Assembly: GCF_014621695.1 (NCBI RefSeq)
Contig: NZ_CP061281.1
Location: 6,262,001 to 6,326,000 of the forward strand
Source of the DNA: Streptomyces xanthii
GTDB taxonomy: Bacteria > Actinomycetota > Actinomycetes > Streptomycetales > Streptomycetaceae
DNA length: 64,000 nucleotides
Direction: 5' to 3'
The notes under the pieces are model-generated. The model was not told where the DNA came from and did not search any database. It was given only the letters and a program-made list of their open reading frames with translations. Below, one piece after another: positions 1-64,000 of the stretch. The position numbers were made by a program, and so were the translations under genes. Every line of letters starts with the position of its first letter. Within the stretch, counting starts at the first letter, position 1.

Positions 1-1
1 G

Positions 2-223
2 GAGCGCAAGGGGTACGTGGAGCGCCGCCCGCACCCGAGGGACGCACGCGCCCGGCTCGTCGTGCTCACCGAGCACGGCCGCGCCTGCACCCGCGCCGCC
101 GACGCGGCCGCCGCCGACGCGGTGCGGCCCTGGGTGGAGCGGCTGGGGGAGCGGCAGGCCGCCGCACTCGTACGACAATTGCTGGCCATCGCGCCGAACG
201 GACCGATCAGGCCCATCTGGTGA
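2..223 (+). CDS. MarR-family transcriptional regulator (C-terminal part)
   Basis: The reading frame is open from the window edge, so the true start lies upstream. The first residues read ERKGYVERRPHPRDARARLV, which is the wing of a MarR-type winged helix followed by 'LTEHG', as in the family. About 73 residues are visible; the recognition helix is missing. MarR proteins are dimeric cytoplasmic repressors that often respond to phenolic ligands, but no target can be named here. The GTG at 17 is internal, not a start. Confidence 0.8.
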   Translation, partial: ERKGYVERRPHPRDARARLVVLTEHGRACTRAADAAAADAVRPWVERLGERQAAALVRQLLAIAPNGPIRPIW

Positions 224-272
224 CACCCTGTCAGCGGAGTGATCCACAAGTGCACCGGGAATTCTTTACCGA

Positions 273-309
273 CGCGTAACTTCACGTCTGCACTACTCGC
301 GCGTAACTT
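273..309 (+). promoter_or_regulatory. Direct repeat upstream of secreted lipase gene
   Basis: The 10-mer CGCGTAACTT occurs at 273-282 and again at 300-309, a 27-bp period (near 2.5 helical turns), ending about 55 bp before the lipase start. Spaced direct repeats at this distance are typical of activator sites. The activator is unknown, and the functional reading is inference. Confidence 0.4.
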
Positions 310-364
310 GTCTGGGCAACCGCACAGCTCACTCCTGCAACTCCCTTGAGCCGCAAGGAGATCC

Positions 365-1246
365 ATGAAGCTGCCCAGAAGCCCACGGCCCGTACGGTCC
401 GCATGGCGGCGGACACTGCGCGCCGCGACCGTCACCGCCGCGCTCCTCGCCGCCACCGTCACCCCCCTCGGTGCCGCCCACGCGAGCACCGCGCCCGACC
501 GCGGCTGGAACGACTGGTCCTGCCGCCCCTCGGCCGCGCACCCCCGCCCCGTCGTCCTCGTCCACGGCACCTTCGGCAACTCCGTGGACAACTGGCTCGT
601 CCTCGCGCCGTACCTGGTGAAGCGCGGCTACTGCGTCTTCTCGCTCGACTACGGGCAGCTGCCCGGCGTCCCGCTCTTCAACGGCCTCGGCCCGATCGCC
701 AAGTCCGCCGAACAGCTCGACGCCTTCGTCGACAAGGTGCGCGGCACCACCGGCACCGCGAAGGTCGACCTCGTCGGCCACTCGCAGGGCGGCATGATGC
801 CGCGCTACTACCTGAAGTTCCTCGGCGGCGCCGCCGAGGTGAACTCCCTCGTCGGACTCGCCCCCGACAACCACGGCACCACCCTCAACGGGCTCACCAA
901 GCTGCTGCCCTACTTCCCGGGCGCCGGCGACCTGCTCACCCTCGCCACCCCGGGCCTGGCCGACCAGGTCGCGGGCTCGGACTTCATCACCCGGCTCAAC
1001 GCGGGCGGAGACACCGTGCCCGGCGTCCACTACACCGTCATCGCGACCAAGTACGACGAGGTCGTGACCCCGTACCGCAGCCAGTTCCTGGACGGGCCCG
1101 ACGTGCGCAACGTACTCCTCCAGGACCTGTGCCCCGTCGACCTCTCCGAGCACGTGACGATCGGCACCGTCGACCTCGTCGCGTACCACGAGGTCGCCAA
1201 CGCCCTCGACCCCGCCCACGCCACCCCGACCGACTGCTTCAACTGA
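365..1246 (+). CDS. Secreted lipase/esterase, alpha/beta hydrolase (lipase class 2 type)
   Basis: A 293-residue protein that should hydrolyse ester bonds of lipids outside the cell. Residues 1-40 form a long arginine-rich signal peptide with a likely cut after AHA. The fold is alpha/beta hydrolase: oxyanion HG at 67-68, nucleophile elbow GHSQG with Ser140, probable Asp231 (KYDEVVTPY) and His263 (SEHVTI). Four cysteines could form two disulfides. The start follows AAGGAG at 6 bp. It ends before a strong hairpin shared with the convergent AA10 gene. Substrate chain length cannot be read from sequence. Confidence 0.9.
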   Translation: MKLPRSPRPVRSAWRRTLRAATVTAALLAATVTPLGAAHASTAPDRGWNDWSCRPSAAHPRPVVLVHGTFGNSVDNWLVLAPYLVKRGYCVFSLDYGQLPGVPLFNGLGPIAKSAEQLDAFVDKVRGTTGTAKVDLVGHSQGGMMPRYYLKFLGGAAEVNSLVGLAPDNHGTTLNGLTKLLPYFPGAGDLLTLATPGLADQVAGSDFITRLNAGGDTVPGVHYTVIATKYDEVVTPYRSQFLDGPDVRNVLLQDLCPVDLSEHVTIGTVDLVAYHEVANALDPAHATPTDCFN

Positions 1247-1263
1247 CCCACCCCCCACGCGAA

Positions 1264-1314
1264 CGGCCCGGTCCTCGCCCTCCCCGCTCCGGAGGAGGGC
1301 GACCGACCGGGCCG
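1264..1314. terminator. Bidirectional hairpin between convergent lipase and AA10 genes
   Basis: An interrupted perfect stem: ten bases at 1264-1273 pair with 1305-1314, and eight at 1276-1283 pair with 1294-1301, with small internal loops. It sits between two convergent stop codons, as expected for a shared terminator. There is no U-tract, which is usual in Streptomyces. Confidence 0.7.
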
Positions 1315-1331
1315 CTTCGCGCGTGAACGGG

Positions 1332-2333
1332 TCAGCGGCCGTGGCGCGCGCCCGCCGTCGCCCGGCGCCGCGCCGAGGCGAACACGCCCGCCGCGCCGAG
1401 CGCCAGCGCCGCCGCGCCGCCCATCGCGAGGTACGGGGTGGTCGAGTCGCCGCCGGTCTCGGCGAGGCCCTCGGAACTCCCGTCGGCCTTCGGCGCGTTG
1501 GCGGAAGCGGCCGCCGGGGCGGGGGACTCCGTGGCACCCGAGTGACCCTTGTGCCCGCCACCCGCACGGTCACCGGCGCCGTCGCTCATGTCCATCCCGC
1601 CGTGGTCGATCGTCGACTTGTCGGCATCCTTCGCGATCTGCTCGTCCGAAGGCTCCGCGGGCTCCGAGGTCTTCGGGGCCGCCGCGCCGCCCGACGCCGC
1701 GTCACCCCCGTACGTCACGTCCGAGCAGGAGTAGAACGCCTCCGGGCTGTCCGAACGCTGCCAGATCCCGTAGACCAGCTGGCGGCCCGTACGCTCGGGC
1801 AGCGTGCCCGAGAAGGTGTAGTAGCCGCCCTCGGCCACCGGGTCCGTCTTCGTCGCCACCGGGTGCTCCAGGTCCAGGTCGGACCAGGCCAGCGGCTTCG
1901 ACGCGTCGTAGCCCTGCTTCGTCATGTACAGCTTGAAGGTGCCCTTGTGCGGGGCCGTCACCTTGTACTTGAACGTGTACGAGCCCGCCGAGACCTTCGT
2001 CGCGGGCCAGTCGTCGCGGGCCAGGTCGAGCCCCTTGAACTCCTCCGCGTTCGCCGAGCACAGCTTGCCGTCCGGGATCCGCTCCTGGTGCCGGCCCGCC
2101 GCGTCACCGTCGCGGATGCCGTTCCAGTCGTACAGGGCCTGCGTGCCGCCCGCCGCGACCGCCGCCTTGCACGCCGCCGACGTCGGGTTCTCGGCGCCCT
2201 CGGCGTAACACGCCGCGACCCGGCTGACCGGGTCGCCCAGCGTGCCGTGCGCCGAGGCGGGCGCCGCCCACAGGGCGAGCGGGACGGCGGCGGTGGCGGA
2301 GACGGCGACGAGCCTGCGACGGCGTGCGGACAT
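1332..2333 (-). CDS. AA10 lytic polysaccharide monooxygenase with C-terminal sortase signal
   Basis: A secreted mono-copper enzyme of the AA10 (formerly CBM33) family, which oxidatively cuts chitin or cellulose. The start at 2333 follows GAGGAG. The signal peptide ends ASA/HG, so His29 becomes the N-terminal copper ligand of the histidine brace. The second His is His129 (TAPHKG) and Phe200 is the likely axial residue. After the catalytic domain (to about 208) comes a linker with a His/Met-rich stretch (244-264). It ends with LAETG at 290-294, a membrane helix at about 301-320 and a basic tail, a classic cell-wall sorting signal of the LAXTG type used by actinobacterial class E sortases. Substrate (chitin or cellulose) is uncertain. 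Confidence 0.9.
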   Translation of the reverse strand: MSARRRRLVAVSATAAVPLALWAAPASAHGTLGDPVSRVAACYAEGAENPTSAACKAAVAAGGTQALYDWNGIRDGDAAGRHQERIPDGKLCSANAEEFKGLDLARDDWPATKVSAGSYTFKYKVTAPHKGTFKLYMTKQGYDASKPLAWSDLDLEHPVATKTDPVAEGGYYTFSGTLPERTGRQLVYGIWQRSDSPEAFYSCSDVTYGGDAASGGAAAPKTSEPAEPSDEQIAKDADKSTIDHGGMDMSDGAGDRAGGGHKGHSGATESPAPAAASANAPKADGSSEGLAETGGDSTTPYLAMGGAAALALGAAGVFASARRRATAGARHGR

Positions 2334-2536
2334 GGATGCTCCTCGGGCTTGCGACGTGCGAACGGGGGTTGGTGGCAAGGAAGTTAGCCCGCGAAACGGC
2401 GTCGGAAAGCTCCTGGGAGGGCCTCGCGACGATCTTTATGGCGCACTTAAGGCGCGGCTCAGACTGTGATCAGAAAACGGCCCCCGCGGCGACCGCCGGT
2501 GGCGCCGGGGCGCACGGGTGACATAGACATGGCCGC

Positions 2537-3001
2537 ATGAGCACCGAGAACCCGCGGGTCCGCCCGGCCACCGCCGCCGACGTCGAGGCCGTGCGCGCCG
2601 TCACCGACGCCGCGTACCACCCCTACATCGCCCGGATCGGCGTCGTCCCGCAGCCCATGGAGGCCGACCACGCGGCGGACGTGGCGGCGGGCCGGGTGTA
2701 CGTCACGGGGGAACCGGAGGTCGTCGGCCTCGTCGTGGTCGAGGCCCGCCCCGACCACCTCTTCCTGGACAGCGTCGCGGTCCACCCCGACGCGCACGGG
2801 CGCGGCGTGGGCCGCGCCCTGCTCCACTTCGTGGACGACCACGCGCGCGCCCTCGGGCTGCCCGAGGTGCGGCTCTACACCAACGCGCTGATGTGGGAGA
2901 ACCAGAAGATCTATCCGCGGTACGGATACGAGGTCGTGGAGCGCCGGGTCGACGGGCCCTACGACCGCATCCACTACCGCAGGCGTCTGGACGTCATCTG
3001 A
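2537..3001 (+). CDS. GNAT-family N-acetyltransferase
   Basis: A 154-residue single-domain cytoplasmic acetyltransferase. The acetyl-CoA pyrophosphate loop reads VHPDAHGRGVGRALL (about 93-107), matching the R/Q-x-x-G-x-G/A signature, preceded by the beta-4 strand LFLDSVAV. The C-terminal part (WENQKIYPRYGYEVVERR) is the usual beta-6/7 region. The upstream SD is weak. It stands alone between two genes on the minus strand, so nothing nearby indicates its acceptor. Confidence 0.85.
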   Translation: MSTENPRVRPATAADVEAVRAVTDAAYHPYIARIGVVPQPMEADHAADVAAGRVYVTGEPEVVGLVVVEARPDHLFLDSVAVHPDAHGRGVGRALLHFVDDHARALGLPEVRLYTNALMWENQKIYPRYGYEVVERRVDGPYDRIHYRRRLDVI

Positions 3002-3010
3002 CCGGCCGCC

Positions 3011-3148
3011 CTACTCGTCCGGCCACCACGTCCTGCGCACGTCCTTGCGCACTTCGGGCCGCTCGCGCCGGGGCTCGGCGGCCTCTTCCTGCAGCCGGCG
3101 CGTGATGCTGCTCGTGCGGGCCGGCTTGTGCATGGTCACTCGGCGCAT
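3011..3148 (-). CDS. Small basic protein, 45 residues, unknown function
   Basis: The start at 3148 is chosen because AGGAGG lies 6 bp upstream; a longer in-frame version has no SD. The product is rich in Arg, Lys and Glu, has no membrane helix and no cysteine, and ends RRTWWPDE. I recognise no domain. Its perfect SD and position between annotated genes make it likely to be translated, but length alone is weak evidence. Confidence 0.55.
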   Translation of the reverse strand: MRRVTMHKPARTSSITRRLQEEAAEPRRERPEVRKDVRRTWWPDE

Positions 3149-3313
3149 CTCGGGCCTCCTGTACCTACACGGGTTCCAACGTGGTGCCGTTGTAGTCCTG
3201 TTCCCGGAGGGTGACGCATCGAAGCGCAATTGTCAGTGGCGGTTGTCACGTACCCGGGTCGTGAGTCTGTTCGCCCGTGACCCCGACGAAGACTGCGCGC
3301 AGCGCACGGGGCC

Positions 3314-3820
3314 CTACCGTCGGTCGCCGGACAGCAGCGCCGCGAAGCCGCCCCCGCGGGCCAGGACCTCCAGCTCGTCCAGGGCCTGCACCGCACGCCC
3401 CGCCGCACCGGGATCCCGCTCGCGCAAGCCACTCTCCGCGAACTCGTCCTCGTCCAACCGGATCACCTCCGATCCGTCCCCGGACACCCACAGATCCAGG
3501 TCGAGATCCTCCGAGACGAGCCCCTGCGCGTCCCGCACCACGGGACGGGTGACATCGCAGTACCAGCCCTTCAGGGTCCCGTCGCCCGTCCGCACCTCCT
3601 TCACGGAGAACCAGCGGTCCCGCCAGTAGTGCTCCGTGAACACGTCACCGGGCTCGAACCGCACGAACCCGAAGTCCCGTACCCCGGACCCCGCCCACGC
3701 GGCCCGCACCACGACCCGCGTCCCGTCGTCCCCGAGCAGCTGGGCCGGGTACGAGATCTTCTCGCGCCCGCCCTTCACCAGCCGGACCCGCACCGTCTCA
3801 GGCGCCGAGCTCCCGGACAT
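3314..3820 (-). CDS. DUF402 domain protein
   Basis: A 168-residue protein. The central region has the DUF402 pattern: HYWRDRWFSVKEV, then DGTLKGWYCDV and DLDLDLWV, then LDEDEF near residue 130. Related proteins include nucleoside-phosphate hydrolases that bind metal through the acidic residues, so a phosphatase role is possible but not shown. The ATG at 3820 has GGAGG 8 bp upstream and overlaps the end of the preceding GNAT gene by 23 bp, so the two are probably co-transcribed. Confidence 0.75.
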   Translation of the reverse strand: MSGSSAPETVRVRLVKGGREKISYPAQLLGDDGTRVVVRAAWAGSGVRDFGFVRFEPGDVFTEHYWRDRWFSVKEVRTGDGTLKGWYCDVTRPVVRDAQGLVSEDLDLDLWVSGDGSEVIRLDEDEFAESGLRERDPGAAGRAVQALDELEVLARGGGFAALLSGDRR

Positions 3821-4730
3821 GCCGTACCTCCGTCGTGTCCACCACATAACCGAACCACTTGTTGATCGCGAGCATCGGACCGTTCTCCGTGTCGTTGCCC
3901 GTGTACGCCACCCTGATCCCCGCCGCGCGGGCCCGGTGCAGCGAGTCGTTCTTGGCGAGCTTGGCCAGGCCCCGGCCCCGGAACGCGCGCAGCGTGCCCG
4001 TCATCCCCGTCGAGTAGCGGCCCTCGCCGTCCGTGCGAGCCACCGAGAACGCGGCCGGACGGCCGTCCACCAGCGCGATCGTGGTCAGCGCACGGTCGAC
4101 CAGCGGATGCTCCCAGGTGTCACGCAGCCACTGTCCGTACTCCATCTCCGCGGGGATGTCGCCCGGCTCGTCCGCGACCGTCGCCGCGTCCAGCTCGAAC
4201 ACCGGGCGCGGATCGTCCGCGAAGTCCGCCGCCGTCCGCAGCTCCACACCCGGCGGCGGAGCCTGCAACGGCGGCAGCGCGTCCGGCGTGAGGTCGAGGC
4301 GCAGGAAATGGGCGCTGCGGCTGGGCCGGTAGCCCCGGGCCGCCGCCCACGCGAGGTTCTCCGTACCGTCCAGTGCCCAGCAGAACACTCTCTGTGCACC
4401 GTGCCGGGCCAGATGCTCCTCGGCGGTCCGCAGCAGCAGCGTGCCCGCGCCCCGCCCGCGCCGCTCCGGATGCACGTACAGGTTGGCGAAGCCCTGCCCC
4501 GGCACCGGGCTGTCGTCCGCGATGCCCACCTGGGCCGTGCCGATCACCTCGCCGTCCTCCGCCACCGCGACCAGCTGGCGGTAGTGGGCGTCGGGATGCG
4601 CCCGTTCGGCGTCGAACGCGACGGACGCGGGCGTCGCCAGCATCGCCGGCACGCAAGCACGGCGGACCCGGGCGAAGCCCTCCGTGTCCGACGGACGGTC
4701 AGGGCTGGTGGCACGGACGATCACAGTCAT
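3798..4730 (-). CDS. Tandem GNAT acetyltransferase
   Basis: A 310-residue cytoplasmic protein with two GNAT folds. The N-terminal one carries the acetyl-CoA loop LYVHPERRGRGAGTLLL (about 93-109). The C-terminal one has TGTLRAFRGRGLAKLAK and TGNDTENGPMLAINKWFGY, typical of mycothiol synthase-like and Eis-like double GNATs. The start at 4730 is the first ATG matching the domain; an upstream extension would run into the divergent GntR promoter. Acceptor substrate is unknown. Confidence 0.8.
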   Translation of the reverse strand: MTVIVRATSPDRPSDTEGFARVRRACVPAMLATPASVAFDAERAHPDAHYRQLVAVAEDGEVIGTAQVGIADDSPVPGQGFANLYVHPERRGRGAGTLLLRTAEEHLARHGAQRVFCWALDGTENLAWAAARGYRPSRSAHFLRLDLTPDALPPLQAPPPGVELRTAADFADDPRPVFELDAATVADEPGDIPAEMEYGQWLRDTWEHPLVDRALTTIALVDGRPAAFSVARTDGEGRYSTGMTGTLRAFRGRGLAKLAKNDSLHRARAAGIRVAYTGNDTENGPMLAINKWFGYVVDTTEVRHVRELGA

Positions 4731-4803
4731 GAACGCGCACGCTACGCGCCGTCCGCACGCGGGTGCCTCCCATTTTCCGGGCCGCCTGCGGGACAATCGG
4801 CCG

Positions 4804-5178
4804 GTGACCTTGAAGATCCGAGTCCAAGACACCGCCGGCAGTGCCGCGCCCTACGAGCAGGTGCGCGCCCAGATCTCCGAACAGGCCCGCTCCGGGGCGC
4901 TGCCCGTCGGCCACAAACTCCCCACCGTGCGCGGACTCGCCGAGCAGCTCGGGCTCGCCGCGAACACCGTGGCCAAGGCGTACCGGGCGCTGGAGGCGGA
5001 CGGGGTGATCGAGACGCGGGGGCGCAACGGAACGTTCGTCGCTGCCGCGGGGGACGCTGCCGCTCGGGAGGCGGCGATCGCGGCGAGTGGCTTCGCCGAG
5101 CGGGTTCGTCGGCTCGGGTTGTCGCATGAGGCGGCGCTCTCCGCTGCGCGCGACGCGATCCGGGCCGCCTACGAGTAG
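4804..5178 (+). CDS. Short GntR-family regulator, YtrA-like
   Basis: 124 residues: a winged-helix GntR domain (PYEQVRAQISEQARSGAL, then LPTVRGLAEQLGLAANTVAKAYRALE and the wing VIETRGRNGTFV) with only about 45 residues after it. That short helical tail, without a ligand domain, is the YtrA subfamily arrangement, often linked to ABC transporters or autoregulated. GTG at 4804 is the start. It is divergent from the tandem GNAT gene, so the 73-bp gap may carry a shared operator. From memory, S. coelicolor has a YtrA-like regulator at the corresponding place. Confidence 0.85.
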   Translation: MTLKIRVQDTAGSAAPYEQVRAQISEQARSGALPVGHKLPTVRGLAEQLGLAANTVAKAYRALEADGVIETRGRNGTFVAAAGDAAAREAAIAASGFAERVRRLGLSHEAALSAARDAIRAAYE

Positions 5179-5216
5179 GGGGGCGGCGGGTTCGTCGGCG
5201 GGTACGGGTGCGTCGT

Positions 5217-5360
5217 GGCTGGTCGCGCAGTTCCCCGCGCCCCTGAGATGCACACCCTTCGGGTGGCATCTCCCCGATCAAGGCGCCGGGCGCCTTGAGC
5301 GGGGGAAGGCGCGGCGAAGCCGCATGCCTTCCAGGGGCGCGGGGAACTGCGCGACCAGCC
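5217..5360. repeat. Structured intergenic repeat, two head-to-head units
   Basis: The outer 28 bases (5217-5244 and 5333-5360) are perfect inverted repeats. Unit 1a (minus, 5217-5276) has stem GAGATGC/GCATCTC, inner stem CACCC/GGGTG, three-base loop and a one-base bulge. Unit 1b (plus, 5300-5360) has GGAAGGC/GCCTTCC with inner stem GCGGC/GCCGC, loop GAA and bulge AT. A third hairpin lies between them. It sits 3' of both convergent neighbours. It is related to copies at 20.2, 29.5 and 46.4 kb. Function unknown; a bidirectional terminator or protected 3' end is possible. Confidence 0.85.
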
Positions 5361-5400
5361 CCCGCCGGAGCCGCGGACGAACCGCTGAGTCCGGCTCGGG

Positions 5401-6495
5401 TTACAGATACAAACCCGCGTCGGCGGAGCCACGAGGGTCCGGTACCGATGTCGGAGACACCCCGCGGCGCAAGGCGTACAGCTCTGCCAGTGTCGCGCCC
5501 CCGTGGCCCACACCCTCGTCGGAGCCCAGCCAGTCGACCGACTCCGCCCGCGTCAGGGGCCCGACCTCGATCCGGGCGAGGCAGCGCCCGGGCCGCACCA
5601 CCGCAGGATGCAACCGCTCCAGGTCCTCGTTCGTGGTGACGCCGACCAGGACGTTCCGGCCCTGGCCGAGCAGTCCGTCCGTCAGGTTGAGCAGCCGCGA
5701 CAACGCCTGCCCCGCCGTGTGCTTGGCCTCCCCGCGAATCAGCTCGTCGCAGTCCTCCAGGAGCAGCAGCCGCCAGCGGCCCTTCGCCGTGCCGTCCTCC
5801 TCGCCGATCGCGATGTCCATCAGATAGCCGACATCCGTGAAGAGGCGCTCGGGGTCCAGGACACAGTCCACCTGACACCAGTCCCGCCAGGACCGCGCGA
5901 GCGTGCGCAGCGCCGACGTCTTGCCGGTGCCGGGCGGCCCGTGGAGCAGGAGCAGCCGGCCCGCGATGTCCTCGGGCCGCGTCGTCATCAGCCGGTCCAT
6001 CGCCTCGGCGACCGGCGCCGTGTAGTTGGGCCGCACCTCGTCCCACGTACCGGCCGAGATCTGCCGGGTGGTGCGGTGCGGGCCGCGCCGGGGCGACACG
6101 TACCAGAAGCCCATCGTCACGTTCTCCGGCTGGGGTTCGGGCTCGTCGGCCGCCCCGTCCGTGGCCTGCTGGAGAACCTGCTCGGCGAGCTCCGCCGTCG
6201 TCGCCGTCACCGTGACGTCCGCGCCCCTGTTCCACCGCGAGACCAGCAGCGTCCAGCCGTCGCCCTCGGCGAGCGTCGCGCTGCGGTCGTCGTCACGCGC
6301 GGAGCGCAGCACCCGGGCGCCGGGCGGCAGCAGCGTGGCGGCGGAACGGACCCGGTCGATGTTCACCGCGTGCGAGTGCGGCTGCTCGCCCTTGGCGAAG
6401 CGGCCGAGGAACAGCGCGTCCACGACATCGGCGGGCGAGTCGCTGTCGTCGACCCCCAGCCGGACCGGCAGCGCGTCGAACGGGTTCTCAGACAT
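5401..6495 (-). CDS. AAA-family ATPase with DUF5925-type N-terminal region
   Basis: 364 residues. The C-terminal half is an AAA+ module: Walker A HGPPGTGKTS near residue 186, Walker B LLLEDCDE near 246, and a sensor-1-like GVTTNEDLERLHPAVVRPGR. The N-terminal 170 residues are actinobacteria-specific and, as I recall, match DUF5925. There is no membrane helix, so it is cytoplasmic. The ATG at 6495 is preferred, though its SD is weak. Substrate and partner are unknown; it is not next to a protease or chaperone gene. Confidence 0.8.
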   Translation of the reverse strand: MSENPFDALPVRLGVDDSDSPADVVDALFLGRFAKGEQPHSHAVNIDRVRSAATLLPPGARVLRSARDDDRSATLAEGDGWTLLVSRWNRGADVTVTATTAELAEQVLQQATDGAADEPEPQPENVTMGFWYVSPRRGPHRTTRQISAGTWDEVRPNYTAPVAEAMDRLMTTRPEDIAGRLLLLHGPPGTGKTSALRTLARSWRDWCQVDCVLDPERLFTDVGYLMDIAIGEEDGTAKGRWRLLLLEDCDELIRGEAKHTAGQALSRLLNLTDGLLGQGRNVLVGVTTNEDLERLHPAVVRPGRCLARIEVGPLTRAESVDWLGSDEGVGHGGATLAELYALRRGVSPTSVPDPRGSADAGLYL

Positions 6496-6639
6496 GCCGC
6501 CATGATCCGGCACGAATGCGCCGCCCGCACGGGATTTCCGCAGCGCGTCCCGGTGCGGCTTGTGACGGCCCCGCCGTGTCGGAGCCGCTCGTCCGTCAAC
6601 CCGCCTCGTCCCGTTCGTCCTTGAGGAGACGGCTTGCGG

Positions 6640-7614
6640 TCAGATCCAGCCGCGCCGGACCGCGATCACCCCGGCCTGGAAGCGGTTGGCCGCGCCCAGC
6701 TTGTCGTTGAGGGCGCTGATCCGGCGCCGCATCGTGCGCACCGACCAGCCGAGCTGCCGGGCGATCGCCTCGTCCTTGAGGCCCGCGACGAGCAGCGTCA
6801 GCATGCGCCGGTCGTCCTCCGTCAGCGGATCGTCGGCGGGCGCGCCCAGCGGGGTCGCCGCGCGCCAGCACATCTCCCAGTAGTCGACCAGGCCGTCCAG
6901 GAGTGCCGAAGGGCGCAGCACCGCCGCCCGCACCTCCCCGGTGAAGTCCAGGGACAGCGGCAGCAGCGCGAGCCGCCGGTCCGCGATCGCCAGCTTCACG
7001 CGCAGGCCCGGCAGGACACGCGCCTCCTCGCCGCGCGCCACGAGTTCACGGATGTCGCCGAGCACGCCCGGCCACTCCAGTGCCTCCGGCGCGTAGACCG
7101 CCCGGTAGCCGACGCCGCGCGTGAGGGCCGTCGCCTCCACCGGGTTCGACGTCGTCAGCGCGTACGGCGGCCGGTCGAGCGTGATGACCTCCTCGCGGGC
7201 CTCCTGCTGGAGCCGCACGAACCAGCGGCCCAGCGCCTCGCTGCCCACGACGACCTCGACCTCCTCCGTGCCGCCCGCCTGAGCCGCGTCGAAGAGCCGG
7301 GACAGTTCGCCCGCCGCCTCGCGCACGGTGGCGAGTTCGGCGGTGCGGGCGCGCACCAGCGCCTCGATCGCCGCGCCGGGCTCGATCACCGCGTACCGGC
7401 GGCGCTGGCCCGAGAGCCGCCCCACCAGGCCGAGTTCGCGCAGCCGGTCCAGGGCGCGGGCCGCACGGTCCGCGGAACAGCCGAGGGGAGCGGCGAGTTC
7501 GGCCGGCGCCGCGGTGTGGCGGACCAGGATCTCGCGGTAGACGCGCTCGTCGAAGGGGTCGACACCGGCCGCGGTCAGCTGCCTGCGGAGGGTGTCGGGC
7601 GACTCGTGGGGCAT
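6640..7614 (-). CDS. LuxR-type regulator with TrmB-like N-terminal domain
   Basis: 324 residues with two DNA-binding-like ends. The N-terminal 75 residues form a TrmB-like winged helix (PAELAAPLGCSADRAARAL, then the wing RLSGQRRRYAV). The middle is a coiled segment and a phospholipase-D-like sensor region. The C-terminal 60 residues are a LuxR helix-turn-helix (LTLLVAGLKDEAIARQLGWS, then VRTMRRRISAL). This is a common Streptomyces orphan regulator architecture. The start at 7614 is inferred from domain extent because no good SD is visible. It is divergent from the giant protease gene 91 bp away, which may be its target. Confidence 0.8.
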   Translation of the reverse strand: MPHESPDTLRRQLTAAGVDPFDERVYREILVRHTAAPAELAAPLGCSADRAARALDRLRELGLVGRLSGQRRRYAVIEPGAAIEALVRARTAELATVREAAGELSRLFDAAQAGGTEEVEVVVGSEALGRWFVRLQQEAREEVITLDRPPYALTTSNPVEATALTRGVGYRAVYAPEALEWPGVLGDIRELVARGEEARVLPGLRVKLAIADRRLALLPLSLDFTGEVRAAVLRPSALLDGLVDYWEMCWRAATPLGAPADDPLTEDDRRMLTLLVAGLKDEAIARQLGWSVRTMRRRISALNDKLGAANRFQAGVIAVRRGWI

Positions 7615-7705
7615 GCGGGGATCGTGGCCCGTATGTGCCAGGGGCCGCAATGGGCCAGCCCGAATCGTTGTCCCGGCCACCGGCGCGGACGTAGGACCTG
7701 AGGGC

Positions 7706-10700
7706 ATGAACCCGATATCAGCCACGCGGAGCAGGACTTCGCCCCGGGCCGGCCGAAGATCCGCCCGGCCCGCCACCGGCCGCACGGTGACCTGCCTGAT
7801 CGCCTCCGGCGTGCTCGGCGGCCTGCTCGCCGGGCCGGCCGCGTCCGCCGCGCCCGCCGAGCCCGTCAAGGACCCGGACCGCCGGGTGATCGTCACCCTC
7901 GCCGGGGCCGCGCCCGTGGCCGGAAAGGGCAGGCTCGACCGCGCCGACCGGGCCGACGTGCTCGGCGAGCGCGGGGAACTCGAGGCGGAGCAGGGCAGGT
8001 TCCTGGACGCGCTGGAGGAGGCGGGCGTCGAGGTCCGCGCGCCGCGCCGGCTGAACCTGCTGCTCAACGCGGTCGCCGTCACCGTGAAGGCCTCCCAGGT
8101 GGCGGATCTGAAGCGGCAGCCGGGCGTCACCGGAGTCGTCGAGGACAAGAAGCTGCGGATCCAGACCGACGACAGCGTGCCCACGATCGGCGCACCCCAG
8201 GTGTGGCAGCGCGAGGACGCGCACGGCACGAAGGTCCGCGGCGACGGCGTGACCGTCGCCGTGCTCGACAGCGGCATCGACTACACCCACCCCGACCTCG
8301 GCGGCGGATTCGGCGCCGGCCACAAGGTCGTCGGCGGCTACGACTTCGCCGACGACGACGCCGACCCGATGGACGACAACGGCCACGGCACCCACGTCGC
8401 CGGCATCATCGCCGGTGAGGCGGCGCAACCCGGCGGCGTGACCGGCGTCGCCCCGGGCGCCTCGCTCACGGCGTACAAGGTCATGGGCGCCGACGGCTAC
8501 GGCGAGACCTCCGACATCGTCGCGGGCCTGGAGGCGGCCGTCGACCCGGCGAACCCGCACCGCGCCGACGTCGTCAACATGAGCATCGGCGGCCCCGGCG
8601 ACGGGAGCGACCCGATCGGCCTCGCCGCCACGGCCGCCACGCGGGCCGGCGTCGTGGTCGTCGCCTCGGCCGGAAACGAGGGCCCGGGCCACAACACGGT
8701 CGGCTCCCCGGCCGCCGCCGACGGCGTCCTCGCGGTCGGCGCCTCCGTCAGCGGACTGCGCGTCCCGGGCGCCGCCTACAAGGGCGGCGGCAAGATCCAG
8801 ACCTACCGCGGCTACGTCTCCGCGAACCCGCCGGCGAAGCCCGTCACCCTCGAACTCGCCGACGTCGGCTACGGATCCCCGGAGGAGTGGGATGCCGCCG
8901 GCGACGTCCACGGCAAGGCGGTACGCGTCCAGTACCCGGTCTCCGAGGACGTCGGCGACGTCTCGGTCCAGGAGCTGGACCTGGCCCGCGAGGCCGAGAA
9001 GCGCGGCGCCGTCGCGATCCTCGGCGGCACCGCGAACAGCGGCCCCGTCCTGGCGGGGGAGCGGCGCGGCTTCGTCGAGGCCGCCCCGCGCGACGCGATC
9101 GACGCCTCGGGCGACTCCCTGCGCATGGACCACGTGATCGTGATGGGCGTCGACGACACCCAGTACGACGAACTCGGCCGCAGGCTCGCGGACGGCGAGG
9201 TCGAGATCACCGTCACCGGCGAGGACGCCACCGACCGCATGGCCGGCTTCTCCTCCCGCGGCCCCGACGCCGGCTGGGACCTCAAGCCCGACCTCGTCGC
9301 CCCCGGCTACGACATCCGCTCCACCGTGCCCAAGTCCCTGTACGCGCCGGGCCAGTACCGCATGTCCGGCACGTCGATGGCCGCCCCGCACGTCGCGGGC
9401 GCCGCCGCCCTGCTGCGCCAGCTGCACCCCGACCACGGCCCGGCGCGCGTCACCTCCGAACTCACCGGCTCCAGCAAGGAGCTGCCGGACTTCGACACGG
9501 CGACCGTCGGCGCCGGACGCCTCGACGTGGCCGCCGCCGCGGACGCGGCCGACGCCGGGATCACCACGTCGCCCGCGACCCTCTCGTACGGCCTCGCCGA
9601 CCTGAAGGACCGGCAGATCGGCGGAAGCCGCGCCCTGACCGTGCACAACGACGGCGACAGGCCCCGCACCGTACGCCTCACCGCGAGCGGCGACGCCCGT
9701 GTCAGCCCGCGCACCCTGACCGTCCCGGCGGGCGGCAGCGCCCGCGCGACCGTCACCGTGCGCGCCGAACGGCCCTCCCACGACACCGAGATCAGCGGCC
9801 AGGTCACCCTCGCCCCCGAGGGCGCCCCCGCGCTCCACGTGCCGTACCTGCTGTCCGTACGCGCCCTGTTCGCGCAGGCCGGGCCCGACCCCGGTGACGG
9901 GAAGTCGGGGGTCGCCGTGTTCGCCCCCGTCGGCCTCAAGAGCGCCCCGACCGTCACCGTGCGGCCGCCGCACGGCCGGTCCTTCACCGCCGGGACCAAG
10001 CACCGGGGCGGCAACGTGTACGAGGTCCAGCTCTCCGTCGAGGACGAGGGCGCGTACCGGATCTCGGCGCGCGCCGAGACCACCGACGGCAAGACGCTCA
10101 CCAGCAACAGCGACGGTTTCGAGGTCACCCCGAAGTCCTCGCGCGGCGAGAGGTGGCAGCCGGTCGGCCCGTCGAGCGCGGCCGGCGACCTCACGCTCGC
10201 GCCCGGCGCCCCCGGGCACGCGGTGCTCGACCGCGCCGACAGCACCGGCCTGTGGGCCACCGACGACAACGGCAGGACCTGGCGCCAGACCGCCCGGCTC
10301 CCCGTCACGGACGTCACCGGCGACGGACACCTCGTCATCGACCCCGAGGACGAGAACCGCTGGTGGTACGCCGTGAACAGCGCCTCCGGCTTCCCGCAGA
10401 CCGGGCAGATCCTGCGCACCGAGGACGCCGGCCGCACCTGGCGGCGCCTGGACACCCCCGGCGACCCCGTCTCCGGACTCCTCTCCGACGACCGGACCGG
10501 CACCCTGATCGCGTGGACCGGCGCGGGCCTCCTGCTCAGTCGCGACGGCGGCACGCACTGGGCCACGGCGCCGCTCGACGTCCCCGGCGACGTCTACGAC
10601 GTGAAGGCCGCGGGCGACAGCCTCTACTACGCCACCGGTCACGCCGTCTGGAAGCGTGACGGCCTCGCCTCGGGCACCCTCGGCGCACCGCGCAAGGTGT

Positions 10701-11947
10701 ACGAGCCGAAGGGCGGCCGGACCGTCACCCGGGTCGTCGCCGAGGGCGACTTCGTCGGCGGGTACGAGAACGGCACCGGCGTCGTCGGCTCCCGCGACGG
10801 AGGCACGACCTGGTCGACCCTGCTCGACGCCTGGCTCGGCGTCTCCGGCCTCACGATCACCGGCGGCGACCTCTACGTCGCCACCCGGGACGGCATCCGC
10901 GTCGGCCGGGACCTCGGCCGCGACTGGTCCCTCATCAAGGCCCCCGGCGACTTCGTGGCCCTGGACTTCGACCGCTGGGCCGACGGCTCCCTGACCGTCT
11001 CCGCGTCCGGCGCCGGCCTGTACCGCACCCGCGACGACGGCGCGCACTACGAGCGCATCGGTGTCCAGGGCGGCACCGTCAACGGCCTGGAGGTGAGCGG
11101 GAGGACGCTGCTCGCGGCGGGTCCGGTGGGCACCCACCGCACCGCGCTGCCGGCCCGCGACCCCGACTGGGGCACCACCGGTGGCGAGGGCACCCTCGGC
11201 AACGAGACCGCGCTGCTCAAGGTGTCCGCGCAGGACGAGAACGTCGTGTGGCGGGTCCGCCGGGGCCCGTGGGGCGACTTCGCCGTCGAGCGCAGCACCG
11301 ACGGCGGCCGCGCCTGGGAGGAGAAGGGCCACGGCGAGGGCACCGTCTTCGCCCTCGAAGTGCACCCGGCCGACCCCGGCCAGGTGTACGTGGCCTACGG
11401 CAGCATCCGCAGCCAGGGCCTCTACGCCACCCGCGACGGCGGCGAGCACTGGAAGAACCTGCGCCAGGACACCCACCTCACGGCGCTCGCCGGCGACCCG
11501 TCCGATCCGGACACCCTGTGGCTCGGCGCCCCCGACGGCCTCTACCGCTCCGGCGACCGGGGCGAGGAGATGACGAAGCGGGCCGACGGCAAGGTCACCG
11601 CGATCCGGTTCGCGGGCGGGCGCCTGCTGGCCGGCGGCGACGCGATCCGCACGTCGACGGACGGCGGCCGCACCTTCCGCACCGGCGACACCGGCGGACT
11701 CCCCGTCCTGATCACGGACTTCGAGCGGATCGGCGACACGCTGTACGCGGGCTCCGGCGCCTTCTGGGAAACGGCGCTGCCGCGCGGCGGCCGGGGCGTC
11801 CTGCGCTCCACGGACGGCGGCCGCACCTGGCACAACGTCTCCACCGGGCTGCAGAACCTCGACGTCACCCAGCTCGCGACCGACGGCGAGGACCTGTACG
11901 CCGGCACGACCCTGGGAGGAGTGCACCGCCTGGACCTGACGGGCTGA
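7706..11947 (+). CDS. Giant secreted subtilase (S8) with C-terminal BNR-type beta-propeller repeats
   Basis: 1413 residues. The signal peptide (about 1-48, ending ASA) is followed by an inhibitor-I9-like prodomain and an S8 catalytic domain: Asp188 (VLDSGIDYTHPDL), His227 (NGHGTHVAG) and Ser557 (GTSMAAPHVAG). The roughly 330-residue gap between His and Ser holds a PA-like insert. After an Ig-like segment, residues from about 830 carry at least eight Asp-box/BNR motifs, such as STDGGRTW, TRDGGEHW and SRDGGTTW, which form sialidase-like propellers. Subtilase plus propeller would put protease and a binding scaffold on one chain. It is followed by a perfect 20-bp terminator. Substrate unknown. 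Confidence 0.9.
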   Translation: MNPISATRSRTSPRAGRRSARPATGRTVTCLIASGVLGGLLAGPAASAAPAEPVKDPDRRVIVTLAGAAPVAGKGRLDRADRADVLGERGELEAEQGRFLDALEEAGVEVRAPRRLNLLLNAVAVTVKASQVADLKRQPGVTGVVEDKKLRIQTDDSVPTIGAPQVWQREDAHGTKVRGDGVTVAVLDSGIDYTHPDLGGGFGAGHKVVGGYDFADDDADPMDDNGHGTHVAGIIAGEAAQPGGVTGVAPGASLTAYKVMGADGYGETSDIVAGLEAAVDPANPHRADVVNMSIGGPGDGSDPIGLAATAATRAGVVVVASAGNEGPGHNTVGSPAAADGVLAVGASVSGLRVPGAAYKGGGKIQTYRGYVSANPPAKPVTLELADVGYGSPEEWDAAGDVHGKAVRVQYPVSEDVGDVSVQELDLAREAEKRGAVAILGGTANSGPVLAGERRGFVEAAPRDAIDASGDSLRMDHVIVMGVDDTQYDELGRRLADGEVEITVTGEDATDRMAGFSSRGPDAGWDLKPDLVAPGYDIRSTVPKSLYAPGQYRMSGTSMAAPHVAGAAALLRQLHPDHGPARVTSELTGSSKELPDFDTATVGAGRLDVAAAADAADAGITTSPATLSYGLADLKDRQIGGSRALTVHNDGDRPRTVRLTASGDARVSPRTLTVPAGGSARATVTVRAERPSHDTEISGQVTLAPEGAPALHVPYLLSVRALFAQAGPDPGDGKSGVAVFAPVGLKSAPTVTVRPPHGRSFTAGTKHRGGNVYEVQLSVEDEGAYRISARAETTDGKTLTSNSDGFEVTPKSSRGERWQPVGPSSAAGDLTLAPGAPGHAVLDRADSTGLWATDDNGRTWRQTARLPVTDVTGDGHLVIDPEDENRWWYAVNSASGFPQTGQILRTEDAGRTWRRLDTPGDPVSGLLSDDRTGTLIAWTGAGLLLSRDGGTHWATAPLDVPGDVYDVKAAGDSLYYATGHAVWKRDGLASGTLGAPRKVYEPKGGRTVTRVVAEGDFVGGYENGTGVVGSRDGGTTWSTLLDAWLGVSGLTITGGDLYVATRDGIRVGRDLGRDWSLIKAPGDFVALDFDRWADGSLTVSASGAGLYRTRDDGAHYERIGVQGGTVNGLEVSGRTLLAAGPVGTHRTALPARDPDWGTTGGEGTLGNETALLKVSAQDENVVWRVRRGPWGDFAVERSTDGGRAWEEKGHGEGTVFALEVHPADPGQVYVAYGSIRSQGLYATRDGGEHWKNLRQDTHLTALAGDPSDPDTLWLGAPDGLYRSGDRGEEMTKRADGKVTAIRFAGGRLLAGGDAIRTSTDGGRTFRTGDTGGLPVLITDFERIGDTLYAGSGAFWETALPRGGRGVLRSTDGGRTWHNVSTGLQNLDVTQLATDGEDLYAGTTLGGVHRLDLTG

Positions 11948-11962
11948 CCCCGGGACTGGTGT

Positions 11963-12009
11963 GCAGGTGAGCCCCCGTCCGGGAACCGTCCGGACGGGGG
12001 CTCACCTGC
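11963..12009 (+). terminator. Strong hairpin terminator after giant subtilase
   Basis: A perfect 20-bp stem (11963-11982 with 11990-12009) around a 7-base loop, 15 bp after the stop codon. It should insulate the next gene, the GDSL lipase, from readthrough. Confidence 0.85.
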
Positions 12010-12238
12010 CAATGAGCAACTGCACGGCAGTGCTTGAGGCCGGATCAGATCTGACGGTTGGCCAGTAATCGCAAGGGTCTACGGGCGTAGCGCGGTGGTG
12101 CGGAGGGTAATGAGGTTACGGGCGCACACCTGACATGAACCTGCCGTAACTCGGGGTGAATGTTCGCGTCAGTACTTCCCGGTAACTAAGTGGCGTGGTA
12201 CCACAGTTGTCGCAGAGATCCTGCTAAGGGAGGTTTTC

Positions 12239-13036
12239 ATGAGACGTACCCGTATTGCGGCTTACGTTACATCGCTCCTCTTCGCCGCGACCGCCGTCCT
12301 CACCGGGGCGGCGACCGCACAGGCCGCGGGCACCGGCTACGTGGCGCTCGGCGACTCCTACTCCTCCGGGGTGGGCGCCGGCAGCTACGACAGCGCCAGC
12401 GGTTCGTGCAAGCGCTCCACCAAGGCCTACCCGGCCTTGTGGGCGGCGTCGCACTCGCCCGCCAGCTTCAACTTCGTGGCCTGCTCCGGCGCGGTCACGG
12501 GCGACGTGCTGAACAACCAGCTGGGTCCGCTCAATTCGAGCACCGGCCTCGTCTCCATCAGCATCGGAGGCAATGACGCCGGCTTCGCCGACGTCATGAC
12601 GACCTGTGTGCTCTACTCCGAGTCCACCTGCGTCAACCGTGTCAACCAGGCGCGTGCGTACGTGACCTCGACCCTGCCCGCCAAGCTCGACGCCGTGTAC
12701 CAGGCGATCAAGGCCAAGGCCCCGTCGGCCCGTGTCGTGGTCCTCGGCTACCCGCGCTTCTACCAGCTCGACGGCTCCTGCATCGCGGGCCTCTCCGAGA
12801 CCGAGCGGTCGGCCATCAACGGCGCCGCCGACCTGCTCGACAACACGATCGCCGGCCGCGTCTCCGCCGCGGGCCTCACCTTCGGCGACGTACGGACCAC
12901 GTTCACCGGCCACGAGATCTGCTCCGGCTCCTCCTGGCTGCACAGCGTGAACTGGACCAACATCGGCGAGTCCTACCACCCGACCGCCACCGGCCAGTCG
13001 AGCGGCTACCTGCCCGTCCTCACCTCCAAGGCCTGA
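12239..13036 (+). CDS. Secreted GDSL/SGNH lipase
   Basis: 265 residues. The signal peptide is residues 1-30 (AQA cut). Block I has GDSYSSG (nucleophile Ser), block III GGND, and block V has the catalytic His in YHPTATGQ. Six cysteines suggest three disulfides, as in the extracellular GDSL lipases of S. rimosus and S. coelicolor, which this closely resembles. The SD GGGAGG is strong. The first codons (AGA, CGT, ATT, GCT, GTT, ACA) are unusually AT-rich, which probably keeps the initiation region unstructured. The 290-bp leader contains the inverted pair GTTACGG (12115-12121) and CCGTAAC (12144-12150). Confidence 0.92.
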   Translation: MRRTRIAAYVTSLLFAATAVLTGAATAQAAGTGYVALGDSYSSGVGAGSYDSASGSCKRSTKAYPALWAASHSPASFNFVACSGAVTGDVLNNQLGPLNSSTGLVSISIGGNDAGFADVMTTCVLYSESTCVNRVNQARAYVTSTLPAKLDAVYQAIKAKAPSARVVVLGYPRFYQLDGSCIAGLSETERSAINGAADLLDNTIAGRVSAAGLTFGDVRTTFTGHEICSGSSWLHSVNWTNIGESYHPTATGQSSGYLPVLTSKA

Positions 13037-13072
13037 GCCCCGCCGCTCCGGCCCCGAGAGCACGACAGCGCG

Positions 13073-14704
13073 TCAGTACGCAGGTGAAGCTGTGGTGGCC
13101 CCGCTCGTCGTGGGGGTCACCACGTCGCACGTCACGGAGTACGCCACCGAGTTCGACGTCGCGGCGACCGGGCGGTCGACCCGCACCGAGATCTCGTTGT
13201 GCAGCGTCCCGCCCTCCTCGTAGGCGGTCTCCGTCGTCTCCACGGTCCGGCTCAGCGCACCGCCCGCCGGGAAGCTCAGGGTCTGCCAGCCCGGCTCCGA
13301 GGCCTCCCCGTCCCGCGTCACCCAGCGGAACCGCACCTCGGCCGGCGTCCGCCCCACCGTGATCGTCGCCGAGAACGCGGGCGCCTCCGCGGCAGTCGGC
13401 GGACACGGACCCGAGTAACTCCCGCGCACCGCGTGCACGACGACCCGTACCGACTGCGCCGGACGCGTCGTGTACCCGCCGCCGGCCGAACCGCCGCCTC
13501 CCGCGGCGCTGCTGCGACCGCCGCTGCTCGTGGGGCTCCGGTCCTCTGCCGTGGAGCCGCCCCGCACCACCTCCGACGCCGAACTCCCGCCGCCGGACGC
13601 CCCTCCCGAACCGCCGTCGTCGTCCCCGTTCATCAGCGCGTACGTGAGGGTTCCCACCCCGACCAGCAGGACCACGAGGCCCGCCGCCAGGGCGAGCGAG
13701 ACGCGGCGGCGGGTGCGCGAGGGGCCGAAGGAGCCGGTGGGCGGAGTCGTCGCCGAGGCCATCGGGGCGGTGCCGCCCGGCGGGGTCGGCGGGCCGGGCG
13801 GCTCCCGGTGCGTGCCGAGGCGCGTGGCCGTCGCCGTGGGCGCCGCGTGCACGGGTCCCGAGCGCAGCGTGCCGCCCGCCCCGACGATCCGCAGGTCGTG
13901 CTCGGCCTGCTCCGCACCGGTCCGCTCGCCCGGCTCCTTGCGCAGCAGCCCCTCCAGGACCGGGGTCAGCGGGCCCGCCCGGTGCGGTGGCGGCAGCTCG
14001 TCGTCCACGACGGCCCGCAGCGTGCTCAGCGGGGTGTCCTGACGGAACGGCGAGTGCCCCTCGACGGCCGCGTATAGCAGCACGCCGAGCGACCACAGGT
14101 CGGACTCGGGGCCCGGCGTGCGGCCCAGTGCCCGCTCCGGCGCGAGGAACTCGGGCGAGCCGACGACCTCGCCGGTCATCGTCAGCGCCTGCGTCCCCTC
14201 GACCCGCGCGATGCCGAAGTCGGTCAGCACGACCCGGCCGTCGTTCGCCAGCAGCACGTTCCCCGGCTTGACGTCCCGGTGCAGCACCCCGGCCTCGTGC
14301 GCGGCCCGCAGCGCCGCCAGGACCTCCGCGCCGACGTGCGCCGCGCGCTGCGGCGACATCGGACCCTCCGCGTCGAGCTGATCGGCGAGCGAGACGCCGC
14401 GCACCAGCTCCATGACGATCCACGGCCGGCCCTCGTCGGTCGCCACGTCGTACAGGGTGATCACGTTGCGGTGCGAGACGCGGGCGGCCGCCCAGGCCTC
14501 CCGCTCCAGCCGCGCGTACATCCGGTCCAGCTCGGGCCCCGGCAGCCCGGCCGGGGGCCGGACCTCCTTCACCGCGACCTCGCGCCCGAGCACCTCGTCC
14601 CGGGCGCGCCAGACGGTGCCCATGCCGCCCTCGCCGATCGGATCGACCAGCCGGTACCGGCCCGCGATCGTCCGCGTTCTGTCCCTGCCCGGCTCCGAGC
14701 TCAC
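13073..14704 (-). CDS. Membrane serine/threonine protein kinase with novel extracellular domain
   Basis: 543 residues. A Hanks-type kinase domain occupies 1-275: glycine loop IGEGGMGTV, Lys46, HRDVKPGN with Asp144, DFG at 162-164 and APE at 188-190. A proline-rich juxtamembrane stretch leads to one transmembrane helix (about 334-357). The outside part has a Gly/Ser-rich linker, then about 130 residues with two cysteines and no PASTA repeats. The start is GTG at 14704. The ligand for the outer domain is unknown; a cell-envelope sensing role is inferred from topology. Confidence 0.9.
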   Translation of the reverse strand: MSSEPGRDRTRTIAGRYRLVDPIGEGGMGTVWRARDEVLGREVAVKEVRPPAGLPGPELDRMYARLEREAWAAARVSHRNVITLYDVATDEGRPWIVMELVRGVSLADQLDAEGPMSPQRAAHVGAEVLAALRAAHEAGVLHRDVKPGNVLLANDGRVVLTDFGIARVEGTQALTMTGEVVGSPEFLAPERALGRTPGPESDLWSLGVLLYAAVEGHSPFRQDTPLSTLRAVVDDELPPPHRAGPLTPVLEGLLRKEPGERTGAEQAEHDLRIVGAGGTLRSGPVHAAPTATATRLGTHREPPGPPTPPGGTAPMASATTPPTGSFGPSRTRRRVSLALAAGLVVLLVGVGTLTYALMNGDDDGGSGGASGGGSSASEVVRGGSTAEDRSPTSSGGRSSAAGGGGSAGGGYTTRPAQSVRVVVHAVRGSYSGPCPPTAAEAPAFSATITVGRTPAEVRFRWVTRDGEASEPGWQTLSFPAGGALSRTVETTETAYEEGGTLHNEISVRVDRPVAATSNSVAYSVTCDVVTPTTSGATTASPAY

Positions 14705-15123
14705 GGGCGCCCCCCCATCCCCGGCGAGACAAGTCTGAACAAAAGTAGCTCAACCTGGCCTGATCGCGGCACCCTCGGAAGCGGCCGGAGTGAGATCGCC
14801 CACGTTGCGCCCGGGACCCCTTCCGGTCCTCCCGCGCCGGCCCGCCGCCGGACCCCGACACGCCGGTCGGCCCTCCGACTTGACCGCGACCGCTCCTTCA
14901 CTCCCTGTGACGAAGGGGTTCGAAAGCGGACCGGAAACGACCGTCGAGTGCCCAGCTTGTCCAACTCGCCCTGGAAAAAGCCGGATTCGGAGCGTAGTCG
15001 CCGACGGGCCGTCAACCTCCGTACGAGGGAGGTGAATCCCTCCGGCGGGATACACGAGTGTCCCGCTGGGGCGATAGGGTTAACCTGCCCGGGCCGGGTG
15101 CCCTCGTACGGGTGGGGAGTGAC
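14705..15123. other. 419-bp intergenic region
   Basis: No supported gene. The left end should hold the kinase promoter on the minus strand. At the right is a small hairpin (GGAGG/CCTCC type near 15030) and, at 15074-15083, the element GGGTTAACCT (centre GTTAAC, a perfect 6-bp palindrome) about 40 bp before the next start codon. The latter is an AT-containing island in GC-rich DNA and may be an operator or promoter part. Confidence 0.4.
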
Positions 15124-15393
15124 ATGGAACAGATAACAGTGCGCAGCAGGCCTCGAGTGCCTGCGATCACCTGCGGGAGCAGCGCGACCAGTTCGCGGCT
15201 CGACCGCCATCTCTCGGTGCTCGGCGGCCCCGCCGTCCCGCAGCGCGAGACGGTCGAGGCGACGTTGCTGATGCGTGAACTGACCGCGCGTGACCACGCG
15301 CACGAGCGCAGCGGCAGGATCGCACGGATGCGGCGGGTCTCCCTCTTCGCGCCACTGCGACGGCTGAGCCGCTCGCTGTTCGGCGGCCACTGA
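15124..15393 (+). CDS. Small arginine-rich conserved-type protein, unknown function
   Basis: 89 residues from ATG 15124, with GGGGAG 4-9 bp upstream. The sequence is compositionally protein-like (GGPAVPQRETVEATLLMREL, then basic RRVSLFAPLRRL) and ends GGH. There is no signal peptide; the C-terminal basic amphipathic stretch could bind membrane or nucleic acid. From memory, short proteins of this kind recur in Streptomyces, but no function is known to me. Confidence 0.65.
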   Translation: MEQITVRSRPRVPAITCGSSATSSRLDRHLSVLGGPAVPQRETVEATLLMRELTARDHAHERSGRIARMRRVSLFAPLRRLSRSLFGGH

Positions 15394-15565
15394 CCGGCCG
15401 CCGCAGGGCTCGGGCCCGCATCCGACCTCCGCGCCGTACGGCGTACCGCTGCGCATCTCCGCGACCGTCATCCCCACGGCATGCGGCGGGCGCCCCGGCG
15501 GGGGAGTCGGTTGCGGGCCCTGTCTTTCTTCCGGGGCCTGTTCTTCTTCCGGGCCCGTGGGACCG

Positions 15566-16342
15566 TCAGCCCCGTGCGTAGCGCCGCACCGCGAGCGGCA
15601 CGCACACCGCGAGCAGCACCCCGCACCACACCAGTGATCCGGCCACCGGGTGAGCCACCGGCCAGCTCGCCCCGTGCGGCACCGGCGCGTTCCCGAACAG
15701 GTCGCGCAGCGCCGTGCACACCGCGCTGATCGGGTTCCACTCCGCGACCGTGCGCACCCAGCCGGGCATCCCGGCGGTCGGCAGGTACGCGTTCGACAGC
15801 AGCGGCAGCATGAACGTGGCGCTGCCCAACTGCCCCGCCGCCTCCTCGCTCTTGGAAGCGAGGCCGAGCAGGATCCCCAGCCACGTCGTGGCGAACCGGA
15901 ACAGCAGGAGCAGTCCGAACGCGCCGAGCGCGGGCAGCGGGCCGCCCTCGATCCGCCAGCCCATCGCCAGCCCCACCAGCACCATCGGCACCAGACCCGC
16001 GGCCGTCGTCAGCAGGTCGGCGACCGCCTGCCCCAGCGGCACGGCGGCCCGGCTCATCGGCAGGGTGCGGAAGCGGTCCATGACGCCCCGGTGCGCGTCC
16101 TGCGCGGCCGCGAACATGCCGGTCATGATGCCGTTGGCCGCCGTCGCCACCAGCATTCCCGGCACCAGGAAGGCCCGGTAGTCCGCGCCCGGCATCGCCA
16201 TGGCGCTGCCGAACACGTACCCGAAGAACAGCAGCAGGGTGACCGGCATCGTCTGGGTCAGGATCAGCAGGGCCGGCGCCCGCCGGATCCGCTGGAGATG
16301 GCGGCCGAGCACCGCCGTGCCGTCGTACAGGATCGCGCTCAT
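15566..16342 (-). CDS. ABC-2 type exporter permease
   Basis: 258 residues with six predicted membrane helices and the ABC-2 pattern. The central region AQDAHRGVMDRFRTLPMSRAA is the cytoplasmic coupling segment found in DrrB-like daunorubicin exporters. Its ATG overlaps the stop of the ATPase gene by 4 bp (ATGA), so the pair is translationally coupled and should form one exporter. The SD lies inside the ATPase gene. Exported compound unknown. Confidence 0.88.
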   Translation of the reverse strand: MSAILYDGTAVLGRHLQRIRRAPALLILTQTMPVTLLLFFGYVFGSAMAMPGADYRAFLVPGMLVATAANGIMTGMFAAAQDAHRGVMDRFRTLPMSRAAVPLGQAVADLLTTAAGLVPMVLVGLAMGWRIEGGPLPALGAFGLLLLFRFATTWLGILLGLASKSEEAAGQLGSATFMLPLLSNAYLPTAGMPGWVRTVAEWNPISAVCTALRDLFGNAPVPHGASWPVAHPVAGSLVWCGVLLAVCVPLAVRRYARG

Positions 16343-17310
16343 GCCGCGGCCTCCGTCAGGGTGGGTCGGGCGGCCGTCAGCCGCAGGAACACTTCGTCGA
16401 GCGTGGGCGGGCGCAGGCTCGCGTCGACCAGCGGGACCCCCGCCGCGTCCAGCTCGCGCACCACACGGGGCAGGGTCACGGCCGGATCCAGGACGAGCGC
16501 CCCGGCCGTGCGCCGCTCCGCGTCCAACTCGGGCCGTGCACCGGTCAGTTGGTCCAGGACGACGGCAGCCGCGTGCAGGGCCTGCGCGCCCGCGTCCTCC
16601 GCGAGGACGACCTCCGCGTAGGAACCGATCCGGGCCTTCAGCTCGGCGGGTGTGCCCGTGTGGGCGGCGCGGCCCTCGTCGATCAGCACGATCTCGTCCG
16701 CGAGCAGATCGGCCTCCTCCAGGTACTGGGTGGTCAGCAGGACCGTCGTCCCCGCGGCGGCCAGCTCGCGCACCGCGTCCCAGATCCCGTTCCTGCTGTG
16801 CGGGTCGAGGCCCGTCGTCGGCTCGTCCAGGAACAGCACGGCGGGCCGGGTGAGCAGGCTCGCCGCCAGATCGAGCCGGCGTCGCATGCCGCCCGAGTAC
16901 GTGCGGACCGGCCGGTCCGCGGCGTCCGCCAGCTCGAACCGGTCGAGCAGCTCGTCGGCGCGGGCGCGGGGTGCGCGCAGGAGCTTCGCGAACAGCCGCA
17001 GGTTCTCCCGGCCCGACAGGTCGCCGTCGACCGAGGCGTACTGGCCCGTCACGCCGATGCTGCGGCGCACCGCGTGCGCCTGCGTGGCGATGTCGTGCCC
17101 CGCGACACGCGCGGAGCCCGCGTCCGGCCGCAGCAGCGTCGTCAGCAGGCGGACCGCCGTCGTCTTGCCCGCCCCGTTCGGGCCGAGCAGACCGCACACG
17201 GTGCCTTCGCGCACCGCCAGGTCCAGGCCCCGCACGGCGTGCACGGCCTTCGCGCCGGAGCCGAAGCGCTTCTCCAGACCTTCACTAAGTACAGCGTACG
17301 TAGAAGTCAT
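16339..17310 (-). CDS. ABC exporter ATPase, DrrA-like
   Basis: 323 residues: Walker A GPNGAGKTT (about 40-48), Q-loop, signature YSGGMRRRLDLA, Walker B AVLFLDEPTTGLD and switch His in TTQYLEEADLL. The C-terminal extension of about 80 residues ending in the THLR-like PPTLDEVFLRL is typical of DrrA-type drug exporters. The start at 17310 excludes codons that overlap the operator. It is divergent from a TetR gene, with a perfect palindrome between them, so it is probably repressed by that TetR until the exported compound binds. Confidence 0.9.
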   Translation of the reverse strand: MTSTYAVLSEGLEKRFGSGAKAVHAVRGLDLAVREGTVCGLLGPNGAGKTTAVRLLTTLLRPDAGSARVAGHDIATQAHAVRRSIGVTGQYASVDGDLSGRENLRLFAKLLRAPRARADELLDRFELADAADRPVRTYSGGMRRRLDLAASLLTRPAVLFLDEPTTGLDPHSRNGIWDAVRELAAAGTTVLLTTQYLEEADLLADEIVLIDEGRAAHTGTPAELKARIGSYAEVVLAEDAGAQALHAAAVVLDQLTGARPELDAERRTAGALVLDPAVTLPRVVRELDAAGVPLVDASLRPPTLDEVFLRLTAARPTLTEAAA

Positions 17311-17328
17311 GCCCCCACCGTAGCGCAC

Positions 17329-17345
17329 TACGTACGGTGTACGTA
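17329..17345. promoter_or_regulatory. Palindromic TetR operator between ABC exporter and TetR genes
   Basis: TACGTACGGTGTACGTA is a perfect 7+3+7 inverted repeat, 19 bp upstream of the ATPase start and 39 bp upstream of the TetR start. A partial second copy (half-site GTACGTA with TACAGC) lies at 17290-17302, just inside the ATPase gene. The placement fits repression of both promoters. Confidence 0.75.
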
Positions 17346-17383
17346 ACTACGATGGGGCGAGAAGCTTCGAAAGGTGATGAGCG

Positions 17384-18100
17384 ATGGCGGGCCGAGCGGC
17401 CGAACCCGAAGTGATCTGGGCGCGCCCCGAGCGTGCCGGGCGGGGCCCGCGGCCCGCGCACAGCAGGGCCGACATCGCGGCGGCGGCCGTACGGGTCGCC
17501 GACGCCGAGGGCATCGAGCAGGTGTCCATGCGGCACGTCGCCGCCGACCTCGGCATGGGCACGATGTCGCTCTACAACTACGTCCCCCGCAAGGAGGACC
17601 TGTACGAGCTGATGGTGGACGCCGTCAGCGGGGAGTACGACTACCCCGAGCCCAGCGGCGACTGGCGGGCCGACGTCCTCGGGCTGGCCCACCAGATGCG
17701 CGCGATGATGCTCCGCCACCCCTGGCTGCCCCGGCTGATGTCACCGGTCTACGGCTTCAGCCCGAACGCGCTGACGTACCTGGAGTACAGCCTGCGCTGC
17801 CTCGACCCGCTGGACCGGCCCTACGGCGCCAAGATGGAGCTGATCGCGTCCCTCAACGGCGTCGTCACGACCTACGTGGCCAACGAGATCGCCACCGCCG
17901 AACGCACCCGGTCCCTGCCCTGGAGCGCCGAGCAGGAGCAGGCCGTGCGGATCGGCTACCTCGGCGCGCAGGTCGCCTCCGGCCGCTACCCCCGGCTCGC
18001 CGCCGCGTTCACCGAGGACTCCGGGCCGATCGACCTGGAAGCCGTGTTCGACAGGGCGTTGCGCCGCACGATCGAGGGGTTCGTGGCCGCGCCGTCCTGA
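17384..18100 (+). CDS. TetR-family repressor, TetR_C-type
   Basis: 238 residues. The N-terminal helix-turn-helix reads VSMRHVAADLGMGTMSLYNY (about 47-66). The C-terminal domain (DWRADVLGLAHQMRAMMLRHPW) resembles the tetracyclin-repressor C-terminal family found beside DrrAB-type exporters. AAAGG lies 9 bp before the ATG. Divergent arrangement with the exporter and the intervening palindrome make it the probable local repressor; the ligand is probably the exported drug. Confidence 0.9.
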   Translation: MAGRAAEPEVIWARPERAGRGPRPAHSRADIAAAAVRVADAEGIEQVSMRHVAADLGMGTMSLYNYVPRKEDLYELMVDAVSGEYDYPEPSGDWRADVLGLAHQMRAMMLRHPWLPRLMSPVYGFSPNALTYLEYSLRCLDPLDRPYGAKMELIASLNGVVTTYVANEIATAERTRSLPWSAEQEQAVRIGYLGAQVASGRYPRLAAAFTEDSGPIDLEAVFDRALRRTIEGFVAAPS

Positions 18101-18107
18101 CGGCTGG

Positions 18108-19325
18108 TCACATCAGGGCGAACTGGCCGCCCGGGCCCTCCTCCTGGTGGTCCAGGACCGAGGCGGGGCGGCGCGCGCCGTCCGGCACCGGCAGCACCCG
18201 GGCCCGCGCCAGTTCGTCGGCGGTGAGCGGCTCCGCACCGAGGTTCCCGCGCAACTCCTCGCACTCCGGCTCCAGTTCGGCCTGGAGGGCGAGCACCGTG
18301 ACGAGTTCGAGCAGCTCGGACGTCCACGACTGCGGCCACGTCGCGGGGCGCACCGCCGCGAGCGTGCCCGGCTCGGCCGGCGCCGTGCGCCGCGCGAACC
18401 ACTGCTCGATCACCCGCACCCCGCCCACCGTGAAGTCCCAGGCCGCGGCGGGCACCGGCGAGATCCGCCCCTCACCCACGACCAGGGCCTCCTCCTCGCG
18501 CTCGTACACCAGCTCCCCGGGGCGGGCGGGCAGTGCGGAACGGACGTACGGGCGGCGCCCGCCCGGCAGCTTGGGGCGCTCGGCGCCACCACCGCCGCGC
18601 CGCGCCAGCCACAGCAGCCTGCGGCCCAGAGCGACCCCGCGCTCCCACAGCTCCGGGTCGGTGGTCAGCGGCACCCGGCATCCGCCCGCGTCCCGCACCG
18701 CGACCGCGAGCACCCAGGCCAGCAGCTCCTCGGCGCCCACCTCCCGGTCGTAGGTGCCGGACAGATGCGTCAGGAGGCCCGGCGTCACGTTCGGCTCGGT
18801 GCCGTCGGGCCGGCGGTACAGGGGGCGGATGCGGCCCGGGCGGCCCGCGGGGGAGCGGCCCTCCGGCAGCACCGCGGACGCGAGCACGGCGGGCCCGGCG
18901 GCGTCCGGCACGTGGCCCTGCTCCACGAGGTACAGCTGGCGCTCGCCGGCCACGCGCCACAGCTCGGGGCGCGCGGCGTCCAGGAGTCGCTGGTCGGGGA
19001 TGAGCCACTGCTCGTCGAACGGCCCGTGCAGCAGCCGCACCGGCTCCGGGCACGGGCCCGCCGCGCGGGCCAGCGGCTCGGTGCCCGTGCGCTGACCGGG
19101 GAGTTGAGCGGCGGGGGAGTGCAGCGTCCGGGCCCGGGACGGTTCGAGCAGCAGGGCGCGCTCCTGCGCCTGCGCCCCGACGAACCGCTCCCAGCGGGCC
19201 TTCAGCGACGCGGCGTCCGGCGCGACCGGCCAGCTGCGGCCCAGCCGCAGGGGCGCGACGGACCACGGCATGAGGTCCGGGAGCGGCAGTGCGTGCGAGA
19301 GCCCGTCGTTCGTCACGCCCGGCAT
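18108..19325 (-). CDS. Orphan type ISP restriction-modification C-terminal (specificity) domain protein
   Basis: 405 residues. The sequence follows the type ISP C-terminal domain: a HGPFDEQWLIPDQRLLD block, YRRPDGTEPNVTPGLL, then AEELLAWVLAVA, VPLTTDPELWERGVALGRRL, and the final WDFTVGGVRVIEQWFARR. In full type ISP enzymes this region recognises DNA after nuclease, helicase and methylase domains. None of those motifs is present here or nearby, so the protein is a stand-alone specificity-type domain. GGGGGG lies about 6 bp before the start. Whether it binds DNA is not known. Confidence 0.7.
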   Translation of the reverse strand: MPGVTNDGLSHALPLPDLMPWSVAPLRLGRSWPVAPDAASLKARWERFVGAQAQERALLLEPSRARTLHSPAAQLPGQRTGTEPLARAAGPCPEPVRLLHGPFDEQWLIPDQRLLDAARPELWRVAGERQLYLVEQGHVPDAAGPAVLASAVLPEGRSPAGRPGRIRPLYRRPDGTEPNVTPGLLTHLSGTYDREVGAEELLAWVLAVAVRDAGGCRVPLTTDPELWERGVALGRRLLWLARRGGGGAERPKLPGGRRPYVRSALPARPGELVYEREEEALVVGEGRISPVPAAAWDFTVGGVRVIEQWFARRTAPAEPGTLAAVRPATWPQSWTSELLELVTVLALQAELEPECEELRGNLGAEPLTADELARARVLPVPDGARRPASVLDHQEEGPGGQFALM

Positions 19326-19347
19326 GGTACGTCCCCCCGATGGCCGT

Positions 19348-20100
19348 TCAGTCGGCGTCCAGCGTCACCGTGAACGAGAAGCGGTCGCCGCGGTAATGGA
19401 TCACCGCGACGTCCAGGACCCTGCCCGCTTCGTCGTAGGTGATGCCCGTGTAGTGCAGGATCGGGCTCAGCAACGGCACTTCGAGCAGCCGGGCCGTCTC
19501 CGGGTCGGCGAGGCGGGCCTCCACCGAGTCCGTGATCCGGCTGATGCGCACGCCCACGACGTCCCGCAGCACCTTCGTCATCGGCCAGCGCTCCAGATCG
19601 GCCGGGTCGACGAGGGGGCCGAGGTCGGGGCGCAGGTAGTTGCGGGCGTGGTTGGTCGGCTCGCCCGTCTTCTCGTCGCAGCGCAGCCGGTGGTACGCGG
19701 CCACGTGCTCGGCGCCGGGGAAGTGCTCGGCGAGGGCGGTGGGCACCGGGGCGGAGCGGTCGTGGTCGAGCAGGCGGGTCGTCATGCCCGACTGCTGGGC
19801 CACGATCGCGTCCACCGAGCCCAGCAGGCGGACCGGGGCGCCCCGGCGGGCCGCCGGCTCGATGAACGTGCCGCGGCGGCGGTGCCGGGTGATCAGGCCC
19901 TCGTCCTCCAGCTCCTTCAGGGCCTGGCGCATCGTGAGCACGGAGACCCCGTAGTGGGCCGCGAGCTGTTCCTCGGTGGGCAGGCGGAGCGGGTCCTGGG
20001 GGGATCTGCCGAGTATGGAGGCGCGCAAGGACTGCGACACCTGATACCAGAGCGGCAGCTTGCGGTTCAGGACGATCGAGTCCGGGGCGAATGACGTCAC
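19348..20100 (-). CDS. GntR-family regulator, HutC-type
   Basis: 250 residues. A winged helix (LPTEEQLAAHYGVSVLTMRQ, about 44-63, with the wing ITRHRRRGTFI) precedes a UTRA-type ligand domain from about residue 85 (PVRLLGSVDAIV to VIHYRGDRFSFTVTLDAD). GTG 20100 is chosen because further upstream codons translate the intergenic repeat. It lies downstream of hmgA on the same strand, with one repeat unit between them, so it may regulate tyrosine/homogentisate breakdown. The ligand is inferred only from context. Confidence 0.85.
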   Translation of the reverse strand: MTSFAPDSIVLNRKLPLWYQVSQSLRASILGRSPQDPLRLPTEEQLAAHYGVSVLTMRQALKELEDEGLITRHRRRGTFIEPAARRGAPVRLLGSVDAIVAQQSGMTTRLLDHDRSAPVPTALAEHFPGAEHVAAYHRLRCDEKTGEPTNHARNYLRPDLGPLVDPADLERWPMTKVLRDVVGVRISRITDSVEARLADPETARLLEVPLLSPILHYTGITYDEAGRVLDVAVIHYRGDRFSFTVTLDAD

Positions 20101-20178
20101 GGGGCTATCCGTATCTGTCGCGGGCCCGTCTTGCAATGTCGGTCCCCTGGTGGCCTGGTCTTCGGCTCCCGCCGTCGT

Positions 20179-20237
20179 GGCTGGTCGCGCAGTTCCCCGC
20201 GCCCCTGAAGGCATGCGCTGCGCGCAGCCTTCCCCCT
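20179..20237 (-). repeat. Structured intergenic repeat, single unit 3' of hmgA
   Basis: Same 28-base arm as the 5.2-kb element (20179-20206), then stem GAAGGC/GCCTTC (20207-20212 with 20227-20232), inner stem TGCGC/GCGCA, loop and single-base bulge. Read on the minus strand it is in sense with hmgA and starts about 28 bases after its stop. No partner unit is present. Confidence 0.8.
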
Positions 20238-20264
20238 ATGGAGGTAGCGGACGCAGTCCGCACC

Positions 20265-21584
20265 TCAGCCGCGGCCGAAGTTCGACTCCAGCCCGGCCCA
20301 CACCTCGTCGTACCCGCGCTGCACATGCTCCGCCTCCGCAGCCTGCGCGGCGACCGTCAGCGGCCAGCGGGTCTCGAACATGAAGGCCAGGCCGTCGTCG
20401 ACCTTCTGCGGCTTCAGCTCGGCCGCGCTGGCGCGGTCGAAGGTCTCCCGGTCGGGGCCGTGCGCCGACATCATGTTGTGCAGCGAGCCGCCCCCGGGCA
20501 CGAAGCCCTCCGCCTTCGCGTCGTACGCGCCCTCGATGAGCCCCATGTACTCGCTCATCACGTTCCGGTGGAAGTACGGCGGACGGAACGTGTCCTCGCC
20601 CACCAGCCAGCGCGGGGCGAACACCACGAAGTCGACGCCCGCGAGCCCCGGGGTGTCCGACGGGGACGTCAGCACCGTGAAGATCGACGGGTCCGGGTGG
20701 TCGTAGGAGATCGTCCCGATGACGTTGAAGCGCCGCAGGTCGTACACGTACGGGACGTGGTTGCCGTGCCAGGCGACGACGTCGAGCGGGGAGTGGTCGT
20801 ACGTGGCCGTCCAGAGGTTGCCGCAGAACTTGTTGACCACCTCGACCGGGCCCGCGACGTCCTCGTATGCGGCGACCGGCGCCCTGAAGTCCCGTGCGTT
20901 CGCCAGTCCGTTGGCCCCGATCGGGCCGAGGTCGGGGAGCTGGAACGCCGCGCCGTAGTTCTCGCACACGTACCCGCGGGCGCTCTCGTCGAGCAGCTCC
21001 ACGCGGAAGCGGACCCCGCGCGGGATCAGCGCGACCTCGCCCGGACGCGCCGCGAGCAGGCCGAACTCCGTGCGCAGCAGCAGCCCGCCGCGCTCCGGGA
21101 CGATCAGCAGCTCGCCGTCGGCGTCGCTGAACACCCGGTCCATCGGCGCGTTCGCGTGGTAGAGGTGCACGGCCATGCCGGTGCGCTGCGTCGCGTCGCC
21201 GTTGCCGCCCAGCGTCCACAGGCCGGCCAGCCAGTCCGTGCCGGGGGCCGGCTCGGGCAGCGGGTTCCAGCGGCGGCGGTTGGGGTCGGGGACGGACTCG
21301 GTGAACGGGGCCGTGCGCACCGCCCCGTTGTCCGTCCGCGTGAACTCCGGGTGGGCCGCCGAGGGGCGGATCCGGTACAGCCACGAGCGGCGGTTGTGCG
21401 CGCGGGGCTCGGTGAAGGCCGTACCGCTCAACTGCTCCGCGTACAGGCCGAGCGGGGCGCGCTGCGGTGCGTTGCGCCCGACGGGCAGGGCTCCCGGCAC
21501 GGCCTCCGAGCCGTGCTCGTTGCCGAAGCCGGTGAGATACGCGAGCTCCTGGGCCGTCTTCCTCGCCTGCTCGATGCCGTTCAT
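20265..21584 (-). CDS. hmgA: Homogentisate 1,2-dioxygenase
   Basis: 439 residues, the usual length. The enzyme opens the ring of homogentisate to maleylacetoacetate in tyrosine and phenylalanine catabolism, in the cytoplasm, using Fe(II). The N-terminal [18 protein letters not shown] block is diagnostic. The iron ligands lie in [12 protein letters not shown] (His and Glu) and [12 protein letters not shown] (His). GGGAG precedes the ATG. A perfect 9-bp palindrome sits 25 bp upstream of the start. Maleylacetoacetate isomerase and fumarylacetoacetase genes are not adjacent. Confidence 0.97.
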
Positions 21585-21608
21585 AGGTGGGCGCTCCCGG
21601 TGCCTGAA

Positions 21609-21636
21609 GGAATCCTATGCATCACCGTAGGATTCC
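21609..21636. promoter_or_regulatory. Perfect inverted repeat upstream of hmgA
   Basis: GGAATCCTA (21609-21617) and TAGGATTCC (21628-21636) flank a 10-base spacer. It is an AT-rich island in GC-rich DNA, 24 bp upstream of the hmgA start, where a repressor would block transcription. The neighbouring GntR is the obvious candidate, though HutC-type sites usually have a shorter spacer. Confidence 0.7.
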
Positions 21637-21707
21637 GGCCCCGCCGCGTCAACGGTGCCGTTCCGCGCGGTCGGGAGAAAGCCGTGCCGCAGGGGGTCCC
21701 AAAACAT

Positions 21708-21718
21708 GAGCAGTGCTC
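21708..21718. promoter_or_regulatory. Putative TetR-type operator at envelope cluster promoter
   Basis: GAGCAGTGCTC is a perfect 5+1+5 palindrome 13 bp before the start codon of the beta-helix gene. Its core AGCAGTGCT is identical to the core of the TetR operator at 47.9 kb, but the flanks differ. Being so near the start codon it would overlap the transcription start. Confidence 0.5.
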
Positions 21719-21731
21719 TACTCTCGCGCCC

Positions 21732-23771
21732 ATGCCCTGGATCCGAAGGCTCCTCGTCGTCCTGGTCGCGCTCTGCGCGGCGCTCGCCGCAACTCCCGCC
21801 GCCCAGGCGCACGAGGAACGGCCGGTGAAGCTGCCCGACGGGTCGGGCAGCGTGCCCGTCCACCGCGACGGACCGCCCGACCTGCTCGTCTGCAAGAAGG
21901 ACCGGGCGGACTTCGAACGCCGCGTCGCCGGCTTCCCGGCCGGCCTGCGCAAGAAGAACCTCGACCTCTTCGCGCGCTGCCAAGACCAGGGCTTCCGGCA
22001 CCTCCAGGCCGCGGTGGACGCCGTCGACCGGCCCGGCATGAACATCGCGATCCTGCCCGGCCTGTACGAGGAGGAGCCCTCGCGGCCGAAGCCCACCGGG
22101 GCCTGCACCCGCCTCAAGGCCAGGAACTCCCAGCTGGGCTACCAGATCCTGTCCTACGCCCAGCAGAAGCGCTGCCCGCACAACCAGAACCTCGTCGCGA
22201 TCCTCGGCAAGAAGAACCTGCAGATCGAGGGCACCGGCCAGTCGCGGCTCGACGTCGTGATCGACGCCAAGTACACCAAGCTCAACGCGATCCGTGCCGA
22301 CGGCAGCGACGGCGTCTACTTCAAGAACTTCACCGCCCAGCGCACCACCTTCAACTCGCTGTACGTCCTGGCCGGCGACGGCTTCGTCATCGACGACGTC
22401 CTGACCCGCTGGAACGACGAGTACGGCTTCCTCACCTTCGCGAGCGACCACGGGCTCTACAAGAACTGCGAGTCCTACGGCAACGGCGACTCCGGCATCT
22501 ACCCCGGCAGCGCCTCGAACATCAACAACGGCCGCGGCTACGACGTCCCCCGCTACTCCATCGAGATCACCGGCTGCCGCAGCCACCACAACATGGTCGG
22601 CTACAGCGGCACCGCCGGAGACTCCGTCTACGCGCACGACAACGAGTTCGACCACAACATGGGCGGCGCCTCCATGGACTCCGCCTTCCCCGGCCACCCC
22701 GGACTGCCGCAGAACCACGCCCGGTTCGAGCGCAACGACATCCACGACAACAACGCGAACTACTACCCCTACGTCGCCGACGGCACCTGCGCCAAGGACC
22801 CCGTCGACCGCGGCTACGAGGACGGCGTGGTCTGCCCCCAGATCTCCATGCCGCCCGGCACCGGCATCATCACGGCCGGCGGCAACTGGAACCGCTACGA
22901 GAACAACTGGGTGTACGGGCACGACCGCGCCGCCTTCTTCCTGAGCGCCGTCCCCGCCTTCATCCGCGGCGAGTCCGCCTGGTCGAAGCAGACGGACACC
23001 TCGCACCACAACCGGTACGCGGGCAACAAGCTGGGCGTCGACAAGCAGGGCAGGTCGCGGCCCAACGCCACCGACGTGTGGTGGGACGGCCAGGGCGGGG
23101 GCAACTGCTGGCAGGGCTCGGCGGGCGCCGCCACCCCGCGCGCCCTGCCCACCTGCGGGACGAAGCGCGGTGACGTCTCCGGCGGCTCGGACCGGCTCGT
23201 CGGCGAACCGTCGAAGCTGGCCGCGCTCCTGGTCTGCGCCGACTACAACGTCCAGGCGCGCCGGCTGCCCGCCGGATGCGACTGGTACGGGGCCCGGGGC
23301 ATCGAGCGCATCGAGGTGCAGCTCGCCCTCGGCGTCGCGGTCGTGCTGACGCTGGTCGGCGGGGTGCTGTGGTGGCGCCGGCTGCGGTCGCACCGCTGGG
23401 CGACGGTGGCGTGCGCCGCGGGACTCGCCGGTCTCGCGCTCGACGTCGCCGGATCGACCATGGGACTCCAGTCCGGCTACCTGCCCGCCGCGGCCCTGCT
23501 GCTGACCGGCGCCTGGTGGACGGCCGTCGGGCTCGTCCTGCGGCGCGAACGCCCTTGGTTCGGCTGGGTCACCGTGGCCCTGGGCGCCCTCACTCTCCTC
23601 GACGCCTTCGACAAGGCCGTGGTGATGCTGCCGTGGATCCCGCTGAGCCCTGCCTGGATCCGCGGACTGCTCGGCGTCGTGTGGGTCCTGTGGGCCGTGG
23701 TGGCCGCCTCCCGGCAGGACACGGCAGCCCGGCCGGAGACCCCCGAGGTGCTGACGGAGGTGCGGGCGTGA
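21732..23771 (+). CDS. Secreted right-handed beta-helix protein with C-terminal membrane domain
   Basis: 679 residues. Signal peptide 1-26 (AQA). Residues about 95-470 look like a pectate-lyase/NosD-type parallel beta-helix: repeated short strands with Asn/Asp/Gly turns (DGVYFKNFTAQRTTFNSLYV, GFVIDDVLTRWNDEYGFLTF) and the outward cluster YGNGDSGIYPGSA. Cysteines suggest disulfides. From about 528 to 655 come four or five membrane helices, so the helix domain is displayed outside while anchored. It is the first gene of a coupled trio; its stop overlaps the next start. Catalytic activity is not evident. Confidence 0.8.
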   Translation: MPWIRRLLVVLVALCAALAATPAAQAHEERPVKLPDGSGSVPVHRDGPPDLLVCKKDRADFERRVAGFPAGLRKKNLDLFARCQDQGFRHLQAAVDAVDRPGMNIAILPGLYEEEPSRPKPTGACTRLKARNSQLGYQILSYAQQKRCPHNQNLVAILGKKNLQIEGTGQSRLDVVIDAKYTKLNAIRADGSDGVYFKNFTAQRTTFNSLYVLAGDGFVIDDVLTRWNDEYGFLTFASDHGLYKNCESYGNGDSGIYPGSASNINNGRGYDVPRYSIEITGCRSHHNMVGYSGTAGDSVYAHDNEFDHNMGGASMDSAFPGHPGLPQNHARFERNDIHDNNANYYPYVADGTCAKDPVDRGYEDGVVCPQISMPPGTGIITAGGNWNRYENNWVYGHDRAAFFLSAVPAFIRGESAWSKQTDTSHHNRYAGNKLGVDKQGRSRPNATDVWWDGQGGGNCWQGSAGAATPRALPTCGTKRGDVSGGSDRLVGEPSKLAALLVCADYNVQARRLPAGCDWYGARGIERIEVQLALGVAVVLTLVGGVLWWRRLRSHRWATVACAAGLAGLALDVAGSTMGLQSGYLPAAALLLTGAWWTAVGLVLRRERPWFGWVTVALGALTLLDAFDKAVVMLPWIPLSPAWIRGLLGVVWVLWAVVAASRQDTAARPETPEVLTEVRA

Positions 23772-24613
23772 GGGGCGCCGCGGGCGTGCGCGGGCGGCTG
23801 GCGCGGGCGGTCGTGGTGGCGGTGCTGACCGTCGGCGTCGCGGCGGGGTGCGGCGGGCGGCCCACCACGCACCACAAGCCCGGCACCGGGCACCAGGAGG
23901 CGAGCGGCTCGGCCGGGCGGCTCCTGGACCGCGCGGACGAGTCCGGGCACCGCTACCGGCAGGTCGACGCCGACGGCGCCCCGTCGGTCGACCTCGAGGT
24001 GCGGCCGGACTCGGCCGACGGCTGGAACGTCCGGCTCGACGTGAGCGACTTCCGGTTCACCCCGGACAGCGTGGGCGGGGGAGCGCTGCCGGGGCGCGGC
24101 CACGCGCACCTGTACCTCGACGACCACAAGATCGCCCGCGTCTACGGCGAGTGGTACCACCTGCCCGAGTCCGCCGTCCCCAAGGGCACCCACCGGCTGA
24201 CCGCCCGCCTCTACGCCGACGACCACACCGTCTGGGCCGTCGACGGCGAACCGATCGAGTCGACCGCCGACGTGACCTCCTCCGGACGGGAGGACGGGCA
24301 CGCGGGCGGGCACGGCCATGACGGCAAGGGAGCCTCGGGGAAGGCCTCCGCGGACCGGACCGTCACGATCTCCGTCGACGGCAAGAACGTCCAACCCCCG
24401 CCGGGCCGGCTGGAGTTCAAGAAGGGCCAGCGCGTCCGCCTCACGGTCACGAGCGACCGCGCCGACACCCTCCACGTCCACGGCTACGACAAGGAGGTCA
24501 CTCTTCCGGCCGGCCGCGCGGCCACCCTGACCCTCACCCTCGACCGCACCGGCCTGTTCGAGGTCGAGACCCACGAGTCCGGCCTGCTCCTCACCCAACT
24601 CGTGGTCCGGTGA
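23768..24613 (+). CDS. Lipoprotein with two cupredoxin-like domains
   Basis: 281 residues from GTG 23768, overlapping the previous stop (GTGA). The lipobox GVAAGC places lipidated Cys28 after the signal peptide. Domain 1 (about 60-165) has GRGHAHLYLDDHKIARVYGE, then WYHLPESAVPKGTHRLTARL, the pattern of secreted copper-linked domains. A His-rich hinge (GHAGGHGHDGK) leads to domain 2, an EfeO/cupredoxin-like fold ending TLHVHGYDKEV and GLFEVETHESGLLLTQLVV. The His residues could bind copper or another metal, but a type-1 copper Cys is absent. Confidence 0.75.
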   Translation: MRGAAGVRGRLARAVVVAVLTVGVAAGCGGRPTTHHKPGTGHQEASGSAGRLLDRADESGHRYRQVDADGAPSVDLEVRPDSADGWNVRLDVSDFRFTPDSVGGGALPGRGHAHLYLDDHKIARVYGEWYHLPESAVPKGTHRLTARLYADDHTVWAVDGEPIESTADVTSSGREDGHAGGHGHDGKGASGKASADRTVTISVDGKNVQPPPGRLEFKKGQRVRLTVTSDRADTLHVHGYDKEVTLPAGRAATLTLTLDRTGLFEVETHESGLLLTQLVVR

Positions 24614-24619
24614 CGTGAG

Positions 24620-25888
24620 GTGAACATCAGCTCGCCCGAGCCGCTCGCGCACGGCATTGGTTCCCAGCACGACCTTCCCCTGTCCCCCTTCTACGCGTAC
24701 GCGGGCGCCTTCGCCGCGCTGTTCGTCTCCTTCCTCGCGCTCGGCCTGCTCTGGTCCTCCTCCCGCTTCCGCGGGAACAGCTCCGGGCTCGCGCTGCCGC
24801 GTCCCGTCCAGCGCCTCGCCGACGCCCGCGGCACGCGCGCCGCCCTGCGCGTGCTCGGCCTCGGAGCGACCGTCCTCGTCCTCGCCCACCTCCTGTTCGG
24901 CCCCGACGACCCAGAGCGCAACCCGGCCCCCGGCGCCGTGCACGTCCTGTTCTGGGTCGGCCTGGTACCGGCGTCGCTGCTGTGCGGCCCCGTCTGGCGC
25001 CTGCTCAACCCTCTGCGCACCCTGCACGCCGCCGGCTGCCGGGCGCTCGGGCGCGACCCCGGCGCGGGGCGCCCGCTGCCCGCCCGGCTGGGCATGTGGC
25101 CCGCGGCCCTCGGCCTCTTCGCCTACACCTGGCTCGAACTCGCCTCCCCCGACCCGGCGTCCCGCACCGCCCTGCTCGCCTTCCTGCTCACCTACGCGGC
25201 CGTCCAGCTCGCCGCCGCCGCGTGGTTCGGCGCCCGCTGGTTCGACGGGGGCGACGCCTTCGAGGCGTACTCGACGCTCTTCGCCCGGCTCTCCCCGTTC
25301 GGCCGGCGCGACGACGGACGCCTCGTGCTGCGCAACCCGTTCCACGGACTCGACGCCACCCCGCCCGTCCCCGGGCTCGTCGCCGCCGTGTGCGTGATGC
25401 TCGGCTCCACCGCCTACGACGGCTACTCGGACGCCCCCTCCTGGATCACCACCCTGCAGACGTCCCCGCTCGGCCCGACCGCGACCGGCACCCTCGGCCT
25501 GCTCGGCGCCGTCACCCTCGTCGCCGTGCTCTACGCCCTGTGCGCGGGCCGGGCGCCGCGCGCCGCGTTCGCCCACGCCCTCGTACCGATCGCCCTCGGC
25601 TACCTCGTCGCCCACTACTTCACGCTCTACGCCACCGAAGGCCCCCGCACCCTCGCCCTGGCCGCCGGTGCCACCGACCCCGCCCCGCCCGAACCACCCC
25701 TCGGACCCGGCGGCCTCGCCGCGCTCCAGGTCCTCGCCATCGTCACCGGACACGTCCTCGGCGTCGTCGCCGCGCACGACCGCGCCGTACGGCTGCTGCC
25801 CCCGGAGAAGTCCGTCACCGGCCAGCTCCCGCTGTTCGCGCTGATGATCGCCTACACCCTCGGCGGCCTCGGACTGCTCATCGCCTGA
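24620..25888 (+). CDS. Polytopic membrane protein of the envelope cluster
   Basis: 422 residues with about nine to ten membrane helices. GTG 24620 starts 6 bp after the lipoprotein stop, so the three genes form one operon. The N-terminal motif AHGIGSQHDLPLSPFYAY and the C-terminal LPLFALMIAYTLGGLGLLIA recall actinobacterial proteins often annotated as fenitrothion hydrolase-like, an annotation I recall rather than verify. Conserved His residues in the helices (AHYFTLY, GHVLGVVAAHD) could bind metal. With a cupredoxin lipoprotein and a NosD-like beta-helix beside it, a metal-handling or redox role is possible. Confidence 0.6.
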   Translation: MNISSPEPLAHGIGSQHDLPLSPFYAYAGAFAALFVSFLALGLLWSSSRFRGNSSGLALPRPVQRLADARGTRAALRVLGLGATVLVLAHLLFGPDDPERNPAPGAVHVLFWVGLVPASLLCGPVWRLLNPLRTLHAAGCRALGRDPGAGRPLPARLGMWPAALGLFAYTWLELASPDPASRTALLAFLLTYAAVQLAAAAWFGARWFDGGDAFEAYSTLFARLSPFGRRDDGRLVLRNPFHGLDATPPVPGLVAAVCVMLGSTAYDGYSDAPSWITTLQTSPLGPTATGTLGLLGAVTLVAVLYALCAGRAPRAAFAHALVPIALGYLVAHYFTLYATEGPRTLALAAGATDPAPPEPPLGPGGLAALQVLAIVTGHVLGVVAAHDRAVRLLPPEKSVTGQLPLFALMIAYTLGGLGLLIA

Positions 25889-25948
25889 GGCCGCCCGTGC
25901 CACGGGGCCGATCCGGAGGCGGTCGACGGCCCCCGTACCCGAAGGGCC

Positions 25949-26635
25949 ATGATGGACCCCGTGACCACGACGCCCTCCTTCAGCGATCAGTCGGCACGTT
26001 CCCTGCGCCGCACCCCCGTCCAGCGGCGCAGCGCCGAGCGGCTCACCAGGATCCTCGACGCCTGCGCCGGGCTCCTCGACGAATGCGGCTACGAGGAGCT
26101 GAGCACGCGGGCCGTCGCCCTGCGCGCGGACGTCCCCATCGGCTCCGTCTACCGCTTCTTCAGCAACAAGCGCGCCCTCGTCGACGCCCTCGCTCAGCGC
26201 AACCTGGAGCACTACGCGCAGCGGGTCACCGAGCGGCTCGGCGGCATCACGGCGGGCGACTGGCGCGCCGCGATGGACGCCTTCCTCGACGAGTACGTGG
26301 CCATGAAGCGCACCGCGCCCGGCTTCTCGCTCGTCGACTTCGGCACCCAGATCCCGGTCGGCGACCCGGCCTCCGACCCCAACCACCGGGTCGCCGGCAC
26401 CTTCACCGACCTGATCGCCCCGCACCTGGACCGCGAGCCCGACGACGACCTGCGCCGCGTGTTCCTCGTCGCCGTCGAGGCCGCCGACTCGCTCGTGCGC
26501 CTCGCCTTCCGGATCGACCCCGCGGGCGACGAGCGGATCATCGCCGAGGTCCGCCTGCTCCTGCACGCCTACATGGCCGAATCCCTCGACCCGGGCCGCC
26601 CGCGCACCCCCCGTACACCACGCGCAAAGCTGTGA
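25949..26635 (+). CDS. TetR-family regulator
   Basis: 228 residues; helix-turn-helix LSTRAVALRADVPIGSVYRF near residues 51-70, preceded by the basic arm RRTPVQRRSAERLTRILDA. The C-terminal half is a typical all-helical ligand domain. GAAGGG lies just before the double ATG at 25949. It is followed at 160 bp by the carboxylate transporter gene on the same strand and is a candidate regulator of it or of the upstream envelope cluster. Confidence 0.85.
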   Translation: MMDPVTTTPSFSDQSARSLRRTPVQRRSAERLTRILDACAGLLDECGYEELSTRAVALRADVPIGSVYRFFSNKRALVDALAQRNLEHYAQRVTERLGGITAGDWRAAMDAFLDEYVAMKRTAPGFSLVDFGTQIPVGDPASDPNHRVAGTFTDLIAPHLDREPDDDLRRVFLVAVEAADSLVRLAFRIDPAGDERIIAEVRLLLHAYMAESLDPGRPRTPRTPRAKL

Positions 26636-26690
26636 CCTGGAGTTTTGCGCTTATTGCTCACGCGTCAACATCTTGTTAACCCCATATGAC

Positions 26691-26790
26691 GGCCCCTAAC
26701 GTCTCGCTGACCGCCTCCCCCGTCCGGCCTCTCCGTCCGGGCCGATGGACGGCACTGCAGACGGCAGTTCAACGGCGAACGTTAGGGACC
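26691..26790 (+). ncRNA. Candidate structured 5' leader (three-way junction) of CitMHS transporter gene
   Basis: GGCCCCTAACGT (26691-26702) pairs with ACGTTAGGGACC (26779-26790) at 11 of 12 positions, closing a 76-base interior. Inside are P2 (CCGTCC/GGACGG plus GGCC/GGCC, 26720-26752) and P3 (ACTGC/GCAGT, 26754-26768). The ribosome binding site AGGGA (26784-26788) lies in the closing stem. A weak promoter (TTGCTC, 17 bp, TAACCC) would start transcription at about 26690. Folding would hide the SD, so ligand- or protein-dependent control of translation is plausible. Confidence 0.45.
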
Positions 26791-26796
26791 TCCTCC

Positions 26797-28203
26797 ATGC
26801 TGACAATCCTCGGATTCGTCATGATCGCCACCTTCCTGGTGCTGATCATGATGAAGAAGGTGTCGCCGATCGCGGCGCTCGTGCTCATCCCCGCGCTGTT
26901 CTGTGTGCTGGTCGGCAAGGGCGCCCATCTCGGCGACTACGTCATCGCCGGCATCGGCGACCTGGCGCCCACCGCGGCGATGCTCATGTTCGCGATCGTC
27001 TACTTCGGCGTCATGATCGACGTCGGCCTCTTCGACCCGATCGTGCGCGCCATCCTGAAGTTCGCCAAGGCGGACCCGGTGCGGATCGTCGTCGGTACGG
27101 CCGTGCTCGCCGCGATCGTCTCCCTCGACGGCGACGGCTCCACCACCTTCATGATCACCGTCTCGGCGATGTACCCGCTGTACAAGCGCCTCAAGATGAG
27201 CCTCGTCGTGATGACGGGTGTCGCCGCCACCGCCAACGGCGTCATGAACACCCTGCCCTGGGGCGGCCCCACCGCCCGCGCCGCCACGGCCCTCAAGCTG
27301 GACGCCAGCGACATCTTCGTGCCGATGATCCCGGCCCTCGCGGTCGGTCTCCTCGCCGTGTTCGCCCTCGCGTACGTCCTCGGCCGCCGCGAGCGCAAGC
27401 GCCTCGGCTTCCTGTCCCTGGACGAGGTCACCGAGACGGTCACCGAGACCGCCGACGAGAAGGTCCTGGTCGGCGCCGGTTCCGGTACGGGCTCCGGCAA
27501 GAAGGCCACCGGCGGCGGCGACCACAGCGCCCCCTCGTACGAGAACGAGGAGGGCGAGACCTTCGCCGGCCTCGACCCGAACCGGGCCACCCTGCGCCCC
27601 AAGCTCTACTGGTTCAACGCGCTGCTCACGGTCACCCTGCTCACCGCCATGATCATGGAGTGGCTGCCGATCCCGGTGCTGTTCCTGCTCGGCGCCGCGC
27701 TCGCGCTCACCGTGAACTTCCCGCACATGCCCGACCAGAAGGCCCGCATCGGCGCCCACGCCGAGAACGTCCTCAACGTCGCCGGCATGGTCTTCGCCGC
27801 CGCCGTCTTCACCGGCGTCCTCCAGGGCACCGGCATGGTCGACCACATGGCCAAGTGGGTCGTCAGCGGCATCCCCGACTGGATGGGCCCGCACATGGCA
27901 CTCGTCACGGGTGTCCTGTCCATCCCGTTCACGTACTTCATGTCGAACGACGGCTTCTACTTCGGCATCCTGCCGGTCCTCTCCGAGGCGGGCGCCGCGC
28001 ACGGCGTCTCCTCCCTGGAGATCGCCCGCGCCTCGCTCGTCGGCCAGCCGCTGCACATGTCGAGCCCGCTGGTGCCCGCCGTCTACGTCCTCGTCGGCAT
28101 GGCCAAGGTCGAGTTCGGCGACCACACCAGGTTCACCGTGAAATGGGCCGCGCTGACCGCCCTCGTGGTCCTCGCCGCCGGCCTCCTCTTCGGGATCCTC
28201 TGA
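26797..28203 (+). CDS. CitMHS-family carboxylate transporter (citrate:H+ type)
   Basis: 468 residues with about 12 membrane helices. Conserved family features include SLDGDGSTTFMITVSAMYPL, the loop NGVMNTLPWGGPTARAATAL and FTYFMSNDGFYFGILPVL. Members move metal-citrate or related carboxylates with protons. A long hydrophilic loop (about 205-265) containing a Gly/Ser/Lys stretch separates the two halves. ATG 26797 is preferred to an upstream ATG at 26686 because AGGGA is 8 bp before it and the upstream stretch lies in the structured leader. An MFS gene follows after 4 bp. Confidence 0.88.
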   Translation: MLTILGFVMIATFLVLIMMKKVSPIAALVLIPALFCVLVGKGAHLGDYVIAGIGDLAPTAAMLMFAIVYFGVMIDVGLFDPIVRAILKFAKADPVRIVVGTAVLAAIVSLDGDGSTTFMITVSAMYPLYKRLKMSLVVMTGVAATANGVMNTLPWGGPTARAATALKLDASDIFVPMIPALAVGLLAVFALAYVLGRRERKRLGFLSLDEVTETVTETADEKVLVGAGSGTGSGKKATGGGDHSAPSYENEEGETFAGLDPNRATLRPKLYWFNALLTVTLLTAMIMEWLPIPVLFLLGAALALTVNFPHMPDQKARIGAHAENVLNVAGMVFAAAVFTGVLQGTGMVDHMAKWVVSGIPDWMGPHMALVTGVLSIPFTYFMSNDGFYFGILPVLSEAGAAHGVSSLEIARASLVGQPLHMSSPLVPAVYVLVGMAKVEFGDHTRFTVKWAALTALVVLAAGLLFGIL

Positions 28204-28207
28204 CCCG

Positions 28208-29488
28208 ATGAAGCACTCCGCAGGGCCCGGTCAGGGACGCGCGTGGCTGCTCCGCCTCGTCATCGCCTTCAGCTTCGCGCAGGCGGCGGTGTCGATGGCG
28301 CGGCCCGCCGTCTCCTACCGGGCCCTCGCCCTCGGCGCCGACGAACGCGCCGTCGGCGTCATCGCCGGTGTCTACGCCCTGCTCCCGCTGTTCGCCGCCG
28401 TCCCGCTCGGCCGGCGCACCGACCACGGGCGCTGCGCCCCGCTGCTGCCCTTCGGCGTCGCGCTCATCGCGGGCGGCTGCGCCCTCAGCGGCACCGCCGG
28501 CTCCCTGGTCCGGATGGCCGCCTGGAGCGGCGTCATGGGGCTCGGTCACCTCTGCTTCGTGATCGGCGCCCAGTCGATCGTGGCCCGGCAGTCCTCGCCC
28601 GAGGACCAGGACCGCAACTTCGGCCACTTCACCATCGGCGCCTCCCTCGGCCAGCTCATCGGCCCCATGGCGGCCGGTGCGCTCATCGGCGGGCCCGACA
28701 TGGCCGGCACCAGCGCCCTCGCCCTGCTGGTCTCGGCCGGCGTCTGCGCCGTCTCCCTCACCTCCCTGTGGCGCATCGAGTTCCGTACCGCCGCCGGGCG
28801 TGCGGGCCGGGACGAGCGCGGCACCGCCCGGGTGCCGGTCCACCGCATCCTGCGCACGCGCGGGGTCCCGGGCGGCATCTTCATCAGCCTCGCCGTCCTG
28901 TCGGCCACCGACATCCTCACCGCGTACCTGCCCGTCGTCGGCGAGCACCGCGGCATCGCCCCGTCCGTCGTCGGCGTCCTGCTGAGCCTGCGCGCGGGCG
29001 CGACCATCGCCTGCCGCCTCGTCATGACCCCGCTCATCGACTGGCTCGGCCGGGCCGTCCTCATCGCCTCCACGTGCGGGCTGGCCGCGCTGCTGTGCGC
29101 GGGGATCGCGCTTCCGGTGCCCGTCTGGGCGCTCGCCGTGATGCTGGTCCTGCTGGGCTTCTGCCTCGGTGTCGGCCAGCCCCTGTCGATGACGACCGTC
29201 GTCCAGGCGGCCCCGCCCGAGGCGCGCTCCACGGCGCTCGCGCTCCGCCTGACCGGGAACCGGCTCGGGCAGGTCGCGGCGCCGGCCTCCGCGGGGCTCG
29301 TCGCGGGGGTGGCCGGGACGGCGGCGCCCTTCGTGATGCTGGGCGGGCTTCTGCTCATCGCCTCCGGCCTGGGGGTGCGGGGTGCGCGGCCGCGTCTGCC
29401 GCGTTCGGTCGCGGGGCGGGTGCGGGTCCGTCGTGGCCGGTCGCGCCCCGCGGAGGATCCGCACATCGACACAGGCCCGCGCCCCTGA
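28208..29488 (+). CDS. MFS transporter
   Basis: 426 residues, 12 predicted helices, with the MFS loop 2-3 signature LGRRTDHGRCAPL near residue 67. It starts 4 bp after the CitMHS stop, so the two are one operon and may handle related carboxylates. The C-terminal tail is long, basic and hydrophilic, and its last residues (DTGPRP) and stop codon are provided by the intergenic repeat fragment, suggesting the original C-terminus was altered when that element arrived. Substrate unknown. Confidence 0.85.
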   Translation: MKHSAGPGQGRAWLLRLVIAFSFAQAAVSMARPAVSYRALALGADERAVGVIAGVYALLPLFAAVPLGRRTDHGRCAPLLPFGVALIAGGCALSGTAGSLVRMAAWSGVMGLGHLCFVIGAQSIVARQSSPEDQDRNFGHFTIGASLGQLIGPMAAGALIGGPDMAGTSALALLVSAGVCAVSLTSLWRIEFRTAAGRAGRDERGTARVPVHRILRTRGVPGGIFISLAVLSATDILTAYLPVVGEHRGIAPSVVGVLLSLRAGATIACRLVMTPLIDWLGRAVLIASTCGLAALLCAGIALPVPVWALAVMLVLLGFCLGVGQPLSMTTVVQAAPPEARSTALALRLTGNRLGQVAAPASAGLVAGVAGTAAPFVMLGGLLLIASGLGVRGARPRLPRSVAGRVRVRRGRSRPAEDPHIDTGPRP

Positions 29489-29570
29489 TGAGGCCGCGCC
29501 TCATCGGGGAAATGCGACCCGAAGGGTCTGCATTTCAGGGGCGCGGGGAACTGCGCGACCAGCCACGACG
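29476..29570 (+). repeat. Structured intergenic repeat overlapping the MFS stop codon
   Basis: Full unit at 29505-29570: stem GAAATGC/GCATTTC, inner stem GACCC/GGGTC, loop GAA, bulge T, then the conserved GC-rich tail ending ACCAGCCACGACG. A truncated opposite arm (CGCGCCCCT, 29478-29486) runs into the last MFS codons, followed by hairpin GATGAGG/CCTCATC. It is in sense with the upstream operon. Confidence 0.8.
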
Positions 29571-29752
29571 GCGCAGCAGTCGACGGACGGCCGCGCGCGC
29601 CCTTGGCGGCAGCCGCACCCGCGCCGGATGGAGCCGGACGGGTGGATGTCCGAGGCCGGCACGGCACGGTGCCACCCGGCATGCCCGTTGCGTCACCAAT
29701 AGTCGGATTATCGGCCCGTCAGATCCGGGATCCACGACTAAAGGAACCACGC

Positions 29753-30373
29753 ATGAGCCCTTCGGTGATCCGCCCCCTGCTGTCCGCTTCCGTCATCGCC
29801 CTCGCCCTCGCCGGCGCACCCGCCGCGTACGCCGCCCCCGGCGACAACGGTGACGTGAAGGTCCACGACTCGCACACCGGCGAGTTCGACCAGCGCAACG
29901 ACCCGAAGGTCTGCCGCTTCTACCTCGACGCCTTCAACTTCGACGCCGGGCAGAAGGTGTCCTGGACGATCGCCCCGCAGCCGCCCAAGGCCGACCTGCC
30001 GAGTCTCCAGGGCGCCCTCACCACGGACGCCAACGGGCACAAGCGGACCGCGAACCTCTCGCTGCCCGAAGGGATGTACAAGCTCGACTGGACCTTCGAG
30101 GGCGAGCAGGGCTCGGGCAAGCACAAGGTCTTCCAGGTCGACTGTCCGGGCGGCGGCGGAACGAACGGCGGCGGACCGGGCGGCGGCGGCCACGGCCACA
30201 AGCCACCGCACGGCCCGGTCGGCGCCGGAGGCGGCGGCGTGGCGGACACGAGCGCGCCGGCCGGCGACTCGGGCTCCGGGGTCGCGATGGGCGCCGCCGC
30301 CGCGGGCCTCGCGGGCGCCGCGGGTCTGATCCTCGTCCGCCGTTCCCGCCGTCGCGCCGATGGCGCGGCGTAG
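29753..30373 (+). CDS. Secreted surface protein partner of class F sortase
   Basis: 206 residues; signal peptide about 1-26 (AYA). The body (about 30-135) is a small beta-rich domain with two cysteines (KVCRFYLDAFNF and FQVDCPG), then a Gly/Pro/His-rich linker. The end has a membrane helix (GVAMGAAAAGLAGAAGLILV) and RRSRRR tail, the layout of a sorting signal. The motif before it is VADTSAP rather than LPXTG, so it may be a non-canonical substrate or only membrane-anchored. AAGGAA precedes the ATG; the gene overlaps the sortase by 14 bp. Confidence 0.75.
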   Translation: MSPSVIRPLLSASVIALALAGAPAAYAAPGDNGDVKVHDSHTGEFDQRNDPKVCRFYLDAFNFDAGQKVSWTIAPQPPKADLPSLQGALTTDANGHKRTANLSLPEGMYKLDWTFEGEQGSGKHKVFQVDCPGGGGTNGGGPGGGGHGHKPPHGPVGAGGGGVADTSAPAGDSGSGVAMGAAAAGLAGAAGLILVRRSRRRADGAA

Positions 30374-31196
30374 TTCGGTTCCCCCGCGTGCGGCGGCCCC
30401 GAGCGGACGAGCCACGGCCCGTCCGCGCGGGGCCGTCCGGCGCGGGCGCACCACCCGGCGGCAGCGCCGGCTCCTGAGGCTCGCCCGCACGGTGGTCGTC
30501 ACGCTGGCTCTGGTCGGCGGTGCCGTCTGGTGGTCCAGCGGCGAGGAACCGGCGGCCCCGGCCCTCGCCGGCCACGGGGCCTCGTCGGCGCAGGCCGCGC
30601 CCGGCACCGACGGGGCGAACGGCGCCCACGGGGCGAACCACGCTCACGGGGCGCGGGGCACGTCCGGCGCGGCCGGGCCCAAGAAGGCGGCCAGGACGCC
30701 GGGGAAGCCCGCGCGTCCCCCCGCGCCCCTGGCCCGGTCCCGCCCCACCGTCCTCGCCGTCCCCGCGATCACCATCGAGGCGCCCGTCATCGGCCTCGGC
30801 CTGAAGCCGGGCGGGAGCCTCGCCGCCCCGCCCGTCGACAACCCCCGGCTCGTCGGCTGGTACACGGGCGGCGTCACCCCGGGGGAGCGCGGCACCGCCG
30901 TCGTCGTCGGTCACCGCGACACCCGCACCGGCCCGGCGATCTTCCTCGACCTCGACTCGCTCGACACCGGCAACACCGTCCGGATCGCCCGCGCCGACGG
31001 CCGCGTCGCCGTCTTCACGGTCGACCGGGTCCGTACGTACGCCAAGGCGGCCTTCCCGGACCAGGAGGTGTACAGCGCCGCCCGGCGCCCCGAACTGCGC
31101 CTGATCACCTGCGGTGGAGCCTTCGACCGGAAGACCGGATACGCGTCCAACATCGTGGTCTTCGCCCATCTCACCGGCGTCGAGCGGCAGCTCTGA
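30360..31196 (+). CDS. Class F sortase
   Basis: 278 residues. A basic N-terminus and one membrane helix (about 41-60) are followed by an Ala/His/Gly-rich stalk, then the sortase barrel. Catalytic His185 lies in VVGHRDT and Cys251 in LITCGG, the actinobacterial class F pattern (class E normally has TLxTC in a different context). The catalytic Arg is probably in the FDRKTGY segment, but I am not sure. Overlap with the upstream secreted protein suggests that protein is its substrate or partner. A second candidate client in this window is the LAETG-bearing AA10, though LAXTG is usually a class E signal. Confidence 0.85.
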   Translation: MARRSSVPPRAAAPSGRATARPRGAVRRGRTTRRQRRLLRLARTVVVTLALVGGAVWWSSGEEPAAPALAGHGASSAQAAPGTDGANGAHGANHAHGARGTSGAAGPKKAARTPGKPARPPAPLARSRPTVLAVPAITIEAPVIGLGLKPGGSLAAPPVDNPRLVGWYTGGVTPGERGTAVVVGHRDTRTGPAIFLDLDSLDTGNTVRIARADGRVAVFTVDRVRTYAKAAFPDQEVYSAARRPELRLITCGGAFDRKTGYASNIVVFAHLTGVERQL

Positions 31197-31202
31197 CCCG
31201 TC

Positions 31203-31224
31203 CCCCTCCCCGTGCCGGGAGGGG
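31203..31224. terminator. Hairpin between convergent sortase and SARP-type regulator genes
   Basis: CCCCTCCC (31203-31210) pairs with GGGAGGGG (31217-31224) around a six-base loop, in the 71-bp gap between convergent stops. Confidence 0.6.
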
Positions 31225-31267
31225 AGAACGGGGCGGAACGGGGGAGTACGGGGGAGTCGCGAGCCTT

Positions 31268-34200
31268 TTATTGACGCGTCGTCCCGAAGCGCTCCCGTGC
31301 CCTCCGCACCCGCTCCAGCCCGGCCGGGTACGGCAGCGCGGAGGCCAGCGCCTCCGCCTCCTCCAGCACCCCGTCATCCGGTCCAGCCGCCCCCACGACG
31401 ACCCGCGCCTCCACCTCCGCGAGCCGCTCCCCGGCCCCGACCGCCCGCTCGGCCTCCGCGGCGGCGATCCGCAGGGCCGACTCCCGCCGCCCGGCGAGGA
31501 GTTCGGCCCAGGCGGCGAGGACGGGTGCCTCGCCCGCGGGGAGCAGCGCGGCGGCCTGCTCCGGCCGCCCCTGGAGGAGGGCGAGCTCGGCGCGGGCGGT
31601 GCGCACCTCGAAGAGGGCCTGCCGGTCCGCGCCGGCCGACCGTTCCGCCCGCTCCAGCAGAGCTCCGGTCCGTCCGGGCGCACCGTCGCGCATCCGGACC
31701 CTCGCCAGCGCGGCCAGGGCGTACGGCGACGACCAGGCGTCGCCCTCCTCGACCCCGGCGACCGCCGCCTCGGCCAGCTCCCGCGCCGCGTCGAACTCGC
31801 ACAGCAGCAACCGCAGTTCCGCCAGGTTGGCCCGCTCGAACGCGGCGGCGGTCGGGTCGCCCGACTCCTCCGCCAGGCCGAGGGCGCGCCGCCCCGTGGC
31901 GACGGCCTCCCGCAGCCGTCCCTCGCGGCGCGCGTTCTCCCGCAGCACGGAGAGCACCGAGCCGAGCAGCGCCGAGTCCCCGTACGCCTCGGCGGGGGCG
32001 AGCGCCTGACCGGCGGCCTCACGGGCCTCGCGGAACCGTCCGGCGAGCGCCAGATTGGTGGCCTGCCCGGCGTGGCAGCGGGCGATCAGCCCCTGGCCGG
32101 TGATCCCGGGCACGCGCAGCGCGGCGGCGAGCGCCTGCCGGGCGGCCGCGTATCCGTCCTCGTAGGCGCCCCGCACGCCGAGGGCGACGGCGCGGGCGAG
32201 GAAGTGGGTGGCCGTCGGTTCGGCGCCCGTCCGATCGACCGGGACGTGCCGGCGCAGCAGGGTGAGGGCCGCCGCCGGGCTCTCCGCCTTGACGAGGGTT
32301 TCGGCGAGGCGGGCCGCCGCGAGCACCGTGTCGTCGTGGTCGCCGCGCCGCGCGAACTCGGCGAGCGCGAGCCGCAGGACGTCGGCCGCCTGCCCGAAGT
32401 GGCCCATCCGGCGCAGCACCTGGGCGTGCGCGAGGCGGGCCCGGGCGGCGTCCACGTCGAGCCGGGCGACGAGGTCGCGGTAGTAGCGGTCGGCGGTGTC
32501 GTTGGCGTAGACGGCGGCGGCCCGTTCGGCGGCCCGGTGCAGGTACTCGGCCGCGCGCGGGTCGTCGGCCCGCGCGAAGTGCGAGGCGAGGGTGTCCACG
32601 GCGTCCGGGCGGCGGCGCAGCACGGTCCGCGCGAACGCGGCGTGCAGCTGCCGGCGCCGTACGACGGCCAGCTGGTCGTAGCAGGTGAGCCGGACCAGCG
32701 GATGCCGGAAGGCGAGTCCCGCCTCGGCCCGCCCGGCGACCACGACCTGCCGCTCCTCGACGAGCGCCGCCCCGATGGCGTCCTCCAGGGCCGCGACCGC
32801 GTCCACAGGCGGCCGCAGCCCGTGCTCGGCGACGTCGAGCAGTTCGCCGAGGGCGACCTCGCCGCCCGCGACGGCGAGCGCCTCCACCACCCGGCGGGTG
32901 TCCCGGCCGATCCGTCCGAGCCGGTCGGCCACCAACTGCCGTACTCCGTCGGGTGCTTCGTCGCCGACCGGGCTCCGGGCGAGTTCGAGCGCGAACAGGG
33001 GGTTGCCGAGGGAGAGCTCCCAGACCCGGTCGAGCCGCCGGTCCGGGGCGCCGCCGTCGCGCGCCACGGCCCGGCAGGCGTCCCGGTCGAGCCGGGCCAC
33101 CTCCTCGCGCACGGACAGGCGCGCGCGGCGCAGCGCGACGAGCGCGGAGCGCCGCGGATCGCCGTCGGGGACCTCCTCGTCCCGGTACGTGACGAGGAAC
33201 CGCAGGGGTGTCCCGTGGCCGGCGGCGCGGCGGGCCAGATGGCTCAGCAGCTGGAAGGAGCCCTCGTCGGCGGCGTGCAGGTCGTCGAGGACGACGAGCA
33301 CGGGGCGCGCCGAGGCGAGTTCGCCGAGCAGTCCGGACGCCGCCCGGAACAGCCGGTCCCGCTCCTCCTCCGGCGAGCGTTCCCCCTCGGCCCGTACGCG
33401 CCCCAACGAGGGCAGGAACGCGGCCAGTTCGGGATACTCGCCGCCCACGCGGGCCCGCTCCCCGGCGTCCCATTCGGCCAGCCAGCCGTCCAGCGCCTCC
33501 GCGAACGCCCCGTACGGGGTGTGCCCCTCGGCGTCGTGCCCGCCGCCCCACAGCACGGCGGCCCCGGCCGCGGCGGCCCGCCGGGCGGTCTCCGCGGCCA
33601 GCGCGGTCTTGCCGACGCCGGCCTCGCCGGTGAGCAGGGTGACCGGCGGCCCGCCCGCGGCGAGCAGCTGCTGGAGAACGTTGTCACGCCCGTGCAGGGG
33701 AGCCTGCCCGGACGAGCGCAGGGGGCCGGGCAGCGAGGGCGCGGTGAGGGCGGGGGCGGGGGAGCCGGCGAGCGCGAGCCGGTGCAGACGGTCGGTCTCG
33801 GGCCCGGGCCGCACGCCGAGTTCGGCGTCGAGCGCCTCCCGGCACAGGTGGTACTGGCGGACCGCGAGCCGCCGCAGGTCCTGGCCGAGGTACGCCTCCA
33901 TCAGCAGGCGGTGGGCGGACTCCTCGGCGGGGCTGAGGGCGAGCACCTGCTCGGCCGCGCCGACGGCCGCGGCGTGGGATCCCTGGGCCAGGTGCGCTGC
34001 GGCGAGCGCGAGCAGCACCTCCTCGCGCAGGGTGGTCAGCTGTTCCCGGCGGGCCTGGGCCCAGTGCGCGTAGCGGTCCTCGGGCAGCAGCTCGCCGGTG
34101 AACAGCTGCAGGGCGGCCGCCAGCCGCTCCGGGGCCCGGGAGGCGAGCGCGCCCCGCGCCGCCGTCTCGGCCTCGTCGGCGTCGATCCGGACCGTGGCCG

Positions 34201-34543
34201 GATCCAGGCGCAGCAGCGCGCCGTCGGATATCAGGTACGAGGAGGAGGCGCGCGGAGCGAGTTCGGGCTCCAGGGCGTGGCGTGCGGCGTGCAGGGCGAC
34301 GCGCAGCGAGCCGGTCGCGGACTGCCGGTCGGCCTCCGGCCAGCAGAGGTCCATGGCCTGTTCGCGGTGGAGCCGGTGGCCGGGGGTGACGGCGAGCAGC
34401 TTCACCAGGGTCCGGGCGCTCGGCCGGGTCCAGCGCTCGGCGGGTGCGGGGCCGTTGGCGCGCGTGGCCGCGAAACCGCCGAAAAGGTGCAGACGCAGCA
34501 GAGGGGTGGCTGGATCCGTGCGGTCCGTGTGCTGCTCGTTCAT
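31268..34543 (-). CDS. SARP-type AAA/TPR transcriptional regulator
   Basis: 1091 residues. The N-terminus has an OmpR-like winged helix (LHLFGGFAATRANG to LLAVTPGHRLHREQAMDLCW), then a bacterial transcriptional activation domain (about 110-255, ending CREALDAELGVRPGPETDRL). An AAA/NB-ARC-like ATPase follows (Walker A GEAGVGKTAL, Walker B LVVLDDLHAAD), and the C-terminal 500 residues are Ala-rich helical TPR-like repeats. This is the AfsR-like large SARP plan. Such proteins activate nearby secondary-metabolite or secretion genes; here the only adjacent genes are the sortase pair and the secreted protease pair. Confidence 0.88.
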   Translation of the reverse strand: MNEQHTDRTDPATPLLRLHLFGGFAATRANGPAPAERWTRPSARTLVKLLAVTPGHRLHREQAMDLCWPEADRQSATGSLRVALHAARHALEPELAPRASSSYLISDGALLRLDPATVRIDADEAETAARGALASRAPERLAAALQLFTGELLPEDRYAHWAQARREQLTTLREEVLLALAAAHLAQGSHAAAVGAAEQVLALSPAEESAHRLLMEAYLGQDLRRLAVRQYHLCREALDAELGVRPGPETDRLHRLALAGSPAPALTAPSLPGPLRSSGQAPLHGRDNVLQQLLAAGGPPVTLLTGEAGVGKTALAAETARRAAAAGAAVLWGGGHDAEGHTPYGAFAEALDGWLAEWDAGERARVGGEYPELAAFLPSLGRVRAEGERSPEEERDRLFRAASGLLGELASARPVLVVLDDLHAADEGSFQLLSHLARRAAGHGTPLRFLVTYRDEEVPDGDPRRSALVALRRARLSVREEVARLDRDACRAVARDGGAPDRRLDRVWELSLGNPLFALELARSPVGDEAPDGVRQLVADRLGRIGRDTRRVVEALAVAGGEVALGELLDVAEHGLRPPVDAVAALEDAIGAALVEERQVVVAGRAEAGLAFRHPLVRLTCYDQLAVVRRRQLHAAFARTVLRRRPDAVDTLASHFARADDPRAAEYLHRAAERAAAVYANDTADRYYRDLVARLDVDAARARLAHAQVLRRMGHFGQAADVLRLALAEFARRGDHDDTVLAAARLAETLVKAESPAAALTLLRRHVPVDRTGAEPTATHFLARAVALGVRGAYEDGYAAARQALAAALRVPGITGQGLIARCHAGQATNLALAGRFREAREAAGQALAPAEAYGDSALLGSVLSVLRENARREGRLREAVATGRRALGLAEESGDPTAAAFERANLAELRLLLCEFDAARELAEAAVAGVEEGDAWSSPYALAALARVRMRDGAPGRTGALLERAERSAGADRQALFEVRTARAELALLQGRPEQAAALLPAGEAPVLAAWAELLAGRRESALRIAAAEAERAVGAGERLAEVEARVVVGAAGPDDGVLEEAEALASALPYPAGLERVRRARERFGTTRQ

Positions 34544-34571
34544 GAGGGGCGCAACTGTAGCCGAGCGTGCT

Positions 34572-34604
34572 GAGAACCCCCTGGGCGAGGCCCAGGGGGT
34601 TCTC
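34572..34604 (-). terminator. Perfect hairpin terminator after FG-GAP gene
   Basis: A 15-bp perfect stem (34572-34586 with 34590-34604) with a three-base loop, 25 bp after the stop codon of the minus-strand FG-GAP gene and before the SARP promoter. Confidence 0.85.
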
Positions 34605-34628
34605 GGATGACCTACCGCCGGGGCGGGG

Positions 34629-37547
34629 TCAGGAGAGCTTGAACGTCGACATCTGGTGGATGCCGTTGTCCAGGGAGAGCACGCCGCCGCCCAGTTGCTC
34701 GGCCATCCGGTTGGTGCCGAAGTGGTCGAACTGGAGCGAGATCATCTCGTCGGTGCCGTCGCCGTCGAGGTCGGCGGCGAGGTAGTTGCGGCCGCCCATG
34801 AGCGACGCACTGCCGATCGAGGACTGGAACGCCCAGCCGTTGGTCAGCTGCGACGGGTCGTACGCGGCCAGACCGGACTCGGTGCCACCGGCGAACAGCT
34901 TGCGGCCGGCGGGCCCGGTGATGAAGCCACCCGTGCGCAGCGGCGCGGCCACCGAGGCGTAGGTGTCTTCCTTGCCGTCGCCCGGATAGCCCTTCATCGT
35001 GCCGAAGCTGAGCTGATAGAGCACGTTGTTCCGGTCGTCGGTGAAGTAGTTGCCGTGCGACCACGGGCTGCCGTTGCGGAGCTGCCGGATCAGCTCGCCG
35101 GTGCGTCCGTCACGGATCTCGGTCACGACCGACGCCGAGGCGGTGGCGAGGTCACCGGCTGTCGTCGGGTCGGCCTTGATGATCCAGGTGCAGACGACCG
35201 CGTGGCCGTCCGCGTACGGGATCTTCGGCGAGGCGAAGATCCCGTTGACCAGGACCGCGCCGTGCAGCTTGCCGTCGACGGCCTGGCTCGGGGCCTTCGG
35301 GTCGGCGGTCCACCGCACGGTGCCCTTGCCGTCGAGGGCGACACCGTTGACCACGGCGTCGGAGGCGTTGATCGCGCCGAGGCTGCTGTACTGCGTGTAG
35401 ACCCGCCCGTCGGAGACGACCGTGTCGGAGAAGGTCACGGTGCCCGCGCTCGCCGGCGCCGCGTACGACCACAGCTGGGTGCCGCTCGCGTCGTACACGC
35501 GCAGGGCGTCGGTCGGGACGAGGATCTCGTCCTTGCCGTCGTCGTTCACGTCGGCGACCGTGACCGAGCGGACGTAGGCGCCCTTGCCGTCGATCGTCGT
35601 GAGGACCTTGCCGGTCCTGCCGTCGAGCACGGCGGTGGCGTTGTCCGCGGCCACGGCGACGTCCTCGGTGCCGTCACCGTTCACGTCACCGGTCGCGATG
35701 TTGTGCACCTCGCCGGGGACGGTGGCCTTCCACAGCACCTTCGGGGAGCCGTCGACCAGCGACGTACCCGAGTACGCCCACACGCCGCGCGAGGAACCGC
35801 CGACGACGACGTCCTTCTTGCCGTCGCCGTCGAAGTCGGCCGCCTTGCCCGTGTACAGGTCGCCCTGCAGGGGCGTCAGGTTCTTCTGGTCGCCGTTGCC
35901 GAGGCTGTACTCGTGGACGTTCTGTTCCTGGTCGACGGTGCGCACGTAGTCGCCGCCGCCCGCCGAGTACAGCTGCTGGTAGAACGGTGAGGAGCCGTAG
36001 CCGTTCTGCCGCCACTTGACCTTGCCGCCGCCGGTGAACGCGGTCAGCGAGCCGTAGCGCAGGCCACCCGGGTTGAGCGCGGTGTCCTGGCCCCGGTCGT
36101 CGTTGGCGGTGGCGTAGAGCGCACCGCCCTTGGTGTTCAGGCTCCAGGTGCTGGCACCGTCGTGGCCGTTGTCGGCGGAGCGCTTGGTGGTGTACGTCCA
36201 CTTGACCGCCGAGCCGTCCGAGCCGTCCAGCACACGGATCGTGCTGGAGGTGACGCTGAACGACGCGTTGAACGCCGACTCGCTGACCGCGATCTCGTCC
36301 CCGCCGCCGGACGCCGCGTCACCGACGGTGAGGGCGGTGGGCAGGACGTTGACGCGGCTGTCGAGCATGGTGCGCCTGCCGTCGGCCAGGTCGTACGCGG
36401 CGATCTCGTACTGCACCGCGTCGTGCGTGTCCGCCTGCTCCAGGGCGACGACCCGGTTCCGTGAGGCGTCCAGGCGCAGCTGGCGGCCGTACAGGGCGCT
36501 GTCCGTCTGCCACTTCACGGAGCCGTCGGCCGTGTCGAGGACGAGGGTGCGGCCCCGCGCGGCCGTCGTGGCCGTCTTGCGCAGGTCCCAGACCGCGGCG
36601 ACCTTGCCGTCGCCGACGGACTCGAGGGCGCCCCAGCTCGCGGCGGCCGTCGTACCGGTGTCGTACGTCCAGGTCTTCGACGGGGTCAGCTTCCCGTCGG
36701 CGTACGAGAAGCGGACACCCGTGAGGGTCGCCGTCTCCGTCGCGGGGGCGTACGGGTTCAGGCTCGGTGCGTCGGCGATCAGCAGCGTGCCGTCGACGAC
36801 CTTGACGTTGCCGGCGAACGAGTACAGCTTCGACCACACCGTCCTGCCGGTCCTCCCGTCGAGCACCGTCACGAAGGTGCCGGCCCTCAGCGACGAGTCG
36901 GGCGTGGTGATCGTCCTGGGATCACCGAGGCCGACGGACGCGGAGAACACGATGTCCTTCGTGCCGTCACCCGTCAGGTCGGCGGTGTCGAACCCCTGAT
37001 CCGAGTAGGGCGCGTACGGGGCTACGGCGTTGTAGCCCATCTGGATGCGCGCCGGGTACGGCTCGACGCGCCAGACCTGCGTCGGCTTGGCCCGCCAGTC
37101 CGTGTAGTACGAGGCGTTGGTGCGCGCCCAGGCGGTGGAGCCGTCGGCCTTGTGCAACTGGACGCTGCCCAGGCTGTGCACGGTGAAATAGCTGCCGTCG
37201 GAGCCCGCCGGGACGGTCGCGGCGACACCGCGCGCCCCCTCCAGCGTCGACTTGTTGCTGAAGGTCACCCGGGTCGAGGGGTCGACCGTGGCCGAGTCCT
37301 CGGTGGAGGCTCCGTCGGCGGAGGTGTCGTCCTTGGCCGCGTACGCGTTGTCGTCGCCGTAGACGTCGACGTTCACGTGGTCCGCGAGGGTCTTGGCCTC
37401 GCTCGTGCTCAGCGTCGTCGCCTCGGTCGAGAAGTCGTCGGCCAGCGCGTACGGCGCCGCCGTCAGCGTCAGGCCCGCCGCGACCAGGGCGGAGGCGAGC
37501 GTCAGGGCCCGCCGCGAGGAGTGGGTTCTCATGCCGGGGGTCTTCAT
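34629..37547 (-). CDS. Secreted FG-GAP/VCBS-repeat beta-propeller protein
   Basis: 972 residues; signal peptide about 1-36 (ALA/DD). Many FG-GAP/VCBS calcium-loop motifs are spread through the chain: [60 protein letters not shown]. They alternate with PQQ/quinoprotein-like '[10 protein letters not shown]' strands, so the fold should be one or more beta-propellers binding Ca2+. Its ATG overlaps the protease stop by 4 bp (ATGA), indicating translational coupling. It may serve as substrate, adaptor or binding partner of the co-secreted protease. Confidence 0.85.
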
Positions 37548-40108
37548 GACGTGGCTCCCTGCGCGAAGCGGATCGCCGAACCGGCGGTCAGCACGGCCTG
37601 GTCGGAGGAGTACTGGAGGGCGTCGGTGCCGGCCTGGTTCTCGATGCCGACGGTGGCCGAGGAACCGGCGCCCGGGACGGACTTGTACTGGAAGGTGATC
37701 GCGCCGGTGGCCTCGTCGAAGACGGCCTCGAAGGAGGCGCGGTCGCTGGAGCCCGCGAACAGGACGTTGTTCCAGACCACGGCGAACTTGCGGCTGCCGG
37801 TGGTGCCCGTGGTGGCCGTCTGCACGCTGGACTTCTTGTCGAGGGCCAGGTCGTCCCAGAGCGGGGCGACGATGCCGTTCGGCTGGGCCTGCGAGGGCAG
37901 CGCCTCGTTCTCGTAGTCGCCGATGCGCGGCGCGAGGAAGTCGATCAGGCCGTCGGTGGTGACCGCGGCGCTGGAGTACTTCACCCCGTAGAAGGAGACC
38001 GGGAAGGGCAGCGGGACGGTCTTCGCGTCCTCGTCGCCGCTCAGGGAGACCTTGTCGGCGCCGGCGATCCACGCGTAGGAGGACGGGGCGCAGGTGTGGC
38101 CGGCGGCGTCGGGGCGGGCCGGGAGCCGGACGGTGCGCGTCTCGTCGCCGTCGACGGTGAGCGTGTCGGTGAAGGCGCCGTTGCACAGCACCGGCTGAGC
38201 GGGCTTCACGTACAGCGCGTACGTGCCCTCGGCGACCTTCGGCAGCGTGAACGTGCCGTCGGAGCCGGAGGTGACCGGGGCGAGCGGCGAGCCGTTGACC
38301 TCTACGGTGGCGCCCTTGAGGGGCTTGCCGGTGGTGTCGAGGACGGTGCCGGTGACCGCGCGCGACGGGGCGGCCGTGAGTGCGACGTCCTGGGTGAGAG
38401 GCGAGCCGGTGGTCAGCTCCACGCCGGAGAGGGTCCTCGACCGGAAGCCGTAGCCGGAGAGCGTGAAGTCGTACGTGCCGGGGGCCAGTGTCAGCCGGTA
38501 CGAACCGTCGGAGCCGGTGGTGACCGTGCGGGTGCCGGAGGCGGCGCTCGAGGCCCTGACGGTGATGTTGCCCAGCGCCTTGCCGGTGGCCTGGTCGGTG
38601 ACCTTGCCGGACACGGCGACGGCGGTGTGCGAGGCGGCGTCGACGGAGGCGAGGATGTCGAGCTTGCCCTGGCCCCACACGTTGTTCATGCCGGCGGTGC
38701 CGCCGCAGTGCGTGTCGTCGACGTCACGGGCGCCCTCGTCGAGGAGCGCGCGGGTCTCGTCGATCTTGCCGATCAACGACGGGTCGGCCGCCCACAGCAG
38801 GGCCACCGCGCCGGCGACGTGCGGCGTCGCCATCGACGTGCCGTTGATGGTGTTGTACGCGGAACCCGGCCACGCCGAGGTGACGTTCACGCCGGGTGCC
38901 GAGATGTTCGGCTTCGCCGAGCTGTCCACCGGGGAGGGACCGAAGCCCGAGAAATCGGCGATCCTGCCCGTCGAGTCGTAGGCGCCGACCCCGTACGACG
39001 TGTCCTGGGCGCCGGGCGCCCGGGTGGTGGAGCAGGTGGTGCCGTCGCCGTCGTTGCCGGCGGCGAACGCCTCGAAGATGCCCGCGGAGTTCCACGCCTC
39101 GACGACGTCCTTGTAGAACGTCGTGACGCCGCCGCCCCACGAGTTGTTGACGATGTTCGGGGCGAGGTCCGGGCGCGGGTTCAGCCCGTTGTGGTCGGTC
39201 GGCGCGAGGATCCACTGGCCGGCCGCGAGGAGGTTCTCGTCCGAGCACGAGTCCGACTCACAGCCCTTGGCGGCGATCCACTTGGCGTGCGGCGCGACAC
39301 CGATGCCGTTCCTGCCGACCATCGTGCCCATGGTGTGGGTGCCGTGGCCCGCGTTGTCGCAGGGAGTGGTGCTGGTGGCGCACTCGCCCGACGGGTCGTA
39401 GAAGTTGTAGTCGTTCGAGAACGTGCCGTCGCCGTTGTTGCCGCGGTAGTTGTCCACGAGGTCCGGGTGGTCGGCCTGCACACCGGAGTCGACGCTGGCG
39501 ACGACGATGCCCTCGCCGCGGTCCTGGTAGCGGTCCCAGACCTGATCGGCCTTGATGTCGGTGACACCCCAGGTCGGCGAGGCGTCGCCGACCGTGCCGC
39601 CGTCGGCGGCGGTGCGCGCGCCGGTGATCCTGGCGTCGGACGTCTCGATGTCGTCGAGCTTGTACGTGCGCGCCTTGACGAGTTCCTTCACGTCGGAGCG
39701 CCGCGCGAGCGCGTCGACGAGCTTCTTGCCGCCCGTGACCTGGACGGCGTTGGCGATCCAGTAGTCCTTGTGTCCGACCTTCTCCTGGTCGAGGAAGGAG
39801 GCGAGCGACTTCTGGCTGTCCTCGGCGTTCGCCCTGAGCGCCTTGTACGCGGCCCGGGCGGCCTTCGCGTGCGTGGACTGCTTCTTGGCGGCCGTGAGAT
39901 CGGCCCGGTCCTCGAGGACGACGAAGAACTTCGCTTCGCCGCCCTTCGCCACGGCACTGCTCAGCGCCGAGTCGACTCTGGCGGTGTGCGTCGTGGACGC
40001 GGTGTCGGCGGCGACGGCCGGCAGGACGCCGGCGGCCAGTGCGGTCGCGGTGAACGCGGCCGCCGCCCAGGGGGCGGATCTGCGCCGGGGCGGTCGGGGC
40101 AGGTGCAT
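37544..40108 (-). CDS. Secreted subtilase, bacillopeptidase F-like
   Basis: 854 residues. Signal peptide about 1-34, I9-type prodomain, then the S8 domain: Asp207 ([15 protein letters not shown]), His255 ([10 protein letters not shown]), oxyanion Asn322 (NNSWGGG) and Ser425 ([12 protein letters not shown]). Two carboxypeptidase-regulatory-like Ig modules follow ([19 protein letters not shown] and [20 protein letters not shown]), then a jelly-roll end domain. Similar layouts occur in bacillopeptidase F-type enzymes. GGAGG lies upstream of ATG 40108. It is first in a two-gene operon with the FG-GAP protein. Confidence 0.92.
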
Positions 40109-40230
40109 CGGGAGTGCTCCTCCGGGAACGGTTCGGGGGAGCACGCACGCTAGGAAGCGGCCGTTACTGGGGAATTACCGGCCGCGTGACCGAGGTCTCC
40201 GGTGGACGGGGCGGACGTCTCTGGCGCCCA

Positions 40231-40250
40231 AAAACTAACACCGCTAGTTT
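40231..40250. promoter_or_regulatory. TetR-type operator upstream of aldehyde dehydrogenase operon
   Basis: AAACTAACACCGCTAGTTT (40232-40250) is a 9+1+9 inverted repeat with 7 of 9 pairs. It matches 15 of 19 positions of the operator at 47.9 kb. It lies about 50 bp before the aldehyde dehydrogenase start. Confidence 0.65.
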
Positions 40251-40298
40251 GGGTGCCGGACGACCTGGCACGACACACGCGGTACTGGGAGGAGAGCC

Positions 40299-41687
40299 AT
40301 GAAGGCCCACGAGGGGATGTACATCGACGGCGCGTGGCGGGAGGCCGCGACCGGCGAGACGATCGCGGTCGTCAACCCGGCCGACGAGCAGGTCATCGGC
40401 CACGTACCGGCCGGCACCGCGCAGGACGTCGACACGGCGGTCCGCGCGGCCCGCGCCGCGCTCCCGGGCTGGGCCGCGACCCCGCCCGCCGAACGGGCGG
40501 CCCGCATCGCCGCGCTGCGCGACGTGCTCGTGGCCCGCAAGGACGAGATCGCCGAGACGGTCACCGCCGAACTGGGCGCGCCCCTGGCGTTCTCGCAGGC
40601 GGTGCACGCGGGCGTCCCGATCCTGGTCGCGGGCTCGTACGCCGAGCTCGCCGCCACGTACCCCTTCGAGGAGAGGATCGGCAACTCCACGGTGTACGCC
40701 GAGCCGATCGGTGTCGTCGGCGCGATCACGCCCTGGAACTACCCGCTCCACCAGATCGTCGCCAAGGTGGCCCCGGCGCTCGCCGCCGGCTGCACCGTCG
40801 TGCTCAAGCCGGCCGAGGACACCCCGCTGACCGCCCAGCTGTTCGCGGAGGCGGTGCACGAGGCGGGCGTACCGGCCGGCGTGTTCAACCTGGTCACCGG
40901 CCTCGGCCCGGTCGCGGGCCAGGCGCTCGCCGAGCACCCGGACGTGGACCTGGTCTCCTTCACCGGCTCCACCGCCGTCGGCAAGCAGATCGGCGCGACC
41001 GCGGGTGCCGCCGTCAAGCGCGTCGCCCTCGAACTCGGCGGCAAGTCCGCGAACGTCATCCTGCCCTCCGCCGACCTCGCCAAGGCCGTCGGCGTCGGCG
41101 TCGCCAACGTCATGGGCAACTCCGGCCAGACGTGCAGCGCCTGGACCCGCATGCTCGTACACACCGACCGGTACGAGGAGGCCGTCGAGCTCGCCGCGGC
41201 CGCCGCCGCCAAGTACGGCGACCGCATCGGCCCGCTCGTCAACGCCAAGCAGCAGGCCCGCGTGCGCGGCTACATCGAGAAGGGCGTCGCCGAGGGCGCG
41301 CGCCTCGTCGCGGGCGGCCCGGACACCGAGCGCGCGCGGGGCTTCTTCGTCGAGCCGACCGTGTTCGCCGACGTCACCCCCGACATGACCATCGCCCAGG
41401 AGGAGATCTTCGGCCCCGTCGTCTCGATCGTCCGCTACGAGGACGAGGACGACGCGCTGCGCATCGCCAACGGCACCGTCTACGGCCTCGCCGGCGCCGT
41501 CTGGGCCGGTGACGAGGCGGAGGCCGTCGCGTTCGCCCGCCGGATGGACACCGGCCAGGTCGACATCAACGGCGGCCGCTTCAACCCCCTCGCCCCGTTC
41601 GGCGGTTACAAGCAGTCGGGTGTCGGGCGCGAGCTCGGCCCGCACGGCCTCGGCGAGTACCTCCAGACCAAGTCCCTCCAGTTCTAG
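40299..41687 (+). CDS. NAD(P)-dependent aldehyde dehydrogenase
   Basis: 462 residues, standard length. Catalytic Cys279 (GQTCSAWTRM), general base Glu245 (LELGGKSANV) and the coenzyme loop FTGSTAVGKQIG are all present. The N-terminal GAITPWNYPLHQIV motif is typical of the class that oxidises small or aromatic aldehydes to acids. GGGAGGAG precedes the ATG. An alcohol dehydrogenase gene starts 20 bp after the stop, so the pair could convert an alcohol through aldehyde to acid. Substrate unknown. Confidence 0.92.
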   Translation: MKAHEGMYIDGAWREAATGETIAVVNPADEQVIGHVPAGTAQDVDTAVRAARAALPGWAATPPAERAARIAALRDVLVARKDEIAETVTAELGAPLAFSQAVHAGVPILVAGSYAELAATYPFEERIGNSTVYAEPIGVVGAITPWNYPLHQIVAKVAPALAAGCTVVLKPAEDTPLTAQLFAEAVHEAGVPAGVFNLVTGLGPVAGQALAEHPDVDLVSFTGSTAVGKQIGATAGAAVKRVALELGGKSANVILPSADLAKAVGVGVANVMGNSGQTCSAWTRMLVHTDRYEEAVELAAAAAAKYGDRIGPLVNAKQQARVRGYIEKGVAEGARLVAGGPDTERARGFFVEPTVFADVTPDMTIAQEEIFGPVVSIVRYEDEDDALRIANGTVYGLAGAVWAGDEAEAVAFARRMDTGQVDINGGRFNPLAPFGGYKQSGVGRELGPHGLGEYLQTKSLQF

Positions 41688-41707
41688 CCCCAGGAGCCGT
41701 ACATCCC

Positions 41708-42790
41708 ATGGTCCGCGCCGCTGTACTGCCCGCCGTCGGCTCCCCGCTGGAGATCACCGACATCGACCTGCCCGCACCCGGACCGGGCCAGGTCCGTGTC
41801 AGGCTGGCCGCCGCCGGGGTCTGCCACTCCGACCTGTCCCTGACCAACGGCACGATGCGCGTGCCGGTCCCCGCCGTCCTCGGCCACGAGGGCGCCGGCA
41901 CCGTCGTCTCCGTCGGCGAGGGCGTCACCCACGTCGCGCCCGGCGACGGCGTCGTCCTCAACTGGGCGCCCTCGTGCGGCCGCTGCCACGCCTGCTCGCT
42001 CGGCGAGGTCTGGCTCTGCGCCGACGCGCTGACCGGCGCGGGCGACGTGTACGCGAAGAAGGCGTCCGACGGCAGCGATCTGCACCCCGGTCTGAATGTC
42101 GCCGCGTTCGCCGAGGAGACCGTCGTCGCCGCCCGCTGCGTCCTGCCCGTCCCCGACGGCGTCCCGCTCACCGACGCCGCCCTGCTCGGCTGCGCCGTCC
42201 TCACCGGCTACGGCGCCGTCCACCACGCCGCCCGCGTCCGCGAGGGCGAGACCGTCGCGGTTTACGGGGTCGGCGGCGTCGGCCTCGCCACTCTCCAGGC
42301 GGCGCGCATCGCGGGCGCCGCGAAGATCGTCGCCGTCGACGTCTCCCCGGAGAAGGAGGAGCTGGCCCGCCGCGCCGGTGCCACCGACTACGTCGTGGCC
42401 TCCGAGAACACCGCCCGCGAGATCCGCGCCCTCACCGGCAAGCAGGGCGTCGACGTGGCCGTGGAGTGCGTGGGCCGCGCCGTGACCATCCGTACCGCCT
42501 GGGAGTCGACGCGGCGCGGCGGGCGTACCGTCGTCGTCGGCATCGGCGGCAAGGACCAGCAGGTCACCTTCAACGCCCTGGAGCTCTTCCACTGGGGCCG
42601 CACCCTGTCCGGCTGCGTCTACGGCAACTCCGACCCGGCCGTGGACCTGCCCGTCCTCGCCGAGCACGTGCGCGCGGGCCGCCTCGACCTGAGCGCGCTG
42701 GTGACGGAGCACATCACCCTGGACGACATCCCGACGGCCTTCGACAACATGCTGGCGGGCAAGGGGGGCCGGGCCCTGGTCGTGTTCTGA
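41708..42790 (+). CDS. Zinc-dependent alcohol dehydrogenase (MDR)
   Basis: 360 residues. Catalytic zinc ligands include Cys39 (AGVCHSDL) and His60-Glu61 (LGHEGAG); the structural zinc is held by Cys90, 93, 96 and 104. The Rossmann motif is VYGVGGVGLATLQ. This matches class III-like or aryl-alcohol MDR enzymes using NAD or, possibly, mycothiol as cofactor partner. It shares an operon with the aldehyde dehydrogenase and probably its operator. The MFS gene after it has its own promoter. Confidence 0.9.
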   Translation: MVRAAVLPAVGSPLEITDIDLPAPGPGQVRVRLAAAGVCHSDLSLTNGTMRVPVPAVLGHEGAGTVVSVGEGVTHVAPGDGVVLNWAPSCGRCHACSLGEVWLCADALTGAGDVYAKKASDGSDLHPGLNVAAFAEETVVAARCVLPVPDGVPLTDAALLGCAVLTGYGAVHHAARVREGETVAVYGVGGVGLATLQAARIAGAAKIVAVDVSPEKEELARRAGATDYVVASENTAREIRALTGKQGVDVAVECVGRAVTIRTAWESTRRGGRTVVVGIGGKDQQVTFNALELFHWGRTLSGCVYGNSDPAVDLPVLAEHVRAGRLDLSALVTEHITLDDIPTAFDNMLAGKGGRALVVF

Positions 42791-42853
42791 CCCGGACGAG
42801 CACTGCGCGAGCACCCCTGGGCGGCGTCGAGAAATTCGGCGCCGCCCAACCCG

Positions 42854-42882
42854 TTGACGCCATACCAGCCGGTCGGTACGGT
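42854..42882 (+). promoter_or_regulatory. Promoter with embedded TetR-like operator, MHS transporter gene
   Basis: TTGACG (42854-42859), a 17-bp spacer and TACGGT (42877-42882) make a near-consensus sigma-70-type promoter. Between them lies CATACCAGCCGGTCGGTA (42861-42878), with the gapped pattern CATACC-N4-GGT-N2-GT seen again at 61.4 kb. A repressor bound here would block RNA polymerase. Confidence 0.6.
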
Positions 42883-42941
42883 CCCCGGAACGCGGCGCCG
42901 CGAACACCCGTCCCCCCGAACATCCCCCGGAGTGTGCCCGC

Positions 42942-44288
42942 ATGGCCTCAGCCCCATCCGCTCGCCCCGGCACCACCCACCCCACGACGGACGAGGAGAG
43001 CCGCAACCGCCAGCGGCGCAGGGTCGCCACCGCGGCCTCCCTCGCCTCCGCCGTCGAGTGGTACGACTACTTCGTCTTCGGCATCGCCGCCGCCCTCGTC
43101 CTCGGCGACCTGTACTTCCCCTCCGGCAGCCCCACCGCCGGCGTACTGGCCTCCTTCGCGACGTTCGCCGTCGGCTTCCTCGCCCGCCCCATCGGCGGCA
43201 TCATCGCCGGCAACCTCGGCGACAAGCGCGGCCGCAAGCCCATGCTGGTCCTCGCCCTGACGCTGATGGGCCTGTCCACGACGTGCATCGGCCTGCTCCC
43301 CACGTACGACACCGTCGGCGTCGCCGCACCGATCCTGCTGGTCCTGCTGCGCGTCGTGCAGGGCATCGCGGTCGGCGCGCAGTGGGGCGGCGCCATGCTC
43401 ATGGCCACCGAGTACGCGCCCGAGAACAAGCGCGGCCTGTACGGCAGCCTCGTCCAGCTCGGCGTGCCCATCGGCGTGATCACCGCCAACACGGTGTTCC
43501 TCGTCGCGGGCGCCGTCACCTCCGACGCCGCGTTCGCCGCCTGGGGCTGGCGCGTGCCGTTCCTGGTCGGCCTGCTGGTCCTGGCGCTCGCCTTCTACAT
43601 CCACACCCGGGTCGAGGAGACCCCCGAGTTCAAGGAGGCCGAGCGCAAGCTCGCCGAGGACGAGAAGGCGAAGGCGTCGGCGCAGTCCCCGCTGCGTACG
43701 GTCCTGCGCCGGCACCTCGGCACCGTGTTCCTCGCGGGCGGCTCGTTCGCCGTGAACACGGCGACGTTCTACATCCTGATCACCGGGGTCCTCGACTACA
43801 CGACCCGTGAGCTGGGCATGAAGCGCGAGGCCGTCCTCACCGTCTCGCTCTGCGTCAGCCTCACCCAGCTCGTCCTGATCCCCGCCGCCGCGGCCCTGTC
43901 CGACCGGATCGGCCGCATCCGCATCTACGCCCTCGGCGCGGCCGGACTCGCGGTGTGGGCGGTGCCGATGTTCCTGCTGATCGACACCGGCTCGCTGCTC
44001 TGGCTCGCGGTCGGCACCTTCGTCACGAGCTGCTTCCTCAGCATCATGTACGGGCCCCAGGCCGCCCTGTTCGCCGAGCTGTTCACGCCCGAGATGCGCT
44101 ACACCGGCGCCTCGCTGGGCTACCAGATCGCGGCCGTGCTCGGCGGCGGCCTCGCCCCGTTCGTGATGGTGCTGCTCCTGGAGGCGAGCGGCACCTCGCT
44201 CGCGGTGTCCGCCTACATCATCGGCCTGGCCGTGATCGCCCTGGCCTCCATCAAGGTCCTCGCGGGCCGGGCGGCGGACCGCCCCTGA
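42942..44288 (+). CDS. MFS transporter, metabolite:H+ symporter (MHS) type
   Basis: 448 residues with 12 predicted helices. The N-terminal SAVEWYDYFVFGIAAALVL, the loop GDKRGRKPMLVLAL and the RVVQGIAVGAQWGGAMLMATE block are typical of MHS-family uptake symporters (citrate, shikimate, proline/betaine relatives). The start is ATG 42942 just after a GGAG-like stretch. It follows the two dehydrogenases and may import their substrate or a related acid. A terminator after it overlaps the end of the convergent gene. Confidence 0.88.
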   Translation: MASAPSARPGTTHPTTDEESRNRQRRRVATAASLASAVEWYDYFVFGIAAALVLGDLYFPSGSPTAGVLASFATFAVGFLARPIGGIIAGNLGDKRGRKPMLVLALTLMGLSTTCIGLLPTYDTVGVAAPILLVLLRVVQGIAVGAQWGGAMLMATEYAPENKRGLYGSLVQLGVPIGVITANTVFLVAGAVTSDAAFAAWGWRVPFLVGLLVLALAFYIHTRVEETPEFKEAERKLAEDEKAKASAQSPLRTVLRRHLGTVFLAGGSFAVNTATFYILITGVLDYTTRELGMKREAVLTVSLCVSLTQLVLIPAAAALSDRIGRIRIYALGAAGLAVWAVPMFLLIDTGSLLWLAVGTFVTSCFLSIMYGPQAALFAELFTPEMRYTGASLGYQIAAVLGGGLAPFVMVLLLEASGTSLAVSAYIIGLAVIALASIKVLAGRAADRP

Positions 44289-44300
44289 CCCGCGCTCACC

Positions 44301-45326
44301 TCACGCCCGTGGATCCGGGCCCGCCTGCGCCGGGGCGGGCCCGGATCCACGCTCGGTCAGTGTCGGGAAGGACCGCGCCGCCGCCAGGAACGCCAGCGTC
44401 GTCAGCACGAACGGCCAGGTCAGCGCGTGCCCGCCGGCCGGCGCCGCGAGCGCCCCGAGCGCCGGGGCGAACGCCGTCGAGGCGGCGGCCCCCGCCAGCG
44501 CGTAGACCAGCGTGCGCGGCCCGAACTCCAGGAACACCCCGCCCAGCGCGAGCGCCACCAGGATCGCGTTGTACCCGGACGTGCCCTCGGCGAGCCGCTC
44601 GGCGGGCGTGCCCAGCAGCCCCGCCGTCACCATGCCCACGAGGTTGCCGAGCGCGGCGACCCCGGCCACCCGCGGCCCCGCCGCGAGCAGCCCCGCGAAG
44701 ACGAACGCCCCCACGTACCACTGCGGCATCAGGAAGATCTGGCCGAAACCGGCGAGGAACCCCTGCGCCAGCTCGGCCGGGCCCGGACCCTTCGCGCCGA
44801 GCTCCACCGGGCCCGGCAGCGCGGCGAGTCCGCCCCCGGTCCACACCCGGGGGAACGCGGGCGCGGCCAGCGCCACGGCGCTCGCCACCGCGCAGAACGG
44901 CAGGGTCAGCGCGGGCAGTCCCCACGCGTCCAGGGCCCGTCCCGCCGCGGCGGTCACCACGGTCACGACGGCGCACCCGAGCAGCGCGACCAGCACGGTC
45001 GCCGGGCGCTCCGGGCGCAGGAACACGGCACAGCTCACGCCCACCAGGCAGGAGTTGAAGCCCTCCAGGCCCTGGGTGACCCGCTCCCGCTCGACCCCGA
45101 GCAGGGCGGCGATCGCCGTGCCGACGACGGCTCCGCCGAGCCCGTACAGCCCGTACTCCCATCCGGCGGCGAACAGCGCCACGACGAACAGGGCTCCGGT
45201 CAGCGCGCGCGGTACGAAGGTCACCTGACCCAGTCCCCGCAGCACCCGCAGTGCGAACTGCATGCAATCCGAAACCCGACTACGCCCCGATTCGGGGTGA
45301 ATTGCGGCGTCCACCACGCCTGCCAT
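44301..45326 (-). CDS. Urea transporter (UT family)
   Basis: 341 residues, about ten membrane helices. The two UT signature loops are present as an internal repeat: GLEGFNSCLVGVSCAVFL in the first half and GTSGYNAILVALALGGVFLE in the second. Members form trimeric channels that let urea diffuse in. ATG 45326 is preferred because GGGAG lies 8 bp upstream; an upstream ATG has none. No urease genes are nearby. Confidence 0.85.
   Translation of the reverse strand: MAGVVDAAIHPESGRSRVSDCMQFALRVLRGLGQVTFVPRALTGALFVVALFAAGWEYGLYGLGGAVVGTAIAALLGVERERVTQGLEGFNSCLVGVSCAVFLRPERPATVLVALLGCAVVTVVTAAAGRALDAWGLPALTLPFCAVASAVALAAPAFPRVWTGGGLAALPGPVELGAKGPGPAELAQGFLAGFGQIFLMPQWYVGAFVFAGLLAAGPRVAGVAALGNLVGMVTAGLLGTPAERLAEGTSGYNAILVALALGGVFLEFGPRTLVYALAGAAASTAFAPALGALAAPAGGHALTWPFVLTTLAFLAAARSFPTLTERGSGPAPAQAGPDPRA
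44309..44350 (+). terminator. Hairpin terminator inside the 3' end of the urea transporter gene
   Basis: A perfect 17-bp stem (44309-44325 with 44334-44350) and 8-base loop, 21 bp after the plus-strand MFS stop. It also encodes the last Pro/Gly-rich residues of the convergent urea transporter. Confidence 0.75.
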
Positions 45327-45381
45327 GTGCCGCTCCCGCGTGACGACCATGTTGCCCAAGTCCGGCGGAGGGACTGTACAG

Positions 45382-46290
45382 CTACTTCTGGGACGTGGCG
45401 GGCGCGGGGGCCGATTTCACCGCGTTCCGGGGCCGGGAACGCGCCACCGCCACCCCGGCCAGGCACAACGCCCCGCCGCCGAGCGTCACCGGACCCGGCA
45501 CCTCGTCGAGCGCCGCCCACGACATCAGCACCACGAGGGCGGGCACCGCGTACGTCGTCGCGCCCATCCTGCTCGCGGTCGTACGGGCCAGCGCGTACGC
45601 CCACGTCGTGAAGGCCAGCGCGGTCGGGAACACGCCCAGATACAGCATGCCGAGGGTGGCCCCGGCGGGCGCCCGGGCCGCGTCGTGCACCAGCTGTCCG
45701 GTGAACGGCAGGCACGCCACCGCGCCGATCAGACAGCCGAACGTCGTCACCTGCAGCGCGCTGGCATGTCCGAGCGCGGGCTTCTGCGCGACGACACCGC
45801 AGGCGTAGCCGACCGCCGCGATCAGACACAGGCCGACCCCGAGCACCGAGGCGCGGCCCTCACCGGACAGGGACAGACCGACGGCCACGGCGCCCGCGAA
45901 CGACACCGCCATCCCCGCGAGCAGCCGGGGCGGCAGCGGGTCGCCGAGGAACCGGGAGGAGAGCAGCGCGACGAGGATCGGGCCGATGTTCACGACGAGC
46001 GCGGCCGTACCCGCGTCGACCTGCTGCTCGCCCCAGTTGAGGGCGACCATGTACACCCCGAACCAGAGCACGCCCGACACGGCGATCCCGCGCCAGGCGC
46101 TGCGCGGGGGCAGGCCTTCGCGCCGGGCCGCGCAGATGACGCCGAGCACGGCGGCGCCGGCCAGCAGCCGTCCCAGGGCGAGGGCGCCGGGGGAGTAGTG
46201 CGCGCCGGCGCTCCGGATCCCGACGAAGGCGGAGGCCCACAGGACGACGGTGACCGCGGCTGCCGCCGGCCCGGATCGCAGGGTTCTCAT
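45382..46290 (-). CDS. EamA/DMT-family exporter
   Basis: 302 residues with ten predicted helices and two EamA repeats (WASAFVGIRSAGAHYSPGAL in the first, FTTWAYALARTTASRMGATT in the second). Members export amino acids, purines or other metabolites. AAAGGAG lies 10 bp before ATG 46290. A long in-frame extension upstream runs into the intergenic repeat and is rejected. It is the third minus-strand gene after TetR and ArsR genes, but the repeat and 194 bp separate it from them. Confidence 0.85.
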   Translation of the reverse strand: MRTLRSGPAAAAVTVVLWASAFVGIRSAGAHYSPGALALGRLLAGAAVLGVICAARREGLPPRSAWRGIAVSGVLWFGVYMVALNWGEQQVDAGTAALVVNIGPILVALLSSRFLGDPLPPRLLAGMAVSFAGAVAVGLSLSGEGRASVLGVGLCLIAAVGYACGVVAQKPALGHASALQVTTFGCLIGAVACLPFTGQLVHDAARAPAGATLGMLYLGVFPTALAFTTWAYALARTTASRMGATTYAVPALVVLMSWAALDEVPGPVTLGGGALCLAGVAVARSRPRNAVKSAPAPATSQK

Positions 46291-46346
46291 GGTGGGGTGG
46301 CTCCTTTGTTCGTGGGTGGTGGACGGTGCGTGGGCGAGTGCGGGGG

Positions 46347-46454
46347 CAGCGGCTTCGCCGCGCCTTCCCTCGATGACAGGCGCCCGGCACCTTGATCGGG
46401 GAAATGCGGCGCGCAGCGCCTGCATTTCAGGGGCGCGGGGAACTGCGCGAGAAG
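46347..46454. repeat. Structured intergenic repeat with decayed partner
   Basis: Full unit on plus strand 46398-46454: stem GAAATGC/GCATTTC, inner stem GGCGC/GCGCC, loop GCA, bulge T and the conserved tail, whose end has mutated (GAGAAGCC instead of GACCAGCC). A decayed unit on the minus strand (46342-46368) keeps inner stem GCGGC/GCCGC, loop and bulge but has lost the tail. The pair has the same head-to-head layout as the 5.2-kb copy. Confidence 0.75.
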
Positions 46455-46484
46455 CCCCACCGGGCCGCAGACGAAGAACGGGCG

Positions 46485-47198
46485 TCAGTCCAGCGCGGGG
46501 AGGGCGAGTTCGGCGCCGAGGACCCGGACGCCGACGGGCGTGAGCCGAACCGCCCGCCCCGAACCAATGCGCTCGGCCCAGCCGGATTCCAGCACGTGAG
46601 AGCAGAGCGCCGCCCCCGCCGCCCCCGCGAGATGAGGCCGCCGCTCGGTCCAGTCCAGACACCCCCGTACGAGCGGCCGCCGCCCACCCCCCGCCCCGAG
46701 CGCGATGCCCAGCGACCGGAACCACCCGAACCCCGCCTCCGTCAGCGAGAACCCGGAGTCGACCCGCAGCAGCCCCCGCCCGGCCATCGCCTCGGTCACC
46801 GACACCCCGAGCCGCCCCGCGAGATGGTCGTAACAGGTCCGCCCGCGCGCCAGCGCGTCCCGCACGGAAGCGGCCCGCAGGGACCGGGACCGCGGCTCGC
46901 CCCCGCCGGGCGCCGCGTAGGCGGCGAGGCCCTCGACGAGGTCGGCGACCCGCGCGTCGGCGAGCCGTACGTACCGGTGCCTGCCCTGCCGCTCCTCGGC
47001 GAGCAGCCCGCCCGCGACGAGCCGGCCGAGATGCTCGCTCGCGGTGGACGGCGCGACGCCCGCGTGCCGCGCGAGCTCACCCGCCGTCCAGGCCCGCCCG
47101 TCGAGCAGCGCGAGCAGGCACGAGGCCCGCGTCTCGTCGGCGAACAGCGCGGCGAGCGCCGCGAGTCGGGGGGCGCCGGGTTCCTGGGAAGCAGCCAT
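46485..47198 (-). CDS. ArsR-family transcriptional regulator, extended
   Basis: 237 residues. The N-terminal 90 form an ArsR winged helix (ARHAGVAPSTASEHLGRLVA, wing EERQGRHRYVRLA). The C-terminal 130 residues are a second domain (CYDHLAGRLGVSVTEAM to RLTPVGVRVLG) that lacks obvious metal cysteines. This long architecture recurs in Streptomyces as a regulator next to transporters. The start at 47198 has a weak SD. It lies 43 bp after the TetR gene on the same strand and upstream of the EamA exporter. Confidence 0.82.
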   Translation of the reverse strand: MAASQEPGAPRLAALAALFADETRASCLLALLDGRAWTAGELARHAGVAPSTASEHLGRLVAGGLLAEERQGRHRYVRLADARVADLVEGLAAYAAPGGGEPRSRSLRAASVRDALARGRTCYDHLAGRLGVSVTEAMAGRGLLRVDSGFSLTEAGFGWFRSLGIALGAGGGRRPLVRGCLDWTERRPHLAGAAGAALCSHVLESGWAERIGSGRAVRLTPVGVRVLGAELALPALD

Positions 47199-47241
47199 GA
47201 CCCAAGGATGGGCCCGCGACGGTTCGGCCGTCGCCGCAATA

Positions 47242-47892
47242 TCAGGGAGCGGCCGCCGCCACCTGCGCGTACTGCACGGCAAGACCGTCGAGCAGCGCCG
47301 CGAGCCCCGTCTCGAAGGCCCGCTCGTCGACCTGTTCCTGCCGCTCCGCGAGGAGATGGGCCTGGCCGAGGTGCGGATAGTCGGCCGGGTCGTACGCCGC
47401 CTCGTCGTCGACGAAGCCGCCCGCGAACGAGCCGAGCGCCGAGCCCATCACGAAGTACCGCATCAGGGCGCCGATGGAGGTGGCCTGCGCGGGCGGCCAC
47501 CCGGCGTCGACCATCGCGCCGAACACCGCGTCGGCGAGCCGCAGCCCGGCCGGACGGCGGCCGGGGCCCTGCGCCATCACCGGCACGATGTTCGGGTGCT
47601 CGCGCAGCGCGGCCCGGTAGGAGACGGCCCAGTCGTGCAGCGCCGTCCGCCAGTCCCGCTCGTCCGTGGCGTCGAACATCGACAGGTCGACCTGCGCGCT
47701 CACCGAGTCGGCGACGGCCCCGAGGATCTGGTCCTTCGTGCGGAAGTGGTTGTAGAGCGACGGTCCGCTGACCCCGAGCTCGGCGGCGAGCCGGCGGGTG
47801 GAGACGGCGGCGAGGCCCTCGGCGTCGACGAGGGCACGGGCCGCGTCGACGATGCGGTCGGTGCTCAGCAGGGGCTTGCGCGGTCGGGCCAT
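47242..47892 (-). CDS. TetR-family regulator
   Basis: 216 residues: N-terminal RKPLLSTDRIVDAARALVD, then the helix-turn-helix VSTRRLAAELGVSGPSLYNH with FRTKDQIL (about 35-62), and a ligand domain of the TetR_C type. No SD is visible before ATG 47892, so it may be leaderless. The palindrome at 47919-47938 lies in its divergent promoter with the acyl-CoA dehydrogenase gene. A close copy of that site sits before the aldehyde dehydrogenase operon, so it probably controls both; its ligand may be an acyl-CoA or aldehyde-derived acid. Confidence 0.88.
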   Translation of the reverse strand: MARPRKPLLSTDRIVDAARALVDAEGLAAVSTRRLAAELGVSGPSLYNHFRTKDQILGAVADSVSAQVDLSMFDATDERDWRTALHDWAVSYRAALREHPNIVPVMAQGPGRRPAGLRLADAVFGAMVDAGWPPAQATSIGALMRYFVMGSALGSFAGGFVDDEAAYDPADYPHLGQAHLLAERQEQVDERAFETGLAALLDGLAVQYAQVAAAAP

Positions 47893-47918
47893 GCGGCACA
47901 TAGTAGGGCTGACAGCGG

Positions 47919-47938
47919 AAAACTAGCAGTGCTAATTT
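47919..47938. promoter_or_regulatory. TetR operator in divergent TetR/acyl-CoA dehydrogenase promoter
   Basis: AAACTAGCAGTGCTAATTT (47920-47938) is a 9+1+9 palindrome with 8 of 9 pairs and a perfect core TAGCA-G-TGCTA. It lies 26 bp upstream of the TetR start and 32 bp upstream of the dehydrogenase start. Confidence 0.75.
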
Positions 47939-47970
47939 ATTGGTGCTGGCGCACACCTGGGAGTCGGGCC

Positions 47971-49122
47971 GTGGATCTGGAGCTGAGCGAGGAGCAGGCG
48001 GCCGTACGCCGGCTCGCCAAGGATTTCGTCGACCGCGAGATCGCGCCGAACGTCGTGGCCTGGGACCGCGCCGAGGAGGTCGACCGCGGCATCGTCAAGA
48101 AGCTCGGCGAGGTCGGCTTCCTGGGCCTGACCATCGACGAGGAGTACGGCGGCTCGGGCGGCGACCACCTCGCGTACTGCCTGGTCACCGAGGAACTCGG
48201 CCGCGGCGACTCCTCGGTGCGCGGCATCGTCTCGGTCTCCCTCGGCCTGGTCTCCAAGACGATCCAGTCCTACGGCACCGAGGAGCAGAAGCGGGCCTGG
48301 CTGCCCCGGCTCACCGCGGGCGAGGCCCTCGGCTGCTTCGGCCTCACCGAGCCCGGCACCGGCTCCGACGCGGGGAACCTGACGACCCGGGCCGTGCGCG
48401 ACGGCGACGACTACGTGATCAACGGCTCCAAGATGTTCATCACGAACGGCACCTGGGCCGACGTCGTCCTGCTCTTCGCCCGCTCCACCGACGCCCCCGG
48501 ACACAAGGGCGTCAGCGCCTTCCTCGTCCCCACCGACACCCCCGGCCTGACCCGCCGCACCATCCACGGCAAGCTCGGACTGCGCGGCCAGGCCACCGCC
48601 GAGCTGGTCCTGGAGGACGTCCGCGTCCCCGCCTCGGCGCTGCTCGGCCCCGAGGGCAAGGGCTTCTCCATCGCCATGTCCGCGCTCGCCAAGGGCCGCA
48701 TGTCGGTGGCCGCCGGCTGCGTCGGCATCGCCCAGGCGGCCCTCGACGCCGCCGTCGGGTACGCGGGCGAGCGCGAACAGTTCGGCAAGTCCATCGCCTC
48801 GTACCAGCTGGTGCAGGAGCTGATCAGCGACATCGCGGTCGACGTCGACGCGGCCCGGCTGCTCACCTGGCGCGTGGCCGACCTCATCGACCGGGGCGCG
48901 GACTTCGCGACCGCCGCCTCCAAGGCGAAGCTCTACGCCTCCGAGGCTGCCGTGCGCTGCGCGAACAACGCCCTCCAGGTCTTCGGCGGCTACGGCTACA
49001 TCGACGAGTACCCGGTCGGCAAGCTGCTGCGCGACGCCCGCGTCATGACCCTGTACGAGGGCACCAGCCAGATCCAGAAGCTGATCATCGGCCGCGCGCT
49101 CACGGGCGTCTCCGCGTTCTGA
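47971..49122 (+). CDS. Acyl-CoA dehydrogenase
   Basis: 383 residues, full length. FAD motifs CFGLTEPGTGSDAGNL and FITNGTWADVVLLFA, the KGFSIAMSALAKGRMSVAAG helix, and catalytic base Glu363 in MTLYEGTSQIQ are present, matching short/medium-chain or branched-chain enzymes (alpha-beta desaturation of acyl-CoA). GTG 47971 follows GGGAG at 8 bp. It is divergent from a TetR gene with a palindromic operator, the common acyl-CoA-responsive arrangement. Chain-length preference is not readable. Confidence 0.93.
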   Translation: MDLELSEEQAAVRRLAKDFVDREIAPNVVAWDRAEEVDRGIVKKLGEVGFLGLTIDEEYGGSGGDHLAYCLVTEELGRGDSSVRGIVSVSLGLVSKTIQSYGTEEQKRAWLPRLTAGEALGCFGLTEPGTGSDAGNLTTRAVRDGDDYVINGSKMFITNGTWADVVLLFARSTDAPGHKGVSAFLVPTDTPGLTRRTIHGKLGLRGQATAELVLEDVRVPASALLGPEGKGFSIAMSALAKGRMSVAAGCVGIAQAALDAAVGYAGEREQFGKSIASYQLVQELISDIAVDVDAARLLTWRVADLIDRGADFATAASKAKLYASEAAVRCANNALQVFGGYGYIDEYPVGKLLRDARVMTLYEGTSQIQKLIIGRALTGVSAF

Positions 49123-49157
49123 GTACGCCGAGTACCTAGGCGCCGAGCTGAGTACGG

Positions 49158-49187
49158 GAGCGGATGTGACGGCAGCCACATCCGCTC
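49158..49187 (+). terminator. Hairpin after acyl-CoA dehydrogenase
   Basis: GAGCGGATGTG pairs perfectly with CACATCCGCTC around an eight-base loop, 36 bp after the stop and 14 bp before the next gene. It is read as a terminator; an operator of the downstream gene is the alternative. Confidence 0.55.
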
Positions 49188-49200
49188 CATGCTGTCCCGC

Positions 49201-49491
49201 ATGAGTGAGACAACGGTCAAGCAGCGCAACACCACCGCCTACTACGGCCAGGCCGTCGCGTCCTTCGCCGTCGCTCTCGGGGCGACCGGCATCGGCATCT
49301 ACAGCCTCGACGCGAGCGGCTGGGTGCGGGCCTTCCTGGCGATCGCGGTCCTGTACCTCACGACCTCGGCGTTCACCCTGGCCAAGGTCGTCCGGGACCG
49401 GCAGGAGGCCGACCAGTTGGTCAGCCGAGTCGACCAGGCCCGCCTCGACAAGATCCTCGCCGAGCACGATCCCTTCAAGCCGGTCGTCTGA
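49201..49491 (+). CDS. YiaA/YiaB-type small membrane protein
   Basis: 96 residues with two membrane helices (AVASFAVALGATGIGIYSL and GWVRAFLAIAVLYLTTSAF) and a hydrophilic end DPFKPVV. It fits the YiaAB two-helix domain, which has no known biochemical function. ATG 49201 is preferred over 49189. The hairpin just upstream leaves little room for a promoter. Confidence 0.75.
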   Translation: MSETTVKQRNTTAYYGQAVASFAVALGATGIGIYSLDASGWVRAFLAIAVLYLTTSAFTLAKVVRDRQEADQLVSRVDQARLDKILAEHDPFKPVV

Positions 49492-49508
49492 TCCGGACCC
49501 CGCAGGGC

Positions 49509-49523
49509 CTAAGCGCTCGCTCA
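49509..49523. promoter_or_regulatory. TetR operator copy 1
   Basis: CTAAGCGCTCGCTCA, containing the AGCGCT palindrome, lies 53 bp before the TetR start. It differs at one base of fifteen from the site in front of the MaoC gene. Confidence 0.65.
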
Positions 49524-49576
49524 CCGTGGCAGGTAAGGTGAGCCCTCCACACCCCACGGGAGGAGCGAGCGCAGCG

Positions 49577-50212
49577 ATGACGCACGACGAGCGGACCGAC
49601 ACCCAGGCCGCGGACGAGATGCCGTGGGGCGAGGTCACCCCGGACGCGGCGCGGCGACTCCTGGTCGCCGCCGTCGAGGCCTTCGCGGAGCGCGGCTACC
49701 ACGCCACGACGACCCGCGACATCGCGAGCCGCGCCGGCATGAGCCCGGCCGCGCTCTACATCCACTACAAGACCAAGGAGGAGCTCCTCCTCCGCATCAG
49801 CCGCATCGGCCACGAGAAGGCGCTCGAGGTGCTGCGCTCCGCCGCCGACGCGGACGGCACCGCCGCCGAGCGGCTCGCCGAGGCGGTCCGCTCCTTCGTG
49901 CGCTGGCACGCGGGTCACCACATGACGGCCCGCGTCGTCCAGTACGAGCTGGACTCGCTCGGCGAGGAGCACCGGCCGGAGATCGTGGACCTGCGCCGGC
50001 GCAGCGACGCCACGGTGCGCGAGATCATCGCGGACGGCGTGGCCTCCGGCGAGTTCGACGTCCCGGACGTGTCCGGCACGACCGTCGCGATCCTCTCGCT
50101 CTGCATCGACGTGGCCCGCTGGTTCAACGAGCAGGGGCGGCGCACGCCCGACGAGGTCGGCGCGCTCTACGCCGACCTCGTGCTCAGGATGGTGGGGGCC
50201 GCCCCGCGGTAG
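49577..50212 (+). CDS. TetR-family regulator, probably of the MaoC gene
   Basis: 211 residues. The N-terminal domain (ARRLLVAAVEAFAERGYHAT, then TTRDIASRAGMSPAALYIHY, about 25-68) is a standard TetR helix-turn-helix; the ligand domain ends DLVLRMVGAAPR. GGAGGAG lies about 12 bp upstream. The gene converges on MaoC, whose promoter carries the same operator as this gene's own upstream region, so autorepression plus repression of MaoC is likely. The effector is probably an acyl-CoA. Confidence 0.88.
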   Translation: MTHDERTDTQAADEMPWGEVTPDAARRLLVAAVEAFAERGYHATTTRDIASRAGMSPAALYIHYKTKEELLLRISRIGHEKALEVLRSAADADGTAAERLAEAVRSFVRWHAGHHMTARVVQYELDSLGEEHRPEIVDLRRRSDATVREIIADGVASGEFDVPDVSGTTVAILSLCIDVARWFNEQGRRTPDEVGALYADLVLRMVGAAPR

Positions 50213-50218
50213 GGCCGC

Positions 50219-50680
50219 TCAGAGGTAGTAGCGGGACACCGACTCGGCGACGCAGACCGGCTTGTCGCCGCCCTCGCGCTCCACGGTGAAGGCCACCGAC
50301 ACCTGGACGCCGCCCGCCACGTCCTCCACGTTCGTGATCGTCGCGCTCGCGCGCAGCCGCGAGCCGACGGGGACCGGGGCGGGGAAGCGCACCTTGTTCG
50401 TCCCGTAGTTGACGCCCATCGTCATGCCCTCGACCGTGATCAGCTGCGGGCCGAACAGCGGCAGCAGCGACAGGGTCAGATACCCGTGGGCGATGGTCGT
50501 GCCGAACGGGCCGTCCTTCGCCCGCTCCGGGTCGACGTGGATCCACTGGTGATCACCCGTGGCGTCGGCGAACTGATTGATCCGCTCCTGCGTGATCTCG
50601 GCCCAGTCGCTGTACCCGAGCTGCTCGCCCACGGCGCCCTTCAGCTCGTCGACACTCTTGAAAACCCGCGGCTCCGCCAT
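50219..50680 (-). CDS. MaoC-family (R)-enoyl-CoA hydratase
   Basis: 153 residues, a single hot-dog domain. The hydratase motif D-x4-H with catalytic Asp/His is visible in ATGDHQWIHVDPERAKDGPF followed by TTIAHGYLTLSLLP. Enzymes of this type add water to trans-2-enoyl-CoA. GGAGG lies 9 bp before ATG 50680, which excludes upstream in-frame codons. It converges with the TetR gene (6-bp gap) and shares its divergent promoter with soxR. Confidence 0.9.
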   Translation of the reverse strand: MAEPRVFKSVDELKGAVGEQLGYSDWAEITQERINQFADATGDHQWIHVDPERAKDGPFGTTIAHGYLTLSLLPLFGPQLITVEGMTMGVNYGTNKVRFPAPVPVGSRLRASATITNVEDVAGGVQVSVAFTVEREGGDKPVCVAESVSRYYL

Positions 50681-50706
50681 GTTCAGTGGCCTCCGTGTCC
50701 GTATGT

Positions 50707-50721
50707 CTAAGCGCTTGCTCA
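50707..50721. promoter_or_regulatory. TetR operator copy 2, MaoC/soxR divergent promoter
   Basis: CTAAGCGCTTGCTCA contains the perfect palindrome AAGCGCTT and is 14/15 identical to the site at 49.5 kb. It lies 26 bp upstream of the MaoC start and 51 bp upstream of soxR. Confidence 0.7.
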
Positions 50722-50772
50722 GTCTTCTCGGCATGCTAACAACGTCCACGGCCGAGGACTAGGCTCGGGCGG

Positions 50773-51237
50773 GTGCCTCAGATTCCGGAGAAGATCCACG
50801 AGCTCACCGTCGGCCAGCTCTCGGCCCGCAGCGGCGCCGCCGTGTCCGCCCTGCACTTCTACGAGTCCAAGGGCCTGATCAACAGCCGCCGCACCTCCGG
50901 CAACCAGCGCCGCTACTGCCGTGACACCCTGCGCCGCGTCGCCTTCATCCGCGCCGCCCAGCGCGTCGGCATCCCGCTCGCCACGATCCGCGACGCGCTC
51001 GCCGAGCTCCCCGAGGAGCGCACCCCGACCAAGGAGGACTGGGCGCGCCTCTCGGAGGCCTGGCGGGCCGAGCTGGACGAGCGGCTGAAGCAGCTCAACC
51101 GGCTGCGCGACCACCTGACCGACTGCATCGGCTGCGGCTGCCTCTCCCTGGACACCTGCGTCCTGTCCAACCCGGACGACGTCTTCGGCGACCGCCTCAC
51201 CGGCTCCCGGCTGCTCGGCGAACGCCGGGCCTCCTGA
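50773..51237 (+). CDS. soxR: Redox-sensing transcriptional regulator SoxR
   Basis: 154 residues: MerR helix-turn-helix ([20 protein letters not shown], 11-30), dimerisation helix and the diagnostic [2Fe-2S] motif [12 protein letters not shown] (Cys118, 121, 123, 129). In Streptomyces, SoxR responds to redox-active antibiotics such as actinorhodin and activates a small set of oxidoreductase and transporter genes, rather than soxS. GTG 50773 is the start. No SoxR box was recognised in this window. Confidence 0.95.
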
Positions 51238-51255
51238 GCGCGGCCCGCGCGGCCG

Positions 51256-52323
51256 TCACTCGTACTCGGTGCCGCCCTTGCGGGTCAGGTACGCCGGGCT
51301 GACCGCCTTGACGATCGCCCGCCCGCCGGTCACCGGGCTGTGCCGCTCGACCGCCGGGCGCACCACGACGCCCTCCCGCAGGTGCAGCCCGCGCCCGGAC
51401 ACCGTCTCCCGGCCCTCGGCCAGCTCCAGGACCCGATCGAGGTCGAAGGGGCCGGCGAACAGTCGCGGCACCAGCGGCAGTTCACCGGCCAGCAGCGCCT
51501 CGGCGTCCAGCCAGCGCACCTGCCCGCCGATCTCGGCGGACACGTCGAACACCGCGTAGCCGAGCGTGTCCCGGCGCCCGTCCGCCCCGTACGACAGGTC
51601 CTGCACGCCCTCCCCGTACACCTCGCCGAAGATCCCGACGCGGGTGGCCCCGAGCCGCCCGGCGAGCCGGGCCGCGGCCTCGGCCACCGCGTGGCCGCGC
51701 ACCGCGCGCCAGTACAGATTGCGCGGATCCTCGGCCAGGGCCAGCGATTTCGCGCCGAACCCCTTCGAGGAGACCCGCACCCGGCCGTCGTCCGCGCAGT
51801 ACGTGACCAGACAGGCCGTGCCGTGCAGCTTCTCGGTGACGACGACGGGCTCGCCGGGCGCGAACACGTCGGGGTGGCGGCGTATGTTCTCGATGTCCGT
51901 CCAGGGCAGCAGCTCGGGCGCGGACTCCACGTCGCCGTTCATCGTCGGCGGGACCGGCGGCACCCACTTCGTCACCCCGAGCCGCTCCGCGAAGTCCGTG
52001 CCCGCCGCGGCGGCCGCCGCCAGGTCCACCTCCGCGAGCGCCGTGGGCCGGCACACGATGCCCTGCGACAGCTCCCCGCGCAGCCGTACGGCCTTGACCC
52101 GGTCCGCGTTCCCGCCCGCGAGACGCCCGGTCAGACCCAGCTCCTCGATCAGCGCCGCGGGCAGCACCGACTGCTCCGGCAGATACACGGCGAACTCGCC
52201 CGTGCGGTAGGCGCCCTTGGCGACGACGGCCCGGTACAGGCCCACCTGGGCCAGTTCGAGCGCGTCGGCGTTCGGATGCGGATGGACGGTCAGGGGTTCG
52301 GCGGTGACGCGCAGCGTCGACAT
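51256..52323 (-). CDS. RNA ligase, DRB0094/Rnl5-like
   Basis: 355 residues. The nucleotidyltransferase motif I KLHGT gives adenylated Lys165; motif III is FGEVYG, IV EGVVVRP and V VKAVS. An N-terminal OB-like domain (about 1-120) precedes the ligase core, as in the Deinococcus enzyme that seals 3'-OH/5'-phosphate RNA breaks. GAGGAG lies 9 bp upstream. It stands alone; no RtcB, kinase or tRNA-cleaving toxin gene is adjacent. A role in RNA repair is inferred from family. Confidence 0.88.
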   Translation of the reverse strand: MSTLRVTAEPLTVHPHPNADALELAQVGLYRAVVAKGAYRTGEFAVYLPEQSVLPAALIEELGLTGRLAGGNADRVKAVRLRGELSQGIVCRPTALAEVDLAAAAAAGTDFAERLGVTKWVPPVPPTMNGDVESAPELLPWTDIENIRRHPDVFAPGEPVVVTEKLHGTACLVTYCADDGRVRVSSKGFGAKSLALAEDPRNLYWRAVRGHAVAEAAARLAGRLGATRVGIFGEVYGEGVQDLSYGADGRRDTLGYAVFDVSAEIGGQVRWLDAEALLAGELPLVPRLFAGPFDLDRVLELAEGRETVSGRGLHLREGVVVRPAVERHSPVTGGRAIVKAVSPAYLTRKGGTEYE

Positions 52324-52468
52324 GACACGGGGCTCCTCGTTCTCGTGCTCGGGACGGAGGGCCACGGGCGGGCCCTCCGGGACCGACTGTGCCGACCGAA
52401 AACCCCCTGGAGCGACGGGATTTCCCCCTGTTACGGTCGCCGGTCCGACGACAAGGGAGTGGTTGGCC

Positions 52469-52972
52469 ATGCCCCTCGCGATCTGCTCGCTCAAGTACGA
52501 CGCGGCCCGGTCGGGGACCCAGAAGATCACGTACGACAAGGACGGCTACCACCTCGTGCGCTTCCCCTACGCGGCGGCCGAGGAGTCCTACGACCCCTGG
52601 AAGATGCACGACCCGGCCGGCGGCCCCGGCTACCCCGACCCGCACTCCGGCCTGATCCGGCCGAGCCACGACGGGTGGGCCACCCTGTCCGCGCTGGTCT
52701 TCTGGAAGGCCGACGACCGCGCCACCGAGTACCGGGCCCGCTTCGTCCGCGACCCGCTGGGCGAGTCCACCGGCTACGACTCGACCGGCACCACGGACAT
52801 CTCCGCCACCGGCGGCGGCCAGTACCGCACGTACACCTGGCAGATGTTCGTGCACCCGGGCACCCCGGTCGGCCTCAAGATCAGCGCCCGCGCGTCGGAC
52901 ACCGGGATCGCCGTCCCGTTGACCCTCGCCGAGTTCAAGATGGCGATACAGACGGACGTCATCGTGCCCTGA
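52469..52972 (+). CDS. Unknown protein, 167 residues
   Basis: No domain recognised. The chain is rich in Tyr, Trp, Asp and Gly (KITYDKDGYHLVRFPY, ALVFWKADDRATEYRARFVR, YRTYTWQMFVHPGTPVGLKI), suggesting a mainly beta, soluble single domain. There is no signal peptide or membrane helix. GGGAG is 10 bp before ATG 52469. It is followed after 64 bp by the Imm49-domain gene on the same strand, so the two may be functionally linked. Confidence 0.7.
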   Translation: MPLAICSLKYDAARSGTQKITYDKDGYHLVRFPYAAAEESYDPWKMHDPAGGPGYPDPHSGLIRPSHDGWATLSALVFWKADDRATEYRARFVRDPLGESTGYDSTGTTDISATGGGQYRTYTWQMFVHPGTPVGLKISARASDTGIAVPLTLAEFKMAIQTDVIVP

Positions 52973-53036
52973 CGCGTCAACTCCGTTTCCTGGCCGAGTC
53001 CGACGTGCCGGCGGCACGCCTCGTAGAGTCGACCCC

Positions 53037-54761
53037 GTGACACCACACGACACGCCTGACGCTCATCTGCCCGTGCTCACCACCGCGCAGGCCGACCGCC
53101 TGCGCGGCCTCGTCGCCGCCGCCCTGGAGCGGCGGCACGGGACGCCGCCCGCCTTCGAAGGGGACACCGCGGCGGTCGCCGGACACCGCCACCCGCTGAC
53201 GAACCTGGCGCAGCGCTGCCGCGTCACGCCCGAGGAGGCCTGGCCCGAGCTGGTCGAGCAGCAGTTCGCGCAGCTCGCCGAGGCGTCGCAGGGCGGGGAG
53301 AGCGCCGAGGAGCTGCTCGCCGGCACCCGCATGCGCCTCGTGGCGCCCGGCGCCGTACCCGCCGACGGAGCGGGGCAGTTCAGCTACATGCGCGCCGTGG
53401 CGCCCGGCCTGAACCTCGCGCTCGCCCTCGACGCCCCTACCACCGTGCGGCTGCTGAACGACCAGGACGTGGCCCGGGCCGGCGACCCCGACGCGCTGTG
53501 GGAGGCGGCGGGCCGCAACCTGTCGCGCGAGCCGTTCCGCCACGAGGAGGTGCGGCTCGACGGGCACCCCGTCCTGCACTCCGTCTACGGGGACTCGGTG
53601 TTCGTCGCGAGCAAGGCGCTGCTCCTGCCCGAACTCGCCGCCGAGGTCACCGGCCGGCGGCTGCCCGGCGCGGGCGCTCTCGTCGTCGTACCCACCCGGC
53701 ACCTGCTCGCCTTCCACCCGATCACCGACGGCAGCGCCGTCGACGCCGTCAACGACCTGGCCACGTACGCCGTCCGCGCCCACGACGAGGGCCCCGGATC
53801 GCTGTCGCCGCGCGTGTACTGGTGGCACGAGGGCCGGCTCACCTCGCTCACCGTCATCGACGACGAGCGGCAGACCATCAGCCAGCAGCCCCCGGCCGAA
53901 CTCGTCGACATCCTGCGGCTGCTGCGCGGCCTGGACCGCGCCGGACGGCTCGTCGCCACGGCCCGCCCCGTCGACGTGCCCGCCCTCACCGCGTCGCTCG
54001 CCGCCTCGATCGACGCGCTCGACGCCGCACCGGACGGACTGCCCGACGCGTTCACCGACGCGGTGCTCCTCGCGCAGGCGAGCGCCGAGGCCGATCCCGA
54101 CGCCGACCGCGTCGAGACCTGGGACGCGTGGGTCGCCGCACTCCAGCTGGGCACCGCCCTGTTCACCGAGACCAAGGCCGTGACCCTGATGCTCGGCGAC
54201 ACCGAGCACACCGTCCCCGCCACCGGCACCGAGGTCCGCGGCGACGCCCGCGCCTGGCTCGACGCCTTCTACCTCACCCTCGTCACCCGCGAACGCGACC
54301 GCACCACGCGGCTGTGCGAGGTGCCGCTCGACACGCTGCGCGCCGCGGGGCCCGCCGACGACTACGTCCTGCACTGGATCGACACGCTGCAGAGCCACTG
54401 GCTGCGCCGCCCCACGGACGACGTCGTCACCAAGCTCGTCACCACGATGGAGACCTCGCACCCCGAGGCGTCGACGCGCACCCCGAAGGACTTCCTGGAC
54501 CTCGTCGACTACCAGCCCGTCGCCCTGTTCCACCGGCTGCTCACGCAGGACCACGAGGCCTTCGGCAAGGCGCTCACCGAGGCGCTCGGCCATCACGCCC
54601 GGTACTGGGGCGACTCGGCGGCGCCGGGCGCCCGTGTGGCCCTCGGCCCGCTGGCCCTCGCCTGTCTCGCCCACGACATGGACTTCCCGCTCGACATGGA
54701 CCAGCCGTACCTGCCGAAGTATCTGCTCGGCCGGCAGCGCCTCGAACACATCCCGGGCTGA
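53037..54761 (+). CDS. Imm49-domain protein with DUF1444-like N-terminal region
   Basis: 574 residues. The N-terminal 270 residues (WPELVEQQFAQLAE, then FVASKALLLPEL) resemble DUF1444/YtpQ-type proteins. The C-terminal 250 match immunity protein 49: WVAALQLGTALFTETKAVTL, then AWLDAFYLTLVTRERDRTTR, LDLVDYQPVALFHRLL and GPLALACLAHDMDF ending YLPKYLLG. Imm49 proteins neutralise polymorphic toxins of contact or secretion systems; no toxin gene is recognised nearby, so its role may be protective or re-purposed. GTG 53037 is the start. Confidence 0.75.
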   Translation: MTPHDTPDAHLPVLTTAQADRLRGLVAAALERRHGTPPAFEGDTAAVAGHRHPLTNLAQRCRVTPEEAWPELVEQQFAQLAEASQGGESAEELLAGTRMRLVAPGAVPADGAGQFSYMRAVAPGLNLALALDAPTTVRLLNDQDVARAGDPDALWEAAGRNLSREPFRHEEVRLDGHPVLHSVYGDSVFVASKALLLPELAAEVTGRRLPGAGALVVVPTRHLLAFHPITDGSAVDAVNDLATYAVRAHDEGPGSLSPRVYWWHEGRLTSLTVIDDERQTISQQPPAELVDILRLLRGLDRAGRLVATARPVDVPALTASLAASIDALDAAPDGLPDAFTDAVLLAQASAEADPDADRVETWDAWVAALQLGTALFTETKAVTLMLGDTEHTVPATGTEVRGDARAWLDAFYLTLVTRERDRTTRLCEVPLDTLRAAGPADDYVLHWIDTLQSHWLRRPTDDVVTKLVTTMETSHPEASTRTPKDFLDLVDYQPVALFHRLLTQDHEAFGKALTEALGHHARYWGDSAAPGARVALGPLALACLAHDMDFPLDMDQPYLPKYLLGRQRLEHIPG

Positions 54762-54837
54762 ACTCCCGTCCGCAGCCGCCGAATCCGGGGGTGCGCCTCG
54801 ATGGGGCCGCACCCCCGCCGCGCCGTGCGGACCGGGT

Positions 54838-55440
54838 CTACGCCGAGACCAGCATCCGGGAGCGCCTGGCCTCCGCGAGGGCCGTCGCGGTGAGCACCGG
54901 GCGCGGGACGACGATGCCGCAGTGCGTGCACACCGGTCCCGAGGACGGCTCGTGCGCCAGGTCGTGCTTCCAGACCAGGCCGTCGTCCGCGCAGACCGGG
55001 CAGGCGCGGCCCGGCTCGCGCTCCAGCGCGGAGATCAGCCGGCGCAGCACGTCGGCCAGCGGCTCGTCCGGGTGGACGGCCGGGTCGTCGCACCAGGCGA
55101 CCCCGAAGCCGCCCCAGGTCAGCCGGTGCCAGTCGTCCGTGCTGCCCGGCCGGCGCAGTCCGTCGTGCTTCTCCTTGCGCCGCCGCTCGGCGAAGTCGTC
55201 CTCGTACGCGAGCCACACGGCCCGCGCCTCCTCCAGCTCCTCCAGGGCCGCGACCAGGCGGGCCGGGTCGGGGGAGCGGTCCTCGGGACCGAAGCCGGCC
55301 CGGGAGCACAGATGGTCCCAGGTCGCCCGGTGTCCGTAAGGAGCGAACCTCTCCAGGCACTTGCGCAGTGAGTACCGCCGCAGTGCCAGATCGTTGCGCG
55401 CGTCGCGCACCTGTCTTGCCAGACTCCGGAATCCGGCCAT
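54838..55440 (-). CDS. Unknown zinc-ribbon protein
   Basis: 200 residues. A helical N-terminal half (ARNDLALRRYSLRKCLERFA and ALEELEEARAVWLAYEDDFA) precedes a C-terminal knuckle pair, CPVC near 148 and CTHC near 172, spaced like a zinc ribbon. There is no signal peptide. GGAGG is 9 bp before the ATG. It converges on the Imm49-domain gene and is divergent from the acylase gene. Function unknown. Confidence 0.7.
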   Translation of the reverse strand: MAGFRSLARQVRDARNDLALRRYSLRKCLERFAPYGHRATWDHLCSRAGFGPEDRSPDPARLVAALEELEEARAVWLAYEDDFAERRRKEKHDGLRRPGSTDDWHRLTWGGFGVAWCDDPAVHPDEPLADVLRRLISALEREPGRACPVCADDGLVWKHDLAHEPSSGPVCTHCGIVVPRPVLTATALAEARRSRMLVSA

Positions 55441-55547
55441 CGCCTTGCACCTCCGTCACACGTACGTCGGCGTCGCCGCAGCCATGAAGCGACGTTGCCG
55501 AGTAGACGTATCGACACGCGATTCGGATCCCTCCGCGGGGCGCCGGT

Positions 55548-55569
55548 ATCCATCCGATTCCGGATGGAT
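55548..55569. promoter_or_regulatory. Palindrome upstream of acylase gene
   Basis: ATCCATCCG and CGGATGGAT form a perfect 9-bp inverted repeat with a four-base spacer (ATTC), 138 bp before the acylase start and 107 bp before the zinc-ribbon gene start. It could be an operator or a leader hairpin. Confidence 0.5.
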
Positions 55570-55707
55570 GCCATCAGCGGCACCTCGTGGGTCTGGGGAG
55601 TCTCTCTGTGATCCCTGTGGCGATCCTGAAAACGTGACGCATGTTCATCTTCTTCGGTCGGTCTACCGCCGGTAACTTCCGGCTCACCATCGTCGGGAGG
55701 ACCAGGC

Positions 55708-58569
55708 ATGCGAGGACGCACCCCACGCACCACCCCGCGCAGGAGGGCCCGAGGCCCCCTGCGGAGACTTACGGCCGCCGCGGCGCTCGTGCTCACCGCG
55801 GGGCTGCTGTCCCCGCACGCGACGGCCGCCGCGGACGAACCCGCCCCCGCGGCCGACTACTGCGCGGGCCAGTGCGCGGACATCCTGCCGCCCGGGGCGA
55901 ACGGCAGCGCGACGCTCGTCGAGATCCTCGGCAACAAGCTGTTCGGAACCCAGCCCGCGCACGCCGACGATCAGCTCGGTCCCTACGACGCGCTGTCGTC
56001 CGGATATCCGTCGCTCACGGACGACACGCTCTCCCAGTTCTTCAACGACTCCTCCTTCGGGGTCCCGAATGGTCAGGTCGGTTCGGTCACCCGTCCCCGG
56101 GAGGACGTGACCATCACCCGTGACAAGAAGAACGGCGTACCCCACGTCAAAGGTTCCACGCGCTACGGAACCGAGTTCGGCGCCGGCTACGCCGCAGGTC
56201 AGGACCGCCTCTGGCTCATCGACCTGTTCCGCCACATCGGCCGCGGCGAGCTGACCTCCTTCGCCGGCGGCGCCCTCGCGAACCAGGGACTCGAGCAGGA
56301 GTTCTGGCCGCAGGCCCCCTACACCGAGGACGATCTCCAGAAGCAGGTCGACTGGATCAGGACGGAGGGCGGGGCACGCGGCGCCCAGGCCATGAAGGAC
56401 GCCCAGGCCTACATCGACGGGCTCAACGCCTACCGCGAGAAGGCCAAGAAGGGGCGCTACTTCCCTGGCGAGTACGTGCTCACCGGCAAGATCGACGCGA
56501 TCACCAACATCGGCGAGATCCAGCCGTTCAAGGTGACCGACATGATCGCCCTGGCCTCCGTGGTCGGCGGACTGTTCGGCAACGGCGGCGGGGGAGAGGT
56601 CGACGCGGCCCTCTCGCTGCTCGCCGCCCAGCAGAAGTACGGCGTCGAGAAGGGCACCGAGATCTGGGAGTCCTTCCGCGGGCGCGACGACCCGGAGACC
56701 GTCACCACCATCCACGACGGCACCCGCTTCCCCTACGGGGCCAAGCCCGCGAAGGCGCGCGGCCAGGCCCTGCCCGACGCCGGATCCGTCGACCGCGAAC
56801 CCCTCGTCCACGACCGCACCGGCTCGGCCGCCACCGCCGCGCGGTCCGGCGCCGTCACCCGTGACCCGGTGAGGGCGCCCGCCCGCCTCAAGCCCCTCCA
56901 GGGCATGTACGACGACGGCGTGCTCCCCGAGGACATGTTCCGCGACTCCGCCTCCAAGAAGGGCATGTCGAACGCCCTCCTCGTCTCCGGGAAACACACC
57001 GCGTCCGGCCACCCGGTCGCCGTGTTCGGCCCGCAGACCGGCTACTTCGCACCGCAGCTGCTGATGATGCAGGAGCTCCAGGGCCCCGGCATCAGCGCCC
57101 GCGGCGTCTCCTTCGCCGGCGTCGGCATGTACATCCAGTTGGGCCGCGGCCAGGACTACGCCTGGTCCGCGACCTCCGCGGGACAGGACATCACCGACAC
57201 CTACGCGGTGCCCCTGTGCGAGCCCGACGGATCGGCGCCCACCAAGGCCTCGGCCTCCTACCTCTACCGGGGGACCTGCACCCCGATGGAGAAGCTGGAG
57301 CGGAAGAACGCCTGGAAGCCGACCGTCGCCGACTCCACCGCCGCCGGCAGCTACCGGATGCAGGTCTTCCGCACCCGGTACGGCGTGGTCACGCACCGCG
57401 CCACCGTCGACGGCAAGCCCGTCGCCTACACCGCGCTGCGCTCCACCTACCGCCACGAGGCCGACTCGATCATCGGCTTCCAGATGCTGAACGACCCGTC
57501 CTACGTCAAGGACGCCGCCTCCTTCCAGAAGGCGGCCCAGCACATCAGCTACGCCTTCAACTGGTTCTACGCGGACTCCCGGGACATCGCGTACTACAAC
57601 AGCGGTGCCAACCCGGTGCGCGCCGAGAACGTCGACATGTCGCTGCCCGTGAAGGCGGAACAGGCCTACGAATGGCGGGACTTCGACCCGGCCGACAACA
57701 CGTCCGCCCACACCCCGCCCGCCCAGCACCCGCACTCGGTGAACCAGGACTACTACATCTCCTGGAACAACAAGCAGGCCAAGGGCTTCGGCGCCGCCAA
57801 CTTCAGCCTCGGCGCCGTGCACCGCGCCGACCTCCTCGACGGCCGGGTGAAGAAGCTCACCGCCGAGGGCGGCGTCACCCGCGCCTCCCTCACCCGGGCC
57901 ATGGAGGAGGCGGCCGTCACCGACCTGCGCGGGGAGCAGGTCCTGCCCGAACTCCTGAAGGTGCTGAGGAGCGGGCCGATCACCGACCCGGCGCTCTCCA
58001 AGGCCGTGCAGCAGCTGGAGGCCTGGCGCAAGGGCGGGGCGCAGCGCAACCAGGCCTCCGCAGGCTCGAAGGCGTACGCCCACCCGGACGCCGTCCGGAT
58101 CATGGACGCGTGGTGGCCGCTCCTCGTGAAGGCCGCGTTCGAGCCGGGGCTCGGCGGCGACCTCTACCAGGCGCTCACCGGTCAGCTCGCCGTCGACGAG
58201 GCACCGTCGGCCGGCCACGGGCCGACCGGCTCGCACGCCGGATCCGCGTTCCAGTACGGCTGGTGGGGCTACGTCGACAAGGACCTGCGCGCGGTCCTCG
58301 GCGAGCCCGTGCAGGGCGCGCTGGGCAAGAGGTACTGCGGCGCCGGCGACCTGTCGTCCTGCCGTGACGCGCTCCTCGCCTCACTCGCCGCGGCGGTCGC
58401 GAAGCCCGCGACCGAGGTCTATCCCGGGGACGACACCTGCAAGGCGGGGGACCAGTGGTGCGCGGACACGATCGTGCACCGCGCCGTCGGCGGGATCTCC
58501 CACCGCTCGATGCAGTGGCAGAACCGGCCCACGTACCAGCAGGTCGTCGAGTTCCCGGCGCACCGGTGA
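55708..58569 (+). CDS. Secreted penicillin-acylase family Ntn hydrolase
   Basis: 953 residues. The signal peptide (about 1-42, ATA) and alpha part are followed by the self-cleavage site KKGM/SNALLVSGKHT, where Ser421 becomes the beta-subunit nucleophile. The NPSYV-like region (MLNDPSYVKDAASF) and the C-terminal RSMQWQNRPTYQQVVEFP fit the acylase fold. Family members cleave amides of acyl-homoserine lactones, lipopeptides (aculeacin) or penicillins; the true substrate is unknown. GGGAGG is 8 bp before the ATG. Confidence 0.92.
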   Translation: MRGRTPRTTPRRRARGPLRRLTAAAALVLTAGLLSPHATAAADEPAPAADYCAGQCADILPPGANGSATLVEILGNKLFGTQPAHADDQLGPYDALSSGYPSLTDDTLSQFFNDSSFGVPNGQVGSVTRPREDVTITRDKKNGVPHVKGSTRYGTEFGAGYAAGQDRLWLIDLFRHIGRGELTSFAGGALANQGLEQEFWPQAPYTEDDLQKQVDWIRTEGGARGAQAMKDAQAYIDGLNAYREKAKKGRYFPGEYVLTGKIDAITNIGEIQPFKVTDMIALASVVGGLFGNGGGGEVDAALSLLAAQQKYGVEKGTEIWESFRGRDDPETVTTIHDGTRFPYGAKPAKARGQALPDAGSVDREPLVHDRTGSAATAARSGAVTRDPVRAPARLKPLQGMYDDGVLPEDMFRDSASKKGMSNALLVSGKHTASGHPVAVFGPQTGYFAPQLLMMQELQGPGISARGVSFAGVGMYIQLGRGQDYAWSATSAGQDITDTYAVPLCEPDGSAPTKASASYLYRGTCTPMEKLERKNAWKPTVADSTAAGSYRMQVFRTRYGVVTHRATVDGKPVAYTALRSTYRHEADSIIGFQMLNDPSYVKDAASFQKAAQHISYAFNWFYADSRDIAYYNSGANPVRAENVDMSLPVKAEQAYEWRDFDPADNTSAHTPPAQHPHSVNQDYYISWNNKQAKGFGAANFSLGAVHRADLLDGRVKKLTAEGGVTRASLTRAMEEAAVTDLRGEQVLPELLKVLRSGPITDPALSKAVQQLEAWRKGGAQRNQASAGSKAYAHPDAVRIMDAWWPLLVKAAFEPGLGGDLYQALTGQLAVDEAPSAGHGPTGSHAGSAFQYGWWGYVDKDLRAVLGEPVQGALGKRYCGAGDLSSCRDALLASLAAAVAKPATEVYPGDDTCKAGDQWCADTIVHRAVGGISHRSMQWQNRPTYQQVVEFPAHR

Positions 58570-58590
58570 GCTGAGCGGACCACACACGGA

Positions 58591-58616
58591 AGCGGCCGGG
58601 CGTCCGCCCGGCCGCT
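58591..58616. terminator. Hairpin between convergent acylase and MHS genes
   Basis: AGCGGCCGGGC pairs with GCCCGGCCGCT around a four-base loop, 22 bp after the acylase stop and 21 bp before the stop of the minus-strand transporter. Confidence 0.75.
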
Positions 58617-58636
58617 GTCCCGTTCCCGTGGCGTCC

Positions 58637-59962
58637 TCAGCCGAGTTCGCGCTCCCGGGTCTCCGGCAGCGCGAGCACGCACAGCAGCGAGATGACGGCC
58701 ATCGCGCTCACGTACCAGCCCACCGACGACGAGCCGAACGCGCTCTGCAGCCGCGTCGCCACCAGCGGCGCGACGGCGCCGCCGAGCACACCGCCCAGGT
58801 TGTACGCGAACGAGGCGCCCGAGTAGCGCACCCGGACCGAGAACAGCTCCGGCAGATAGGCGCCCATCGGGCCGTACACCACGCCCATGCAGAACAGGGC
58901 CCCGCCGAGGGCCAGCGCGATCAGGACCGGCTGCTCGGTGTCCATCAGCAGGAACAGCACCGGCCCCCACACCACCGCGAGGCCCGAGCCGGCGAGGACC
59001 GTGCGGCGCCGCCCGCCCGCGTCCGAGCGCGTCGCGGCGAGCCAGGTCCCGGCCGCGAGGAACAGACAGGCCACGAGCGACACGGCGAGCATCGTGCCGC
59101 GCGGCACGCCCAGCGTCTTCGTGCCGTAGGCGAGGCAGTAGGTGGTGGCGGTGTAGAAGAGGCCGTACGCGACGACCATGCCGCCCGCGCCGAGCAGGAT
59201 CTCCTTCGGGTGCCGCTTGAACACCTCCAGGGCCGGTGCCCTGCTGGCCTCCTGGTCCGCCATCACCTTGGCGAACACGGGCGTCTCGCTGATCTTCAGC
59301 CGCACGAACAGGCCGACGGCGACCAGGAGGAAGGACAGCAGGAACGGGATCCGCCAGCCCCAGGACCGGAACGCCTCGTCCGAGAGGGACTCGGACAGCA
59401 GCCAGAAGATGCCGGTCGCCGCGAAGAAGCCGACCGACGGGCCGAGTTGGGGGAATGCCGCGAACAGGCCGCGCCGCCCGCGCGGCGCGTGCTCCACGGC
59501 GAGCAGCGCCGCCCCGCCCCACTCGCCGCCGAGCCCGACGCCCTGGAGGAAGCGCAGCAGCACGAGCAGCAGCGGGGCCCAGACGCCGAGCGTGGAGTAG
59601 CCGGGCAGCAGGCCGACGCACGCCGTCGACAGGCCCATCAGCAGCAGCGAGGCGACGAGCACCGACTTGCGGCCGATCCGGTCGCCGAAGTGACCGAACA
59701 GCAGGGAGCCGATCGGGCGGGCGGCGAACGCGACGGCGTACGTCGAAAAGGACGCCAAAGTGGCGTTGAGGGAGGACAGGTTGGGGAAGAACGCCTCGTT
59801 CAGGACGAGCGCGGCGGCCGTTCCGTAGACGTAGAAGTCGTAGAACTCGATGGCCGTGCCGATGAAACTGGCGACCGCCACGCGCCGTAGGCGCTCCGGC
59901 TGAGGGGCCGCGGCTGTGTCGTCCTGGGCTGGGTCTTCCCTGGTGGGGTCGTCTTTGAGCAC
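58637..59962 (-). CDS. MFS transporter, MHS (metabolite:H+ symporter) type
   Basis: 441 residues; 12 helices with FIGTAIEFYDFYVYGTAAAL, the loop GDRIGRKSVLVAS, and RFLQGVGLGGEWGGAALLAVE, all typical MHS marks, paralogous to the symporter at 42.9 kb. GTG 59962 is preferred to a TTG at 59998 that lies in the upstream terminator. Near the start the inverted pair CTGCAC/GGTGCAG and TGCAGTATGCA hint at a GntR-type operator. Substrate unknown. Confidence 0.85.
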   Translation of the reverse strand: MLKDDPTREDPAQDDTAAAPQPERLRRVAVASFIGTAIEFYDFYVYGTAAALVLNEAFFPNLSSLNATLASFSTYAVAFAARPIGSLLFGHFGDRIGRKSVLVASLLLMGLSTACVGLLPGYSTLGVWAPLLLVLLRFLQGVGLGGEWGGAALLAVEHAPRGRRGLFAAFPQLGPSVGFFAATGIFWLLSESLSDEAFRSWGWRIPFLLSFLLVAVGLFVRLKISETPVFAKVMADQEASRAPALEVFKRHPKEILLGAGGMVVAYGLFYTATTYCLAYGTKTLGVPRGTMLAVSLVACLFLAAGTWLAATRSDAGGRRRTVLAGSGLAVVWGPVLFLLMDTEQPVLIALALGGALFCMGVVYGPMGAYLPELFSVRVRYSGASFAYNLGGVLGGAVAPLVATRLQSAFGSSSVGWYVSAMAVISLLCVLALPETRERELG

Positions 59963-59995
59963 GGCTGCACTGTCGCGGTCGGTGCAGTATGCAGT

Positions 59996-60026
59996 CAATC
60001 CCCGAGACGGGGCGTCTCGGGGATTG
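59996..60026 (-). terminator. Hairpin terminator after DUF1343 gene
   Basis: A perfect 13-bp stem (59996-60008 with 60014-60026) with a GGGGC loop, 30 bp after the stop of the DUF1343 gene. Confidence 0.8.
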
Positions 60027-60055
60027 AGATGCTTTCCGGGTCTCTTCCGAGGCGC

Positions 60056-61315
60056 CTACTTGTAGGTCAGGTACTGCCGGCGCACCGCGCGGAACTTCTC
60101 CAGTTCGCCGTGCCAGCCCTGGACGACCTCGTCCGTGTCCGCGCCCTTGTCGATCATCGTGCGGACCTGGGTCGAGCCCGTGAGCTTGTCGATCCAGTTG
60201 TCGGAGCGCCAGGCGAAGCCGCTCCAGGCCGACTTGGCGGTGACGAGGAGCGCGATCCCGGTGCGGACCGGATCGAAGGCCTCGCGGTCGTCGACGTGGA
60301 TCTGCACGCCGCCCACGGTCTTGCCCTGGAACTTGGAGAACGTCGGCGCGAAGTACGCCTCCCTGAAGTGCACACCGGGCAGCGCGAGTTCGTTCGCGGC
60401 GGCGGCCCAGCGCGCGTCGATCCCCTCGGCGCCGAGGAGTTCGAAGGGGCGGGTCGTGCCGCGCCCCTCGGAGAGGTTCGTGCCCTCGAAAAGACAGGTG
60501 CCCGAGTAGACCAGGGCCGTGTCCGGGGTCGGCATGTTCGGGCTCGGCGGCACCCACGGCAGGCCCGAGGCGTCGTAGAAGTCGCGGCGCTTCCAGCCGG
60601 TCATCGTCACCGTGGCCAGCTCGACCGGCTTGTCCAGGTACTCGCCGTTGAACAGCCGCGCCAGCTCCGTGACCGTCATGCCGTGTGCCTGCGCGATCTC
60701 GCGCCGGCCCACGAACGTCGCGAACTCCTTGTGCAGGACCGGCCCGTACGCGTCGCGCCCGGTCACCGGGTTCGGCCGGTCCAGGACGACGAACCTCTTG
60801 CCGGCGAGCCGTGCCGCCTCCATGCAGTCGTACAGGGTCCAGATGTACGTGTAGAAGCGGGCGCCCACGTCCTGGATGTCGAAGACGACCGTGTCGACAC
60901 CGGACGCCGTGAAGATGTCGGCGAGCGCCTGACCGCTCTTCAAGTACGTGTCGTAGACCGGCAGCCCGGTCGCCGGGTCGTCGTAACGCCCCTCCGAGCC
61001 GCCCGCCTGCGCCGTGCCGCGGAAGCCGTGCTCGGGGCCGAACACGGCCTTCAGGTCGACGCGGTCGTCCGCGTGCATGACGTCCACGATGTGCCGCACG
61101 TCCCGGGTCACGCCGGTGGGGTTGGTGACGACGCCGACCTTCTGCCCGGACAGCAGCCCGTAGCCGTCGGCCGCGAGGCGCTCGAAACCGGTGCGCAGGC
61201 CCGGCCCGCGCCCCTGCCCGTCCACCGTCGCGGCGCCCGCCGTGCCGCTCCCCGCACCCAGCGCGCCGGCCACCCCCGCGCCCGCCGCGAGCAGCACCCG
61301 TCTCGACACGTTCAT
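60056..61315 (-). CDS. DUF1343 protein, NamZ-like exo-beta-N-acetylmuramidase
   Basis: 419 residues. A Tat-like signal (SRRVLLAAGAGVAGALG) precedes the DUF1343 domain: KVGVVTNPTGVTRDVRH, FGPEHGFRG, FDIQDVGARFYTYIWTL, VLDRPNPV and GTNLSEGRGTTRPFE, all family hallmarks. Characterised relatives (GH171, NamZ) remove terminal MurNAc from peptidoglycan fragments outside the cell. GGAGG is 8 bp before ATG 61315. Divergent from the SDR/ligase operon. No MurNAc transport genes are adjacent. Confidence 0.85.
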   Translation of the reverse strand: MNVSRRVLLAAGAGVAGALGAGSGTAGAATVDGQGRGPGLRTGFERLAADGYGLLSGQKVGVVTNPTGVTRDVRHIVDVMHADDRVDLKAVFGPEHGFRGTAQAGGSEGRYDDPATGLPVYDTYLKSGQALADIFTASGVDTVVFDIQDVGARFYTYIWTLYDCMEAARLAGKRFVVLDRPNPVTGRDAYGPVLHKEFATFVGRREIAQAHGMTVTELARLFNGEYLDKPVELATVTMTGWKRRDFYDASGLPWVPPSPNMPTPDTALVYSGTCLFEGTNLSEGRGTTRPFELLGAEGIDARWAAAANELALPGVHFREAYFAPTFSKFQGKTVGGVQIHVDDREAFDPVRTGIALLVTAKSAWSGFAWRSDNWIDKLTGSTQVRTMIDKGADTDEVVQGWHGELEKFRAVRRQYLTYK

Positions 61316-61434
61316 CCGTGCACCTCCGTGATCGCCGGAACTGGTCTGGTCCTCTCGCCGCACGCTAGTCCCCGGACCCCGTCCGGGGAACGGATCTTGC
61401 GCGCATCCGTGTCCCGCGCCCCCTTTCCCCACGA

Positions 61435-61451
61435 CATACCGACTGGTTAGT
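61435..61451. promoter_or_regulatory. TetR-like operator at SDR/ligase operon promoter
   Basis: CATACCGACTGGTTAGT has the pattern CATACC-N4-GGT-N2-GT, identical in layout to the site at 42.9 kb, and is a partial palindrome (AC-N2-ACC-N4-GGT-N2-GT). It overlaps a possible -10 (TAGTGT) and is 42 bp before the SDR start. Confidence 0.6.
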
Positions 61452-61492
61452 GTGCTGAGGCAACCTGAGTCACGGCGTGCCGAAGGAGACCG

Positions 61493-62257
61493 ATGGTGGA
61501 GAGTCCGCAGGGCCAGTCAGTCGTCGTCACGGGCGCGGGCGGCGGTATCGGCGCCGCCCTCGCCCGCCGCTTCGCCGCCGCCGGCGCCCGCGTCGTCGTC
61601 AACGACCTCGACGCCGCCAAGGCCGCCGCGGTCGCCGAGGAGATCGGCGCGACCGCCGTCCCCGGCGACGCCTCGGCGATCGTCGACGACGCCCGGGACG
61701 CCCTCGGCGGCACCGTCGACGTCTGGTGCGCCAACGCGGGCCTCTCCTCCGGCGGCACCGAGTCCGCGGACCCCGCGGTGTGGGCCGCCGCCTGGGACGT
61801 CAACGTGATGGCGCACGTGCGCGCCGCCCAGGCCCTGCTCCCGGACTGGCTGGAGCGCGGCAGCGGCCGCTTCGTCTCCACCGTCTCCGCCGCCGGACTG
61901 CTCACCATGATCGGCGCCGCCCCGTACAGCGTCACCAAGCACGGCGCCTACGCCTTCGCCGAGTGGCTCTCGCTCACCTACCGGCACCGCGGCATCAAGG
62001 TGCACGCCATCTGCCCGCAGGGCGTGCGCACCGACATGCTCACCGAGGCCGGATCCGCCGGTGACCTCGTCCTCGCGCCCACCGCCATCGAACCGGAGGA
62101 CGTCGCCGACGCCCTGTTCGCGGGCATGGCCGAGGACCGCTTCCTGATCCTGCCGCACCCCGAGGTCGCCGGGTACTACGCGGGCCGCGCCGCCGCCCCG
62201 GACCGCTGGCTCGCCACCATGAACCACATCCAGCAGAAGTGGGAGGCCGGCCGGTGA
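61493..62257 (+). CDS. Short-chain dehydrogenase/reductase (SDR)
   Basis: 254 residues, classical SDR: coenzyme motif TGAGGGIG (13-20), NAG at 81-83, and catalytic Ser132, Tyr145, Lys149 (YSVTK). Asp38 after strand 2 favours NAD(H). AAGGAG is 5 bp upstream. Its stop overlaps the ligase start (GTGA), so the products probably act in sequence, for example oxidising a hydroxyacyl or alcohol group before or after CoA activation. Confidence 0.9.
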   Translation: MVESPQGQSVVVTGAGGGIGAALARRFAAAGARVVVNDLDAAKAAAVAEEIGATAVPGDASAIVDDARDALGGTVDVWCANAGLSSGGTESADPAVWAAAWDVNVMAHVRAAQALLPDWLERGSGRFVSTVSAAGLLTMIGAAPYSVTKHGAYAFAEWLSLTYRHRGIKVHAICPQGVRTDMLTEAGSAGDLVLAPTAIEPEDVADALFAGMAEDRFLILPHPEVAGYYAGRAAAPDRWLATMNHIQQKWEAGR

Positions 62258-63915
62258 CCGAGTCGATCTACGCGGCACGCCCCTGGCTCGCCGTCCTCAG
62301 CGAGGCCCAGAAGGCCCCCGTCACCCCGCCCGCCACCGTCGTCCACACCTTCGCCGACGCCGTGCGCCGCGCCCCCGACCACCCGGCCCTCGCCTACTTC
62401 GACGGCCGCCTCACCTACGCCGAGGTCGACGCCCTCTCCGACTCCGTCGCCGGACACCTCGCCGCCCGGGGCCTGGAGCGCGGAGACCGCGTGGCGATCA
62501 TGCTGCAGAACTCTCCGCACTTCGTGCTCGCCCTGCTCGGCGCCTTCAAGGCCGGCGCCGTCGTCGTCCCGGTCAACCCGATGTACAAGGCGGGCGAGGT
62601 CGCCCACGTCCTCCACGACGCCGAGGTCACCGCCCTGGTCTGCGCCGACCGCGCCTGGGAGGCGTACCTGCGCGACACCGCCGCGGACTCGCCCGTACGC
62701 ATCGCCCTGACCGCCTGCGAACTCGACCTGCAGAGCCGGAACGACACCCGCGTCCTGTCCTTCGAGCGCGTCACCCCGGCGCCCGCCGACACCGACGACC
62801 TGCTCGCCGTCGCCCGCGCCGGCCACCCCGCGCCCGCGGACCGCGAGCTGACCAGCGCCGACATCGCGCTCATCAGCTACACCTCCGGCACCAGCGGTAC
62901 CCCCAAGGGCGCCACCAACCTGCACGGCAACATCACGCACAACGCCGAACGCCAGCGCACCGGCCTCGGCGTCGCCGAAGGCGCCACCTACTTCGCCCTC
63001 GCGCCCCTGTTCCACATCACCGGCATGGTCTGCGAACTCGTCGCCTGCGTCGCCAACGCGGGCACCCTCGCCCTCGCCTACCGCTTCGAACCCGGCGTCG
63101 TCCTCGACGCGTTCGCCGAGCACAGGCCCGCCTACACCGTCGGCCCGTCCACCGCCTTCATGGCCCTCGGCGCCCAGCCGCAGGCCACCCGCGAGCACTT
63201 CGCGTCCTTCGACTCGATCTCCTCCGGCGGCGCGCCCGTGCCGCCCGCGCTCGTCGAGAAGTTCCGCGCCGCGTTCGGCCCGTACATCCACAACGGCTAC
63301 GGCCTCACCGAGTGCACCGCCCCCTGCGCCACCGTGCCGCCCGGCGTCGAGGCCCCCGTCGACCCGGTCTCCGGCACCCTCGCGGTCGGCGTGCCCGGGC
63401 CCGATGCCGTCGTCCGCATCGTCGACGACCGGGGCGCCGACGTGCCCTTCGGCGAACAGGGCGAGATCGCGGTGCGCGGCCCCCAGGTCGTGCCCGGCTA
63501 CTGGCGCCGCCCCGACGCCACCGCCGAGGCCTTCCCCGACGGCGAACTGCGCACCGGCGACATCGGCTTCATGGACGCGAACGGCTGGCTCTACGTCGTC
63601 GACCGCAAGAAGGACATGATCAACGCGTCCGGCTTCAAGGTCTGGCCGCGCGAGGTCGAGGACGTCCTCTACACCCACCCCGCCGTCCGCGAGGCCGCCG
63701 TCGTCGGCGTCCCCGACGCCTACCGCGGCGAGACCGTCAAGGCGTACGTGAGCCTGCGCCCCGGCGCCGACGCCACCCCGGACGAGCTGTCCGCGTACTG
63801 CAAGGAACGGCTCGCCGCGTACAAGTACCCGCGCGAGGTGGAGGTCCTGCGCGAGCTTCCCAAGACGGCAAGTGGGAAGATCCTCCGGCGGGAACTGCGT
63901 TCACCGGGCGCGTGA
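62254..63915 (+). CDS. AMP-binding acyl-CoA ligase
   Basis: 553 residues. Adenylation motifs: YTSGTSGTPKGAT (A3) near 208, YGLTEC (A5), TGDIGFMD (A7), DRKKDMINASGFKVWP (A8) and the C-terminal catalytic Lys in KTASGKILRREL (A10). It should convert a carboxylic acid to its acyl-CoA through an acyl-adenylate in the cytoplasm. GTG 62254 overlaps the SDR stop. Fatty or aromatic substrate cannot be decided from sequence. Probably TetR-controlled through the site at 61.4 kb. Confidence 0.92.
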   Translation: MTESIYAARPWLAVLSEAQKAPVTPPATVVHTFADAVRRAPDHPALAYFDGRLTYAEVDALSDSVAGHLAARGLERGDRVAIMLQNSPHFVLALLGAFKAGAVVVPVNPMYKAGEVAHVLHDAEVTALVCADRAWEAYLRDTAADSPVRIALTACELDLQSRNDTRVLSFERVTPAPADTDDLLAVARAGHPAPADRELTSADIALISYTSGTSGTPKGATNLHGNITHNAERQRTGLGVAEGATYFALAPLFHITGMVCELVACVANAGTLALAYRFEPGVVLDAFAEHRPAYTVGPSTAFMALGAQPQATREHFASFDSISSGGAPVPPALVEKFRAAFGPYIHNGYGLTECTAPCATVPPGVEAPVDPVSGTLAVGVPGPDAVVRIVDDRGADVPFGEQGEIAVRGPQVVPGYWRRPDATAEAFPDGELRTGDIGFMDANGWLYVVDRKKDMINASGFKVWPREVEDVLYTHPAVREAAVVGVPDAYRGETVKAYVSLRPGADATPDELSAYCKERLAAYKYPREVEVLRELPKTASGKILRRELRSPGA

Positions 63916-63931
63916 CCCGCGCAGGACCCGA

Positions 63932-64000
63932 GTGACCGAAGCACCACGAGACAGACAGCGAAGGCAGGTGGCGGCAGTGGCCAAGGCGGCGACGGACGGC
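63932..64000 (+). CDS. Start of next operon gene (truncated by window)
   Basis: An open frame with GTG at 63932, 63968 and 63977 runs off the end. The last of these, preceded by AAGGCAGGTGG, reads VAKAATDG. Fewer than 24 residues are visible, so no product can be named. A TetR regulator of the SDR/ligase operon would fit the context but is a guess. Confidence 0.4.
   Translation, partial: MTEAPRDRQRRQVAAVAKAATDG

Follow-up and report, generated by a model that had tools for sequence, protein, structure and literature searches.

The sequence-only reading of the Streptomyces DNA studied here knew of no named family that fits its scattered hairpin units; a related kind of repeat is known, however, the REPs and REPINs. 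REPINs are defined by doublet anatomy, spacing, compensatory changes in spacer hairpins and doublets that are better kept than singlets, the last being a prediction of REPIN theory (PMC3116915). The REPINs of Pseudomonas fluorescens SBW25 resemble our repeat in their near-invariant inverted ends, tandem clusters, better-kept doublets and a variable hairpin-forming spacer with compensatory changes, and their preferred spacings are 71 and 110 bp, compared with peaks of tail spacing at 69–71, 84, 95–98 and 108–109 bp in the S. xanthii genome (PMC3116915). In contrast to SBW25, the repeat described here has no RAYT and no GTAG, carries C-GNA-G loops and a long conserved tail, belongs to a different phylum and in other species also forms tail-to-tail pairs (PMC3116915). 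The REP/BIME elements of E. coli likewise combine unit types as mosaics, have features specific to one strand and form a hairpin that a mismatch or unpaired bases interrupt, and TnpAREP recognises REP hairpins as folded single DNA strands via loops, bulges and GTAG (PMC8266576). While GTAG is important there, we found it at the foot of 0 of 80 hairpins; the TnpAREP model is unmatched and the unit has a long conserved 3' tail (PMC8266576).

CGTC REPs are families without a dedicated transposase which, like our repeat, are placed at gene 3' ends, mostly in convergent and unidirectional gaps, and form dimers, with most convergent copies ≤20 bp from the ORF 3' ends (PMC3733652). They are listed for Proteobacteria, Chlorobi, Bacteroidetes, Spirochaetes and Thermotogae, and the words Streptomyces and actinobacteria are absent from the available part of that text (PMC3733652). 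CGTC stands at the foot of only 2 of our 80 hairpins, which does not agree with a CGTC REP. Intrinsic terminators share the GC-rich hairpin shortly after the stop codon, but the repeat differs from them in having no U-tract, a long conserved tail, doublets and arrays. More than 100 short intergenic palindromic copies, the number expected of REPs and REPINs, are present (385 tails; 87 of 94 sampled clusters intergenic), and in the S. xanthii genome copies form inverted pairs at favoured distances with conserved ends and show the compensatory hairpins and better-kept doublets of such elements. The repeat resembles REPs in how it would operate, but because it gave negative results for the GTAG and CGTC tags and for a RAYT, we file it as REPIN-like and not under a named REP family. 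Among the matches listed in a literature search, none describes the repeat in Streptomyces, and none of the sequence-string matches listed was on Streptomyces by title.

Units in the window and copies across genomes

The window, i.e. the whole 64-kb stretch of S. xanthii DNA that was analysed, contains the exact tail AGGGGCGCGGGGAACTGCG 5 times, compared with a mean of 0.25 in 100 shuffles (up to 3 mismatches). Tail scanning and folding bore out the six units at four loci that had been read from the sequence, five of them intact and one decayed (Table 1), and all 5 intact units reproduced the described outer stem, 5-bp inner stem, GAA or GCA loop and T or AT bulge. Their z-scores range from -2.3 to -3.9 in RNA folding and from -2.9 to -4.2 in DNA folding, with 0 to 4 per 200 shuffles folding as well as an intact unit in the RNA or DNA model. 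The 5' hexamer CGGGGA is less constant than had been claimed, as 20179–20237 has AGGGGGA and 5300–5360 has CGGGGGA. By our gene calls each of the four loci is at most some 60 bp away from a stop codon, as expected from the proposed position directly 3' of genes, but the unit at 46398–46454 is antisense to its gene. Rfam gave 0 matches above the gathering cut-off in the window, and raising the E-value limit to 5 added nothing but sub-threshold matches to microRNA precursors and riboswitches.

Folding of the head-to-head doublet at 5217–5360 added a feature that the earlier reading had not mentioned: the whole doublet folds as one cloverleaf, in which the two tails pair as a 28-bp stem and the arms are formed by hairpin, linker and hairpin (RNA z -13.8, DNA z -15.4).

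Table 1. Repeat units and adjoining genes in the window. Gene coordinates are calls of a codon-usage script (87% of bases covered) made with no use of annotation.
Feature	Position	Strand	Remarks
Whole doublet	5217-5360		in convergent gap 5179-5400; three hairpin arms closed by a 28-bp stem of the two tails
Unit 1 (hairpin + tail)	5217-5276	-	hairpin 5245-5272, tail core 5226-5244
Palindromic linker hairpin TCAAGGCGC-CGG-GCGCCTTGA	5278-5298		middle arm of the cloverleaf (folding of 5217-5360)
Unit 2 (hairpin + tail), head-to-head with unit 1	5300-5360	+	hairpin 5304-5332, tail core 5333-5351
Single unit	20179-20237	-	tail core 20188-20206
Gene next to unit 20179-20237, homogentisate 1,2-dioxygenase	20265-21584	-	unit 3', sense
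Gene next to unit 29505-29570, MFS transporter	28208-29488	+	unit 3', sense
Single unit	29505-29570	+	tail core 29537-29555
Decayed partner of unit 46398-46454	about 46342-46369	-	type B hairpin remnant, a broken GCGGC-GAA-GCCGC hairpin; tail missing
Intact unit of half-decayed doublet	46398-46454	+	tail core 46429-46447
Gene preceding unit 46398-46454, HTH_20 match	46485-47198	-	unit 3', antisense

In the whole genome of 8.35 Mb the exact 18-base tail GGGGCGCGGGGAACTGCG occurs 385 times, 184 and 201 times on the two strands, and the reversed tail, used as a control, has 0 copies. Among 150 Streptomyces genomes (S. xanthii included) 84 are positive, with 1 to 751 copies each, and a second tail pattern, extended by one base and with another base left free, was likewise found in 84 of the 150. 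As 64 genomes have no copy with either pattern, tail variants do not account for the zero-copy genomes, which make up about two in five of the sampled Streptomyces while other congeners hold hundreds of copies; the repeat is therefore dispensable. At the level of the order 176 of 293 genomes were positive, with a maximum of 996 copies in G387. All 5 sampled genomes from other genera of the Streptomycetaceae carry the tail (24 to 486 copies), and 0 of 15 sampled genomes from two other families of the order do. Hosts among the contig matches listed are Streptomyces, Kitasatospora, Streptacidiphilus and Actinacidiphila.

The S. xanthii genome gave 0 matches to the Y1 transposase (PF01797). A Y1 gene is present in 47 of the 150 Streptomyces genomes, and 10 of the 17 genomes with at least 100 copies are without one, among them G059, G032, G108 and S. 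xanthii itself. Copies are somewhat more frequently present where a Y1 gene occurs (33 of 47 genomes) than where it is missing (51 of 103, p = 0.02); genome size may explain this mild association, given which the repeat could also be a remnant of a RAYT/Y1 past. The RAYT model NF047646 stayed below its cut-off in all of 12 high-copy and 12 zero-copy genomes, the one match, in G127, being sub-threshold, and together with the lack of PF01797 in S. xanthii this gives no support to a RAYT as the present driver. Plasmids and phages were rejected as a vehicle, with part of the doublet found in 3 plasmid records and part of a unit in 12 (looser limit). Phage records contained no match to the element.

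Tails, pairs and hairpins

Conservation of the tail is strong to about +34 and weak to about +52. At 42 places located by hairpin type A alone, the tail was exact in 34 cases and had one mismatch in 1. The hairpin is followed by GGGGCGCG, which begins with GGGGCG, and by no U-tract; this sequence is set by the construction of the search, and most hairpin-anchored places agree with it. Between neighbouring tails at distances of up to 250 bp in the S. xanthii sample (n = 40) the order was '-+' in 35 cases, '--' in 3, '++' in 2 and '+-' in 0. The corresponding numbers (again '-+', '--', '++' and '+-') are 5, 8, 10 and 0 in G059, 1, 1, 1 and 0 in G335 and 6, 1, 4 and 0 at places L306-L325, as compared with 17, 7, 26 and 11 at the other-species loci L021-L140, where units were picked by the exact tail and scanned with at most 1 mismatch, so that their tail invariance is by construction. 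Head-to-head order thus appears to be a trait of the S. xanthii lineage and some others rather than of the whole family. Tail-to-tail neighbours 51–111 bp apart were seen at L024, L031, L045, L058, L075, L084, L111, L123, L126 (twice) and L128.

Paired units are better preserved than others. A C-GNA-G hairpin is present in 66 of 70 paired units and in 39 of the other 60 (p = 3e-5), and tail identity from +18 to +34 is 0.749 in doublets versus 0.690 in singlets. In total 60 of the 130 sampled units stand outside any '-+' pair.

Longer arrangements were observed as well. On contig C13 of G059, tail arrays with a period of about 57–60 bp flank a central hairpin pair at 130310-131038, 118340-118761 and 58232-58969 (L295, L294 and L291); the first consists of three '-' units, two central hairpins and eight '+' units, and at 58450-58950 the array centre itself is made up of repeats resembling GAGGCGCGCCACCGCGGCTTC. 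Judged by eye, the parts between the repeats are variants of one tail extension and no unique spacers, which rules out a CRISPR array. At L316 (G387 C8:290550-290950) a GGGGCACGGGGAACGGCGCAGTCTTCGGTTTCTG-like mini-tandem of 34 bp merges into a normal tail. A second core, in which a GCGRCTCCGYCGC hairpin replaces AACTG, has 20 copies in the 2.46-Mb sample of S. xanthii; this alternative long core, GGGGCGCGGGG-CTGTRTCSATCA-GCGRCTCCGYCGC-GGGGCGCGACC, e.g. at L010 (+ near 8391) and L158 (+ near 4520), sometimes directly precedes a normal unit.

Hairpins were called when their score reached the 95th percentile of the scores of 1210 random 40-mers. By this threshold 83 of 130 S. xanthii units have an upstream hairpin, 80 of these ≤3 nt from the tail, compared with 13 of 37 units in G059, 0 of 9 in G335 and 23 of 193 tail-chosen units in other species. 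Hence, of the fixed combination of hairpin and tail that had been proposed, the tail is constant throughout the family but the hairpin is not, and most tails outside S. xanthii and its relatives are without a strong hairpin. The 42 distinct tail-abutting hairpins of S. xanthii comprise 493 Watson-Crick, 17 G.T and 6 A.C cells on the unit strand (G.T versus A.C, p = 0.035). GNA loops occur in 40 of these 42 hairpins and are closed by C-G, giving C-GNA-G, in 39; the C-GNA-G loop was also found in 10 of 10 hairpins of G059 and 8 of 15 of other species. With identical finder and threshold it appeared in 13 of 457 random 40-mers and 5 of 341 tail-less tandem gaps, the matched controls that we prefer to a perfect-stem control (1 of 149). 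RNA counterparts of GNA-loop DNA mini-hairpins are much weaker. A GNA or GNNA loop on at least 2 G-C pairs forms an extraordinarily stable DNA mini-hairpin, with GCGAAGC melting at 78 C (PMC4686876). Accordingly, the C-GNA-G loops speak for folded DNA no less than for RNA.

Covariation was analysed in an ungapped alignment of 27 distinct hairpins (19 from S. xanthii, 5 from G059, 3 from other species), limited to those with a 5-bp inner stem and one 3' bulge and excluding other bulge patterns. Of 297 cells, which count sequences and not events, 97.6% are paired versus 72.8% after shuffling, double changes concern 10 of 11 pairs versus 6.6 in shuffles, and the covariation score is 0.652 versus 0.194; when the partner is slid out of register, pairing falls to 34–55% of cells. 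Pairing thus beats both the shuffled and the slid controls, and the folded form is constrained as the sequence-only reading held. Selection of the folded form need not mean RNA, as the C-GNA-G loops fit folded DNA. The same form of outer stem, bulge, inner stem and C-GNA-G loop was seen by eye with wholly different stems in G251, G387, G107 and G271, which argues for several independent origins. At L034 (about 3594-3629) a symmetrical hairpin of A-tract, stem and T-tract, AAAAAAGCAGGGGC-GAA-GCCCCCTGCTTTTTTT, lies just before the tail; it resembles a bidirectional intrinsic terminator and has the GAA loop of the repeat units.

Position relative to genes and possible nature of the repeat

Gene context was determined in the window together with 120 stretches of 20 kb each, in total 2.46 Mb of the 8.35 Mb. 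This sample contains 136 tails (≤2 mismatches) in 94 clusters, of which 45 lie between convergent, 38 between tandem and 4 between divergent genes, 6 inside called genes and 1 at an edge; matches with 2 mismatches account for 5 of the 6 in-gene clusters and 1 of the 45 convergent ones. For the 87 intergenic clusters, the observed 45/38/4 compare with 14.3/44.5/28.2 (convergent/tandem/divergent) expected from intergenic bases. In tandem gaps 29 of 38 elements are located in the gap half closer to the upstream stop codon, and single units are sense in 19 cases and antisense in 6 (p = 0.015). Sampled copies show no replication-strand bias (left 23+/26-, right 42+/39-, with the division assumed at 3.93 Mb), which rules out a replichore-oriented KOPS-like signal.

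We favour, with a probability of roughly 55%, a RAYT-less, REPIN-like mosaic repeat of the Streptomycetaceae at gene 3' ends, of which the folded single strand is recognised by a putative factor. What replicates in S. xanthii and in the two sampled relatives closest to it is most likely the doublet. As its ends are near-invariant tails rich in G and the hairpins lie inside, one strand would fold as a three-arm cloverleaf on a long tail stem, and the repeat would spread via this folded single DNA strand, stabilised by the C-GNA-G mini-hairpins, marked by an extrahelical base and recognised by a putative trans-acting enzyme other than RAYT. Recombination between identical tails may then shuffle the hairpin modules. 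Copies would survive mainly 3' of genes because insertion is harmless there; at such sites transcription probably extends into them, and as a by-product they may stabilise transcripts or bring them to an end. The fuller proposition, RAYT-independent mobile palindromes of single-strand DNA with up to about a thousand units, many of them cloverleaf doublets with C-GNA-G loops and extrahelical base, a predicted enzyme and hairpins swappable by homologous tail exchange, we put forward tentatively.

The position at gene 3' ends, the convergent bias and the very stable folds would also suit RNA 3'-end elements, i.e. bidirectional terminators or exonuclease barriers kept by selection and spread by duplication, in a genus with many overlapping convergent transcripts (PMC3765725) and with 3' ends that often have stems but few U's (PMC8269248). 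This explanation, which we consider possible but rather doubtful, is kept alive by the sense bias and the excess of G.T over A.C, both of which are compatible with folded DNA or RNA alike. It does not fit well with GGGGCG in place of a U-tract after the hairpin (by search construction), nor with the many Streptomyces that have no copy, and arrays of up to 8 tails as in G059 are unexpected for a terminator. The strand specificity of the C-GNA-G loop is our main reason for taking folded DNA rather than RNA to be the form under selection.

An ordinary MITE, with the tails as terminal inverted repeats of a DDE transposon moving as double-stranded DNA, would agree with the 28-bp inverted ends formed by the tails of the window doublet and with doublet sizes of about 150–220 bp. 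We regard it as unlikely, since nearly half of the sampled units are outside a '-+' pair, some arrays are head-to-tail, and strand-specific GNA loops and hairpin covariation are unexpected for it. Gyrase or IHF bind the BIMEs of E. coli, and the repeat might similarly be a chromosomal landmark bound by a putative protein and conserved for nucleoid organisation. The near-invariant tail at the places found by type A hairpins, the few plasmid matches and the missing phage matches speak for such a landmark, but with so many congeners lacking any copy and no strand pattern along the chromosome it appears more improbable still than the MITE.

The RAYT-less REPIN-like system that we favour would reside in a family of large, much-engineered genomes in which zero-copy and near-thousand-copy relatives can be compared. 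Two questions thereby become open to testing, namely how RAYT-less REPs are moved and whether selection acts on REP hairpins in the form of DNA or of RNA. Lying next to hundreds of genes, the copies are likely to be a hazard in recombination and in assembly, and they may also act as terminators.

Comparison of orthologous sites

Among the best matches listed for 392 genomes of the genus, G335 and G059 align through the gap 5179-5400. Outward tails are present there in S. xanthii, G059 and G335, but the modules between them differ: types A and B in S. xanthii, type C and GAGGC-TGCGC-GCA-GCGCA-T-GCCTC in G059, and a short GAAGGCC-GCA-GGCCTT hairpin with an extra unit in G335. Each of the three species has a unit at 20101-20264, with a different hairpin in G059 and, in G335, a hairpin related to that of S. 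xanthii and a variant tail. Drift of the hairpins by point compensation, as the sequence-only reading implied, is contradicted by both G059 sites compared, which have different modules between unchanged tails. Between the stop codons at 18101-18107 the gap is 7 bp in S. xanthii and 30 bp in G335, neither with a unit, while in G059 a unit occupies all 57 bases between the two stop codons, most simply explained as a gain in G059. The fixed sites compared thus indicate that tails are retained while hairpins are swapped, and that units are gained or lost.

In 13 orthologous gaps, obtained from 30 loci, G027 has variant tails and none were seen by eye in the others, the flanks being too diverged for a footprint. 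In four orthologues of the gap 5179-5400 (L253, L255, L256 and L265) the element is replaced by an extra minus-strand ORF of about 700–800 bp, which by eye we take to encode a DUF72-like protein.
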